A DNA stretch of 64,000 bases. Source: Labia minor (taxonomy: Eukaryota; Arthropoda; Insecta; Dermaptera; Spongiphoridae). The notes under the pieces are model-generated. The model did not search any database. It saw only the letters and a list, made by a program, of their open reading frames with translations, and was not told the origin of the DNA. The DNA lies in contig OY720350.1 in the NCBI GenBank assembly GCA_963082975.1, positions 18,942,910 through 19,006,909 on the forward strand, read 5' to 3'. Shown here piece after piece: positions 1 through 64,000 of this stretch (position 1 is the stretch's first letter; every line of letters starts with the position of its first letter). Made by a program: the position numbers and the translations under genes.

Positions 1-374
1 ACAACCTTGAAAACAAGATTTTAGCACTTTGTTCAATATCTTCTGAAAACCAAAATTTATTCATAAAATATAATAATATTAAACAACATCTTAGTTTGTT
101 CTTATATTAACAGGGGAAAAAATTTATTTTTATTTTAATATTTATTTGGCCTTTTAGATACTTTAAATTGTTGGTTTTTATGATTTAAATATTCTTAAAA
201 ATAAAAAAAAATATTTTCTACATTTTTAAAACTTTTTAATTAATCTATAAAGCTACATTTAATGTACAAAATAAAAATGTTGTAATGGCCCCTGTCTAAA
301 TTAAATATATAAAATATAAAAATAGCTCTTAAGTTTTTATACTTATACCAGAGTGTTTTATTGTTCATTAAAGA
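1..374 (+). promoter_or_regulatory. 5' flank and probable UTR of the SR gene
   Basis: AT-rich sequence with TATA-like stretches but no decisive core promoter. A CAG acceptor near 352 suggests that part of the 5'UTR may come from an exon upstream of the window. The boundary between promoter and UTR cannot be set from sequence alone. Confidence 0.3.
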
Positions 375-497
375 ATGGGTACGAGAGTTTTCGTTGGTGG
401 ATTAACATACCGTGTTCGGGAACGTGACTTGGAGAACTTCTTCCGCAAATATGGCCGAATCAAGGAGGTTGCAATGAAGAATGGATTTGCCTTTGTG
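375..497 (+). CDS. SR gene alternative first coding exon 1a
   Basis: This exon has 41 codons ending in phase 0 at a GTAAGT donor. It begins [20 protein letters not shown] and ends MKNGFAFV, so it supplies beta1 (RNP2), alpha1, beta2 and half of RNP1 of RRM1. It splices in frame to the exon at 860 ([10 protein letters not shown]). A possible acceptor (ATACCAG) lies just upstream near 352, so it could be reached from a 5'UTR exon to the left. Compared with fly B52 it is the more divergent of the two copies: it lacks the V of the MVG start and has ERDLENFF instead of ERDLERFF. Confidence 0.85.
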
Positions 498-1714
498 GTA
501 AGTCTTTAATCTTTTCTTTTTTTTTTCTTTCAGTATGGTAGGCACCAGAATTTATGTTGGAGGACTTGCATATGGGGTCGGAGAGAGAGATCTAGAAAGA
601 TTTTTTAAACGCTTTGGTCGAATTCGAATTGTTCTTCTTAAAAGAGGTTACGCTTTTCTAGTAAGTATTGAAAACGGGGGGGAAAATGATCGAGTTTATA
701 TATATATAGTTTTTTGATCACCCGTCTAATAATTTATATTTAAATAATCATCATAATCAATATTAATTAAATATGGGATTTCCAAAATATTTTAATGATT
801 AAAAAAAAATATTGAAGTTAATTTAGATAAAAACTTTAATTATAATTATTTTATTACAGGAATTCGATGATTATCGTGATGCAGATGATGCAGTTTATGA
901 ACTCAATGGCAAAGACCTTTTAGGCGAAAGGTAAATTATATTATAGTATAAAATGAACTTGAAATATATTAAATGTTTTATTTTTTCTAATTTTGTATAA
1001 TTTAATTCATATCAATTAAATAAATATCTAATTTATAATTTTATTTTTTTGTTAATATATTTATTATAAATTATAACATTCTATTAATAACTAGTAAAGC
1101 TTAATTTTAAGTAGTTAAATTATTTTTTATGAAGTATTTAACATCTTAAATTAAAATTTCAATATTTCAACTTAAAGCTTTTATATCATTTAATTTTAAT
1201 AATCGTTTGTTTTTTTTTTCACTTTTATTTTTTTTAATTTAGAGTCATAGTTGAACATGCTAGAGGAACTGCAAGAAGAGATCGTGGTTATAACATGAAC
1301 AACTATGGAAGGCGTCGTTCAAATTGGATGGACAAGTATGCAATCAGATTAGACCAACTCCTTTTTCTTTTTTTTTTAACGTTAGGAATTTTTTTTTCCA
1401 AAGATAGAAGACAGTTAATAAAAATCATTGTTTTAGTTTTTTATATTATAAATTATTTTTTTCTTTGATTTTTTTTATTTTAATTAATTATTTTGACTTG
1501 TCATTACTTTCTTTTTTACCCCTTACCTAATTTTATTTTTAGATTTAGTTAAGAGAATGGACTTAATTTTTTTATAGTAGCATTTTCCAGTAGACACTTT
1601 CAATATATACTCACACACATATTTTTAAGTTTTATTTAAAAAAAAAATAAACAATAAAAGTTTGCTTCAAAATTATCGTAGAACTTGCAAATCGTTCTAC
1701 ATTTATTTCTTAAA

Positions 1715-1745
<31 letters not shown>

Positions 1746-4700
1746 AAATAAACTTGTAGATTTGGAATGTACAAAATATAATTCTAATTTAACAATTTTT
1801 TTTTTAATTTTTTTATTCATTTATTTTTTTCGCAAGTGTAGTTTCTTTTTATTTATTTTTTTTTTTTTTAAGAAATATTGAAATTTTATTCAATTTCAAT
1901 GTTTAAATTAAAATTTTTTAATTAGTATGAAAAATTATTTAATAACAATTTTTATATATGATTTTGTGTTACGAGTATCCCTTTTATCAAAAACACAATT
2001 TTCTCTTAATAATAGTTAAATCTGATTCGATCTATATTTGGGTCTGTCTACTCATAATTTATAATTAAGTCCATTAATTCCCTTTATAGTAATTTATCAT
2101 TAACAGGTAAACTGATATTGAAATTTTTCATTTATTAAAATCTAACCCTTAAAATATCAATATTTAGTAAATTAATTAAACTGGAATTTATTATTTCAGA
2201 GACATGGATGTCCGTATTCACGACAGGTATGCATTATTTAAACTTTTTTTATTAGTTATGCATGTAAAATAAATTTAATTTAAAAAAAAATTACTTATTA
2301 TTTTTTAAAGAAAAAAAATTAAAATAATTATTTTTTTTAATTTAATTGTAATTTTGTTTATAAAGGCCCATCATTCAAAATTTATTCAAGGGGTTCCCAA
2401 AGTTTTTAATCTTGGTGGGCCATTTTACAACTATTTTAGGGCCATTTCTTTTCTTTTTTTTTTTATTTATTTATTATTATAATTAACCTGTAGTGAAAAC
2501 ATTTTTTAATTTTACCTAAATCTTTTGTTGTGCGTTTTCAGTCATGTAAAAGAAAAACATTATTTTTCCACGGGCCGCACGGTAGCTCGAGGGCCGCAGT
2601 CGGCCCGCGGTCAGCACTTTGGGAATCCCTGGTATAAGAAACCATTTGGATTTTTAATTACACACTTAGTCTGATTTTATTTTATTGAAAACTCTATTTC
2701 GTACAAAATTCAAAATTAAATTTCTTGATTTTCTTTCACTTTATTATCGATATTTATTATGTATTAATTTTCACATTCTTTTTCACTTTTGATTTATTCC
2801 TATTACTATGTTTGATTTCAAAAATTCATTTGTCTAGATGAGATATATTTAAGTTAATTTTATTATTATTTAGTTTTTTTATTTATATTTTTTTTTTATT
2901 TTTTTTTTTTTTTACTTTCTAACATTTTTTTAATAAGCAGAGATTCCCAAGATGACTGCAAAAGATAATTTATATTAAAAAAAAAGCAAATTTTTGTTAA
3001 ATTTTTCATTTGATTTTGATGGCAAACTTGTAATATTTTTATTTAAAAATTGTATCAATTTTTAACATACTAATTTCGTCCATTCTCAAATATTTGCATG
3101 AAAAAAGCTTTTATTTTAACTTATAATTTGCATTTTTTTATCGCTCTTTTATTAAGATTTTATTTTTTTTTTTATTATACGTATAAATATTTAAATAAAT
3201 AAACAATTATAAATATATATAATTTATATATATATATTTATATTTGTTTATTAATTTATATTAATTATCAACTGGACATTATGAATTTTTGCATTCGTGA
3301 GTTTTCAATAAAGAAAATATCACATTTTTTATTTTATATGTAAGATTATGATCTTTATATTTATTATGTTTATTATTTATTTATAGGTATGGGCCACCAA
3401 CAAGAACGGAATATCGTTTGATTGTTGAAAATCTCTCCAGCCGAGTGAGTTGGCAGGTATGTGATAACCATTTCTCATTTCATGTTTTTTATTTTTAATT
3501 CCATGTTGATATGATTTTTGGGGTTATGTGACAGAGCAGATTTATAATTTTTTTTACACACTTTCACAGCTAGAAAATTTTTCTTCTCATCACCGTAGAA
3601 ATCTTATTCATTTAAATTAATAATGTTAATTAAAATAAAGTTATTCATACTCATTTCATTTCATTTTTTTATATGTTTATTTATATATTTATTTTAATTA
3701 AAACAAACAATTGGAAAACCGATCGGTGAAGCAAGTATTGTTATTTTTTTTTTAATATGAATCGATAGGAAATTAGGAATTGATGTATTGCTTAAGGTTG
3801 GATATGGGGGTTTTTGATCGTTATACTGAAGCAGCCAATGATGCCCTGGAAGAGTCGTGGATGCGCCTTCTGAGAAAATTACAAAGAGCCCAAAACTGAA
3901 GTCAACGAAGTGACCGGAAGACATGAAGATAACACTTATGTTCCATCTCGGAAGAATTAATTCCCACTTATCGGCAATCATGATTCCTAATTTTTTGTTT
4001 AGAAATACTTGATTCACCGATCGGTTCACCAAATTTCTAGGCAGGGTGTATATTTATTATTTTATTTGATTTTTTCACTGCTCTCGTCACTTGAATATTA
4101 CTGAAGTGTTATGCTATTTAAATAAACACTCGTATTTTTCTCCGAAGAGTACTTCTTGGGTCGGATTCGGGAGGGAGGCATCCCCCTCCGCTTAGTCAAG
4201 TACCTAGTACCATGGACCGATGGAGGTTGTACCAAAGTGGTGTGTTCTGCGACCGCGCAGTGGGTGGTGCACGATGTTACCTTGTGGCCGTTTTCGGATT
4301 TCTCTACTTTTCCCCGTCCCATTGAGCCTCACACAGAAAGCGAGCATTTACAGAAGGGCCCAAAGGTAAATGGCGCTAACCACAGTATGTGCACCACTTT
4401 AATTCACCCACCTTACCTGGTTGGTAATCGTCTAGCATGTGCCAATGAGCATATCAGGTTCAGACTACCAAGTTATTAGCTTTGACGTACATATATATTT
4501 ATAACTTCTTCATCAACTTTATAAAGGGGTATGTCCATTTTATATAAGTTTCTAAATGTGCTTGAAATTAGGTCTGATGAATTTAGAGATTCTTTTTTAT
4601 TTCCGGTATTATTTCTCTTTGGGATGTTGTACTTTTTTTTTTTGGTCATCTTTTTCATTAGATTTTTATTATTTTATTTTATTCTTATAATTTCATTTCA

Positions 4701-7579
4701 TATGATTGATTATTTATAAATTTATTTGAATTTTGAAAGTCCCCTTTTTTTTCTATATTCTCTATTTATTGATATAAAATATCTGATCAATTAAAGGAAG
4801 TGAAGAGTTCTCTGGATTTTCTACTTGGCTTCCTCAAAGATCGATATATGGACCACTGGATATTCACAATGAAGATAATACATCTGTACAAATCTCAACT
4901 GGCTTTTTGATATTAATAACTAATAGTCATATTGAAAAAGATTCATTCGTTGGGCTCTGCATAAAAGGATCCAAAAGCAGGATGAGGCTCTTCTGTGGAT
5001 TTCTTCGGATTTATGAGGCTCTACATAATAATCTACAATACTTTAAAAAAGAAGGAAAAATGGCGCTCTAAAAATTTCTTCTAAAAGGGCATCGAGAATT
5101 GATGATTATTATTGGATGGAATGATCTGGAACGATCTGGAACCAACTGATTGGATGACAGCGATGCTTTCTGCTCACCGCGTCGGATTTAAGGATTATTT
5201 TTGTTTTCGCTAAAGGATGGATCATCATTTTGGATAATGTGGCCGTTTGAGTTGACCTGAGTCGCCATCCAGATGCATCTTCAGATCCATTGATACAGAT
5301 ACAGATATTTTTCTCTTTATTATTCAATATTTCTTCTTTTATTTTAATTTTCTTATTAACCTCTTTTTTATATAAAAGAAAAAATTTCATAGATTGTTTA
5401 CTAACAGTTCTTATAATTCTTTACCAAGTGTTATTTGAATCTGTATCGAGAGGATCTTCTTCCTTTTTTTCCTCCAAACTATTTGCTATTTTTACGCGGC
5501 TCTATCGAACCAGCTAATTTCAAGCACTTTTAGAATAAATAATTTTAGAAAAATTATATATATTTCTTTGTTAATGATATTTTTATACCATGACATCATA
5601 CAACATCGATTGAATAGATTGTTTCAAACTTGGTTTCATTTAAAATAGAGCAAAGAAAAAAAATAATTGGAAAAATCCTTTCCGTTTAGTAGCAGAGTTG
5701 ATGTTAGTGTGAGATTAGTGACTTATTATTAAAGTTCATTTGAATAATTGTTTCTTTTGTGATTTATATCACAGGATTTGAAAGATTATATGCGACAAGC
5801 CGGCGAGGTAACATACGCAGATGCCCATAAACAACGCCGTAACGAAGGGTAATTATATTTATTTATTTATTCATATGAAATTTAATTTGTTTTTTTTTTT
5901 TTTTTAATTCTATTTTTAAATTAAATTTATTTTATATAATTTTAAATCTATTATTTTCATTTTAAACATAAATTATTGTTTATTTATATTATAAAACAAA
6001 TTAATATTATTAAAATATATATTTTTTTAATAATTTAAATGATGAGCAAATCTTTCGGGTCTGAAAAGAAATGAAGTTAACTTAGTCCCAATGTGTTCTG
6101 ATAAAAATTGAATTTTTATATATAAGTTGAAATTTTATAAATAAAATTAAATTAATATATAAAATTAATTGTTATTCTAGTGTCGTTGAATTTGCCACTC
6201 ATTCTGATATGAGAAATGCAATTGATAAACTTGATGATACTGAATTAAATGGACGTAGAATTCGATTAATTGAAGATTTGCGAAGAGGCCGTGGTCGGCG
6301 ATCCAGATCTTCAAGCTCTAGATCAAGATCAAGAACCCGTTCTAGGTCCCGAAGACGTTCTAGGACTCGTTCAAGGTAAACTTTTTTTAAATGTTATCCA
6401 ATATTCCTTTATATAATATGAATTTTTCATTTAATTAATTAAATACCATGATGATCAATCATCTTTCGGGTCCTAATTGTCTTGCGGACACAATTCCCAA
6501 CGTTCTGATGTTTTTTTATAACCATTTATTTATTTTTGTAATAAATTATTTAATTTTAAATACCAATTATAGTTATGCTACTGTTTATTCTCGTAGATCT
6601 CGTAGCAGACGAAGCTCTCGAAGCCGTAGTCGTCGTAGCAGCCACAGCAAATCCAAGTCTAAATCAAAATCCAAATCGAAATCTCGCTCTAAATCTAAAT
6701 CCAAGTAAGATTCTTAAAATTTACTTCATTTATATTAATAAAATATTAATAGAAATACATCTTAAATATATATATATAATAAATTAATATAAATTAAATT
6801 CAAATTCACGTTTTAACTAAAAAAATTAAATTATTTTATGATGATTAATCATCTTTCGGGTCTTAATCGACTTGAAGACATTCTCCCAACGTCCTGATAT
6901 TGATAAAGGAATATTTTAAGATAAAAAATAATTTTTTTAATAATGGATAATTTTAATTATTTTATTTTTTTTTAGATCACGTGAACAATCCAAGTCCAAA
7001 TCCAAATCTCGTTCAAGGTCGCGATCCAGGTCTCGTTCACGTTCTCAATCACAATTGAATAATCGCTCAAAATCGCGATCTCAATCTAAATCCAAGGCTA
7101 AATCTGTTTCCAAGTAAGAACAATTTTATTTATATGATTTTTAATTTGTAATATTGTCTTTAAAATGTTCGACATGATGATAAACTACATCTTTCGGGAC
7201 TGAGTTCTTTGAAGACATTAACATCCCACAACGCTCTGAGGCGAACATTTATTAAGAAATTATTACCTTATCTTTCGATTATTTTAATTTTTATCATATT
7301 TCTCTATTTATATTTTCAACCACATTATTTTAAAATTCAAATATTTCATTTTTAAAATTAAAGCAAAATTACTTTTTCATTTAATTAATTTTCTTGATTT
7401 TTTTTTATTATTATTGCAGAGATCGTTCACCTTATCAATCCCCAAGCAAAGATCGAAGCAAATCTAAATCTAAATCTAAATCCAAGTCACCAACACGCAG
7501 TCCTTCAAAAAGTCCTATGAATGATCGAAGTTCCCCTCCAGAAAATGGACGTGACTCAAAAATGGAAGAAGACGATTAA
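375..7579 (+). CDS. B52/SRSF6-like: SR splicing factor, B52/SRSF4-5-6 type (two RRMs plus RS domain)
   Basis: Nuclear splicing regulator that binds exonic enhancers through its RRMs and recruits spliceosome parts through its RS tail. Proposed coding exons: 375-497 or 535-660, 860-930, 1243-1335, 2200-2226, 3387-3456, 5775-5848, 6181-6375, 6597-6704, 6976-7113, 7420-7579. Reading phase is kept at every join, giving 352 or 353 residues. RRM1 covers roughly residues 1-72, with VFVGGL or IYVGGL as RNP2 and [18 protein letters not shown] after RNP1. RRM2 starts near residue 108 ([20 protein letters not shown]) and carries the SR-family SWQDLKD signature. The RS/KS tail runs from about residue 185 to the end, which is [11 protein letters not shown]. 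Length and order match fly B52 as I remember it. The fourth coding exon is a 27-nt microexon. The first coding exon is duplicated, and the last four introns carry snoRNA-like units. Family assignment is firm; orthology among SRSF4, 5 and 6 is not resolved. Confidence 0.95.
535..660 (+). CDS. SR gene alternative first coding exon 1b (tandem duplicate of 1a)
   Basis: This exon has 42 codons from its own ATG, one base after a pyrimidine-rich TTTCAG acceptor at 532-533, and ends in phase 0 at a GTAAGT donor. It begins [20 protein letters not shown] and ends LKRGYAFL, so it encodes the same half of RRM1 as exon 1a with 24 of 40 aligned residues identical. It also splices in frame to 860. Splicing 1a to 1b would remove only 36 bp and would shift the frame, reaching a stop before the end of 1b. 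It therefore behaves as an alternative to 1a, not an extra exon. It is closer to canonical B52 than 1a is. Confidence 0.8.
2388..2631. mobile_element. hAT-type MITE in SR intron 4
   Basis: The left end GGGGTTCCCAAAG and the right end CTTTGGGAATCCCTG are inverted copies of each other. Inside are GC-rich GGGCCGC and GGCCCGCGG segments in an otherwise T-rich body. This is the common 'caggggttcccaaa' hAT end type. No clean 8-bp target duplication remains, so it is probably old. Confidence 0.6.
3718..4025. mobile_element. MITE with 22-bp terminal inverted repeats in SR intron 5
   Basis: ACCGATCGGTGAAGCAAGT at the left is matched by the inverted ACTTGATTCACCGATCGGT at the right, with one mismatch in 22 bp. 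Imperfect pairing continues inward (ATTAGGAAT against ATTCCTAAT). The interior contains short open stretches but no transposase I can name. The superfamily is unknown. Confidence 0.6.
4140..4475. other. GC-richer island in SR intron 5, unassigned
   Basis: About 330 bp with clearly higher GC than its surroundings, and open on both strands (107 codons plus, 74 codons minus). I recognise no protein in either frame and see no flanking repeats. It could be the remnant of a retrocopy or a mobile element. Confidence 0.3.
6032..6109 (+). ncRNA. intronic C/D-box snoRNA-like unit 1
   Basis: C box ATGATGA at 6039-6045, D' box CTGA at 6061-6064, a C'-like TGAAGTT near 6072 and D box CTGA at 6098-6101. 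The short flanks AATTT and AAATT can pair as a terminal stem. The guide ATCTTTCGGGT before D' is complementary to ACCCGAAAGAU of 28S rRNA. The D box lies about 80 nt before the acceptor at 6180, the usual spacing for intron-processed C/D snoRNAs in animals. Confidence 0.7.
6440..6516 (+). ncRNA. intronic C/D-box snoRNA-like unit 2
   Basis: C box ATGATGA at 6448-6454, degenerate D' (CCTA) after the guide, and D box CTGA at 6505-6508. The guide CATCTTTCGGGTC pairs over 13 nt with GACCCGAAAGAUG of 28S rRNA. Before the D box is the shared segment TCCCAACGTT. It sits in the next SR intron, with the D box about 88 nt from the acceptor. Confidence 0.7.
6830..6905 (+). ncRNA. intronic C/D-box snoRNA-like unit 3
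   Basis: C box ATGATGA at 6838-6844, D'-like CTTA, and D box CTGA at 6894-6897. It has the same 13-nt guide CATCTTTCGGGTC as unit 2 and the shared TCCCAACGTC before the D box. The D box lies about 78 nt before the acceptor of the following SR exon. The terminal stem is weak, being AT-rich. Confidence 0.7.
7165..7248 (+). ncRNA. intronic C/D-box snoRNA-like unit 4
   Basis: C box ATGATGA at 7174-7180, D' CTGA at 7200-7203, D box CTGA at 7236-7239. It is bounded by a perfect 7-bp terminal stem, ATGTTCG (7165-7171) with CGAACAT (7242-7248), which is the k-turn-closing stem expected of a C/D snoRNA. The guide CATCTTTCGGG is shared with the other units. This is the best-formed of the four. It lies about 180 nt from its acceptor, further than the others. 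Confidence 0.78.
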
Positions 7580-7740
7580 ATATTTTTTAAATAAAATTAA
7601 ATTATTTTATACTGGCCATCAAAGGGTCAATATATTTCTAGATAATCCAAACTCGTTGATAATGTAAAATAATATGTATAATTTTTTTTTTTTTCTTATA
7701 TTTTGTTACATAATAAATTTTGTTATTTAAAGTATTCTTT
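7580..7740 (+). terminator. 3'UTR and polyadenylation region of the SR gene
   Basis: AATAAA occurs just after the stop (in TTAAATAAAATT) and again as CATAATAAATTTTG near 7710, followed by T-rich sequence. Either could serve as the poly(A) signal. The exact cleavage site is not visible. Confidence 0.45.
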
Positions 7741-8913
7741 GGAGACAATTAACAATCACCTTTAAAGTTACTTTTAATATTTTTTATTTAAATATAGAAG
7801 TATTTATCTATTTATTTTAATTTATAAAAAATCTAGATATGTTCTTCTATATTTATTAAGAAAAAATTTTCATATTTAATATGAAATTTTTATCCTAAGT
7901 TTATTTCATATTAACTACGGAAAATTTTATATAAAATATAGGGGTTTTAATTTACTAAAAATAAACTTTAATTGTTCTCGTTAGCCAAGCACTTGATGTT
8001 AAAAAATGGAATGGCTGGTTGACGGGTCCATTTGAAGATATACGCTAAGAAAATCATTCATTACATTTTATAAAATATATACAGATGCAATATTTAAAAA
8101 TAATTGTTACTAAGGTAACATTTAAAAAAAATGTGCAAATTATAAGTATTTTTATGTTATTTTAGTACCTGGTGAAATTAAATTTAATATTTTTTTTTTA
8201 AATGTTTAATTTTTTTTAGTAATATATATAACATATATATATATATAAATGTATATATATATATTTAGATTATGATAAATATTATATTCATTATTAATGT
8301 GTTTAAATAAAATAGTCTTGTAAAAAAATTGAAAATTAACTTTATTATAAAAAAAAAATTTTGATATATATATTTTTATTTTTATTTAATTTTCTCTTTA
8401 TTCATGCTCAAAACTCCATTGTTACATATTCCTCTTGAATTCCTTATCCATTGTTCTAATAACAATCATTTTGTTTTTAGTATAATTCATTAAAAATACA
8501 CTAAATATAGATTTAATCTTAATATTATTGAATTGTTAATGATGGTGATTATATTCATATGCAGCCTCAAAAAAAAAAATAATCTGAAAAATTGTCTTCC
8601 AACCCCGTATTTTGCCAAACATTTTGCTAAAAAGAGGCAACCAAAATCATGAGAAAATATTTCAAAAATATCTTGAAAAATTGAACGGGATGCACGTAAA
8701 ATCATCAATTCTAAAATCAAGTATGCAGAAAAGATAAAATCGACTTAAAAATTATGCCCTTGATAACTAAATAACAAGACTAGCATCTAGTCTTAATTAT
8801 AAACCTTATTTGTCCAAAATTGTAAAAGTTTTGTCTCAATATCATATCGATCAATTTTTAAATAAATGTTGCACTATATTTAGGTTTTGTTTTATTTATA
8901 TTGAATGGATTAC
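7741..8913. other. intergenic AT-rich stretch, nothing recognised
   Basis: Contains a (TA)n run at 8218-8270 and poly(A/T) tracts only. Confidence 0.5.
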
Positions 8914-9144
8914 CCCTAAAGCAGGGGTGAGCAACCTTTTTAACCCACGGGCCAATTTAAATTTTAAAATTTTGTGGCGGGCCGCACTTACTAATAATTT
9001 ACAAAGCTTTATATATATACTAATAAACATTATAATATTGTTTATAAATAATCGAGACGAATAATAAAATTATATTTTAGAAATGCTCGGCGGGCCGCAG
9101 AAAAACATTTAAAGGGCCGCGGGTTGCTCATCCCTGCCCTAAAG
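8914..9144. mobile_element. hAT-type MITE with intact 8-bp target duplication
   Basis: The element at 8922-9136 has ends CAGGGGTGAGCAACC and GGTTGCTCATCCCTG in inverted orientation and is flanked on both sides by CCCTAAAG. The interior carries GGGCCGC blocks typical of this family. At 215 bp and with no coding capacity it is non-autonomous. The perfect duplication implies a fairly recent insertion. Confidence 0.88.
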
Positions 9145-9235
9145 CAACGAAGCTATGTCAAAATTGCCAAACATTAACAGGGAAAAGTTCAAAATAGTTT
9201 GTTGTGTGTGTTAACTAGGTATATATATAAATGTA

Positions 9236-9376
9236 TATATTAAGTTGTAATCGGGAAACGCCTCTTATCATGCAGTAAAGGTATAGAGGCATGGTATATG
9301 ACCTTAGGAGAAGAGAGTAGATTTAGATTATTTGATAAAAGGATTCTTGGCAGCATTTATGGGCCAATTGTATAAA
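9236..9376 (+). mobile_element. non-LTR retrotransposon fragment
   Basis: A short decayed piece (ATAGAGGCATGGTATATGAC and following) resembling the 3' coding end of the element at 14430-15266, equivalent to its CEAWSMTLEDEGRFRVFE segment. It is truncated on both sides and abuts a mariner fragment. Confidence 0.5.
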
Positions 9377-9399
9377 TCAATTTTAAAAAATGTTTTGTG

Positions 9400-9835
9400 A
9401 GATAAAATACTAAGACAGGTCAATAAGTCGGTGAATTTTTGGATTTCTCGTCTCTTAAATGAAATGGCAATACTACCCTGTCGACCCAGCGGTCTTAATT
9501 TTTTTTTGACATTCATTAATATTAGATTGCCTTGTGATTTGAAAAGAAAATGGAAAAAAGTGAATTTCCATGAAAATTCATGAATTGGGATACCAATTGG
9601 TCCCTCATCCGCCCTATTCTTCGGATTTAACCCCCGAGTGACTTTCTTGTTTCCAAACCTGAACAAATAGCTCGGTGGAAAGAGATTTGACTCTAACGAT
9701 GAAATCATCTCACAAATAAATCTATTTTAATGTCCTTGACAAATCTTATTTTTTGGAAGGGATAAAAAAATTGGAGAAATGTTGGACAAAGTGTATAGAG
9801 CTTACAGGAGAGACTACCTTTACCTTTAATTTTAG
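9400..9835 (+). pseudogene. mariner transposase C-terminal remnant
   Basis: Broken plus-strand frames resemble the end of a mariner transposase: HPPYSSDLTP, then VERDLTLTMKSSHK, then GIKKLEKCWTKCIELTGE. Stops and frameshifts interrupt it. AGGTCAATAAGTC at the left matches terminal sequence of related copies near 34099 and 44322. It is inactive. Confidence 0.6.
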
Positions 9836-10737
9836 TCTCATAATTTTAATATCTTCAAATCTTTACTTTGAGATTAAATTGTGTGCGTGCATGTTCGATG
9901 ATATGCTTGCTTTTCCAGTGTGTTAATCATTTAATGAATTTAAGTTCTTAAGATTATTTATAAAAATATATATATAAAATATAAATTTTTTTTCTCTAAA
10001 ATATTTGAAATTTTTTAATGTTTTGTCGTTTAATTTTTTGTTAATTCTTATAAATATTTATTAGTTAATTTTATTATTTATTATTATTGAGGACACCAAG
10101 TTCCATTCATTTTAATCAGATTGATGCAATGATGTAACATTTAATAATTGTAATAAATAATTAAAGAATTGTATATCAATATTTTTAAAGGGTCGAGCGA
10201 TAGCTCCGTGTTCCAGGTACTTATACATTTTGATTATTGTTAGTTTTTTTTGTGATCTACTATGAGTTGGTGTATGGTAGTATGATAGGTTCTATTTTCT
10301 CAGACAAACTCCACAGTTGTTTTTAAATATTATAATGTTATGTTAATGTCAGTTAATTTATTTAATTTAAAAAAATGTATTTTATAAATTATAAATATTA
10401 TATCATTTATATCAGAGCTCCTCGCACTTATTCGCACGTAGATGCACATTCACGCACAGATACGCGCATATACGCACATACTAATAATATATATAATTAT
10501 AATATATTATATAATATATAATTCGAATAACTACTCTTGCTAATTCTTATCAAGATTTTACTATTAAAAATGTTTTTTTTTTATTATCTTCTAATAAATC
10601 TAATCTATTTGACTTTATTATGTTTAAATTTAAGTTAATAAAGATTAGTTTAAATTAAAGAAATATTAAATCTTAGACTAAAATCATTGAAAGTTAATTA
10701 AACTAATAATAATATCATCCAACTTATAATCTAAATC

Positions 10738-10815
10738 AGGGACCGGCAACCTTCCGCCCGTGGTCCAGATCCGGTTTGCGACATCCTTTTTTCCGCCCCG
10801 CCACTTGCTAAATTA
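10738..10815. mobile_element. one-ended hAT-type MITE fragment
   Basis: CAGGGACCGGCAACC followed by a GC-rich stretch resembles one terminus of a hAT-type MITE. I find no matching inverted end downstream, so this is a truncated copy. Confidence 0.4.
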
Positions 10816-11247
10816 GTATAAAAAATTATTAAATTCGATAAAGTAGTTCAACCATCACATCAAAATTTATAAACCATCACATTTATAAATTAAATATTAA
10901 TTTGAAAATTCAATTTATATTAATAATAATTAAATAAGTTATTAAAATTTTTTCTAATTTAAATATTATGTATATACCGATATACATAATTAATTTTTTT
11001 TTTAAATAAATTATAGATATTAATCAAAAATGTTATTTGTGTGCATTATTTATAAATATATTAAATTATGTTAACATGTTAATAATTTAAATATTAAATC
11101 GAAATCTATAATAAAATATTTGTTTCAATTCAATTCAAAATTTTCTAACAAATTTCTGGCTCACTTAAGTTAAATTTTGGCCCGAATTATCTAACATTTT
11201 GGAAAAATAAAAAAAATGTTTCATGAGTTGAAATAAAATAGAAGTGA

Positions 11248-11529
11248 GTTATCACCAGTGGTGTATTGGGAGGGGAACGCGGGGGAACGACGTTCCCTTA
11301 ACTTTTTTCAAAACCGCAACGCGTTCCAGTACTTTTTCATGTCCCGACAACTCCCACTTAAATCTACTGTTAGAATTTCTTTTTTGTGTTTGTTAATATT
11401 TTGTTTAGTAAGAATATAGAAAAAATAAAAACTTATATGGAAAAAATAGTTTGCTGAAAATAGGACTTTGTTTTGCTCCTACTATGCGTTCCCTTACTTT
11501 TTATTTTACCAATCATCACTGGTTATCAC
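11248..11529. mobile_element. hAT-type MITE with intact 8-bp target duplication
   Basis: The element at 11256-11521 begins CAGTGGTGTATTGGG and ends with an inverted match, CATCACTG, flanked on both sides by GTTATCAC. It is 266 bp, non-coding, and of a different end family from the element at 8922. Confidence 0.82.
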
Positions 11530-12529
11530 TCAAAGAATCATAGATATCATCGGTAGATGACATGGAAAATTCAAAAAAATACATATTTAATATTTCAGGA
11601 GAAATAAGATATGAATAATGTATTTAATAAATGTATTATTCAGTTTTATTTTTTATAAGTTTTCTATTGATCTTATGTTAATAAAAAAGTATATTAAATT
11701 AATAAATTCAAAATATTTGAATTTGTAATTTTCTTTAATTCACTTAATGAATCAAATTTCATTTGAATAGCGAATTTTTAGCTAATTTATATAATAATTA
11801 AATACAATATAATATTTTGGTATGTCTTATAAAACTTAATAATTTTCTGTTGGGTTAATGAAGTAATTATAATGAATAAAAAATTCAAGTATTTTGACGC
11901 GTTTGTTTAGAGTGAATTTCTTCCTGATGCTATTTAGCATCAGCATCGACTGACGTTTACCATGCAACAAAAATGGCGGCAATAATTTAGCGGTAAAAAA
12001 AAGTAATTAATTATTCACATGGCCCACCCTGTAAATTCTATACACAGGCCATCAATTCTATAAACTACTTATTGCAAACAGTTGTATTTTGTTTTTAAAT
12101 ATGAGTAAATATAAATAATACAACAAATTGAATTTAGTTGGGCAAATTTTTGAAATTTGAAATAAATCCAGACCAAATATTATGCAACTAATAAAATTTT
12201 TCAATTACATTCTCCATGAATAAAATATATATCAATACTTATATCAAATAAATAAATGCCGCATTCTATATATTTAAATGTTAAATTCGATATTATTATT
12301 TATGACATGAAAGCATTAAATTAATGTTTAATGGCACTCATAAATTATCTATTAATCAAAACGAAAAATTATTATTTGTTTATGAATTTTATACCTATAT
12401 CAAAAACAAATTTATTTTAAACAATATTACATCTGCTGGATTCGCTTAACGAAATAACATAATTATTTTGAGAAGAAGAAAAAGATGGTAAATTATCTTT
12501 TTTTACTATACATATCTTATTTCTTGTTC

Positions 12530-12853
12530 ATTTAATACAGCGGTCGGGGAACCGGGGTAAATTACCCCAAATGGGGTAAAAAAGAAATTTTTTGGGGTAA
12601 AAATGAAACTTTTGTGAGTAAAAAGTATATATTTTTAATTTGCTATTTTATAAACCTGTTAGTATTTTTACAAATTAAATTTTTAGTTATTGTTTTCTTT
12701 TCAAAATTATCATGGAGGGCTACAATAGGAAAGATGCTAAAAAGAGGCGATTTCGTTTTTTGTTTTTTGCTCTTCGCCATGGGGTAATATCAACTTACAC
12801 AAAAATATTTTGGGTTAATGATTAAAAAAGTTCCCCGACCCGCTGATTTAATA
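12530..12853. mobile_element. hAT-type MITE with intact 8-bp target duplication
   Basis: The ends CAGCGGTCGGGGAAC and GTTCCCCGACCCGCTG (12538-12845) are inverted, and ATTTAATA is duplicated on both sides. The interior is rich in GGGGTAAA-type motifs. It is 308 bp with no coding capacity. Confidence 0.85.
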
Positions 12854-13116
12854 TAATGACCTTGTTTCTTATATTTTAGTTGTTTTTAGAAATAGTCATT
12901 ATTTTAAAATTTGTTTTTATTTACTTTCATTTATTTTATTAAAGTTTATTTATAAATTTAAGACACGAATATGTTCACCAATCTTCACTACACTTGATTT
13001 GTTATTGAAGCCGTTATTATATAATTTTAAATAGTTTGCTTTTTTATAATTTCATGTAAAAATAAATCGGGAAATGTAATGATTTGTTCTTATGTCTTTC
13101 TTCTCTTTTTACTATC

Positions 13117-13291
13117 TCGCCGAGCAGTGGCGGATTAAAGGTCCAGAGCGCCCTAGGCAATCACTTTATCGGCGCCCCTGTATCGGCCATAAATGCCCAT
13201 CATAATACTATAAATTTTAAAAATTCTGAGCTCGCGCGCCCCTAGGCACGTGCCTAGTTTGCCTTACGGATAATCCGCCTCTGTCGCCGAG
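13117..13291. mobile_element. hAT-type MITE with intact 8-bp target duplication
   Basis: CAGTGGCGGATTA and TAATCCGCCTCTG are inverted ends of a 159-bp element (13125-13283), flanked by TCGCCGAG on both sides. The interior has GCGCCC and CCTAGGCA repeats. It is compact and non-coding. Confidence 0.85.
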
Positions 13292-14429
13292 TGGAATCGA
13301 CTAATGCCTATATGAGGTAAAGAGACTTATTTCATCAAAAATATTATTGAAGAATATCAAAATTAAAATCTATAAAAACTTTTTTTTTCGATTGGCGTGA
13401 GTCATGAATCATGACTATCAAGTATGATAATAAATTCAGGGAGCTAAAATTTAAGTACAGAGAATAGATTGGCGAGAAGTTAGTTATAGAGAAACCAATT
13501 GGGTAACAGGTGGGGAGAGTAAGAACATAAGGGCAGACAAGGGATTGGGAAAGAGTAAAGGAATGTGGTTGATGCGGCTAACAACTTTTTATTTCACAAT
13601 CAGTATTCACCACAAAGATAGATAATAGAACAAATTGACTTGAGACAACTATTTGAAGGCCTAATAGAACCTAACCTTTAATTTGAATAGAAATGCTTTA
13701 GTTTTACATATTAAATTTAGTTTTTTTAATATAATTCAGTCACATTTAAAAATATATCTTTGTAAAAAACTATTTTTAGTTTATTTTCATTTATTACGAT
13801 AAAATTAATATATAGGTAGATTAAGGTCATCAACCGTCCTCCCTTTGTAAGCTCTGTCCTCCTTTTGTAAGTGTCCTCCTAACTGTCATCCTTTTTATGT
13901 GTCCGGTTTTTTGAAATATTTAGGGCATTTAAAAAAAAGGTCAAACGTTTTCTGGACTAAGCTTTTTTCAATATGGTTCTTAAAAAAAGGTAAAATGTTC
14001 AGACTTATAGTGTTTTCAAAAAATGGTCAACTTAGGTATATGGCATATTTGATCCGAAGAGAGGTGGATTAAAAAAAAACAGTAATAGTCTAAACGTCTA
14101 TAGAACTATATCTTTTAGATAATAGAGAGTGAAAAGAATAAAAAGTAAAAATAAATAAACAATTTGTAACTTTTGAAAGTATTTACTTTTAGATTTTTAT
14201 GAAATCAAATTAATTTCAAAAATGAATAATGATTTATTAGAAAGAGCTTTTTTGTTTAAAAAAATGTTGGAAAAATTTGTTTTAAAATGGTAAGACAAAA
14301 AGTAATTTCAAATATTTGAATATTAATTAGTATATATATATACTTATTGCTAAATATTATTTTTAAATTGAAAAATAAAATATACTTCTTTATATATATA
14401 TATATTTATTTATAAATCTATATATACCA

Positions 14430-15266
14430 ATATATAGACGACTTAAATATAATAGGAGATTCGGAAATTACAATTAAAGATAGCATAGAAAAATTAATCG
14501 AGGCAGGAAAAGAGGTGGGGCTTAAAATTAATAGTGATAAGACAAAATATTTAGTAACAGAGAGGAACAGTATTAACATACAAAGTCTTGACATACAAAA
14601 CATAGAATTTGAAAATGTAGAAAAATTTAAATACTTAGGTTCTGTAATCACGATAATAATATTCGAGAAGAATTTATAATAAATCGACGTTGAAATCAGA
14701 TAATGCGTGTTATCATGCAGTAAATCTCGTTAAAATTATTATCAAAGAACTCAAATTTAAAAATATAAAACAATTGCCGGTTGTATTATCAGGGTGTGAG
14801 GCATGGTCTATGACCCTGGAAGATGAGGGTAGATTTAGAGTATTTGAGAATAAAATTCTTTGCAGAATTTATAGGCCAAAGGAAGATGCGGACTGTATAA
14901 CAAGGAATTGCATGACCTCTATGCATCTCCAGATATAGTTTGAATTATCAAATCGATGGGCAGGGCACGTGGCTAGAATAGGAGAGGAAAGAATGGCGAA
15001 AAATATGTTGGTGGGGAGAGATGTTGCATGACCTTTATGCTTCTCTAAACATTTTAGGGTTATAAAAACGAGAAGGTTGCGATAGGCAGGGCACATGACT
15101 AGAATGGGAGAGGAAAAAGATATTGGTGGGGTCGATTGGTAAACGTCCGTTTGGAAGATCAAGGACGCGGTGGATCGACAATGTAGGAGTTGAATGGGTG
15201 TAGCTCAGGATAGGGACACTTGGAGAAATGTGTCCAAGAACTTTCGAGTTTCGTAGAGCCACAGAT
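14430..15266 (+). pseudogene. decayed non-LTR retrotransposon reverse transcriptase (3' part)
   Basis: The plus strand reads YIDDLNIIGDSEITIKDSIE, containing the catalytic YxDD of reverse transcriptase, then GLKINSDKTKYLV and FKYLGSVIT. After a frameshift come CEAWSMTLEDEGRFRVFE and the RWAGHVAR-like segment usual at the 3' end of such elements. The downstream half contains a partial duplication of the AGGGCA(C/G)-rich segment. Several stops and frameshifts make it inactive. The upstream reverse transcriptase is missing (5' truncation). Confidence 0.75.
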
Positions 15267-15290
15267 ATATATATATATATATATATAAAT
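15262..15290. repeat. (TA)n microsatellite
   Basis: A run of about 14 AT dinucleotides directly following the 3' end of the non-LTR fragment. It may have grown from the element's tail. Confidence 0.7.
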
Positions 15291-15416
15291 ATAGAAGATA
15301 TATAAATATATACATATTGTATATTTTTATTTCAATAAAAATAAAAAATTTTAAATTAAAGAGAGGTATTAAAGATAGGCTTTAACTTTTATTAATTTAT
15401 TTGTTCTTTAAAATAA

Positions 15417-15849
15417 TACGAGGGTGGCCTGAAAAGTTTCCGATCTGACCAAGAAAAACGATGTTTTTCAATTTTTTTTTTTGTTTTATTTTTCAAAATT
15501 CAAGATAGCTGAGACCTGTACGATGTCAGCTGAACGTGTGCGAAATATTTTGCAAAATCATATGAATATGGAAAGCTGTGTGCAACGTGGGTGCCGCATT
15601 TCCTAACGTTAGACCAAAAATTGCTTCGAAAAATCATTTCTAACGACAATTTGGCGCTGTAGGCGTAATCCAAAGGAATTTTTGCGTCGATTCATAACTG
15701 TTGATGAGACTTAAATTAAATTAATTAGAGCACCGTTATGAGAAATGTATCAGTGTTGATGGAGATTATGTTGAAAAATATAGCAAGAAAAAAATTGAAA
15801 AAAATCGTTTTTGTTGGTCAGGTCGGAAACTTTTCAGGCCACCCTCGTA
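15417..15849 (+). mobile_element. internally deleted mariner element
   Basis: Near-perfect inverted ends CGAGGGTGGCCTGAAAAGT and ACTTTTCAGGCCACCCTCG (15419-15847) are flanked by TA on each side. The inside holds pieces of a mariner transposase: a GAAFPNVRPK-like segment corresponding to the WVPH.LT..QK region, and a FLRRFIT.DET-like segment, both frameshifted. At 429 bp it is a non-autonomous relic, but the well-kept ends suggest recent mobility. Confidence 0.85.
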
Positions 15850-16435
15850 TATATAGTAATTTACTAATCATTAAGATTTAACTAAATTATTTATTTTTTT
15901 AAAAAAAGAAACTTTGGAAAATGTTATAAGAACAAAATTAAAATAAAACTCAGTAATATATTTCAAAATCAATTTCTCTATTATAATCTCTTGACATTTT
16001 CATCAATATTCTAATTGAAAAACAAAATTATTTTAAAGTAATAATATACATATATAATTTCAAGAAAATCTAGTTGATTCTACGATTCCATTCATAGTGA
16101 TTACACTTTTTAATATATTTATAAATTAATCCTTTTTAAACTTATATCTATTTATAAGATATATCATTTATAAAAAATTAAAGTTTTTTTTTCAAATATT
16201 TATTATAATTTTGAAATGATTAAATAACATTAAATTAAGAAAAAAAGGTCTAATTTTTGAGTTGTCAATTCTTCGCGCTTAAGATAAACTAAAAAGTCCC
16301 TAAACATGTTACCACCTAAAAGATAGAAAAAAAGTTAAAAATTAATTAATTAATTATTAAAATTTAAAGTAATTATCAAATTAAAACATTTTATAAGTTA
16401 AATTAATTGTTTTTTAATAAGATATCTTATTCTTT
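15850..16435. other. intergenic AT-rich stretch upstream of INO80
   Basis: No terminal repeats or coding remnants seen. The INO80 promoter is likely to lie between here and 17499, but no core element can be called. Confidence 0.4.
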
Positions 16436-16630
16436 TTGTTAAATAAAGAAATGTCGAGTACACAAATAATGATGGCGCGGTGCCATCTGCCTCAATCAAA
16501 TAGCGACATGAGTCGCTTTTTCTTTGAGGCTACAACAAATTTGTTATATCGACAACAAGCCTTTCTAAATATATATGATTCTCTCAAGTGGAAATGTGAC
16601 AGATCACAGTTCTCTCTAACTTATTTTTCG
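16436..16630 (+). other. possible non-coding first exon of INO80
   Basis: A stretch of less AT-rich sequence upstream of the first INO80 coding exon, ending in a good donor (TTTTTCG followed by GTGAGT). Joining it to the acceptor at 17499 would place it in the 5'UTR, since its open frame does not match the MAQEN frame. RNA evidence is absent, so this is only a candidate. Confidence 0.3.
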
Positions 16631-17506
16631 GTGAGTAGGAACATCACAAGGGCTCTTTTTTTGAAATCTATACCCTTGGATACATAGAAATGTAATATAA
16701 TTTACATGCCACTATTTATAAATGAGCTTAAAAAAAATGATTGGAACATTTCTTTTTTAAGTTCAACTTCCAATTGGGGTTAGAATAACAAATCAATTAA
16801 TTAAATTTCATTCATTTTTTTTATAATTTTAGGCAAATGTTTTGACATGGATATAAAATCTATTATTGATTAATAACAGAATATCATTGTTTTCATCTAC
16901 AAATTATTTTTTAAATTTATTTTTGACAGCTTTACTATCTGATATTTTTAGAACAACAAAAAGATAAAAAGGAACAATTTATAAATTTATTTAAATATTT
17001 ATTTTTAAATGAGAATTTTTAGCATTCTTTTCAAATATACTTCGTACTTATTATTTTTCAAAATTAAATCACTTGTAAATTGTATTGTATCCATGTATTT
17101 CAATATTATATAATTTAATTTTTATCTTTGGCGTATCATTTTATAAAAATGGATTTTCTATTTAATAGAATTTATTATTTTTCTTTCATTTAATTTATTT
17201 TCTTCTGAACTTAAAAAGATCCTTTTATATTGAGATCAATTTTGGATACATAAAATATCTTATGATAAGTGCAGCTTGTCTTGAGAAATATTCACTAGAG
17301 AATAATTTTATAATTATAAGTGTGTTTAATCTATAATAATTTATTCCTTTATTACTGGATCAAAAATATAGCTTTATTTTGTGCAAATTAGAGGTATTTT
17401 TTATATTTCCTTCCATTACTTATTCTTAGAGAGTAAAGGATTATTAAGCAAAATTCATTATACTTTTCAAAATAATCTAATATTTTCAAAATATTCTAGA
17501 TGTGCA

Positions 17507-18666
17507 ATGGCACAAGAAAATAATATGGGGCACAGATTGGAATTAGCAAAGCCTCTACATCTCCAGCAATTGGAGAGAAGCCTGGATGTAGAACCTTTCA
17601 TTTCTTACGCCGAACAAATCTTCAACACCAATTTAAGGTAAAAACGGATGATATTTTAATTTTATTCCAACTTTTGATGTATTAAATTAATAAATCATTT
17701 TATTATCATCATATAATATATCTGTTATTATAGTGATGTTATTTATAGTGATGATGAAGTTTCGACTGGTTCCGAATCTGATATACCAAATAATAATGAC
17801 ATTGACCATACCAAAGGGAAAAAAATCATTAATGGAATTTCTACTACCAAAGATGGTAAAATACAATTTTTATTATATATTTTACTTCATAATTTTAATG
17901 TTATATTTCCACTCACAGAGCGACAATCAGATAAGATGCGATTATATAATTTCGATAATGTGAAAAAAGATAGAAGATGGCTAAAAACTATTTTAATAAG
18001 TGACTCTTCAGGATCATCAAGTGATTCAGAAGAACTTGAAGGAGATATTATTACAGAACAAGATTTTCAAGAAATGTTAAAATTTCATCTTATTAAAAAA
18101 AAATATTCACAAAAATATTATAATAATCATGAGGTATATAATTATTTTAATATTTAAGTCTATATATATATATATATATATGGATATTATATAAATATAT
18201 ATATATTTTTACGTATATATATATATATATATGTATAATAGTAATTGTTGTAACTATATCAATTTTAATGCTTTATTATTAATAATATTTTTACTTTCAT
18301 ATATTGAATTATTTAAAAATTTGTTTTTAAAATAAAATATTAAATATTTGAATCTTTTTTAATTTTTCTCTTATCATCTATCTTCTATTAATATCATATT
18401 GATCATTAGACTTATGTTGAAGAAATTTAACTTAATTTCATTAAAAATATTTAATAAACTAGTTTTATTAATTTTTATATTTTAATTTACAGAATGCTCA
18501 ATATCAATATTATGGTGCTGGACTTCTTTCTAATTATGACAAATTTCCAGAACATCAAAAATTAATTGTTGGTTCAAAAAAGAAAAAAAAAGAAAAAAAA
18601 TTAGAAAAGAAAAATAAAAAAGCAAAGAAACCTAAAGAAAAAATTCGTAACGATGAAAATTCATCT
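17507..18666 (+). CDS. INO80: INO80 exons 1-4: N-terminal region
   Basis: The start ATG at 17507 lies eight bases after a CTAG acceptor, and the product begins [20 protein letters not shown], matching the ELAKPLYLQ start of animal INO80. Exon 2 gives an acidic [11 protein letters not shown] segment. Exon 3 gives [20 protein letters not shown] followed by a serine/acidic stretch. Exon 4 gives [13 protein letters not shown] and then a long lysine-rich tract. This part of INO80 is poorly conserved between phyla, so the identifiable motifs are good support. The exon 4 donor (GTAGGT at 18667) is the only one that keeps phase. Confidence 0.9.
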
Positions 18667-21600
18667 GTAGGTATACTAATAAAGTAATCTACTCGACTAT
18701 AACTGTGATATTAAATTTAAAAATCAAATGAGAAATTAGCTAAAACAATTCGACTAATCACTAAAAATATTGTACTTTCAATATTCCTTCCAATCATGTG
18801 ATATACATTGTAAATTAGTGATTTTTAATGATCTATATATGTCTATAATACAATTTGTATAAGAAATTCAATTTTTTTTTTTAGAAGCATAAAATTATAT
18901 CCTTAGATATAATATATATATATTACTATCAGATTTATCAGGGATATATAATCACGTATTTTTGTGAGATTGTTTTCTCGACGTTTCGGCACCCATTTTG
19001 GCGCCATTTTCAAGAGATTATTTAGATGGGAATATTTTTGGGATTCTGGGAGTTAGTCTGTGTGACCAAAGGTTAATATCGGGATTTTGTGAGTACAAAA
19101 TCACCCAAAAACCAACCAACCCACCCAACCTATCAACCCAAAATCCCGATATTAACCCTTGGTCACACAGACTAAGACCCAGAATCCCAAAAATATTCCC
19201 ATCTAAATAATCTCTTAAAAATGGGGCCAAAATGGGTGCCGAAACGTCGAGAAAATAATCCCACAAAAATAAGTGATTATATCCGTGATAAATCTGATAG
19301 TAATAATAACAATAACATTCACGGAATTCTAAACCTACATATATATATGTGTTCACTTCTTAAATACATTTAACAAAGATTTTTATAAAAATATATTTTA
19401 TGCACATTTATTTATTATTTGATTTTGTATATTTTTTATTTCTAGTCTTTTTGAAAAAAAAAATAATTAATTATTTATATATTTTTTAATTGTAATTTTA
19501 TTTTTTTACAAATTTTTTTTTATAAACTATTTCAATAATATAAATAGTTAATTATTAATTTTATATAATTAGTATAGTTTCTAAAATAAAAGTTGATCTT
19601 TCTAAAATTTTTATTTTTTAAATTTAAATTTTATTTTCCATAAATTTAGTCTTTTATGCCTGCTCCTCCTTCAAATCTAAAAACAACTGTGAAATCTCCA
19701 ACATCTCCACGACATCAAGATCCTGATCTTGAAGATTTTGAATTTGAAGAAAAATTAAGAAATATCAAGGAGGAAGATGACCCTGATAATATTATGGCTC
19801 CGCCATCTTCCAGTAACAGCAATTCACAGAAATTTCGTCCAAGTAAACGTCGATCTCAACCAAATAAAAACCCAGAAGTGATGGCAATGAAGAGGAAAAA
19901 AATCTGGGTGATGATGGCTAAAAAAGAATTAGGCAAAGTTCAAAGAGCACGTTTAAATAACCATAAAGAAATGTTAACAAATACAAAACGTATGGCTACA
20001 TTATGTATGAAATTCTGGAGACAAAAAGCTATGCAGGTAATTTTTTAATTATATAAACAAATGAAATGTTTATTAAAAAATTATACTCACCATCATATAT
20101 TTTGTAACTTCATTTTAATTATATTTAAAGAATTTCTATCTTTTGCTTATTATTTATTAATGAATTATCTATAATTAAATTAAAATAATTGCTTTTTCTT
20201 AAAATTTTATCATTAATTTTTTTTAGTCTCAAAAAAATATGAAAGAAGTAATCTGGCGGTCCAAACGACTTACGAGGGAAATGCAATCTTATTGGAAACG
20301 ATACGATAGAGTAGAAAGAGAAACGAGAAGAAGACAAGAAAAAGAAGCCGAGGAACAAAGAAAACTTGACGGCGAAATGATGGAAGCAAAACGTCAACAA
20401 CGCAAATTAAATTTCTTAATTACACAAACAGAATTATATGCCCATTTTATGAGTAAGAAACTTGGAAAAGCAAATCAAGAAGAACAACTTCGAATATTAA
20501 AACAACTCGAAGAAGAGAAAATACCTCGCCTAGCCACTATCGATGATTATGATAGGTATGCTATTTTAAATTTATTCAATTTTATATAAAACAATCAAAC
20601 TTTGGTTATCTATAAGTAATTATTATTGAATTTAATATTTTAGTGAAAAAATGAAGGAGCAAGTACAACGTAACGTTGAATTAGCAATTAAGGATGAAGA
20701 AACGCGCTCTCAGCAATATCGACACAGTCAAGATCTAGTGGATGATTTTAAATTAACCGAAACTAGTATAAGTTGTGAGGATGAAAGACCACAACCAAAA
20801 ATTTTTAAAGGAACGTTAAAACACTATCAATTAAAAGGAGTTAATTGGCTTGCAAATCTTTATGACCAGGTCAATATTTTTTTTTTTTCAAATTTCATTA
20901 TATTTAATTTATTCTTTTTTAAACAATATTTTATAATTTATAGGGTATCAATGGAATATTGGCTGATGAAATGGGTTTAGGAAAAACCGTGCAATCCATC
21001 GCCTTTTTATGTCATATAGCTGAAAAATATGGTAAAATATTTTTAATAAAATTAATATTGACATTAAATAAAAAATTCTTCATTAATTTCTTATTAAATA
21101 TTTTGTCTTTATCTGCAATTTCGAAAATTATTTCTTGTACTAAAAAATCTTACCTCATCAAAAACTATAAATGATTATTAATTTAAAGTTAATATTCATA
21201 CTAATTTCTTAATTTATACCATTTTTTTAAACAATCCTAAATTAATCATATCCTTTGGTGTCTAGTAATCTACTTACACTCTTTAAATTAATTAGAATAT
21301 TTTCTCGTTAGAAATTTATATCTACTTATTTAATTTTAGCTACCCATCTAAAAAAAATTATTTTGTTTTTTTTTTTAGATACTTGGGGACCTTTTTTAAT
21401 TATTTCACCTGCCTCAACGTTACACAATTGGCAACAAGAAATGACTAGATTTGTACCCGATTTTAAAATTGTTCCATATTGGGGAAGCCCTCAAGTAATT
21501 ATTTTAATTTATAAATTCTTTTTGTATTTATTTTTGATTTATTTATATTCAATAATCTGATTATTTATTTTAAGGAAAGGAGAATTCTTCGACAATTCTG

Positions 21601-24600
21601 GGATATGAAGAATCTTCATACAAAGGATGCAAGCTTTCATGCTGTTATTACCAGTTATCAACTTGTGATAACTGATATCAAATATTTTAATCGTATAAAA
21701 TGGCAATATCTAGTCTTAGATGAAGCACAAGCTTTGAAAAGCACCAGCAGGTATATTAAAATAGTTTTTTTTTTATTTTACTCTGACAATCCATAAATGT
21801 ATGAGTGACTATACTATATACAGAGATTGATTTATAGATGAACTCTCTGTTATTATGAATTGAATATATTGAAAATATTTTATTGTTTTGTTTGATTTGT
21901 TAATCATAATAATTACGACCCTTCAAGAATGCAATTTTTAAATACATTTTTCTCTTCTTTTTATACCAGAATTCAATTTTCTATTTTCTAATTAAAGTTA
22001 ACTAAAGAAAATTTCTACTTGAGATAAAATTTAGAATTTAGCATGATTATCTATTAGTAGAATGAATATGGTTGTTCTGAGTTCACTAATGTCACTCAGA
22101 TTCTCTTAAATCAAAATCAAAAATTTTAATAGGGATATTTTTAAACTGTATTTTTTTGCTATGTGTAATTAAGCATTTTTTATATCTCCTTTCATTCAAA
22201 TATGCCGAACACTCTTCCTTGTCACCAACAATTCGGAAAAAATATTTAACCTTGTGCAAATATGTTCTTATTTAATATTGAAATTTTTATTTATCTATGG
22301 AATGTTTCAGTGTGCGATGGAAGATGCTTCTTGGATTTAGTTGTCGTAATCGGTTACTTTTATCTGGAACACCTATACAAAATAGTATGGCAGAATTGTG
22401 GGCCCTACTCCATTTTATAATGCCTACACTCTTCGATTCTCACGACGAATTTAATGAATGGTTTAGCAAGGATATTGAGAGTCATGCTGAAAATAAAACT
22501 GGAATAGATGAAAGTTTGTATTACAGATATCTTATATATTCATTATCTATTTGATAGTAAATAATACATTCATTATTTTTCTTCATTTTCACTTATTCAA
22601 TTGTTATTTTGTTTACAGAACATCTCTCCCGATTACATATGATTCTCAAACCTTTTATGTTGCGTAGAATTAAAAAAGACGTTGAAAATGAACTCTCAGA
22701 TAAAATCGAAGTAATGGTATATTGTCCATTAACTACTCGGCAACAATTACTTTACGCCGCTTTGAAAAAGAAAATTCGTATAGAAGATTTATTGTATAGT
22801 GGTTCTCAATCTTCCCAATCAGTTACTAGTAGTTTAATGAATCTGGTTATGCAATTTAGAAAGGTAATTTTTTTTTTCAATCGAATATGTAAAAGACTCA
22901 GTGCGTTAATTCATTTTCTTATTTGATTTATTTTTATATCTTTTCACTGATATTTAATCCCTTAAGGATTCTTGTGAACTCTATCTAAAACTAATTAATA
23001 ATTCAGAAACAAAATTACATTTATACATTGTTAAAAACACTACAATCTCTGACGTTTATCTTTTAATTATTGTCTAACTATATAGATTTATTTCAAATCT
23101 TATGCTATTGTTCAAGATTTTTATATACATTTTTAAACAAATTAACCAATTACTTGTGTTTTATTTAAAAAATGAGGGTTAGTAATTTTTCTTATCTTGG
23201 ATAAATGATTACATATAATATTTCATCTTTTTGAGACTACATTTTGTTATATTTGATGAAAAAAATAGCTCTTAAGATAAGATAAAAGACAAATATTCTT
23301 TACATAAAAGCTTTTTTAAGTTTGAAAAGAGATTTTAAAGGTATATTTATTTGCCAGAGACAGACACATCAATGATATTGCTAAAAATAAACTATTATTT
23401 GACATCTACCTAAAGTTATAAATAATAAATAGATTTTATAATTGAATGATTATTATTCTAGGTCTGTAATCATCCTGAACTTTTTGAACGTAGAGAACCA
23501 AAATCTCCTTGGTTCATGAAGCCACCTGAATATTTGTTACCTCAACTAATATTTGAAGAAATGTTTAAGCCTCGTGGTTTTAATACTTTAGCTCATATTT
23601 TGTATAATAAATTTTCTATTTTCGCTACAGAATATATTCACCGTTCTCTTTTCCCTAAAGATAATCAAAATGATACTGGTAAATAATATATATATTTCAT
23701 TTATTTATTTGATATAGTTCTATAAATTATATAAAACTTTAATGTTGTTGTTTTTTTAATTTTATTTTTAGCATCAAATTGTTTTGCTTTTTCTCGATTC
23801 TTTAATCTTACTCCGGAGGTGATTTCTTCTGTTTCTCGTCAAAATCTTTTTCATCTGTGAGTGTTGAAAATCAAGGTATCATTAGATGATATAGATACAC
23901 TAGTCGGATATCAAATAACTTATCTGAGTAGTTGTATTATTTAATATCAACTAATCATATATAAATTGTTTTTTACAAATTAATTCACCATCAAGAAGAA
24001 TAAATGATTGATGCGCAATTTTATTTTAATATCTTAATAATATTTTACTTTATATATATTTATACATAATTTATTAGATGCCAGATATATTGAAAATTAT
24101 TTTTTAAACAGAAAAATCATTTATTCTTATTAAAAATAAATATTTATTTTATTCATTTAATAATTTCTCTTTTATACTTTTTATAGATTATGCTATTTTG
24201 TTTATGAATATCTTCATCAACATATTGTTTATCATTTGGACCTATTTCATGGAGATGAAACTCTCTCAGAAACATCAACAGGATCCTCATGGAGATCCAG
24301 GCATTTATTACAACTTTCATGCCGAAAATCTCTCTCTCCATTTTCTACAACTAATAGTCCTGTTCTCTCAGAATTAGTATTTGTGCGATATCGACCATTA
24401 TTTTATTCTCATATATCACGTATTCACCATTCAATACCAGAAACTCTTGAACATCGAATTTTGAGAAGTAGAAGAATTACTACCAAAATTAAAATTGAAC
24501 CTACCTCTCCAAAGGTAACATTTACTAGTATATTTATTAAAATATTATATATATCCTTCCAGATTAGAATTTGCAAAAAACCGCAGAAATTAACATAGCA

Positions 24601-27600
24601 ATATATACCCAATATAAAATGAATAAAATTACATTATTTTTAAAACTAAAACTAATAGAAACAATTTCGTTTAAAATTTCTTATTTTTTCAAGATTTAAT
24701 TCTTATTTAGATATAAGAGTCAAAGTCATCTGATTTCGAATGATTTTAATTAAAAACTTTCAGTCAAATTTAAGAAGAAAATTATTAAATTTATTTCTAT
24801 TGCTTTTTTAATTTCGTTAATAAAATATAATATATATTATAATAAAATAAACAATATTTATGTATATATACATTATTTAATTTTACTTAAATTATTATAC
24901 CATCGAAAATTTCTCTTTTCAAGAATAAATGTCTATGTTCAATATTTTAAATGTAAATATTCATTTTCTGCCTAAACATTTAAAATTAAGATGCAACTTT
25001 GCCCGTACTAATCAAACAGCATAATTTATATATTTAATAATAATAAATATTTGTAACAAATTTTATATAATTTATATTTAAATAATTAAACTTGATTTAT
25101 TTGTTTTGTAAAATTAACATATCTTTTTGTTATAGAAAAATGCTATTGAAGAACAATCGTCGGTACTTTTACCTGAGTTTGTGCATAAACATCGTCTCCC
25201 TGCTCAATATGATCTTGTTCCTGCTGAAATGCCACACTTTCTTTATTCTACAATAGTTCCTAAAGTACAAAGTTGTGGAAGAAATATATATGCCAGTAGT
25301 CGAAGTGCAGCTTGGCACGCATATTTATATGTTGCACCAAGAACAGCAACTCATCTTTTACAAGAAATTTGCGAGAATAACGGAGAATTACCACTGGAAA
25401 AAGAACATTATCAAGAAGAGGTAATTGGTTTTCTTAAAATTATCATTTTTAACAATATTCACAAATTATATGGAAATAAAACAATTTATTATTTATTTTA
25501 GATTCAAGTAAGACCCCGAAAACCTGACTTTTTTCAAACACATGTTTCAAGAGGATTTGACTCCATTTTCCCTACTTTTGCTTCATCAAATATTATTATC
25601 CCAGGTATGATTTACATTTACATTTTAATGCATTAAAGGTGAAAATTAACAAATAAGATTCTACTAATTGTCCATTCAAAAAATAAATAAATAAATCGCC
25701 AAATAATTCACTAAAATTTATTGATAGCAAAAATAAAAACAATTATAGATAACATATAAATACTAATATAATAAGATTAAATTTACAATTTTTTTATAAT
25801 TTTTATTGTAATTATTATACTAAAACAAATGAAATTCTTTAAAATAACATTGGATTGAAACATTTCAAATCTTTTGTTTATACTATTTTACAATTAAATA
25901 ACTAACTTTTAAATTATTATTATTGTATTAAATATATATATAAATAAGATTACAAAATAAATAGAGACTTGAATGCATCCATAAAGACTGTTAATATTCT
26001 ATATTTAGATATTATGATTACTATAAAGAAAATCTATAGATTAATTAGTTTTGATAAAAACTTTGTTTTAATTAATAATAAATTCAATTAAATATTTTAC
26101 AAAATATTATTTATCAATAAAGATTTTTTTTTTTAAATAAAGAATTAATATATAATTAGATGTAAGTTTAATAAATTCGTTAAAACGAACTGAAAAATAT
26201 ATTTTTACATTATAAATTATTTTAATCTATAAGAAATTTAAATTGATAATTTTTAACCATAAAAATAAAACGAATTGTAGGGTGAGAGTATATCTATTTT
26301 AAATTCAAATTAATAAAATAATTGCTAAAGTTCCCGAAATTCTCTTTTCTAAATTATATATTATTTTATATTATCATTTATTTTTTTTTTCTTTGAAGAT
26401 TTCTCAAACTTGGTTTAACACAAATGGTTAATTCATTTCTTTCTTACTATAATATCATTTATTTCATTAATCGCTCATCTTTATTCAGAACAAGAAGATG
26501 GATTTAATCTTAATATCTCATTTAATTTCTTCCCACTTTAAAGTATCAATTAAATTTCTATTATCCTTTAAACAAATAAACTATCTTTTTTTATCCTATT
26601 TCGACCATTGAAAAAATATTTTCTCACGTTTATAAAGCCTCCTTCATTTCTTAATAACTATAAACCTCTGATTAACTCGGATTGTTTGGTTTGTAAGTTT
26701 ATATCCAGATGAATATAAATTATTGTATCTTCCCAAAGGGCCAAACCACCTGAAATCATTTACAAATCTCAAGCTGCGGCATTTTGACTTTCTAGTCTCA
26801 TACATATATATAGTTATAGATATAATAAAAAATAGACCAGCTGTCCCTTACCCTTTCTAAGGTAGATGAGTGAATGTTATCAAATCCACCTACGCAAGGT
26901 GTCAAAATTGCCTCCGGCTATAAGAAAAAAAATACCCAGATGTTTTTTTCCAATTGTTTAACTCAACCCAAAGTATCCAGATGGTATGATTTTAAAAAGC
27001 TTATATATATATATATATGTATATATTTAACTCTGATTCATCTGCGCCTTTTTCAAATGGACTTTTAAATTCTTAAATAAAAAATTTATTCAAAAAACAA
27101 AATAGGTAAAATATTAATATTCTCCTCTCACTCAAGCATTCATCGTAATTATACTTATATATATATATATATATATGTATTTTATTTTTATTTTTTTTTT
27201 AATTTATTTTTTGGCTTTGGTATAAAACCATTTAGCCAAGCCAAATTATATACAAATGTATTACACAAAAATTACTCCTTACAGTTTATTTACATTTATG
27301 TCCAATTAAATATAAATATATATATATTTTTTTTAAAGCTTAACCATAGAATGATCTATGAACACAATTCTAATAATTTAACTATATACTTATTATATTG
27401 TGCTTCGTATAAAAGTGAATTAGCACATACTGGAAACGTCACACATCCACTTAAATTATTAAAAAACCATTTAATCAATTCTTTATAATTAATGTATTTG
27501 ATTAATTAATTAGCTTTCTTATGTTTTAAAAAATCTTCGTTATATACATATATAATTAATTTATTTTTATTGCTATTATCTTTTATAAAACAAAAAAAAA

Positions 27601-28796
27601 AAAATAAATTAAATTAATTTCAATTTCTATTATTTATTAAATAATTAACTCTATTAATAATAAAAGTATTATTTTTAATTGCAATACTTAAAAATGTTAA
27701 AAAAAATTTATAAAAATAAATTAAGATATAATTTAAACAACACTATTTTATTTCAAATTTATATAAGTTAAGTAATATATATATATAACAAATTTTCTTT
27801 GTTTTAAAACGAAACAAACATTTACACCAAATCTCTAATTTGGTTTAGACCAATCTTGGGTTTATGTCTTGGGCGATGATCTTGCATTCTTCTTTGATTT
27901 TTTCACAATTGCTGACGCCAGCTGGATTCCGACATTAATGACATGTCAAAAGCGTCTGTCTTAATTAAAATCTACAGACCCTGAAAGTTTATAAGAAAAA
28001 AAAACAACTGAAAAGAAAATAAATTTCACTTTAATAAAAGTAATATATACAATTTACTGATTCATTAAATTAAATTATTTGGATTTAATAATAATATTAA
28101 ACAAAAATTTCAAGTAATAATATAAAAATTTTCTTTTCCACATTTATTTTATTTTATATATAATTTTATTTTTATTTGTAAAAGTTGCCTTTAATCCCAA
28201 TAATTTAATTTTACAATTTTATTTGTAAATTTTCACATGTCCTTTAATATGTATTTAAATATAAATATTTAAGACTCTATGTTTTCAGTTATCAAAATAA
28301 TATTTATCTTTTTTGTCTTTTATTTTTTAAATTTCCCTATATAATCTTTAAGTAAACCAAAAATTAATTAATACTTTTGACAATATCTCATTTATAGATA
28401 AGCATTCTCTTGTCACCGACGCTGGTAAATTGTTCGTTCTTGATGGACTTTTACGACGACTTAAAGAAGAAGGGCATCGGGTCCTCATCTACTCTCAGAT
28501 GACACGGATGATTGATCTTCTCGAGGTGAGTTCCAGCCAGCTTAATTTATTATTGTTTCTTTTTATCTCTTTACTTCTACTTTCCCTCTACCTGTATTTG
28601 TTTGTAAGTTCAATATTATTATTTATATTTTTATGATGTTAATTATTTTAAAATGAAATAAAATAAAATTGCACATACTATTTTTTGCTATCTCGCCAGA
28701 GATAATATTGCGATCACGAAAATTTTCGATGTCGAGATTTTGATGTTTTTTTACGTTTTGAAGGTCCCTGAGTAATTTTCACTAAGGTTGAGAAAA

Positions 28797-28860
<64 letters not shown>

Positions 28861-31800
28861 AGACAAGATTACGCAAAAACGATTTGAGCTAGAATCATGA
28901 AATTTGGTATACGGGCATTATTCAAAATTCGTAGTTTTCTATCAACTTTTGAAAAATGTAGCTCATTCGGAAGAGGACCTTACCTACTACGTTTTCATTT
29001 TTTTTTCCTTCAAACTGACCGTAAAAATAAAGATATACGTTTGATAGTTTTTCACATGACTAAAAATTGTATAAAACTGCTATATATAAAATTTCAGCTT
29101 GATTGAATTGCTGAAAGTTCCGGAATTCATTTTTAAAATTTTTTTGCCAATCACGCACCAGCGTGGTGTTATCTACAAAAAGCCAAACACGCTCTTGTTT
29201 AAAAATTATTATTTATTAATTTTAATTTATAATTTAATTAATTAAATTAAATTCAAATATAATATATGTTAATTAATCCAATTCAAATTTACGAGATAGT
29301 CGAGTGGAGACACTCCAGATTTTTTTAAATGAATTTTTAGCTAAGATAATTAATAATTATATTGAAGAAATATTAACCTGATAAATCTATTCGAAATTGA
29401 AATTATTTTTTAATTGTTTAATAATTATCATTCTTCTGACATAATTTATGTTTATAAAACATTTATTTAATTTTAATTAACCAAACGATTTTATAATTTA
29501 TTAAAAAAAAAATGTAATATTAATACGTACCACCGGTGGCTCATGCCGGCATATAAAATAAATAGACAAATTATGGGGTCGGCGGGAATGTGTTAAAGTT
29601 AAAGTGTATTAAAATTCTGTTGTATAATATAAACAATACAATTAAAATATTTTTATAACTAAAGCAAACATTTACTAATAAGTGAAAAAAATTCTATTTT
29701 ACTTTAATCATTTTCAATCAAAGTATAAAAATTCATTTTCTCTGTTTGAAATGGACTTCTTCGATATAATTTCTTTTCATTCTACATAAAATAATTTTCT
29801 TTTCTCATTCACATGTCTATTTACAAAATCAATGAAACTCCTCACTCGACATCTATTTATTTGATATTCAACGGAATTGAAGATGCACGACTAAAATGGT
29901 TGATCGAATCATCTCTAATCAAACGCCGATGGCTTTCAGCCTGGCTATTCGATCAGACAAACCTACTAAAGAAATGCGATTTCATTGACAGCTCAAATGC
30001 AGTCACGCATTTGAATCCATCAATCGTACTAGAAGGAGAAGCAATAATTTCTTTATACGTCCAACCTGCTCAATTGATTTTCAATAAGTTCTGGATATAA
30101 TGCACGTATTATTCATCCTCCTGTTTATATCACAGACAGAGTTTAATACATTTCAGGGGGTTTATTAATCTTTATTATAAAAAGTTGAAAAGAAAAATAT
30201 TTTATAAATTATCTGAGTGTTTATCCAAACTTTTAGATCCATTTTCAAAGTGGTAATGACTGTTTGTTTAGATATTTTCGGGTTATTTTTCTATTTAATT
30301 TTAAGTACCGACGTTTCGGCGCCATTTTCAAGTGAGTTAGGAGAAGGTAATTTTTTGAATTCAAGAGTAATAGGGGGATTTTTGTGTTAATTGGACGAGA
30401 GTGAAGCTCCGAAATATCTTAGACGTTGGCACAATTAATATCACACTGAACTGAGGTCCGGCTCGTCCGAGCGTCACTCTCGGTTGCCACCTAATCGTGG
30501 TAGAGGTGTTGTGTGATCAGTCTCAATTTTTATTTCATTTTCTTGAAACTTAAATCTATTTTCATTTTGCATTTCTTAGTTTATTTATAAAAGAAAAATG
30601 TTATCACTATGGGGTCTCTTGGCGGACAATGGCAATGGGCTTGATCAACCGGTTGATTGCCCGTCAACAGCGCCCTTATTGTGATAATATTGTTCCTCAC
30701 TATTCGTTTTTTTTTCTGAAATCATCAATACCAAAAAACTTATAAAACAATTAACAAACAAAATATCTTCGCAGAAATCATTCATATTTTGAAGAAGTAT
30801 AATCATAAATCAATATAATAGTATATATGTATGTAATTCTCTATGGCAGTGATTCTTTATTTTTTTACCACGGCGCATTTTTAACGGTTTAAAAATTTGG
30901 TGGCACACAAAGAAAAAGATAAGTGTAAAAGTTTACCATATTGAAAAAAGTGGTCCCAAACACGGTTTACCTTTTTTTTTTTTTTTAAACCATATTGGAA
31001 AAATTTAGAAAAAAGTCGGAAATGTTTAAGAACCTAATCCCAAAAACGTTTTTTTTTAGAACCAAATTGAAAAAAAAATTTAGAAAAAAAGTCGGAAATG
31101 TTTAAGAGCCTCATAATCTCGCGGCACATTGGTTGGGAATCACTGCTCTGTGGAATAATTCCATATAATTTATTAGAGATATAAATTCAGTGAGCAATTC
31201 CAATAACCATCTACTTCTTTCATTTGTATTGTTTAGATTGTTAAGTACGAATAACATCTGGGGATTATGTAATTATTAAATTCATTCATTCAAATATTAA
31301 ATATTTTCTAGCACCTCGATCAAATGGACAATTTTTTACCTATCATTTAGAAAATTTTTAAGTTATTATTTTCTAACCAGATAAAAAAAACCGTATAAAA
31401 ATGCTAAAAAAAAAGTAAATGACTAAACTTTGTCGAATAACATCATTAAAACTTTAAGTTTATCACATACTGTATAAAAAATTTTATTTCTTGAGATCAT
31501 TCTTCAAAAATTCTTTTATTTTATTTAACTAGTTCATTTTATTAGCCCAGCTACATAATGTGAAATCTTCTTTTTCAAATGGTGTAATTCGTTTGTCTTC
31601 TTACACTAGTCGTAAACGTTTTGTGTTTTCCATCCGATTCACTGCATTAATTTTTACACGCATCAATATTTTTAAAAATTATTATCTTGGTAAATTAAAA
31701 AAAAAAATTAATGATTTTAAGATGTACATGTTCACATTGGAAATATAATAATGTGACCAGATTTTTTTTTATTGAAATTTGTGGCACAAATCAAATTTTA

Positions 31801-34800
31801 AAAATGCTGAAATTTATTAATGGAATGAATATTCTTGAGTTGTTTATTTTTTCATTAATTCATATTACTCATTAATTCCTATAAATATTCTTAGAAGAAA
31901 TGTAGATGCTACGATAAAGAACTTACGATTTCTTTAGCACTAAAGAGATAAATAGTTATAAAATAGGGGGGAGGCTTTAAAAATTTTATAAAAATATATT
32001 CAAATAATTTGAATATAGAGGATTTTAGGGGGTTACCAAATTACTTAAAAATGTTTGTTTTTTTTATAACGTTTTTCTCAACTTCACTTGGCGTCTGTCT
32101 CTCTGTCTGTCTGTCCGCTCTTTTGACAAATTGAAATGGATTTTTCATCAACTGAATATGCAGATAGACTTTTGAAAATTTTTATAGATATTTCAATCGA
32201 TCCCTAGAAGGTATAGAAGAAATATAATTGAATTATAAATTAATTGTAATATAATTAGTGATTAATTACTTTTAGTAACTAACTCCTTTTGTATTGGTAC
32301 GATTAATTGTTTTTCAACGGATTCTGAAGAATAAATATTGATTTCAGGCTAGATTTTCATTTTCAATGTAATTAAAATTATTTTATAGCATTAAAATTAA
32401 TGATGAATTCTTATTAATCAGCACTAGTGTCGATGAAATAGGGGGAGTTTTCCCCTCAAATGGCATAGAGAAAAGATCCTTTTTTTTATATATGTCCCCC
32501 GAGAGAAAAAGAATAAAATAAAACCTTTTTTTATGAAGATAATATGAGTACAATATACATTTATAAAATCTCATATTAATAAAAATTATTTATTTATAAA
32601 TATAATATAATAATTATTATTCAATAATAACATAAATGCATAAAATCAATTTTAGAAGAATAATATATTTTTTTGTTTTACTCAATTTGCAAATTTTCCT
32701 ATAACTTCATCTTTTCAATTTCTCTTGTTATACTAAATATATTTATCAAATTAAAATTGCACTAAAAAGAATAAAATAATATAAATATAAAATTTTTTTA
32801 TAAAATAACGTTTTTCTGATGGACTAAAAAGAATAAAATAATTTTTCTATAAGCCTGACAAAGTTTATGGATGAATTAATTGCTTCATATTCAACTAAAA
32901 ACGTTGGGCGCTTTTAGTTTTCATTTGATTTTTATGCAATTAACTTCGTTTAAACTTTGTCAGGCTTATAAAAAAATTATTTTATTCTTTTTAGTCCATC
33001 AGAAAAACGTTATTTTATAAAAAATTTTTATATTTATATTTTTTATATAATTATATTTTCAATAATCTTATTAAGATTTTATAAGGATATGCTTGCTACT
33101 TGTTTTCAAAAATAAACAAATATGTATTTATATATTAAATTTAAATATAGTAAAATAAAATTCTTGTCATTTGTTTTTTATTATATTATTTTTGAATTTT
33201 AATTTCATTAGCTTGTAATCAAATCAATCTGAAATGGAGATTCTATCTTGAAAGTATTTATCATTTTTCACGCTTGTTTAACAACCTGTAAATGTTGATT
33301 TGAAATGTGTATTTATACAAATTTCCTGGTTTAAAAAAAAAAAAAAACAAGTCATTGAGAAGAATCAAGTTAAGTGAGTGAGTTCAACCAACGAGTTTTG
33401 CATAACTATTCTCCCACGAAATGGGACATCGTCGTAGAATTCATTCTAATCCTTTCACTGTCCACTCCCCAGTTTTCATCACCAAATCTTGGAGACATTG
33501 GATAGAATCAAGATCATTTACAAATCCTTGTAGCTCTATCTAATTTATTGATTTTTATATATAATAGTATAAATATAATAATAATAATTATTATTATTAT
33601 GATTTTATTATGATTTGTTTTATTTTCTATTTTATTAAAATAATTTCCAAATCTATAAGTATAAATACTAATTTAATTGATGTTAATTTATTTAATTTAA
33701 CAAAACGGTTTTAAATTTACAACAAGAAAATTAAAAATAGACAAGAATTAACGAATGAATATATTGGGAGATTTTAAAAATTTGTTAATTTGTTCAGATT
33801 ATTTCATAGAAGTAAATTTAGTATTAAATTTTAGTAAGTAAATAGAGTCTACACAACGAAATCGACTAGAATTAACTGACTGTATCTCGGCTATCTACCT
33901 TCATGGTGCTTTGTGAGATGAATAAGTAAGTTAAATGATATAAAAGTTGGATAAAAACGAAGCACGAATGGCCATAGTTGCTGATGTCCCCTAAAGCTCA
34001 CATAAAATAATAAAAATCAATAAAATCCACACTTAAACTTTCTATTCTCCTTTCAAAATTTATGGGCTAAGTTATTAAAATTGATCATAGATTTATTATG
34101 AGGGCAGGTCAATTCTTCAGGTTTGAAAACAAGGAACAGTCGCTCGGGGCTAAATACGGAGAATGAAGGAGGAGTTCGTTTCCCAATTCTTGAATTTTCA
34201 TGGAAATTCACATTTTTCCATTTTCTTCTCAAATCACGAGGTAGACTGCTATTAATGGATGTCAAACAAAAACTAAAAGACCCAGTTTGTTCAAATTTCG
34301 ACAGGAATCAGCTGGTAGTTGCCTGTTGACAGAAACACTGTTGCCATTTCATTAAAAAAAACCCATGGAAATTCAAAAAGTTATGGACTTATTGACCTGC
34401 CCTTGTACATCTACATACTACTTTGTTCAATAAATTCGCGGAACGCCATCTATTCGTCAATATCATCGCAAAAACACAAGATATAGTATTGGAAGACCGT
34501 CGATTGACTGAAAGAGATTTAACAGAGGCTTTAGGCATTTCATTGGGCACAATGGGCAATATTTTGAGTCTTAATTTGGGTTTCAAAAAAACTATGTCCA
34601 AAATGGGTGCCGCCAAAAACATTGTTAAAATAACTGAATTGAAGAACAAATTGGTGCAACGTCCAGCCTATTCGCCAGATTTAGCTCCTTCCGACTACTT
34701 ACTCTTCCACACCACAAACAATATCTCCGTGGAAAACGATTTTCTTCAATCGAAGAGGTAATAGCTGCCGTGGAGGGATGTTTTGCAGAGCTGCCGGAAA

Positions 34801-37800
34801 ACCAATACTGTCAAGGGATCCATAAATTAGAAGACCGTTGGAATAAGTGTGTTGAAGTTGAGGGAAACTACGTTGAAAAATAGTTATTTTTACAAATAAA
34901 AATTGGTTTCTTCATTTCCATTCCGCGAACTTATTGAACAAACTAGTATACATAAATTAAGAGTATTTATTGTAAATTATTTTGATTCATATAATCATAT
35001 ACTTTCAATATTAATTTCTGTTTTCTTTTATCTTTGAATTTAAAATTTTATTAATAATATACAAATCAATCTTATAAAACTAACCTAGGCTAAAATTATT
35101 TTGCTAACAAATTCGTTTTCTTTTATTATTAATATTATTTTATTAAATTCAATTCAATTAATTTTTATAAATAGGATATATTTTATATATAAAATTCTCG
35201 TGTCTCACAAAACTTTGAAATCCTACTCCTCCTACTGGACCGATTCTTATGAAATTTTTTATGCATATTCAGTAGGTCTCAAAGAATGTTCTTATTTTAT
35301 TATCAAACAGCTAATTGGTAAGGTGTGTCCAGGGGGTGGTATTTACCTAAAAATAGCTTAGTTACAATGCTAGATCATAGAGGCACTGATGGCGCGATAA
35401 TTTGACCTCTATATATATCCTAATAGGACATCTAAAAAGAAGAATCATTCTTGGGTGAGGGTGCTAAGGCGTTATCTTATGACTTTGCTTCCTCAGTTCG
35501 AAACTCGAAAAGGCACATTTTTTTTAAGTATTATATATTTTTTTTTACAAATTTATTAATTTTTATTATTTTAATATTTTATTAAATTAAATTTTATTAT
35601 TAAATTTTATTTTATTAAATTATAATAAAAAAAATTAACAGATCCTGTCTAAAAAGTTAAAATGCAACCAATACGATAGAAAAGTTAGTAGTATCGGATT
35701 TAATTGAACTGAAGAAGCGATGCTGGCTGGCAACGATTCCGAGTATCTCACTCACTTTTCAGAGAAATTTTTTCCACTTGAATGCGAGAGAACCATGCCG
35801 CCTCGTAGCCACCCACAATTCGTTTTGCTTTAATTGTCGAGCGATCGTGCCAATTTAAAATTATTTTTAAGATTTATTTTTTTTCTTCCCACTCCCCCCC
35901 TCCCCTAACTCACTCACTCTATTTCTTTTTTTTTTAAATTTTATTGTCTCACATTAAATCGTTGAGGCTGAAAACACGTACCACTCTTCTTAACCTTTTA
36001 CTGCTTATCAAGGGAACATTTTTTTTTATAATCAAGAACAACGTGAGTTAAGTTGAAGCGAAGCAAATCGAACATCCTAATCGAATCCCTGGGTGCACTC
36101 GATCGCTAACCCCCCTGCCCTTTAAAAATTATTCTTCTATTTTTCCTCTGAATAAATATTGAATTTTTAAATAAATAATAGATTTATGTTCTTTGAGTAT
36201 ATTATTTTTATCAGTAAATTGATTTATGGCGAAATTGATCACTTTTACTCTCAAAAATTATATTCTCCAATAACAACATCTAAACTTGTGAATTTAATTA
36301 TATATTTTTTTAAATTCTTTATTCTTAATCATTTCTTTCATTGAACATTGATTTTATGATTCTATTTGCTTATTTCTATTTACAATTAAGTAAATAAAAA
36401 TATTGGAAAAAAATGAGCTGTGGCCAGGTACAGAACCGAACGACGATTTGAAATAAATTATTTTTCAAACATTATATATATTTAATTAATATATATAAAG
36501 TTTAAAAATATATTTTTAAAACTTGAATTAAAATGACTAGATTATATTATTTTGGTTTTTCTTTTTAGTTTAATTACTCAATTATTAATTATTACTACTA
36601 TATTTTAAAGTGAAAAATTTCCGACACGGAATATAAAATTAATTCTTTGTAAACTACCACCTCCGGTTTCTGGTTGTACATCAAAAGTTGATGAATTCAT
36701 GCTACTGATGCATTAAGTAAATATCGTAGTTCAAGCTATGCACGTCTATATGGACACACAATGGACAGACGTACAGATGGACAGGCATCATGCTAAAAAT
36801 ACTTTTTTCTGTTAACAAAATGCATGATTCATGGAGATATGTATAATTCTCCACATGTGAAAACAATACCTTCCCTTCGTCGGTAGATAAAAATTATATA
36901 ATTATAACCTCAATTTTTCAATAAAATAATATAAATTTTTTTTTTTTTTAAATTAATCAAACTAAATTGATTTATTTATTTTTTACTAAATAAAACCGTG
37001 CACCTGTTATTTTAATTACATTATTTAAAAAATATTTTAAGGCATTTCTCATAATAATATACATAAATAGGGTACTTGAATACCTTCAGTCTATGGATGT
37101 CTTGAACAGATTGTATCATTTGATTAAAACGTAAACAACAGTATTAAATATTGTTTCGAACATGTCCAATTTTGTACCAAATAAATTGTTTTTTCGGGGA
37201 GTTTTTCTTCATTATTTTAATATGAAAAAATGTGCGGCCTAGCGTCATCAAATCTTAGTGAAAGTTTACAACGAGTATGCTCCATCTGAACATTCGTGTC
37301 GTAGATGGTTCGCTTTAAAAGTGGTTGCATCTTGACAACCCTCAGCCACATTTTGCAAAACAGGTAAAAACTCATATAGAAACACTGAAATGGGAAGTCC
37401 TACCCCACTCCCCGTATTCTCCAGACATTGATCCTTCGGACTATTACTTGTTCCCGTCGATGACACATAATCTGTCCCAGCAGAAGTTCACTTCATATAA
37501 ACAATGCGAAAAATTGGTTGAAGATTGTTGGATTGCCTCAAAAGTCGAGCCGTTTTTTCGAGTTCGTATCTGAAAATTGCCAGAAAGATGGGGAAAAAGT
37601 TGTGGCCAGCGATGTACAATAATTTATTTGTAACCATTATTTGAAAATCAATCCGTAAATTTCGAAAAAAAAACGCTCATTATTAATTCAAGTTCCCAAT
37701 ATATTAGTTTACTTAGCAGATAAATTTAAAAATAAGTTGACCTGTGGCCAGGTCCAAACCGCCCGACGGTTTGAAGTAAATTAATTTCCAGCTACAGAAA

Positions 37801-40800
37801 CAATTTCAAATAATTTTAATATATCTATTAATGTAATAAAAAACAGATATGGATATAACATAATTTTTAATTTTATTTTATTTATAATATATATGCAAGA
37901 CCAGGCTGTGACGTCATGAATGACTGGATGACGTCATATAATTTTAAATCAAGAAAAAACTAATAAATATGATTTTTCTCGAGGATAAAACCAATACACA
38001 GTGCATGATTCGTGGGGTGATATGTAAAAAATATCTCCTCATGTGAAATTTGGTGTGAAAATAACCCTTCCCTTCCTATAGTCGACCGCTAATACTACCA
38101 CTTCCGATTTCCGGATTTGCACCAAAAGTTGATCAATTCATCCCACTGATGCATTAAGTAAATATACCAAATTTCATCAAAATCGGTTGAGCCGTTCAGG
38201 CTTGTCACATCTATACGGACAGACATCATGCTAAAAATACTTTTTTCTGTTAAGAAAATGCATGATTCGTGGAGATATGTAAAAATCTCCACATGTGAAA
38301 TTTGGTGTGAAAACAATACCTCCCTTACTATCGTCGGTCGGTAATAAAATAAAAAAGAAAATACAAGGAATTTTTGTTAATTTATATTATATATATATTA
38401 ATTAATATAAATTAAGTATAATTAAAATTAAAGAAAAATTTACTTAAAATAAATCTCATTCAAATGTATCCTTTCAAACGTTTTGAAAATAAAATGAAAG
38501 AAATAAATGTTTATCTATTTCATTTTGTTTGATCTTTATCTGCAAATTCAAATCCGGGACGAGGTTTTCCATGACAAGGAAAAAAAAAAAAAAAAAAGAA
38601 AACAGGTTTGTATTTAGCAAAATTTTATCTAATTGTATATCGGTTTGCTTTAAGATGAATTTTGGAAATGATAACTGCTGCAGTAGTAAAATAAATATCG
38701 AAGAGGTCAGTGATTTATTACATGGCCAAGATTTCTTATATATTATCCGTTTAGTTCCGCCAATGTGCCACCTTATAAACTTAAGTATAACTCATTCGAA
38801 ACACATAACGTACACAAACTCCGGCTGGCCAGCCGTGACCAACACGTCACCAGGGTCCCACGGGAAGAAAGTTCAATGATGATCATGATGAGACCCCTGG
38901 ATATTGGCCCTATAGGCAACCAGTACAGCCAACAACTCTGCCAAAAATATAATTTGCACTCAATTTATCAATTTATCGCAATCATTTCAATTTTATTGAC
39001 AATTGAATACCCATTTTTTCACTCTTTTTTAAATCTAAATTAATAAAATAAAAATATTAACATTTCAGAATCTTTATTACTAACTCGCCAAATTTTTGAT
39101 GTTTTTATACGTTTTGAAGTTTCCTGTAGCATTTTCACTAAGGTTGAGAAAAATGTGTGTGTGTTTGTGTATGTAGACAATATTAAGCAAAAACGGTTTG
39201 AGCTAGAATGATGAAATTTGGTACATGGGCATTATTCAAAATTCATAGTTTTCTATCAACTTTTGAGAAATGTAGCTCAACCGAGAGAGGATCATTACGT
39301 ACAACGTTTTGATTTTTTTTCTTCTAAAGTGGCCCTAAAAATAAAGATATACGTTTGATAGTTTTTCTCATGACTAAAAATTGTATAAAACTGCTATATA
39401 TAAAATTTCAGCTTGATTGAATTGCTGAAAGTACCGGAATTAATTTTTTAACTCTGCAAATCTCACGCGCCAACATGTGACGTGGCGCCATCAACAAAGA
39501 GCCAAACATGCGCTGGTTTAATAAATATTATCTATTAATTTTAATTTATAATTTAATTAATTTATTTAATTTATAATTTAATTAATTGAATTTAATTTAA
39601 ATTAATATATGTTATTTAATCCAATTCAAATTTGCGAGATAGTCGAGTGGAGACACTCCAGATTTTTTTTTTTTATTAAATTAAAATGACAATATTGAAA
39701 ATAATACTAAAAATAATTTAATTATATTTGAAATTATCGTTATAAAAATTGTTCTAATTATTTTATTTTATAGAAATATCGTGATCAAATAAAAATTTTT
39801 TTTAATATCTTCTCAATACTTTCTATTATTTTTTTAAGCTCCTTGCCATTAATTTGCTTTAATATTGATTTTGTTGTTCTTTTATTTTTAATTTTTTATT
39901 TTGGATTAACGGATAACACTAAATTCTTGTTCTAGATATTTTTTCCTCATATAAATTTAAAAAAAAGTGTGAATCTAATCGTAATCTTGATGATTTCAAA
40001 TGATTGTCACCTAAATACTTTCTGTTCACATTTTTTTCTTCAATGTTTATTTGTTTTAACATGAATAAAAACTTTATTCTTAATTAATATATTAAAAAAT
40101 ATACAAAGAGAGATAATCTAGATTAAAGGATTGGAAAAAAGTTTAATCAAATTGTGTTAGCAAATTAGTTTTCTTTTTTTATTATTATTTACGATTATTT
40201 ATTTATTTATTAGTTTTATATATAAAAATATACCAGGAGTCGCCAACCTTTTCTAATGGTAAGTGTGGCTCAAAGTTAACTTTTAATTTTTTGCGTAATC
40301 TTTTTCTCAAAATTTCACAATTGAGTGTTAGTAAATAATAATTATATAATAATAATTAATAATTTTAAATATCAAATATAAAAATTTATTTTGTTTAATT
40401 TTTTTATGTTTTTAAATAAAATGTCACTTCACTATTGATGAACGTATGTACATAAAATACAAATAAATTTCTTCTCACATTCAAATTGTTATTCGTTATG
40501 ACAATTTCTCGTTTATCGCGATCACGAATATTTTCGATGTCGAGATTTTGTTGTTTTTATACGTTTTGAAGGTCCCTGAGTCATTTTCACTAAGGTTGAG
40601 AAAAATGTCTGTGTGTGTGTGTGTGTGTGTGTGTACGTAAAAACGGTTTGAGCTAGAATCATGAAATTTGGTGCACGGACATTAATCAAATTCGTAGTTT
40701 TCTATCAACTTTTGAGAAATGTAACTCAACCGAAAGAGGGTCATTACCTACAACGTTTTGATTTTTTTTCCTCTAAAGTGACCGTAAAAATAAAGATAGA

Positions 40801-43800
40801 TGTTTGATAGTTTTTCACATGATTAAAAATTGTATAAAATTGCTATATATAGAATTTCAGCTTGATTGAATCGACGAAAGTACTAGAATTAATTTTTTAA
40901 CTCTACAAATCACGCGCCAGCACGTGACGTGGTGCCATCAACAGAGCCAAACCCGCGCTGGTTTAATAAATATCATTTATCAATTTTAATTTATAATTTA
41001 ATTAATTAAATTTAATTTAAATATAATATATGTTATTTAATCCAATTCATATTGCGAGTTATTCGAGTGGAGACACTCCAGCTTATTTATTTATAATAAT
41101 TTTTTTCATAACTTTTGTGTCACTTGTCATACGTTTTCGACATATAAAATATATACTAAGTATCATTAATAATAAATATCAAATTGATGTAGTATTTCTG
41201 AAATGTTAAACATATTTCAAATAATCCCACTAAGATTCGAAATATTTAAAAAAATAATCTGATTTGAATACATCTCTTGACCTGTTTTTTTTTTGAATCA
41301 AAGAAATCTATAAAGAAACGGATATTTTGTCAATAGTTTTACTCTGATTAAAAACATCTCCCGCATTTTCTTTATTATATAAAACTAAAGAAGATAAATG
41401 AAAGTTTTCATTTTGAAAATCGGTAAAAACTAAAGTTTTTAAACGCATGAGTATTCAATTTATTTCTTACCTTCAAACCCTCTTAACTATTCTACACGGT
41501 TTTCTACTTTTTTCTCTACATATTTTTCTATACGATTCTCAATGTTGAGCGACTTTCAAAAGCCAATCAGAAACTATTTCAAATCAATTCCCATTACTAA
41601 AAAGTGAATCGCGGTCACCTATTAATAGATTAATTAAAGAGACGTATCCCAACGAAATCTACCATTTAAAAATAAAAAAAAAATGTACATATATTTCCAA
41701 CACTCCAATTATTATTTTGTATGCCCCTCAAACAACACAATAATTTTTTAATTTTCCAAATTTATAAATACTTTTTTTACATTTTTAATGACACAAATGA
41801 TGATGCCATTGAAGCCTATATTTTTTTTATCTTTTTAAGAAAAAAAGTTACTAGTTTATCTATTTATTTATTTCATTAATGAGAATAATTTTTGGTAAAT
41901 ATTTATAAACGAATTTATATTTAGAATTCCAAAATTCAGATGTAATTTGTCTTTTATTCATATTCATGAGAATATATTGTTATATTACTCTTTATACACG
42001 TTTTGAATTTTATATAATAATATTAATAAGTTGACCTTAGGCCAGGCACAGAACCGACCGACGGTTTGAAATAAATTAATTTCCAGCTACAGAAACAATT
42101 TCAAATAATTTTAATATATCTATTAATGCAATAAAAAATAGATATGGATATAACAATAATATTTTTAATTTTATTTTATTTATAATATATAAGGAGCCGC
42201 TGGCTGTGACGTCTTATAATTTTGAATTAGGAAAAAACTAATGAAGATGATTTTTTCCAAGGATAAAACCAATACAAAGTGCATGATTCGTGGAGATATG
42301 TAAAAAATCTCCTCTTGTGAAATTTAGTGTGAAAATAACCTGGCTGTGACGTCATGAATCATACTGATGCATTAAGTAAATATACCAAATTTCATCAAAA
42401 TCCGTTGAGCCGTTCAAGCTGTTCACATTTATACAGATGGACATAGACTTAATTTTAAATTAAGAAAAAACTAATGAATATGATTTTTCCCGAGGATAAA
42501 AGCAATATTCGTTGAGATATTTAAAAAAATATCTTCGTGTGAAATTTGGTGTGAAAATAACCGATCGGTAATACTACCATATACGACAAAAGTTGATCAA
42601 TTCATCATACTGATGCATTAAGTAAATATACCAAATTTTATCAAAATCCGTTGAGCCGTTCAAGCTGTTCACATTTATACAGACGGACAGACGGACAGAC
42701 ATCATGCTAATAATACTTTTTTCTGTTAAGAAAATGCATGATTCGTGGAGATATGTAAAAATCTCCATATGTGAAATTTGGTGTGAAAACAATACCTCCC
42801 TTACTATCGTCTGTGGGTAAAAATATATTCAATATTTAAGAAATTAAAAAAATTGCTAATTACAATTTTAATGACTAAAAATATGATACTATGGAAGGAT
42901 ACATTTTTGAAACCGAAATTTTCTAAATAAGAAAACAACATTATACATAAAAATACGGTTGTTATAGTGAAATTCACTTACAATTCAATTTATTTTTTAT
43001 TTGCAATTTATTTCGACTCTTTTTATTATTTTAAAATTATTTAGTAAAAAAATGAATACCATTTTTTTTGTTAATATCATAGATTATAAATAATTTCGGG
43101 ATATTTTTCCTGGATTCATAACAAATAGGACAGTAGCTATTGATGGAGTTGAAAAATCTCAGTTAGGCGAGATGGTGATTTTGTGTGGGGAGAGAAAGGA
43201 GATGATGGTGACCCGTCATGGCCATCGTTGATCTGATGAGTCATCCAGTTCCCAGGCTCACCTTCCTCTTCGTCTTCTCTTGATAGCAGTATAGTCAGTA
43301 GTGTTGAAAAACCAGAGGAAAAAATGGACTTGCTCCTTAAAAGTTCATTGACAAAAGTGCCGACCTTTCAATCTTGAACATTCAGGGGCAGAACACATCA
43401 CGAAATAATTATATATTTGAAAACACCTTTGTATTATATATAAAATTTTTTTATTTAATAAATTCTAACAAGATCTGTCTGTCAACATCATTTATTAAAT
43501 AGACACCGACAGATAATTTTAATGAAAAATTTCTTTTAATTAAATATTACTCTTTATACTTTTTTTTTCTTTTTAAATATAAAATTAAATTTGACGAATA
43601 TCACATAAAATAATGATTTGATTCTTAACATTTTAAATTTATCTGATAAAATATTAGTTTAACACAGAGGTTCTCAAACTTTTTGAAGTTGGTCCTACAG
43701 AAAAATCCATCAAAAAGTTTAGGTACAATTATAATGATTTCGTTACTAAAAGTATCTGTAATGTAGATACCACCGACAGGTTATAAGGTACCACCAGTAG

Positions 43801-43876
43801 TACACTTTGAAAATCTATGGTCTAACTAATTCTAAGGTTTTCCTAAAAACGATATAATTAAAAAATTACTGGTCGA

Positions 43877-43917
<41 letters not shown>

Positions 43918-46900
43918 AAAACCGCCAAAATTCGATTTATTCGGCACTTTGTGGTTTATTTTTTTATTTTATCATATATGAAATTTACTCGTATAGTTGG
44001 AGTAGATACAGACATGACTTATCTGGTCAATGACAACATGCAGACTTGAGTTATACTCAAAAGTTGGATTCTACCGGTACACAAGACAATTTTATTGCAG
44101 ATGTTGCTGCAGTGATCGTACTCGTGCATCCTCCAGTCTGGCTGCTCGTCTTTCTGCTGGTTTTACGTTACGTATGTGAATGGTACTTAGTCTGTTTGTT
44201 CCTCTCTATTACGCATACCCGCTCTTATTCAGTCATATACGCAAGCCGTTTTCTTAATCCTTCAAACAGGCGATTCCGACGGCCCAAATTTGATTTACTA
44301 CTTGGCCTTATTTGGCATATTCGAGGGCAGGTCAAGAGTCCGTAACTTTTTGAATAAAACATGTTTTTGGATAAAAAATTATTTTACTTTTCAACGTAGT
44401 CTCCTTTGAGATTTATACACTTCGACCAACGTTTGTCCAATTTTTTTATCCTTTCGAAAAAACAAGATTTGTCGACGACATCAAAATAGATTTGTTTGTG
44501 AGATGATTTCATCGTTGGAGTCTAATCTCTTTTCGCCGAACTATTTCTTCAGGTTTGGAAACAAGAAATAGTCACTCGGGGTTAAATCCGGAGAATAGGG
44601 CAGATGAGGGACCAATTCGTATCTCATTCATGGATTTTCATGGACATTCACTATTTTCCATTTTCATCTCAAATCACTAGGTAATCTGCTATTAATGGGT
44701 GTCAAACAATAACTAAAAACCCAGCTGGTTCAAATTTCGACAAAAGTCGAATAACTGATAGTTGCCTTCTGACGAAAGCAGCGTTGCCATATTGGTCTTA
44801 CCTCGTATATATATATCAATTTAAAATAGCCACCATCGCGAAACTTTTTAGTTATTCAGCTAAAAAAAAACAAACAAATAAACTCTAAATATTCTCTCAA
44901 TTCACTTTACATCAGATAATCTTATAGTTTATGATTATTGCAAGGATAAAATTGTATTATTTCTGCTTAATATTGAAAATCGATTAACAGAAATTATTAA
45001 TTTGATATCCAAATTGATTATGATCTCATTAAAATAAAATAAAAATCTTGACACATTCAATTCATTAGTTTCAATTTGTTCCCATGTTGAATTTTTATAA
45101 TGTAAATGTCCCCAATAATATAATTGTGCAATTACTGATGGCTTTAGGCGGACATTTGCATGGAATGTTAATTGCGTAATGGATTCTATAGCCACCATCA
45201 CGGTATTAACTTTCTGTGCTGAAATTGTTCTGAAATTTAAGCCATATGATAAATAGATTTTATCGGATAAATTTACTTAAAAGAAAAAAAAAAGAATAGG
45301 AGAAAAAAACTTCAAGTGTCTATGCAAATGATGGTGCATTTTCCTTTCACAGCTGTCACGAATGGTTGACTCGAAATAATATACAGCTATAAATTAATTC
45401 TACATAGTTTTTCGGCACTTATTTATTTAGAAATTAAAGATAGATTATATATGCAGATTAATTTTCTTGCACTTAGTTTTGAAAATGTGATTCCTGATGT
45501 TTTTTTTTTTTATGAAAAAAAAAAATCCAAACTTGTTTTAAGAAGGAAGTAAGGATTTTTTTTAAAAAAAAACAAACATCGTAATTTGTCTCATTTATCA
45601 TTGGTTAAATATCATTCATTTATCCTTACTCAGTCATATTTTAAATTATCGTTTTTTTTTAAATAATTTTTCTGTTTTTTTTTATATTCTTAGTTAAGAA
45701 GATTATAATTATTTTACATTAACTTCACGTATGCAGGGCACAAATTGCCATAAAATATATTATATACATTTAAATTATTATTCAGATAAGATTAGGAAAA
45801 AATATATTATAAATAAGAGAATAGGTGTATCTATACTCAAATAAGTACATAGATATATGAAAAAAAAAATTATTATTTATATCTATTTATACACTGTCAG
45901 TGGCGCAACCAGGATTTGATCCTGGGGGGGGGTTTTGACTAGCCGCTCCACCTTCCTATGGCGCCCCCCCCCCCCCCCCGGGGGCTCTCTCAAAGACAAA
46001 TTTTCATTAAGATTTTTTTTTTATATTAAATATTTAAAAAAGTTTTGTAAATGAAACACTGATTTTACAAAATCTGGCAAAAAATGTAATTTTGTATTTT
46101 ATTTACTCATATTCACAGTTTTAGAAAGAAAATATTTTTTTTCCAGGTATAAGTAAATCATTTTAACTTTCCTCATGAAATAAGCATAGCTTATATTATG
46201 ATCGGAAAATTTTGAAAATTTTTGCTCCGAGATTCTTCGAGATTTCCACTTTTCAGACGGTTCTGAATACAAAACTTTAAAAAAAATTTTTTGAACCGGC
46301 TCGTTACCGAGATTACGTCTAAACAAAATGAGATATTGTCTTGAAATTTGATATTTAGATGGTTTTTTTTGGGAATGATGGGCGGGGATTGGATTGTTTT
46401 TGGACAAGATCGGACCATAAGTAAGGGTAGTTTAAAGTGGTGTAAAGCAGATTTTATTGATTTTCTCAATAAATACCGATTTTTATGAGATTTATCATAC
46501 TATCGTATAAAATTTATAGGGAATCGAATTTACTAAAAGTTTCATTATTTTCATTTTTACCTAAACTTAATAATAAAGGAGTTATTTATAAAAAACTACA
46601 TTAAGATTTCGAAAGCTTTTCGTCTATTTTGGAAGAAATCATGTAAAAATCCCTAAGAAAAAATCCCTAAATGCAAATAACTCTAAAAGAATAAATCCCT
46701 AAATAAAAAATTTCCCTAATTTTTTTTTTACTTATTTAATTAAATGAATAGCCGAAGAGACTTGAATGAGGTAGTTATACACCATGCTTGGTGTCATCAC
46801 ATCTGTTCCATCTGGTTTTTTAGCGTCCCATTTTTTATGGTTTGTCTTCATTTTGGTCAGAAGCTCATCATGCGAGTCGCTGAATCGTTTCCTTGGTGGA

Positions 46901-49900
46901 TCAGGCTTCTTACCACGAACATTACGACAGATTTCCAAAGAGATAAGGTTATGTTCAATATGGATTTGCTTAATCAGGTCCCATACTGATGTCTTGTAAC
47001 CTCCTAAGCGTGAACGAAGAGCATTGTTGTAACCTTCCAATGCATTGTTTGTTCGAGGCAAACCCATCAAAGTGGCATCGTAGATGTTCCAATGTTCCAA
47101 TGTCGAATTCGGGGTCATAAAAGCCAGCCAAAAATTGTTCACCTAGCCAAGTGCGCTCGAAGTAAGAAAAAAGATCACGAAGTTTTACCCTGTTGGTCGT
47201 CCAGCTAATGCTTGGTAGGCTACATTGACTTTTGATGGTGGTACCAAAACCAAAGCTGCAAGAGTTCGTAAATGAGTGGAGTTGTCAGGATTATCTATAT
47301 CATTATAGAGCTTCAAAACTTCTGGCATTGATTTGATGTTTCTATAAATGCATTGAGAAAAATGAAAAAGACAACCTCTGATGATAGTAAATTTCACAAA
47401 TTGCGTGAAATATACAAATGGTGTATTTTGTATTTGGAATCATTAAGCTATTAAAACGTAAGCTAATAAACGGAATTTGAGTAAATTCCCATTATTTTAC
47501 ATACGAATTTGACATCCCAATTTTTTTGGAAAAATCACGTGTGTGGGCCCAATGTATGTATTTTTTGACCTATTTTTCCCAACTTTCGGCCCAGGCCCGA
47601 TTATCTCCTTGGGAGATCGTGTCTCAGGCAACTGGGTGTCATGCTCACCTTGTGATTTAATTTTTTGAGTCACAATTAAAATTAATACAAAAATGAAAAA
47701 ATTTGTTTTTAGTGATTTTTTCTTTTAGAGATTTTTTCAGTCAGCGATATTTTTATTTAGGGATTTTCGCTTTTGGAGATTTTCGGTTTTAGGGATTTTT
47801 GACTTTTATGGATTTTTTCCTTTAGGGATTTTTACCCGATTCCATTTTGAAAAAATTAGTCTTCACTTCATAATTTTTATGAAATTAGCAATTAATGTAA
47901 TATTAATAAAAAATATTTAGAATTTGAGTAATATTTTTATTTATTTTATATTTAAATAATAGTCAAATTGGAAAATTTCACAATCATCTAGTATTCTTAT
48001 ATTAAGTCTTTTGTTTTTTATGATTTTAGACAGAGGTTCTTAAACTGTGGTCCGCGGACCCCTGAGGGTCCGCGAAGCCTTTACTGTGGATCCGTACAGG
48101 TGCACGAGAAAATGATGATTCTCCGTTAAAACTTTATTTAATATAAAAGGAGCGATGGCATGGCTTTGTGAGGAAACAGAGATCAAATACCCAAATTCAA
48201 CGAAATGTGCAAGAAAACTATTGCTACCGTTTCCATCTTCATATTTAGCTGAATTTTCTTTCTTCAATATTATAATTTCTAATAAAATGTGTTCTACAAT
48301 ATGCAAAAAAATCGTTATTCACCAATCACTGTTAGAAATATTCATCATATATCCTTGTTCTTATGAGATCGTAAGCCAGAAATTAACTAATAAAATGTCG
48401 TAAAGTACCTAAAGTTGGAATGGGGTCCGTCAAAAAAAATTTTTTCAAGTGGGGGTTCGCGGAGTACATAAGTTTAAGAATCTCTGATTTAGGAGAAATA
48501 ATAAAATACTTTTTTATTTCTTATATTTAATTCTGTACGAAAAAATAAGCAATTTTTATTTTTGTTAAAATTTTTTTAAAATAAAATAAACTTACTTATT
48601 ATACACTAAGTTATAGAATTTTTTTTTCTTTTCTATTTGTAATATAGTACATAATATATAGCAATTTATATTTTTTTCCCTCCTGGGGGGGGTTTTGACC
48701 CCCAAAACCCCCCCCTGGTTGCGCCACTGTACACTGTCCATCAAAGGTGAATCCCAGCTTTTTTAAAACTCAGGTTCTTTCTTCTTTTTCTAAAACTAAA
48801 ACTAAAACTGATTTGATATTTTTAAAAAAATTTACTTACAATAAATTTTTTAATTTAAATTATTTTTAAAATAAACAAAATTATTATTTTATTATAATAT
48901 TTTTTTTTTTACTATCATTTTATCTTTTTCTTCAAAAATTTGTTCGTGAAGTTATGTTTTCTTTTAATTGTAATTTTATTCAATAAACGTATTTTTTTAA
49001 CTTACCTAGTGAGAGTGGTTTCTTGATGAAAAGGCCATATAGTCTTAAAACGTTGATAGAATAAAATTTTAATTTAATTTAATTTAATAAAAAAAAAATA
49101 TTATACTGTCTAAAACATAGGTTCCCAAACTTTTTTTGTGTCGTAGACACCTTGCCATGTTTTTCGGTTTTGGGGTAGACCCCCTAGTTACCTGATATTG
49201 ATTTTTTGTAAATTTCTAACCATAGTGAAGTATAGAGTTAAAAACTTAAAGAAAAAACATGTTTTATACATTTATTAATTGAATTTAAAAATTAAAACTA
49301 CTCAAAATAAAATTTTGTATCTGTTATATAAAATATACGTAACATAAAATAAACTAAGCAATAAGTAAATGTTTTTAGTGGGAAGGATGAACTTGATCCT
49401 TTAATAATAAATTATCAACATTTGGCGTCATTTTTGTAAGATTTAATCTTAAACCTCCTCGGCTAATGATGTCCAGTCCGTTTTTTTGTATCATAAACTA
49501 CCATTTTATATTTTTTAAAATATTTTCTTAGCACTTTCCTTTTCAAAATTTAGGAAACGAATAATGTGTCTCCTATTCGAATTTATTGAGTGACGAATTG
49601 AACAAGTTGGTGTAAGGTTTGAGACAAATAATGATAAGAATTTTTACTTTTAAAAAATTAATTCCGGTACTTTCAGCAATTCAATCAAGCTGAAATTTTA
49701 TATATAGCAGTTTTATACAATTTTTAGTCATGTGAAAAACTATCAAACATATATCTTTATTTTTATGGTCACTTTAGAAGAAAAAAAATCAAAACGTTGT
49801 AGGTAATGACCCTCTTCCGGTTGAGCTACATTTCTCAAAAATTGATAGAAAACTACGAATTTTGAACAATGCCCATGTAGCAAATTTCATCATTCTAGCT

Positions 49901-52900
49901 CAAACCGTTTTTGCGTAATCTTGGTTACATACATACACACAGACACACACACACACAGACATTTTTCACAACCTTAGTGAAAATGATTCAGGAACCTTCA
50001 AAACGTATAAAAACATCAAAATCTCAACATCGAAAATTTTCGTGATCGCGAGATAGTAAAAATGGGACGTTTGGACACCCTAACTATCGTGGACCCCCAT
50101 TTTTATTTATGGACCCCAAATTTTTTTTTCGCTGACGTTGACCCCTTACAGGTTGTCATAGACCCCTGGGAGTCGATATAGTCTAAAAATTAGGAAGTAT
50201 TTTCCTTTTAACACACATTTTTTATAACATTACTTTAAATTTTTTTTTTATTTTATATATTATATTAGTACAATAGAGATTATATTATATTGTAATTTGT
50301 ATTATAAAACTTTTGATACAAATAAAAAATTAAATTATTCTAAATTTCTAACATATTTTTATATTTCAATAAACAGTAATCAGTAATGAAATATCAATCG
50401 TATTAGTTTTTGAATAATTAAGTTAAAAAATATATTACGGTATAAAAAAATTTAATAATACAAATTCCGGATATTTTCAAGTATTATTGATGGTATTTAT
50501 TAAATTATTATGCTTGTCATCTTTAAATTTAATATTATTGTAATAATTTTCATATATTATATCAGTTATATTTTATATTCTAGGAGTATATGTGGCATCG
50601 AAAACATACGTACATGCGCCTGGATGGTTCCTCAAAGATCTCCGAGCGTCGAGATATGGTAGCCGATTTCCAGTCAAGGTAAATTATATAATCAATTTAC
50701 ATAATTTAATGACATCTAGAAGCCATTCATTAATAAAAATTATAGCAATTTCAAAAACCAAAAAAAAAAAAAAAAATTAAAAATAAAATATTATGTTTTT
50801 CTCAGCAAATTCAATTTTTTTGTTTATTGATAAGATTAAAAAGGATAACATTTATTTATATGACGTTAAATGGCCTCGATGTTAAATTTTTGATTTACAA
50901 AAATTAATTTTAATTTCAATACTCTCCCAACTGATTGCATAAAATTATAGTTTTAGTATGATTTATTTATTAACTATGAATTTAATTTATTAATTTCACA
51001 TATATCGTCTATACTGCTCATTTGATTTTTACTATCTCGCCAGAGATAGTATTGCGATCACGAAAATTTTCGATGTTGAGATTTTGATGTTTTTATACGT
51101 TTTGAAGGTTCCTGAATCATTTTCACTAAGGTTGAGAAAAATGTCTGTGTGTGTGTATGTGTGTGTGTATGTGTGTGTGTATGTGTGTGTGTATGTATGT
51201 AGGCAAGATTACGCAAAAACGGTTTGAGCTAGAATGATGAAATTTGGTACATGGGCATTATTCAAAATTCATAGTTTTCTATCAACTTTTGAGAAATGTA
51301 GCTCAACCGGAAGAGGGTCATTACCTACAACGTTTTGATTTTTTTTCCTCTAAAGTGACCGTAAAAATAAAGATATATGTTTGATAATTTTTCACATGAT
51401 TAATAATTGTATAAAACTGCTATATATAGAATTTCAGCTTGATTGATTCGCTGAAATTACCAGAATTAATTTTTTAACACTGCAAATCTCACGCGCCAAC
51501 ACGTGACGTGGTGCCATCAACAAAAAGCCAAACATGCGCTGGTTTAATATTTATTATTTATTATTTATAATTTATAATTAATTAAATTTAATTTAAATAT
51601 AATATATTATGTTATTTAATCCAATTCAAATTGCGAGATAGTCGAGTGGAGACACTCCAGCTAATTTATATTTGTATGTAAAATTATATATATTCGTATT
51701 TATAATGGTGGAAGGATAGTGACTGGGTTATATGGCTGTGAGGTATGGTCTATGACCCTGAGAAACGGGAGTAGATTTAGAGTATTTGAGATTCTTTGCA
51801 TCATTTATGGACCAAAGAAAAAAGAGGTAACTGAGGAATGGCGGATAATGCATAATGAGGAATTTCATGAGCTCTATGCATCTCCAGACATAGGGTTATA
51901 AAATCGAAAAGGCTTTGATGGGCAGGGCACGTGGCTAGAATGGGAGAGGAAAGAATTGCGATTGGGGATGCCGATTGGGAAACGTCCGCTTGGAAAACCA
52001 AGGACGCGGTGGGTGGACAATGTAGAAAGGGACATGAGAGAGATGGGAGAGGGTAGGGGTTGGATGGTTGTGGCTCAGGATAGGAATACTTGGAAAAATG
52101 TGATTGCTGCGGCCAAAAACTTTTGTTTTCCGTAGAGCCACAGAGCTACCATAGATAGATACTAAGGATAGTGTCACTGAGACAAGAATAAGACAAATAA
52201 TAGGCTATTTTTTACAAAATTTAATAAGAAACTCGGAAAAAATAGAGGTTGGAATTCTTCACCCTACACATAATTTAAACCCATTCACTAATGTTTTATT
52301 AACTATTTCACTAATTATTCACTCTTTCATTAATTTTCGGTTTTTATAAGTTTGGATTGGATATAGGATAGGATATATTTAATTAATTAATTTTTTAATT
52401 TTTTTTATAAATCCAAACAAAAAAACCCCTAAAATTGGCGCGCTCTCTGGTGGTCAATTGATAAAACTTGATAACTAAATAGAATATCAATGGTTTATTT
52501 GCAAACAATACTTAATGGCACATTTCGACGTTCATAACTAATCTGTCAAACTTAAAAAAATCTTTATTTTAATAATTTTTATCTCGTCAACTAGAAGAGA
52601 CCCGAAAAAATTATATAAGAAAAGTTTATTTGGAATTACAAAAGGAACCACTGGTAAACTTTTATCCAAATCCATGTACCAAAGCTTACCTGAATAACTA
52701 CCATTAAAGAAATTCATTTAAAATTTAAAATAACTCAATCACACCTAAATGATCGATTTTAAAAATTATAAATATCCAAGAGGAGTGATTCTCAACGTTT
52801 TTTTACCGCGGCACACAAAAGTGCCGCGGCACACAAAAGTGCCGCGGCACAGTGGTTGAGAATCCCTGTCAAATTTGTTGGCTGTCTTTAAATAGTTATT

Positions 52901-55900
52901 TTACTATTCTGATTGAATATTTTAAGGTATTGAATTTTAGTATAGGAATTTCTTTTTTAAATATTTCTTAAAAAAAAAAATCATTTGATTTAGGAGTATG
53001 AATTAATAGCCCATGTAGAACGCAGCCAGCACAGTCCAATTCTATGTCCGATCTTCCTCAGTGGTACTTACTATTCATGGTAGAAAACTCTTCATTATCG
53101 ACTTCGCATTTCCCAGAAGAAGCGCGTGCCGTTTGGGTTGGCAGTCATCCACCAGAAGCAACCGTCCATTCCGAAGTGGCCAGGGTCTGTTTCGCGCTCC
53201 CACGATCACCCAGTTCCCTTCTTCTCTAAGAAGGAGTTTTATGACGAACTCTTGGATTACTCGTCATCCTCTCATGAAATGCTTCCACATTTCTTCAATA
53301 GATTCTGTACTTCTCACAAATTATTCATTTAGAATTGAATAAAAATCATCTTAAGACAGATTCAATGTTATATTATTATATTATTTAGTATATATAGATA
53401 AATATAATATACATTGTAGATATATATGATGTATATACTTCCCATTGAAATTATTATTATTGTTATTATGTTTAATAAACTGAATTCTATTTTACAAAAA
53501 AGAGGAATCCAAGGAGAGGAATGAATTAAAACATTTTTTTAATCGACTTGAACAGAAAATATCTCTCTCCATTAAATTTTTGTATACCACGATGATAAAC
53601 ATTATTTTTAATTAAAAAATTGTGATAGACTATATTTATTTATAATCGTGAGAAAGAAAATGAAACAAATAAAATAATAAACTTTACTTTAATTTTATTA
53701 GATATATAGTATTTATATATATATATTTATCAATTTGAAGTGTTCTTAGAAATCCACGCACAATCTGAAATATTTTTAATCTTAGACATTTAGGTCAATT
53801 TATAAATTAGAAAAAATTTTAAAGAAATGAAATAGTATCTTTAATTAAAGTTTATTAAATAATAAATATATTAAGTGAAGATTATTTCATTTTTTATTCT
53901 ATCTTAATTGAAAAGAGTGAAGCATAATTTATGGACATCTTTTGATGATGATTAGAGTACATAATAAAATCAAATTAACACTATTTATTTGAATTACCTT
54001 TTTACCGACCAACGATAGTAAGGGGGTATTGTTTTCACACCAAATTTCATATGTGAAGATTTTTACATATCTCCACGAATCATGCATTTTGTTAACAGAA
54101 AAAAGTATTTTTAGCATGATGTCTGTCCGTCCGTATAGATGTGTACAGCTAACGGCTCAACAGATTTTGATAAAATTTGTTATATTTACTTAATGCATCA
54201 GTATGATGAATTGATCAACTTTTGGTGAATATCCGGAAACCGGAAGTAGTAGTATTACCGATCGACGATAGGAAGGGAAGGGTTATTTTCAAACCAAATT
54301 TTACATGAGATTTTTTACATATCTCCACGAATCATGGATTTTGTATTGGTTTTATTATTAATATTCTTAAAGGATGATTTATCTGTTTTCATCTATTTTG
54401 TAAATATTCTGTTTAGGAAAATCCAAAAAAAAACATTTAATAAAGAATAAATAAATTTTAATTTAGAATAAAAATATTTTTTCTGAAATTAAAATTAATT
54501 ATATAAAGTTTATATATATAAATCAGATTGATTTTTTTATTATCATATGTCAGTGTGATGTTATAATATCCAATTTATTAATGGTTAATGGATAAAGATG
54601 AAGTTTTTAAATATTTCGAACAAAATAGTTTTTAAAAATGAGCAAAAAAAACATTTTAATATATGTAAAACGAACCTTAAAATTCAATTAAAAGATTAAA
54701 ATCAAATTTAATAAATAATTATAATTATTTCATGAATTTGCAAATAATTCTGTTTTTGAATGCGCGCGCACACCCTTCCTCTACCCCGAGCCCCCTTCGC
54801 TTTCTTACTCCTTCGTCCGGCCTCAGTAGGCAAGTGAGCACTCACACACACTCACAGCGCAGTGCATTCATACCCAGAGCTGATTTCGGCTAAAATCAAC
54901 CCTTAATCACTCGATAATAAAAAAATGTATTGAAAATTAATTTCTTTTTATTAACTACCTATTGTACCCAGAAATTATTATTAAAATTAAATCATACTTA
55001 ATGATATTAAATATAATATTTATAATGGTTCGATAATCATTTTAATAACTTATAATTAAATGCTTATTGATACAAGATACAATCAATTTAATTGTTTCAA
55101 AATTTCACATTTTATAAATTCAATAAAATTAAAAAAAAATCCAAAAATATTATTAAATAAATTATATATTTAATTTAATTTCCCTTCAATATATAATACA
55201 TTTTTAATTAATTTCCTATTATACAAAAACTAACTATATTAAAAATTCTCACAGACCTAAAAATAATTTATATTTTATTAATTTTAAAAATATTTTTAGT
55301 AATCTTTCAAATATAACTTATTTAAATACATATTTATCTCCCCTTTTTACCTACTTACGATATTATGGGAGGTATTGTTTTCACACCAAATTTCACATGA
55401 GGAGATTTTTACATATCTCCACGAATCATGCACTTTGTATTGGTTTTATCCTCGTGAAAAATCATTTTCTATTATTTTTTTCTTAATTTAAAATAATATG
55501 ACGTCACAGCCTGGTCTTACAAATATATTATAAATAAAATAAAATTAAAAATGTTTATATTTATTATTTATGTATCCATATCTGTTTTTTATTACATTAA
55601 TAGATATATTAAAATTATTTGAAATTGTTTCTGAAGCTGGAAATTAATTTTTTTCAAACTGTCGTTCGATTCTATGCCTGGCCACAGGTCAACTTATTTT
55701 GAAAGTAACTTTCTTCCAACTCGAATTCTTTTTAGTTAATTATTAAAAATTTTCAATAGAGGAATCAAAGTCGATACATTAGTTTAAAAAAATTACTAAT
55801 ATCTAACTATTCATGTTTTTAATAAATACAAATTTTTAATATTTTTTTATATTTCAGAGAATACATATTTGAATAAGATATTTAGAATAATAATTTAGAA

Positions 55901-56183
55901 ACCGGAAAGACAGTATTCTATATTTTTATACTTTTTTGAATATTTTTTTTTTATTTTTGTTATCAAAAATACATTTTATTGTAATTGATTTTTGTTTAGA
56001 TTTTTTGATCTTTTATTAAATTTAATTAATATCTAATTTGAAATTATATAAACTAATTTTATTTTATAATTAGATTAAAATTAATTTGATATTGATTTTT
56101 TTTCTTACAGAGAGGATATCTTTGTATTTTTGCTAAGTACTCGTGCTGGAGGTCTTGGGATCAATTTAACGGCAGCGGATACG
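17507..56183 (+). CDS. INO80: INO80 chromatin-remodelling ATPase, 5' part (gene continues beyond window)
   Basis: Catalytic subunit of the INO80 complex, which slides nucleosomes using ATP and acts in transcription, replication and repair. Twenty coding exons: 17507-17637, 17734-17855, 17919-18133, 18493-18666, 19650-20036, 20227-20555, 20644-20869, 20944-21031, 21379-21494, 21575-21750, 22311-22513, 22619-22863, 23462-23678, 23772-23856, 24187-24514, 25136-25420, 25502-25604, 28398-28525, 50584-50678, 56111-56183. All join in phase to 1,242 residues. Walker A GLGKT is near residues 539-543, DEAQ near 645-648, [18 protein letters not shown] follows, and lobe 2 has [29 protein letters not shown] and [16 protein letters not shown]. 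Similarity to animal INO80 is continuous from the N-terminus ([15 protein letters not shown]). The next expected segment (VIFYDSDWNP) is not found before 64000, so the rest of lobe 2 and the C-terminus lie outside. Confidence 0.96.
18922..19305. repeat. long foldback (inverted repeat) element in INO80 intron 4
   Basis: Two arms of about 170 nt (18922-19092 and 19138-19305) are near-complementary around a C/A-rich spacer. Arms share, inverted, TTTAGATGGGAATATTTTTGG, GGTCACACAGACT-type and CGACGTTTCGGCACCCATTT segments. The rc of the left arm contains GCCGAAACGTCGAG, the GAAAC-GTC signature seen in Penelope-type elements. The classification is uncertain; snapback MITE or tandem-inverted retroelement ends are both possible. 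Confidence 0.8.
19650..20869 (+). CDS. INO80: INO80 exons 5-7: HSA/DBINO region and start of the ATPase
   Basis: Exon 5 carries a proline/serine stretch and then [20 protein letters not shown]. Exon 6 continues with a long charged helix ([59 protein letters not shown]). This matches the HSA/DBINO module that binds actin and Arp4/Arp8 in the INO80 complex. Exon 7 leads into the ATPase with [18 protein letters not shown]. The exon 7 donor is an unusual CAG-GTCAAT but is the only in-phase choice. Confidence 0.93.
20944..22863 (+). CDS. INO80: INO80 exons 8-12: Snf2 ATPase lobe 1 and start of insertion
   Basis: Motif I is [20 protein letters not shown], motif Ia [16 protein letters not shown], motif [12 protein letters not shown] and motif [23 protein letters not shown]. 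Then come [40 protein letters not shown] and [12 protein letters not shown]. All catalytic residues expected of an active Snf2 lobe 1 are present. The spacing follows INO80 rather than SWR1 or ISWI. Confidence 0.95.
23462..25604 (+). CDS. INO80: INO80 exons 13-17: INO80-specific insertion
   Basis: Begins [17 protein letters not shown] and includes [17 protein letters not shown], which matches a conserved block of the INO80 insertion. It then runs through less conserved sequence to [19 protein letters not shown]. In INO80 this insertion is the platform that organises the RUVBL1/RUVBL2 ring. Exon 14 is only 85 nt and is placed by phase and by its similarity. Confidence 0.85.
25605..28397. other. 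INO80 intron 17, AT-rich, no recognisable element
   Basis: A 2.8-kb intron containing poly(A/T) tracts and short (TA) runs near 27010 and 27157. I see no terminal repeats, coding remnants or structured RNA. Confidence 0.6.
28398..28525 (+). CDS. INO80: INO80 exon 18: lobe 2 motif IV
   Basis: Encodes [20 protein letters not shown] and [17 protein letters not shown], ending in phase 0 at GTGAGT. The DxGKL start and the [13 protein letters not shown] helix are diagnostic of INO80 lobe 2. It is followed by an intron of about 22 kb. Confidence 0.95.
28688..29319 (+). mobile_element. HINE-like family 1, copy A (near full length)
   Basis: Starts CTATCTCGCCAGAGATA and ends ACGAGATAGTCGAGTGG followed by the hairpin TGGAGACACTCCA. 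The start (CTATCTCG) and the near-end (CGAGATAG) are subterminal inverted repeats. A GT microsatellite (28799-28855) and the conserved GAGCTAGAATCATGAAATTT lie inside. Subterminal repeats, a single end hairpin, an internal microsatellite and no coding capacity together fit Helentron-associated (HINE/DINE-like) elements. Confidence 0.65.
28799..28855. repeat. (GT)n microsatellite within HINE family 1
   Basis: Nearly 30 GT units at the same relative place where other family-1 copies carry shorter or interrupted GT runs. It is an intrinsic, length-variable part of the element. Confidence 0.9.
29814..30100 (+). CDS. unrecognised 95-codon open frame in INO80 intron 18
   Basis: An intact frame from [14 protein letters not shown] to LIFNKFWI in an AT-rich intron. 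I recognise no domain. Composition is not clearly that of a protein, and there are no splice sites that obviously belong to it. It could be a chance frame or an exon of a nested gene. Confidence 0.15.
30302..30340 (-). repeat. Penelope-like GAAAC-GTC signature fragment
   Basis: On the minus strand ACTTGAAAATGGCGCCGAAA then ACGTCGG. The same motif occurs in the foldback at 18922-19305. It resembles the GAAAC-GTC part of hammerhead motifs in Penelope-like elements, but the CTGANGA half is not intact. Confidence 0.3.
30599..30692. repeat. small structured palindrome
   Basis: TTATCAC at the left is matched by GTGATAA at the right, and the centre GATCAACCGGTTGATT is itself a hairpin (GGGCTTGATCAACC with GGTTGATTGCCC). 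It has higher GC than the flanks. No RNA family recognised. Confidence 0.4.
30839..31153. mobile_element. hAT-type MITE with near-perfect 8-bp target duplication
   Basis: The element at 30847-31145 starts CAGTGATTCTTTATTT and ends GGTTGGGAATCACTG, inverted. Flanks are CTCTATGG and CTCTGTGG (7 of 8). Inside, a segment containing AGTCGGAAATGTTTAAGA is present twice in tandem. Confidence 0.75.
31154..32778. other. INO80 intron 18 segment without clear elements
   Basis: Mostly AT-rich. A GTCT tract near 32094-32115 preceded by CTCAACTTCACTTGGCG may be a scrap of another HINE-like family. No coding potential. Confidence 0.35.
32779..33040. repeat. long foldback element in INO80 intron 18
   Basis: Arms of about 90 nt are near-perfect inverted copies. 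The left arm has ACGTTTTTCTGATGGACTAA and AAGCCTGACAAAGTTTA; the right arm has TAAACTTTGTCAGGCTT and TTAGTCCATCAGAAAAACGT. The loop is about 80 nt. A short direct duplication of ACTAAAAAGAATAAAATAA lies just outside the left arm. It is a MITE-like foldback of unknown family, and conservation of both arms suggests youth. Confidence 0.82.
34097..34407 (-). mobile_element. deleted mariner element
   Basis: The ends AGGGCAGGTCAAT and ATTGACCTGCCCT are inverted, with TA on both sides. The minus-strand interior resembles a mariner transposase C-terminal region, sharing sequence with the copies at 9400 and 44322. At 307 bp it has large internal deletions. Confidence 0.65.
34416..34948 (+). mobile_element. 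deleted mariner element of a second family, 10 bp from the previous one
   Basis: Inverted ends TTGTTCAATAAATTCGCGGAA and TTCCGCGAACTTATTGAACAA with TA flanks. The plus strand carries transposase pieces: [20 protein letters not shown] (helix-turn-helix), [14 protein letters not shown] (third catalytic Asp region) and [18 protein letters not shown] (C-terminus). The middle, with the first catalytic residues, is deleted, so it cannot make active transposase. Confidence 0.8.
35424..35530 (+). repeat. tRNA-derived SINE head or tRNA pseudogene
   Basis: TGCTAAGGCG resembles a pol III A box and CAGTTCGAAACTCG a B box, about 35 nt apart, followed by a T run. Acceptor and anticodon stems do not fold properly, so it is not a functional tRNA. 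A tRNA-derived SINE remnant is the simplest reading. Confidence 0.35.
36410..36888 (-). mobile_element. HINE-like family 2, copy 1 (decayed)
   Basis: Contains GTGGCCAGGTACAGAACCGA at the left and the conserved ATGCATTAAGTAAATAT, GACAGACGTACAGATGGAC and CATCATGCTAAAAATACTTT segments in the order of other copies. The left hairpin is broken and it ends near TTCGTCGGTAGATAA. Confidence 0.6.
37068..37703 (+). mobile_element. deleted mariner element of a third family
   Basis: The ends GGGTACTTGAAT and ATTCAAGTTCCC are imperfect inverted repeats. The plus strand begins with a helix-turn-helix-like [12 protein letters not shown] and [20 protein letters not shown]. It then jumps to [20 protein letters not shown] and [19 protein letters not shown] (the DN and D catalytic regions). 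Frameshifts and a central deletion inactivate it. Confidence 0.75.
37736..38345 (-). mobile_element. HINE-like family 2, copy 2 (near full length)
   Basis: One end has the hairpin GACCTGTGGCCAGGTC followed by CGCCCGACGG. The other end has TATCGTCGGTCGGTAA, giving subterminal inverted repeats (CCGACGG against CGTCGG). It contains duplicated halves around ATGCATGATTCGTGGAGATA and two TGACGTCAT-like sites. Same architecture as family 1 but unrelated ends. Confidence 0.65.
38523..39050. other. unassigned intronic stretch of higher complexity
   Basis: Between two HINE-like elements, with a GC-richer part near 38810-38940. Two overlapping frames of about 90-116 codons are open, but none resembles a known protein. 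It contains a poly(A) run near 38579. Confidence 0.25.
39078..39661 (+). mobile_element. HINE-like family 1, copy B
   Basis: Begins ACTAACTCGCC, has a short interrupted GT run and the conserved GAGCTAGAATGATGAAATTT. It ends GCGAGATAGTCGAGTGG and the TGGAGACACTCCA hairpin. Confidence 0.65.
40238..40300. mobile_element. one-ended hAT-type fragment
   Basis: AGGAGTCGCCAACCTTTTC resembles a hAT MITE terminus. No inverted partner is found. Confidence 0.3.
40515..41081 (+). mobile_element. HINE-like family 1, copy C (5' end slightly decayed)
   Basis: Recognisable from ATCGCGATCACGAATATTTT through the GT run and GAGCTAGAATCATGAAATTT to GCGAGTTATTCGAGTGG and the end hairpin. Confidence 0.65.
42028..42820 (-). 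mobile_element. HINE-like family 2, copy 3, with internal duplication
   Basis: The end AAGTTGACCTTAGGCCAGG is followed by ACCGACCGACGG; the other end is TATCGTCTGTGGGTAA. The segment TGATGCATTAAGTAAATATA plus flanks occurs twice (about 42362 and 42612), as does TTCGTGGAGATATGTAAAAA, so the interior has been duplicated. A (GAC)-rich microsatellite lies at about 42680. Confidence 0.65.
43657..43827. mobile_element. hAT-type MITE, decayed
   Basis: Starts CAGAGGTTCTCAAACTTTTT and ends CACTTTGAAAATCTATG, inverted. Flanks GTTTAACA and GTCTAACT are a decayed 8-bp duplication (6 of 8). Confidence 0.55.
44322..44805 (-). mobile_element. deleted mariner element, same family as 34097 and 9400
   Basis: CGAGGGCAGGTCAA at one end and CTTACCTCG at the other, TA-flanked on the right. 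The minus strand contains remnants of the transposase C-terminal half with many stops. Confidence 0.6.
46643..47835 (-). mobile_element. decayed MULE with multi-iteron inverted ends, nested in the composite element
   Basis: The left end GTAAAAATCCCTAA and the right end TTTAGGGATTTTTAC are inverted. Each end carries further copies of the same motif: about four on the left to 46720 and about eight, more degenerate, on the right from 47690. The minus-strand MULE transposase lies between them. Iterated subterminal motifs are probable transposase-binding sites. No clear 8-10 bp duplication found. Confidence 0.65.
46732..47397 (-). pseudogene. MULE transposase C-terminal half (two broken frames)
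   Basis: The upstream frame (47397-47185) reads [20 protein letters not shown] and [20 protein letters not shown], containing the C..H motif (CLFH) of MULE transposases. After a frameshift the second frame (47142-46732) reads [20 protein letters not shown] then [20 protein letters not shown], the conserved NxxE/LRTNN-EG block of the family. The N-terminal DDE part is absent, so it is inactive. It is not part of INO80. Confidence 0.8.
48023..48494. mobile_element. hAT-type MITE nested in the composite element
   Basis: The ends CAGAGGTTCTTAAACTGTGG and AAGTTTAAGAATCTCTG (48031-48486) are inverted, with GTCCGCGGACC and GGTTCGCGGAG next to them. Flanks ATTTTAGA and ATTTAGGA are a slightly decayed 8-bp duplication. 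Confidence 0.72.
49108..50188. mobile_element. hAT-type MITE split by a HINE-like copy
   Basis: GTCTAAAA occurs immediately before CATAGGTTCCCAAACTTT (49116) and again after 50180, a perfect 8-bp duplication. The right side contains GACCCCTGGGAGTCGATATA. The interior is interrupted at about 49660-50060 by HINE family 1 copy D, showing HINE insertion after the MITE. Confidence 0.65.
49660..50060 (-). mobile_element. HINE-like family 1, copy D (truncated), inside a hAT MITE
   Basis: Minus-strand copy running from ATTCCGGTACTTTCAGC to CGCGAGATAGT. It lacks the end with the TGGAGACACTCCA hairpin. The CA run and the AAATTTCATCATTCTAGCTC core are present. Confidence 0.65.
50584..50678 (+). CDS. 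INO80: INO80 exon 19: lobe 2, [15 protein letters not shown] segment
   Basis: A 95-nt exon starting after TTCTAG and ending at a GTAAAT donor. It reads [20 protein letters not shown] then [11 protein letters not shown], nearly identical to this part of animal INO80. It sits alone between a 22-kb and a 5.4-kb intron. Confidence 0.95.
51031..51661 (+). mobile_element. HINE-like family 1, copy E (full length)
   Basis: ACTATCTCGCCAGAGATAGT at the start and GCGAGATAGTCGAGTGG plus the TGGAGACACTCCA hairpin at the end. The GT region has the pattern GTGTGTGTAT repeated. Best copy for defining the ends. Confidence 0.7.
51715..52143 (+). pseudogene. non-LTR retrotransposon 3' coding remnant
   Basis: [20 protein letters not shown] is followed by [20 protein letters not shown] and [16 protein letters not shown]. 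After a frameshift come [16 protein letters not shown]-like and [14 protein letters not shown]-like segments. These are the terminal motifs shared with the element at 14430-15266. It is 5'-truncated and frameshifted. Confidence 0.7.
52782..52869. mobile_element. minimal hAT-type MITE with internal tandem repeat
   Basis: GTGATTCTCAACGTTTTTTT and GTGGTTGAGAATCCCTG are inverted ends only about 90 bp apart. An 18-bp unit (GCGGCACACAAAAGTGCC) is repeated in tandem between them. Related to the element at 30847. Confidence 0.55.
52994..53334 (+). pseudogene. protein-coding remnant of unknown origin in INO80 intron 19
   Basis: After a TTTAG acceptor-like site one frame reads [20 protein letters not shown], meets one stop (TAG), then continues open: [40 protein letters not shown] and [14 protein letters not shown] to a stop. 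Composition is far less AT-rich than the surroundings and protein-like. I recognise no family. It may be a processed pseudogene or an exon of another gene. Confidence 0.4.
53999..54352 (+). mobile_element. HINE-like family 2, copy 4 (truncated)
   Basis: Starts TTTTTACCGACCAACGATAG, includes GTCTGTCCGTCCGTATAGAT and the ATGCATCAGTATGATGAATT core, and stops after TTTGTATTGGTTTTA. The hairpin end is missing. Confidence 0.65.
54765..54905. other. GC-rich low-complexity patch
   Basis: Contains GCGCGCGCACAC, C-rich and CACTCACACACACTCACAGC stretches. No function recognised. Confidence 0.3.
55346..55694 (+). mobile_element. HINE-like family 2, copy 5 (internally deleted)
   Basis: Runs from TTTTTACCTACTTACGATAT, jumps to the second half (CACGAATCATGCACTTTGTA, TGACGTCACAGCCTGGTCTT) and ends GCCTGGCCACAGGTCAACTT, retaining the end hairpin region. 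Confidence 0.65.
56111..56183 (+). CDS. INO80: INO80 exon 20: lobe 2 motif V
   Basis: A 73-nt exon reading [20 protein letters not shown] and AADT before GTAAGT. It holds motif V ([16 protein letters not shown]). It is the last INO80 exon I can find in the window; at least 7.8 kb of intron follows. Confidence 0.95.
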
Positions 56184-57107
56184 GTAAGTACTAATTTTAA
56201 AGATATTTTAGGGATATATTTTATTAATAAATACTATTTATTTATTATATATATATAAAAACATTAAACTATTAATTATAGGCCATTTTTTTAATTTTTA
56301 ATTTGGTGTGGAGTATTTTCGATCACTGATCTTAATACTATGGCATAATGTATCAATTTATTTTTAGCCTCATTTTTATGCATCTTTCAAATAAACTTAA
56401 ATTATTTATTTTATTTATTATATTTTATCAAAAAGAATATTTTAATGTGATAATATTCCTACCATTATTATAAACTTACTTAAATAAAATTTAAATAATC
56501 GATAAACATTTTTTCCTTCTTCATCTAAAATGTTTAAAAATTCAATTTTCATTTTTCACTTTATTAAAATAAAAATTATTATTAATTCATTTAGCGATTA
56601 TTTTCATTTTTTTATAAAAATTTAATTCTAATTAAAATTCAATAGTTGTTTATCTATATATATTATAGTTAATTATGGGCAGTGAAAGAGAAAATCCTTT
56701 TTTTTTGTTGTTGTGATTCCTGTTGGAATCCACTCCTATCTCAATTTATGGTCAGTCATTTATCGGCATCCTGGCTGACCAGTGGCTTTCGTCTGGACAA
56801 AGCACATAAAATTGCTGATTTTACAGATACTGGATAATATCCAATGTAAATCCTGCTTGAGATGACCACTAGATTGGCTAATTGCTAAAAATAAACTCCC
56901 ACACCTGGATTTTTTTTTTAAGAAAAAATTCCTAAATGTATTCATTTAATAAAATACCTGAATATTAAATTTATATATTTATTTTTTTATCAAGGGAATT
57001 TCTTTATTGTAAATAAATTTCTGGTGTTTGTTTGTTTTTTTTATCTTTAAAAACTTAATTTTTAGTTTATAAATTAAATATATATAAATATGATTTTAAA
57101 CCTTTTT

Positions 57108-57695
57108 TACTACTATTGCGATGTCGAGATTTTGATGTTTTTTTACGTTTTGAAGGTTCCTGAATCATTTTCACTAAGGTTGTGAAAAATGTCTGTCTGT
57201 CTGTGTGTCTCTGTGTGTTTGTGTGTGTGTATGTAGACAAGATTACTCAAAAAAGGTTTGAGCTAGAATGATGAAATTTGGTATATGGGCATTATTCAAA
57301 ATTCGTAGTTTTATATCAATTTTTGAGAAATGTAGCTCAACCGGAAGAGGGTCATTACCTACAACGTTTTGATATTTTTTTCCTCTAAAGTGACCGTAAA
57401 AATAGAGATATATGTTTGATAGTTTTTCACATGATTAAAAATTGTATAAAACTGCTATATATAGAATTTCAACTTGATTGAATCCCTCAAAGTACTAGAA
57501 TTAATTTTTTAACACTGCAAATCCCACGCGCCAGCACGTGACGTGGTGCCATCAACAAAGAGCTAAACATGCGCTTGTTTAATAAATATTATATATTAAT
57601 TATAATTTATAATTAATTAAATTTAATTTAAATAAAATATATTATTTTATTTAATCCAATTCAAATTGCGAGATAGTGGAGTGGTGACACTCCAG
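57108..57695 (+). mobile_element. HINE-like family 1, copy F
   Basis: The 5' hairpin is lost but the body is complete from TTGCGATGTCGAGATTTTG through a GTCT/GT run to GCGAGATAGTGGAGTGG and GACACTCCAGC. Confidence 0.65.
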
Positions 57696-57904
57696 CTTAT
57701 TTTTATTTGATATAATAACATATATATATTACAAATATTTAAAAAATGATCTGATTGTATATACAATTTTGCTCGAATTTTTTTTATTCATTTTTGGGTG
57801 GTCTCTCACAAAAAAAAACCTCAAAAATTTAATATAATTCGCATTAATATGTAAAAATTTTTCACTTATTTTTTTTGATGTTTAATTTTTTTCTTGTTGT
57901 TTCG

Positions 57905-58245
57905 GAAGATGGGGAGGGGGAGAGCAAAACGGGTGTCTAAACGGAATTCGTGCAGATCAGACGTGGAGGGTCACCGAAGCTGATTGATTCCCACTCGGAT
58001 TGGGTGCTTTCATCGCACGCTCGTCTTCATTTCTCCTCTTTTCACACTCACTGCTTCCGAACGGATTCATCAATGATTTTGCGGACAATACTTGATGTTC
58101 ACCAAAAAATCTTTTTTTTTTTTTCTTAACTGCTTGAATCCATCCGTAATTTGACTTAGGAGAACCGTAGCTAAATAGTATTTTGTTTTTGTTGAAACCG
58201 ACTTCGTTTACCGCTTTATTATTGAATTCAAAATTAATCAACACA
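57905..58245. other. unassigned GC-richer stretch with minus-strand open frame
   Basis: A 95-codon minus-strand frame (58244-57957) starting MLINFEFNNKAVNEVGFNKN is open, with a lysine run. No family is recognised and there is no sign of splicing. Probably not a gene. Confidence 0.2.
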
Positions 58246-58867
58246 AAAAATGCTTAAAGACATTTTAATAAGAATTTAATAAATTGAACAATTTTCACTA
58301 CTTATTAAATTATTATTATTATTTTTTATCAATAATTATAAACAAGCATATATTTTGATTATAACTAAATTAATATATATATAAATTTAATTATTATTTA
58401 ATCATTTCATCCCCTCTAATAATTACTTTTTTTATTAGAAGACATTTATTTTTCATTCATTTTAATGAACATCTTATTTATTTATTTTATTATTAATCGA
58501 TATCTTTGAAAATCATTTTATTTAATTCTCATTTATTTTAAAATTTTTTTTAATATATTTAAAATATTAAACAAGATTTTTTTTTTTTGATAATTTGTTC
58601 TATCTTTAATCGATTATCAACATGAATATACAATTTTCTATTTAAAAAAATATTAATCTATCTACATTTGTAATTAATTGGACACCAGATTGTTGATAGA
58701 AGTTAATTTGCATATAAAATTATTATACTCATCATCATTATCGTTTCTAAATCATTTTCAATTATTCGACCATAGCTCTATTTCTATTACTATTTTTCAT
58801 TTCCAGAGTATAAAAAAAAAACCACTATATTCGTGTTTTAAATTGAGAAAAATGAATGAATGAATTC

Positions 58868-59170
58868 ACAAAGTAGGCTACATTTTGGAATTAAGATAAA
58901 ACTAGTACAGGGAAATGTTTTTTATTATATACCTTTGAAAGAGCAACTAAAATATTATTTTTCTACATAATCGCCAAAAAAGTTGAGACATTTATCGTAG
59001 CGATGAACGAACTTCGAAATTCCTTCCTCATAGAAATCCGCCGCCGGAGTATCGTACCCACCTGGCACAAAGCTTATGGTAGCCTAACTTTTGAGAAACA
59101 ATTTCGTACAATAAAGTGCGTGAAATATGCGGAAAACTGTAGGAAAGTTTGGTTATAGTGAAATGTTTTA
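58868..59170 (-). mobile_element. mariner remnant, fourth family, copy 1
   Basis: The minus strand ends RYDKCLNFFGDYVEK, the typical mariner transposase C-terminus. Sequence is closely similar to the copy at 62033-62345. The first half of the transposase is missing. Confidence 0.65.
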
Positions 59171-59176
59171 AACCGG

Positions 59177-59275
59177 GACAATAGACTCCCCTGAAGACAT
59201 TTTTCGGGACGCCGGGACAGAGCACCTTAAAACGGAACAATCCCGGAAAACCAGGACGTTTGGTCACCTTAACTA
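59177..59275. mobile_element. hAT-like terminal fragment
   Basis: CCGGGACAATAG, CGGGACGCCGGGAC and CCCGGAAAACCAGGACG repeats adjoin the mariner remnant. One end only; weak classification. Confidence 0.3.
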
Positions 59276-59530
59276 TAAGGAATTAAATAATAAATTCCAT
59301 AAACTAATTAATTTATTTAATAAATTAATTAATTAACTTAATTTAGCGACTTTTTAAATAAAAAATATTTAAAGTAGAATTCTGGTATTTTGAAAATATA
59401 TATTTCTGGGTCTAAACTAATCGTATAAAATGGAATTGTTCTTTTATCGTTCCAAAATTACCCTCAAACTGCCATTAAAGTTTAAAATAAAAATAAAATT
59501 TATATATCTTCTTTGTCTATCAATATTGTT

Positions 59531-60040
59531 TTTTACCGACCGACGATAATAAGGGAGGTATTGTTTTCACACCAAATTTCACATGTGGAGATTTTTACAT
59601 ATCTCCACGAATCATGCATTTTCTTAACAGAAAAAAGTATTTTTAGCATGATGTCTGTCCGTCCGTCCGTCTGTCCGTCTGTCCGTCCGTATAGATGTGT
59701 ACAGCCTGAACGGCTGAACGGATTTTGATGAAATTTGGTATATTTACTTAATGCATCAGTGGGATGAATTGATCAACTTTTGGTGCAAATCCGGAAACCG
59801 GAAGTGGTAGTATTAGCGATTGACGATAGGAAGGGAAGGGTTATTTTCACACAAAATTTAACATGAGGAGATTTTTTTATATATCACCACGAATCATGCA
59901 CTTTGTATTGGTTTTATCCTCGGGAAAATCAAATTTATTAGTTTTTTCTTGATTTAAAATTATATGACGTCATCCAGCCATTCATGACGTCACAGCCTGG
60001 TCTTGCATATATATTACAAATAAAATAAAATTAAAAATAA
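59531..60040 (+). mobile_element. HINE-like family 2, copy 6
   Basis: Starts TTTTACCGACCGACGATAAT and carries the clearest (GTCC/GTCT) tract of the family at 59652-59690. Then come CGGATTTTGATGAAATTTGG and ATGCATCAGTGGGATGAATT. It breaks off after ACAGCCTGGTCTTGCATATA, so the hairpin end is lost. Confidence 0.7.
59652..59690. repeat. (GTCY)n tract within HINE family 2
   Basis: Alternating GTCC and GTCT units. A GTCY tract at this place is a hallmark of DINE-1/HINE elements in flies. Confidence 0.8.
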
Positions 60041-60289
60041 AATTTTAATGGTAGCTTGAGGATTATTATTTATATTGGTATCCAACACAGATCATTCAAA
60101 TAAAATAATGAAAATAATATCAAGATATTTTACAAAATGATATTTAAATAAGAATTAAAATAAGCACTAAGAGTTTGATCTAGGAGATTCAATAAAAATT
60201 TAATAAATGAAAATCGTTATGCTGATCGTTTATATAATGTGTATGTGACATTTGGGTTTTATGATCAAGTATATGCTTGTGGGAGTGTG

Positions 60290-60490
60290 TCTATGTGTGG
60301 TCATGTGAGTTTTAGGGTGTCCGGTAAGCGGATGGCAATCCGTGGCATAGAATGGCTGTCTGTGTTGAAAGCATATTGATTCCGATCACGGCTTGGGAAG
60401 CTTTAGGATCCGTCGGTTGCACGGCCTTGCCAGGAATGCCTTGTCAATACCCAGGACCTCAGGAACGAGGAATAATCTAGGCCCACATGT
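60290..60490. other. unassigned GC-richer intronic stretch
   Basis: Less AT-rich than surroundings, with GTCCGGTAAGCGGATGGC and CACGGCCTTGCCAGGAATGC. No open frame, inverted ends or tRNA boxes convincing enough to classify. Confidence 0.25.
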
Positions 60491-60656
60491 ACAATACATA
60501 AGGTTTTAATCATTTTCAATAAGTACTTGGCAAATGCTACTATAATTCCAACGATGAATTATAAAATATATGTTTTCCAAAATAAATCAACTATATAATA
60601 ATATAATATATAATATATATATAAAACCTAAGTATATTAAATTAAATTAAAAAAAA

Positions 60657-61251
60657 TAAGCTGGAGTGTCTCCACTCGACTATCTCGCAAATTTGAATTG
60701 GATTAAATAACATAATATATTATATTTAAATTAAATTTAATTAATTAAAAATTATAAATTAAAATGAATAAATAATATTTATTAAACCAGTCTATGTTTG
60801 GCTCTTTGTTGATGGCACCTCGTCACGTGTTGGCGCGTGATTTGCAGTGCTAAAAAATGAATTCCGGTACTTTCAGCGGTTTAATCAAGCTGAAATTCTA
60901 TATATAGCAGTTTTATACAATTTTTAGTCATGTGAAAAACTATCAAACATATATCTTTATTTTTACGGTCAGTTTAGAGGAAAAAACATAAAAACATTGT
61001 AGGTAATGACCCTCTTCCGGTTGAGCTACATTTCTCAAAAGTTGATAGAAAACTACGAATTTTGAATAATGACCGTATACTAAATTTCATGATTCTAGCT
61101 CAAACCGTTTTTGCGTAATCTTGTCTATATACATACACACATTTTTCTCAACCTTAGTGAAAATGATTCAGGAACCTTCAAAACGTATAATAACATCAAA
61201 ATCTCGACATCGAAAATTTTCGTGATCGCAATACTATCTCTGGCGAGATAG
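60657..61251 (-). mobile_element. HINE-like family 1, copy G (full length, inverted)
   Basis: Begins on the plus strand with AAGCTGGAGTGTCTCCACTC and ends CTATCTCTGGCGAGATAGT. Both the subterminal repeats and both hairpins are intact. The CA run is very short (CATACACACA). Confidence 0.7.
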
Positions 61252-62032
61252 TAAAAAATATATTTTATTCAAACCTATTAATTATTTTCTAAAAGAAAAT
61301 ATTAAACAAGTCATTAAAATTATGGAAGAGTTCTAAAATAACATTCGAAATTAATTTTGTAAAATAAAGTTTCATCCAATAGTAAATAAAATTTTAAAAG
61401 TTTTCAACTGTAACGAAGGTAGTATTAATTGAATAAGAAATTAATTAACTCTGCACCCTCTTGTTATTTTCTCCCCCTATGTTGAATAATTCCGATCCTA
61501 TTGCAATCTAATCTCTTCTCACGCGTTTGTGCACTCCTTTAATCGTTTAAGAAGATTTGATCCCTAGGGGAAGGGGGTTTGGGACACTTAAGCTTGATTC
61601 ATCGCAAAAATAATTAGAGTGATGCTAGTGTAGTGGAAAAGCCTTCTTTAAGCCTTCTTTAAGCTTGGGGAGAACAGAATAAGCGCTTTGATTCCTTATC
61701 ACGGGAAACAGGACTTCACATGAATATTTCTTAAAAAGATTTGAGGTTTTATAATAAACAAATTACATTATTTATTATATATACACATACATAGAATAGA
61801 ATTTAATATTTCTATTTTATCTATGAAGAGCAGAGTTGAAGAAATATATATCATAGACAATCATCTTATAAATAAGAGTTTTAAGGAGGAAAATCACGTG
61901 AGTTCATAAATAATACTTTTTTTCATAATTTAATAAATATTAGAACACTTAAAGGGTAATATTAATAAAAAAGCGTAATGGGAATAAAAAAAAAATTATT
62001 AATATTATCAATATATATCATTAGATATATAC

Positions 62033-62345
62033 GAGGGCAATTCACATAGTAGGTTACGTTTTGGAATTAAGACAAAACTAAGACAGGAAAATGTTTTTTA
62101 TTATATTCATTTAAAAGAGCAATTAAAATACTATTTTTCTACATAATCGCTAAAAAAGTTGAGACATTTATCGTAGCGTTGAACGAGCTTCGAAATTCCT
62201 TCTCATAGAAATCCGCCGCCTGAATGTGGAACCCACCTGGCACAAAACTTATGGTAGGCTAACTTTTGAGAAACAATTTCGTACAATAAAGTGCGTGAAA
62301 TATGCGGAAAACTGAAGGAAAGTTCGGTTATGGTGAAACGACGGT
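62033..62345 (-). mobile_element. mariner remnant, fourth family, copy 2
   Basis: Starts at a typical mariner end TACGAGGGCAATTCACATAG. The minus strand again encodes the RYDKCLNF-type C-terminus, here with changes and a stop. Truncated at the other side. Confidence 0.65.
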
Positions 62346-62403
62346 TTCCTCTAATTTTTTATTGATCTTTTCCACCAGTTATTTTTTTTAGACTTTCATT
62401 TTT

Positions 62404-62404
62404 A

Positions 62405-62456
<52 letters not shown>

Positions 62457-62790
62457 ATATGTAGACAAGATTACGCAAACACGTTTTGAGCTAGAATAAT
62501 GAAATTTGGTATATGGGCACTATTCAAATTTCGTAGTTTTCTATCAACTTTTGAGAAATGTAGCTCATCCGGAAGTGGGTCATTACCTACCACGTTTTCA
62601 TTTTTTTCCCTCTAAACTGACCGTAAAAAACGTGACGTGGTGCCATCAACAAAGAGCCAAACACGCGCTGGTTTATAAATATTATTTATCAATTTTAATT
62701 TATAATTTAATTAATTAAATTTAATTTAAATATAGTTTATGTTATTTAATCCATTTCAAATTGCGAGTTAGTCGTGTGGAGACACTCCAG
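62404..62790 (+). mobile_element. HINE-like family 1, copy H (5' lost, internal deletion)
   Basis: A (TA)n run passes straight into the (GT)n of the element, replacing its 5' third. The core TTTGAGCTAGAATAATGAAA is present. A further deletion joins GACCGTAAAAA to ACGTGACGTGGTGCC, and the end hairpin GTGGAGACACTCCA is intact. Confidence 0.65.
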
Positions 62791-62860
62791 CTTATTTTTT
62801 ATAATAAAATGTCATTTAAAATAAATTAGATAAATATTTTTAAGTATTTTTGTTTGTTTG

Positions 62861-62861
<1 letters not shown>

Positions 62862-62902
<41 letters not shown>
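62862..62902. repeat. (TA)n microsatellite
   Basis: About 20 TA units in INO80 intron 20. Similar runs occur at 8218-8270, 18160-18235 and 43876-43915. Confidence 0.8.
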
Positions 62903-62906
<4 letters not shown>

Positions 62907-63845
62907 GAATTTAATGGATTTAAAAAAATTATAGGAAAATAAAATAATAAAAATATGTATGAATATTTTTAAAGAGGTTGGAAAAATAATAATTAAATTG
63001 TCGAGATTGCTTCAAAATCTTCTTCTATTTGATAACCAGCATCATTTTAGCAAATCACGTTCTAAATTTGAAAACATTTTTCTACTTGGAATTGTTTATT
63101 AAAATTCAGTTCTTGAAAAGGTTCAATGTCAAGGATTTTTTAAACATATCACAAGCAAAGCCCAATAAAATTGCTGCCACTCTGTCTCAATCTGTCTGTC
63201 TGTCTGTCTTCACCCTTTCTTTTCTCCTTCTCTTCATATACGTACCTCGATATACACATACTATATTTTTTTTTATCCCTCTTTTTCTTTTCTACGCCCA
63301 TCTTGCCTCCCCCTCCCCCACCTTGAGTTCTTTTTCTGCGCGCATTCACTCAAAATGTTTTCCTAGTCAAGTCACGAGGCAGGCTGTTGACGGGATAAAA
63401 CTTATCCGAGATGGCCCACTCGCTTCCAAATCGTCTTCATCCCAAAAATGCAAATTTACATTCTTGATAGAATGTTATTGGGAAGGACAAAAAGATTTTC
63501 TTTATGTATTATTTGCGCTCTTCAAACTTTTCTACAGCTTCTGTCTAAACAAATCATGTTACACATTTTCTCCTTCGACTATTTCATTACACACAATTGT
63601 ATATATCATTAAATTATATTATATATATTATTTGACAATGAATTAAATTAAATCGAGATTAATGGTTAACTTAGAATTATAATTCATTCAACGATATTCA
63701 TATCACAATTTTAATTACTAGCATATAATATAACAAAATGATAATAATCTCATTCATTCTTATTTTGTTTATTTTATTAAATTTTATTTTGTTTTATTAA
63801 AAAACATTTCTTTAATATTATCAATTTATCAAAATTAAATAAAAT

Positions 63846-64000
63846 AAGCTGGAGTGTCTCCACTCGAATTTGAATTGGATTAAATAGCATATATTATAAT
63901 TAAATTAAATTTAATTAATTATAATTATAAATTAAAATTAATAAAGAATATTTATTAAACCAGCGCGTATTTGGCTCTTTGTTGATGGCACCACATCACG
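63846..64000 (-). mobile_element. HINE-like family 1, copy I (cut by window end)
   Basis: Begins AAGCTGGAGTGTCTCCACTC on the plus strand and runs past the window edge at GGCACCACATCACG. The GACTATCTCGC subterminal repeat is deleted in this copy. Confidence 0.65.

What the first reader, a model, noticed from the sequence alone, without database searches (positions are those of the whole stretch)
6032..7248. Four paralogous C/D snoRNA-like units, one in each of the last four introns of an SR gene
Each unit has ATGATGA (C) and CTGA (D) 49-62 nt apart, a D'-like box at the same offset, and the same block ATCTTTCGGG before it. Exons between them are SR coding sequence, so the units were spread intron by intron, probably by duplication or retroposition. 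Unit 4 has a perfect 7-bp closing stem. I know of no report of this snoRNA family being hosted by an SRSF gene.
Basis: partly seen in the sequence, partly recalled or inferred. Interest (0 to 1): 0.85.

Follow-up and report, generated by a model that had tools for sequence, protein, structure and literature searches.

The report
Four SNORD2-like snoRNAs in SR-gene introns
Four sister copies of a small RNA that probably guides one chemical mark on the ribosome sit one per intron in the last four introns of a splicing-factor gene; the RNA type is an old, known one, but I did not come across this host gene and four-fold copying in the papers I could search.

Summary
Four box C/D snoRNA-like units (6039-6101, 6448-6508, 6838-6897, 7174-7239, all +) lie one in each of the last four introns of an intact two-RRM SR gene (coding exons within 375-7579). 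The shared block ATCTTTCGGG is the D' guide: it pairs with this genome's own 28S rRNA at ACCCGAAAGAT, and D'+5 gives the G of CCCG, the site of yeast snR39B and human SNORD2. That site is the best match of 4 of 4 D' regions in a 15.5-kb rDNA stretch, and SNORD2 is the one Rfam family that matches all four, though at 22-25 bits against a cut-off of 37. Boxes and guide are invariant (21 of 21 columns), linkers mostly not (10 of 46).
In 3 of 4 units the D guide also pairs with the rRNA just 5' of the target, like a yeast accessory guide. Units 1-3 end 78-88 nt before the 3' splice site; unit 4 ends 180 nt away but has a 9-bp closing stem, as splicing-coupled assembly predicts. Expression, methylation and conservation in relatives could not be tested. 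A new member of a known kind.

The parts
6039..6101 (+). Unit 1: box C/D snoRNA-like; C box 6039-6045, D' guide 6050-6059, D' CTGA 6061-6064, D box 6098-6101
6448..6508 (+). Unit 2: box C/D snoRNA-like; C box 6448-6454, D' guide core 6461-6470 with rRNA complementarity running on through a degenerate D' (CCTA, 6472-6475), D box 6505-6508
6838..6897 (+). Unit 3: box C/D snoRNA-like; C box 6838-6844, D' guide core 6851-6860, degenerate D' (CTTA, 6862-6865), D box 6894-6897
7174..7239 (+). Unit 4: box C/D snoRNA-like; C box 7174-7180, D' guide 7189-7198, D' CTGA 7200-7203, D box 7236-7239; 9-bp closing stem AAATGTTCG/CGAACATTT
375..497 (+). Host SR gene, coding exon 1a (first part of RRM1)
860..930 (+). 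Host SR gene, exon 2 (rest of RRM1)
1243..1335 (+). Host SR gene, exon 3
3387..3456 (+). Host SR gene, exon 5 (start of RRM2)
5775..5848 (+). Host SR gene, exon 6 (RRM2)
5849..6180 (+). Intron hosting unit 1; 79 nt from D box to 3' splice site
   Evidence: my count; one search prints 80
6181..6375 (+). Host SR gene, exon 7 (end of RRM2, start of RS domain)
6376..6596 (+). Intron hosting unit 2; 88 nt from D box to the 3' splice site (64 nt to an alternative in-frame acceptor ending at 6572)
   Evidence: my count; one search prints 89 and 66
6597..6704 (+). Host SR gene, exon 8 (RS domain)
6705..6975 (+). Intron hosting unit 3; 78 nt from D box to 3' splice site
   Evidence: my count; one search prints 79
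6976..7113 (+). Host SR gene, exon 9 (RS domain)
7114..7419 (+). Intron hosting unit 4; 180 nt from D box to 3' splice site
   Evidence: my count; one search prints 181
7420..7579 (+). Host SR gene, last coding exon, ends ...MEEDD stop

Best explanation
The four units are intron-encoded box C/D snoRNAs of SNORD2/snR39B type. They are released from introns of the SR pre-mRNA after splicing, bind the C/D core proteins, and use the D' guide (ATCTTTCGGG and flanking bases) to direct 2'-O-methylation of one 28S nucleotide, the G of ACCCGAAAGAU (yeast Gm803, human Gm1509 in the table seen; also numbered 805 and 1522, recalled). In units 1-3 the region before box D pairs with the rRNA directly 5' of that target (ACACGUUGGGAC), most likely as an accessory guide that strengthens binding, possibly as a second guide. 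Shown here: boxes, complementarity to this genome's own rRNA, intron geometry, differential conservation. Inferred: expression, processing, methylation, and the role of the D guide.
For: The best match of the D' region of 4 of 4 units in a 15.5-kb rDNA stretch is the same 28S site, with duplexes of -21.1 to -34.1 kcal/mol. SNORD2 RF01299 is the one family matching 4 of 4 units, 22.2-25.2 bits. A published table row gives RF01299 and SnR39B this kind of target (PMC3511168, passage; the human name is printed there as snR38b), and SNORD2 modifies 28S 1509 (PMC10324135, passages); a human SNORD2 primer printed there, read on the other strand, holds CATCTTTCGGGACTGA exactly as unit 4 does. 21 of 21 box and guide columns are invariant against 10 of 46 other columns inside the units (Fisher P 3e-10). 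Distances to the 3' splice site are 79, 88 (or 64), 78 and 180 nt (my count); the far unit alone has a 9-bp closing stem, the others 5-6 bp, in line with a reported optimal branch-point distance and stem compensation (PMC8162545 and PMC10234308, passages). D guides of units 1, 2, 3 pair beside the target with shuffle P of 0.0003, 0.0027, 0.008; accessory pairing is documented in yeast (PMC5389607, passages).
Against: 0 of 4 units reach SNORD2's gathering score of 37. Such sub-cut-off scores are weak alone: genome-wide unit 1 has E 3.75, the best match lies elsewhere, and 12 of 14 prokaryotic control genomes also give sub-cut-off matches. For unit 1 snosnR61 scores the same (25.3 bits, higher E-value), and TtnuCD19 scores 28.5 bits over a stretch that overlaps unit 4's guide. 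Unit 4's D' region wins only narrowly (score 30, next 28 and 27). D' is not CTGA in 2 of 4. Unit 4's D guide does not pair near the target (P 0.72), and over the mature rRNAs the best D-guide scores of units 1-3 are not significant (P 0.06, 0.57, 0.74). The local test window was chosen, and the units are not independent. Folding is no better than shuffles (z 0.10 to -0.83). No expression data, no relatives.
Confidence: 0.9

Rival explanations
1. Only one or two of the four copies are working snoRNAs; the others are decaying duplicates.
For: D' is degenerate in units 2 and 3, and unit 4's D guide does not pair beside the target. Mammalian snoRNAs exist in many copies (PMC8178906, abstract start in a listing) and many intronic ones count as non-expressed (PMC10234308, passages, which sort snoRNAs into expressed and non-expressed).
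Against: C box, D box and the 10-nt guide are invariant in 4 of 4 while linkers vary; units 2 and 3 have the strongest rRNA duplexes (-34.1 and -30.9 kcal/mol); 3 of 4 are placed near the reported optimum and the fourth has a long stem.
Confidence: 0.2
2. The units are cis-acting splicing elements of the SR gene, as human SNORD2 is for EIF4A2, pairing with the downstream intron to hide the branch point; rRNA guiding is secondary.
For: Human SNORD2 does this in its own host (PMC10324135, passages). The intron of unit 2 has two in-frame acceptors, and SR genes are commonly controlled by their own splicing (abstract start of PMC4379411 in a listing).
Against: Unit-to-downstream-intron duplexes are no stronger than with shuffled introns in 4 of 4 (P 0.775, 0.955, 0.795, 0.51).
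Confidence: 0.08
3. Chance resemblance, or a dispersed repeat carrying C/D-like motifs.
For: A fifth genomic place matches C box plus block, and the backwards control pattern matches 3 times.
Against: That fifth place (L001) has no CTGA within 70 bases of the guide start. 0 of 100 shuffles give the full pattern. A DNA search of the genome with unit 4 returns only unit 4; since it does not return units 1-3 either, it excludes only close copies.
Confidence: 0.02

Closest known systems
SNORD2 (human, EIF4A2 intron; Rfam RF01299; yeast snR39B)
   Same: Same D' guide and same 28S target; unit 4 shares CATCTTTCGGGACTGA with the human sequence (a primer printed in PMC10324135, read on the other strand); C'-like TGAAG follows D' in units 1, 3 and 4 in the alignments; intronic.
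   Different: Host is an SR gene; four copies in four introns; scores below the Rfam cut-off; a D guide that pairs with rRNA beside the target in 3 of 4 units; no sign of pairing with the host intron.
Drosophila genes hosting several snoRNAs (Uhg1-Uhg8, lola, Arpc2, dom; PMC13228274, passages)
   Same: Several intronic snoRNAs in one host gene.
   Different: Those named in the passages seen include no SR gene. The fly counterpart of this site (Me28S-G980) is recalled only; the library search for that name found 0 papers.
Yeast snoRNAs with extra base-pairing (snR13, U18; PMC5389607, passages)
   Same: A second stretch of the snoRNA pairs with rRNA next to the guide's target.
   Different: Here the stretch lies directly before box D; its effect is untested. 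In the passages seen, extra pairing was critical for snR13 but made no difference in the U18 construct.

Membership tests
Box C/D 2'-O-methylation guide snoRNA | C box RTGATGA near the 5' end and D box CTGA near the 3' end | tested here: met
   4 of 4
Box C/D 2'-O-methylation guide snoRNA | Antisense element of 10 or more nt to rRNA directly upstream of D or D' | tested here: met
   4 of 4, against the genome's own 28S; the D' letters themselves are canonical in 2 of 4
Box C/D 2'-O-methylation guide snoRNA | Terminal closing stem | tested here: inconclusive
   9 bp in unit 4, 5-6 weaker bp in units 1-3
Box C/D 2'-O-methylation guide snoRNA | Stable RNA bound by fibrillarin, NOP56, NOP58, SNU13 | not testable with these tools
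   needs small-RNA sequencing or immunoprecipitation
SNORD2 / snR39B | D' guide selecting the G of 28S ACCCGAAAGAU by the D'+5 rule | tested here: met
   4 of 4 by position (my count)
SNORD2 / snR39B | Score over the Rfam gathering cut-off of RF01299 | tested here: not met
   22.2-25.2 bits against 37, 0 of 4 over; so described as same-guide type, not filed as an Rfam member
SNORD2 / snR39B | 2'-O-methylation of that G in this species | not testable with these tools
   needs RiboMeth-seq
SR protein host (SRSF4/5/6 type) | Two RRMs followed by an RS domain, open frame across spliced exons | tested here: met

The most novel reading that the evidence does not exclude
A splicing-factor gene has become the only source of one rRNA methylation guide, in four copies whose release depends on splicing that the host's own protein may help control, so that dosage of a ribosome mark is tied to SR autoregulation. 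The copies have also gained a bipartite rRNA grip (D and D' guides side by side on one 28S stretch of some 20-24 nt) and possibly a second, lineage-specific methylation 9 or 11 nt upstream.
Probability: 0.12. Interest if true: 0.6.

Novelty: new member of a known kind. Interest (0 to 1): 0.35.

Why it matters
It would show an ancient rRNA methylation guide housed in a splicing-factor gene and multiplied intron by intron. The gene gives a natural test of two mechanisms in one transcript: whether a long closing stem replaces correct distance from the branch point, and whether paired D and D' guides raise methylation at one site. It would not change the picture of snoRNA function.

Tried and rejected
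Rfam at gathering score: 0 families in the whole window. The genome-wide SNORD2 model search gave 7 places at E up to 10, none over the cut-off; two are units 1 and 3, and none of the other five holds ATCTTTCGGG in its 120-base core (the script read the printed strand, and the one minus-strand match, L017, I read by eye on the other strand). Units 2 and 4 were not among the 7, only 61 of 163,506 first-look candidates were scored, and 12 of 14 control genomes rang too, so that search neither proves nor excludes further copies. A DNA search with unit 4 returned only itself and not units 1-3, so it is blind to copies at about 80% identity. A pattern with a degenerate C box did not complete in eight tries. 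A diverged fifth copy is therefore not excluded; only the exact pattern ATGATGA, 3-10 nt, ATCTTTCGGG was searched through the genome.

Unit 4's D guide has a 14-nt match elsewhere in 28S (L010 7291-7304; shuffle P 0.023) with a mismatch at the fifth base from box D, so I did not claim it as a guide. I first recalled Drosophila Me28S-G1083 as the counterpart; by position G980 fits (recalled, not tested).

Full report
What is there. The window lies in an unnamed 604-Mb genome (G000, contig C9). At its left end is an SR-protein gene on +: coding exons 375-497, 860-930, 1243-1335, 3387-3456, 5775-5848, 6181-6375, 6597-6704 (or 6573-6704), 6976-7113 and 7420-7579 join in frame with gt/ag ends to a protein of 343 aa (351 with the longer exon 8). 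Pfam finds two RRM stretches; an RS tail follows. In each of its last four introns is one unit with ATGATGA, ATCTTTCGGG and CTGA.

More than chance. The full pattern occurs 4 times in the window and 0 times in 100 shuffles. There are 30 C boxes on both strands; 4 are followed by a D box with a 10-nt rRNA match between, all of them these units, against 0.68 on average and at most 3 in 100 shuffles. In the whole genome ATGATGA, 3-10 nt, ATCTTTCGGG occurs 5 times: these four and one place on C6 without a CTGA in the 70 bases from its guide start. The same pattern read backwards occurs 3 times, so a stray match is expected.

What the block is. I recalled that ATCTTTCGGG is antisense to a conserved 28S stretch, then took the genome's own rDNA and located 18S, 5.8S and 28S by Rfam. 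For 4 of 4 units the best match of the D' region over 15.5 kb of rDNA is the same site, within TTGGGACCCGAAAGATGG. The lead over the next best match is clear for units 1-3 (32 to 24, 45 to 26, 44 to 28) and narrow for unit 4 (30 to 28). Duplexes with the site reach -24.1, -34.1, -30.9 and -21.1 kcal/mol. Counting five from D' gives the G of CCCG. A table row in PMC3511168 (passage) lists RF01299 at Gm1509 in human and SnR39B, RF01299, at Gm803 in yeast; PMC10324135 (passages) gives 28S 1509 for SNORD2. In units 2 and 3 the complementarity runs on through the D' position, which is CCTA and CTTA there.

Rfam. SNORD2 is the one family that matches 4 of 4 units (25.2, 22.2, 23.8 and 22.3 bits for units 1-4), all below the gathering score of 37. 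Single units also match other families at like scores: snosnR61 25.3 bits for unit 1, and TtnuCD19 28.5 bits for a stretch that overlaps unit 4's guide. Genome-wide, unit 1 has E 3.75 and 12 of 14 prokaryotic controls give matches below the cut-off. The case rests on the guide and its target, not on the Rfam score.

The D guide. Before box D, units 1-3 hold CCCAA followed by C or T and G. It pairs with the rRNA just 5' of the D' target: best hit in the rDNA for units 1 and 3, tied second for unit 2. Against shuffled guides the score near the target has P 0.0003, 0.0027 and 0.008; unit 4 has P 0.72; the best scores over all the mature rRNA have P 0.06, 0.57, 0.74 and 0.02 for units 1-4, the last at another place. 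The local window was chosen after the first look, and paralogues are not independent. Extra base-pairing of this kind can stimulate methylation in yeast, though it made no difference in a U18 construct (PMC5389607, passages), and is suggested for some vertebrate snoRNAs (PMC8522698, passages). By the D+5 rule unit 1 would also point at the C 11 nt upstream of the main target, and units 2 and 3 at the U 9 nt upstream; I recall no known methylation there and did not look for one.

How it is made. Box C/D snoRNAs assemble best about 40-50 nt upstream of the branch point, and a terminal stem often compensates for other positions (PMC8162545 and PMC10234308, passages). From D box to 3' splice site I count 79, 88 (64 to the other acceptor), 78 and 180 nt from the exons. 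The one far unit has the one long stem: 9 Watson-Crick pairs against 5-6 weaker ones. Branch points themselves were not predicted.

Copying and constraint. Units are 75-87% identical, units 2 and 3 most; 60-nt flanks are not similar beyond shuffles in 12 of 12 comparisons. Box and guide columns are invariant, 21 of 21, against 10 of 46 other columns inside the units and 1 of 20 flank columns. This points to constraint on the snoRNA, though the alignment holds only four related sequences and the guide was first noticed because it is shared.

A cis role. Human SNORD2 pairs with its host intron and hides a branch point (PMC10324135). I tested the analogue: in 4 of 4 units pairing with the downstream intron is no stronger than with shuffled introns (P 0.775, 0.955, 0.795, 0.51). 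The idea remains open but has no support here.

Literature. Ten searches of an open-access library were used. None of the listed titles and abstract starts showed a SNORD2-type snoRNA in an SR gene, but the lists are capped (8 to 20 rows of up to 69,731 papers), and the main Drosophila snoRNA survey is not held, so absence from print is not established. Host genes of expressed human snoRNAs are enriched for RNA binding, processing and splicing functions (PMC10234308, passage), which makes an SR host less surprising.

Noticed in passing
375-497 and about 535-660: The first half of RRM1 is encoded twice in tandem by intact, different exons (..[38 protein letters not shown] and ..[38 protein letters not shown]), each with ATG and gtaagt and under 50 nt apart, too close to be spliced together: probably mutually exclusive first coding exons giving two RRM1 versions of the SR protein.
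   Followed up: partly
about 2200-2226: A possible 27-nt in-frame cassette microexon (ag|AGACATGG...GACAG|gtatgc) in the long intron between exons 3 and 5 (by eye).
   Followed up: no
6573-6596: Two in-frame acceptors 24 nt apart after unit 2, which would add or leave out eight residues in the RS domain.
   Followed up: no
2360-2640 and 8910-9140: Two stretches that share G+C-rich 'gggccgc' motifs in A+T-rich surroundings and look by eye like copies of a dispersed element.
   Followed up: no
L010 6758-6775 (28S): This genome's 28S has TTGGGACCCG where other animals have TTAGGACCCG (recalled); all 8 places found by the search (7 +, 1 -; a lower bound) carry this change, and the D guides of units 1-3 carry the matching CCCAA.
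   Followed up: partly
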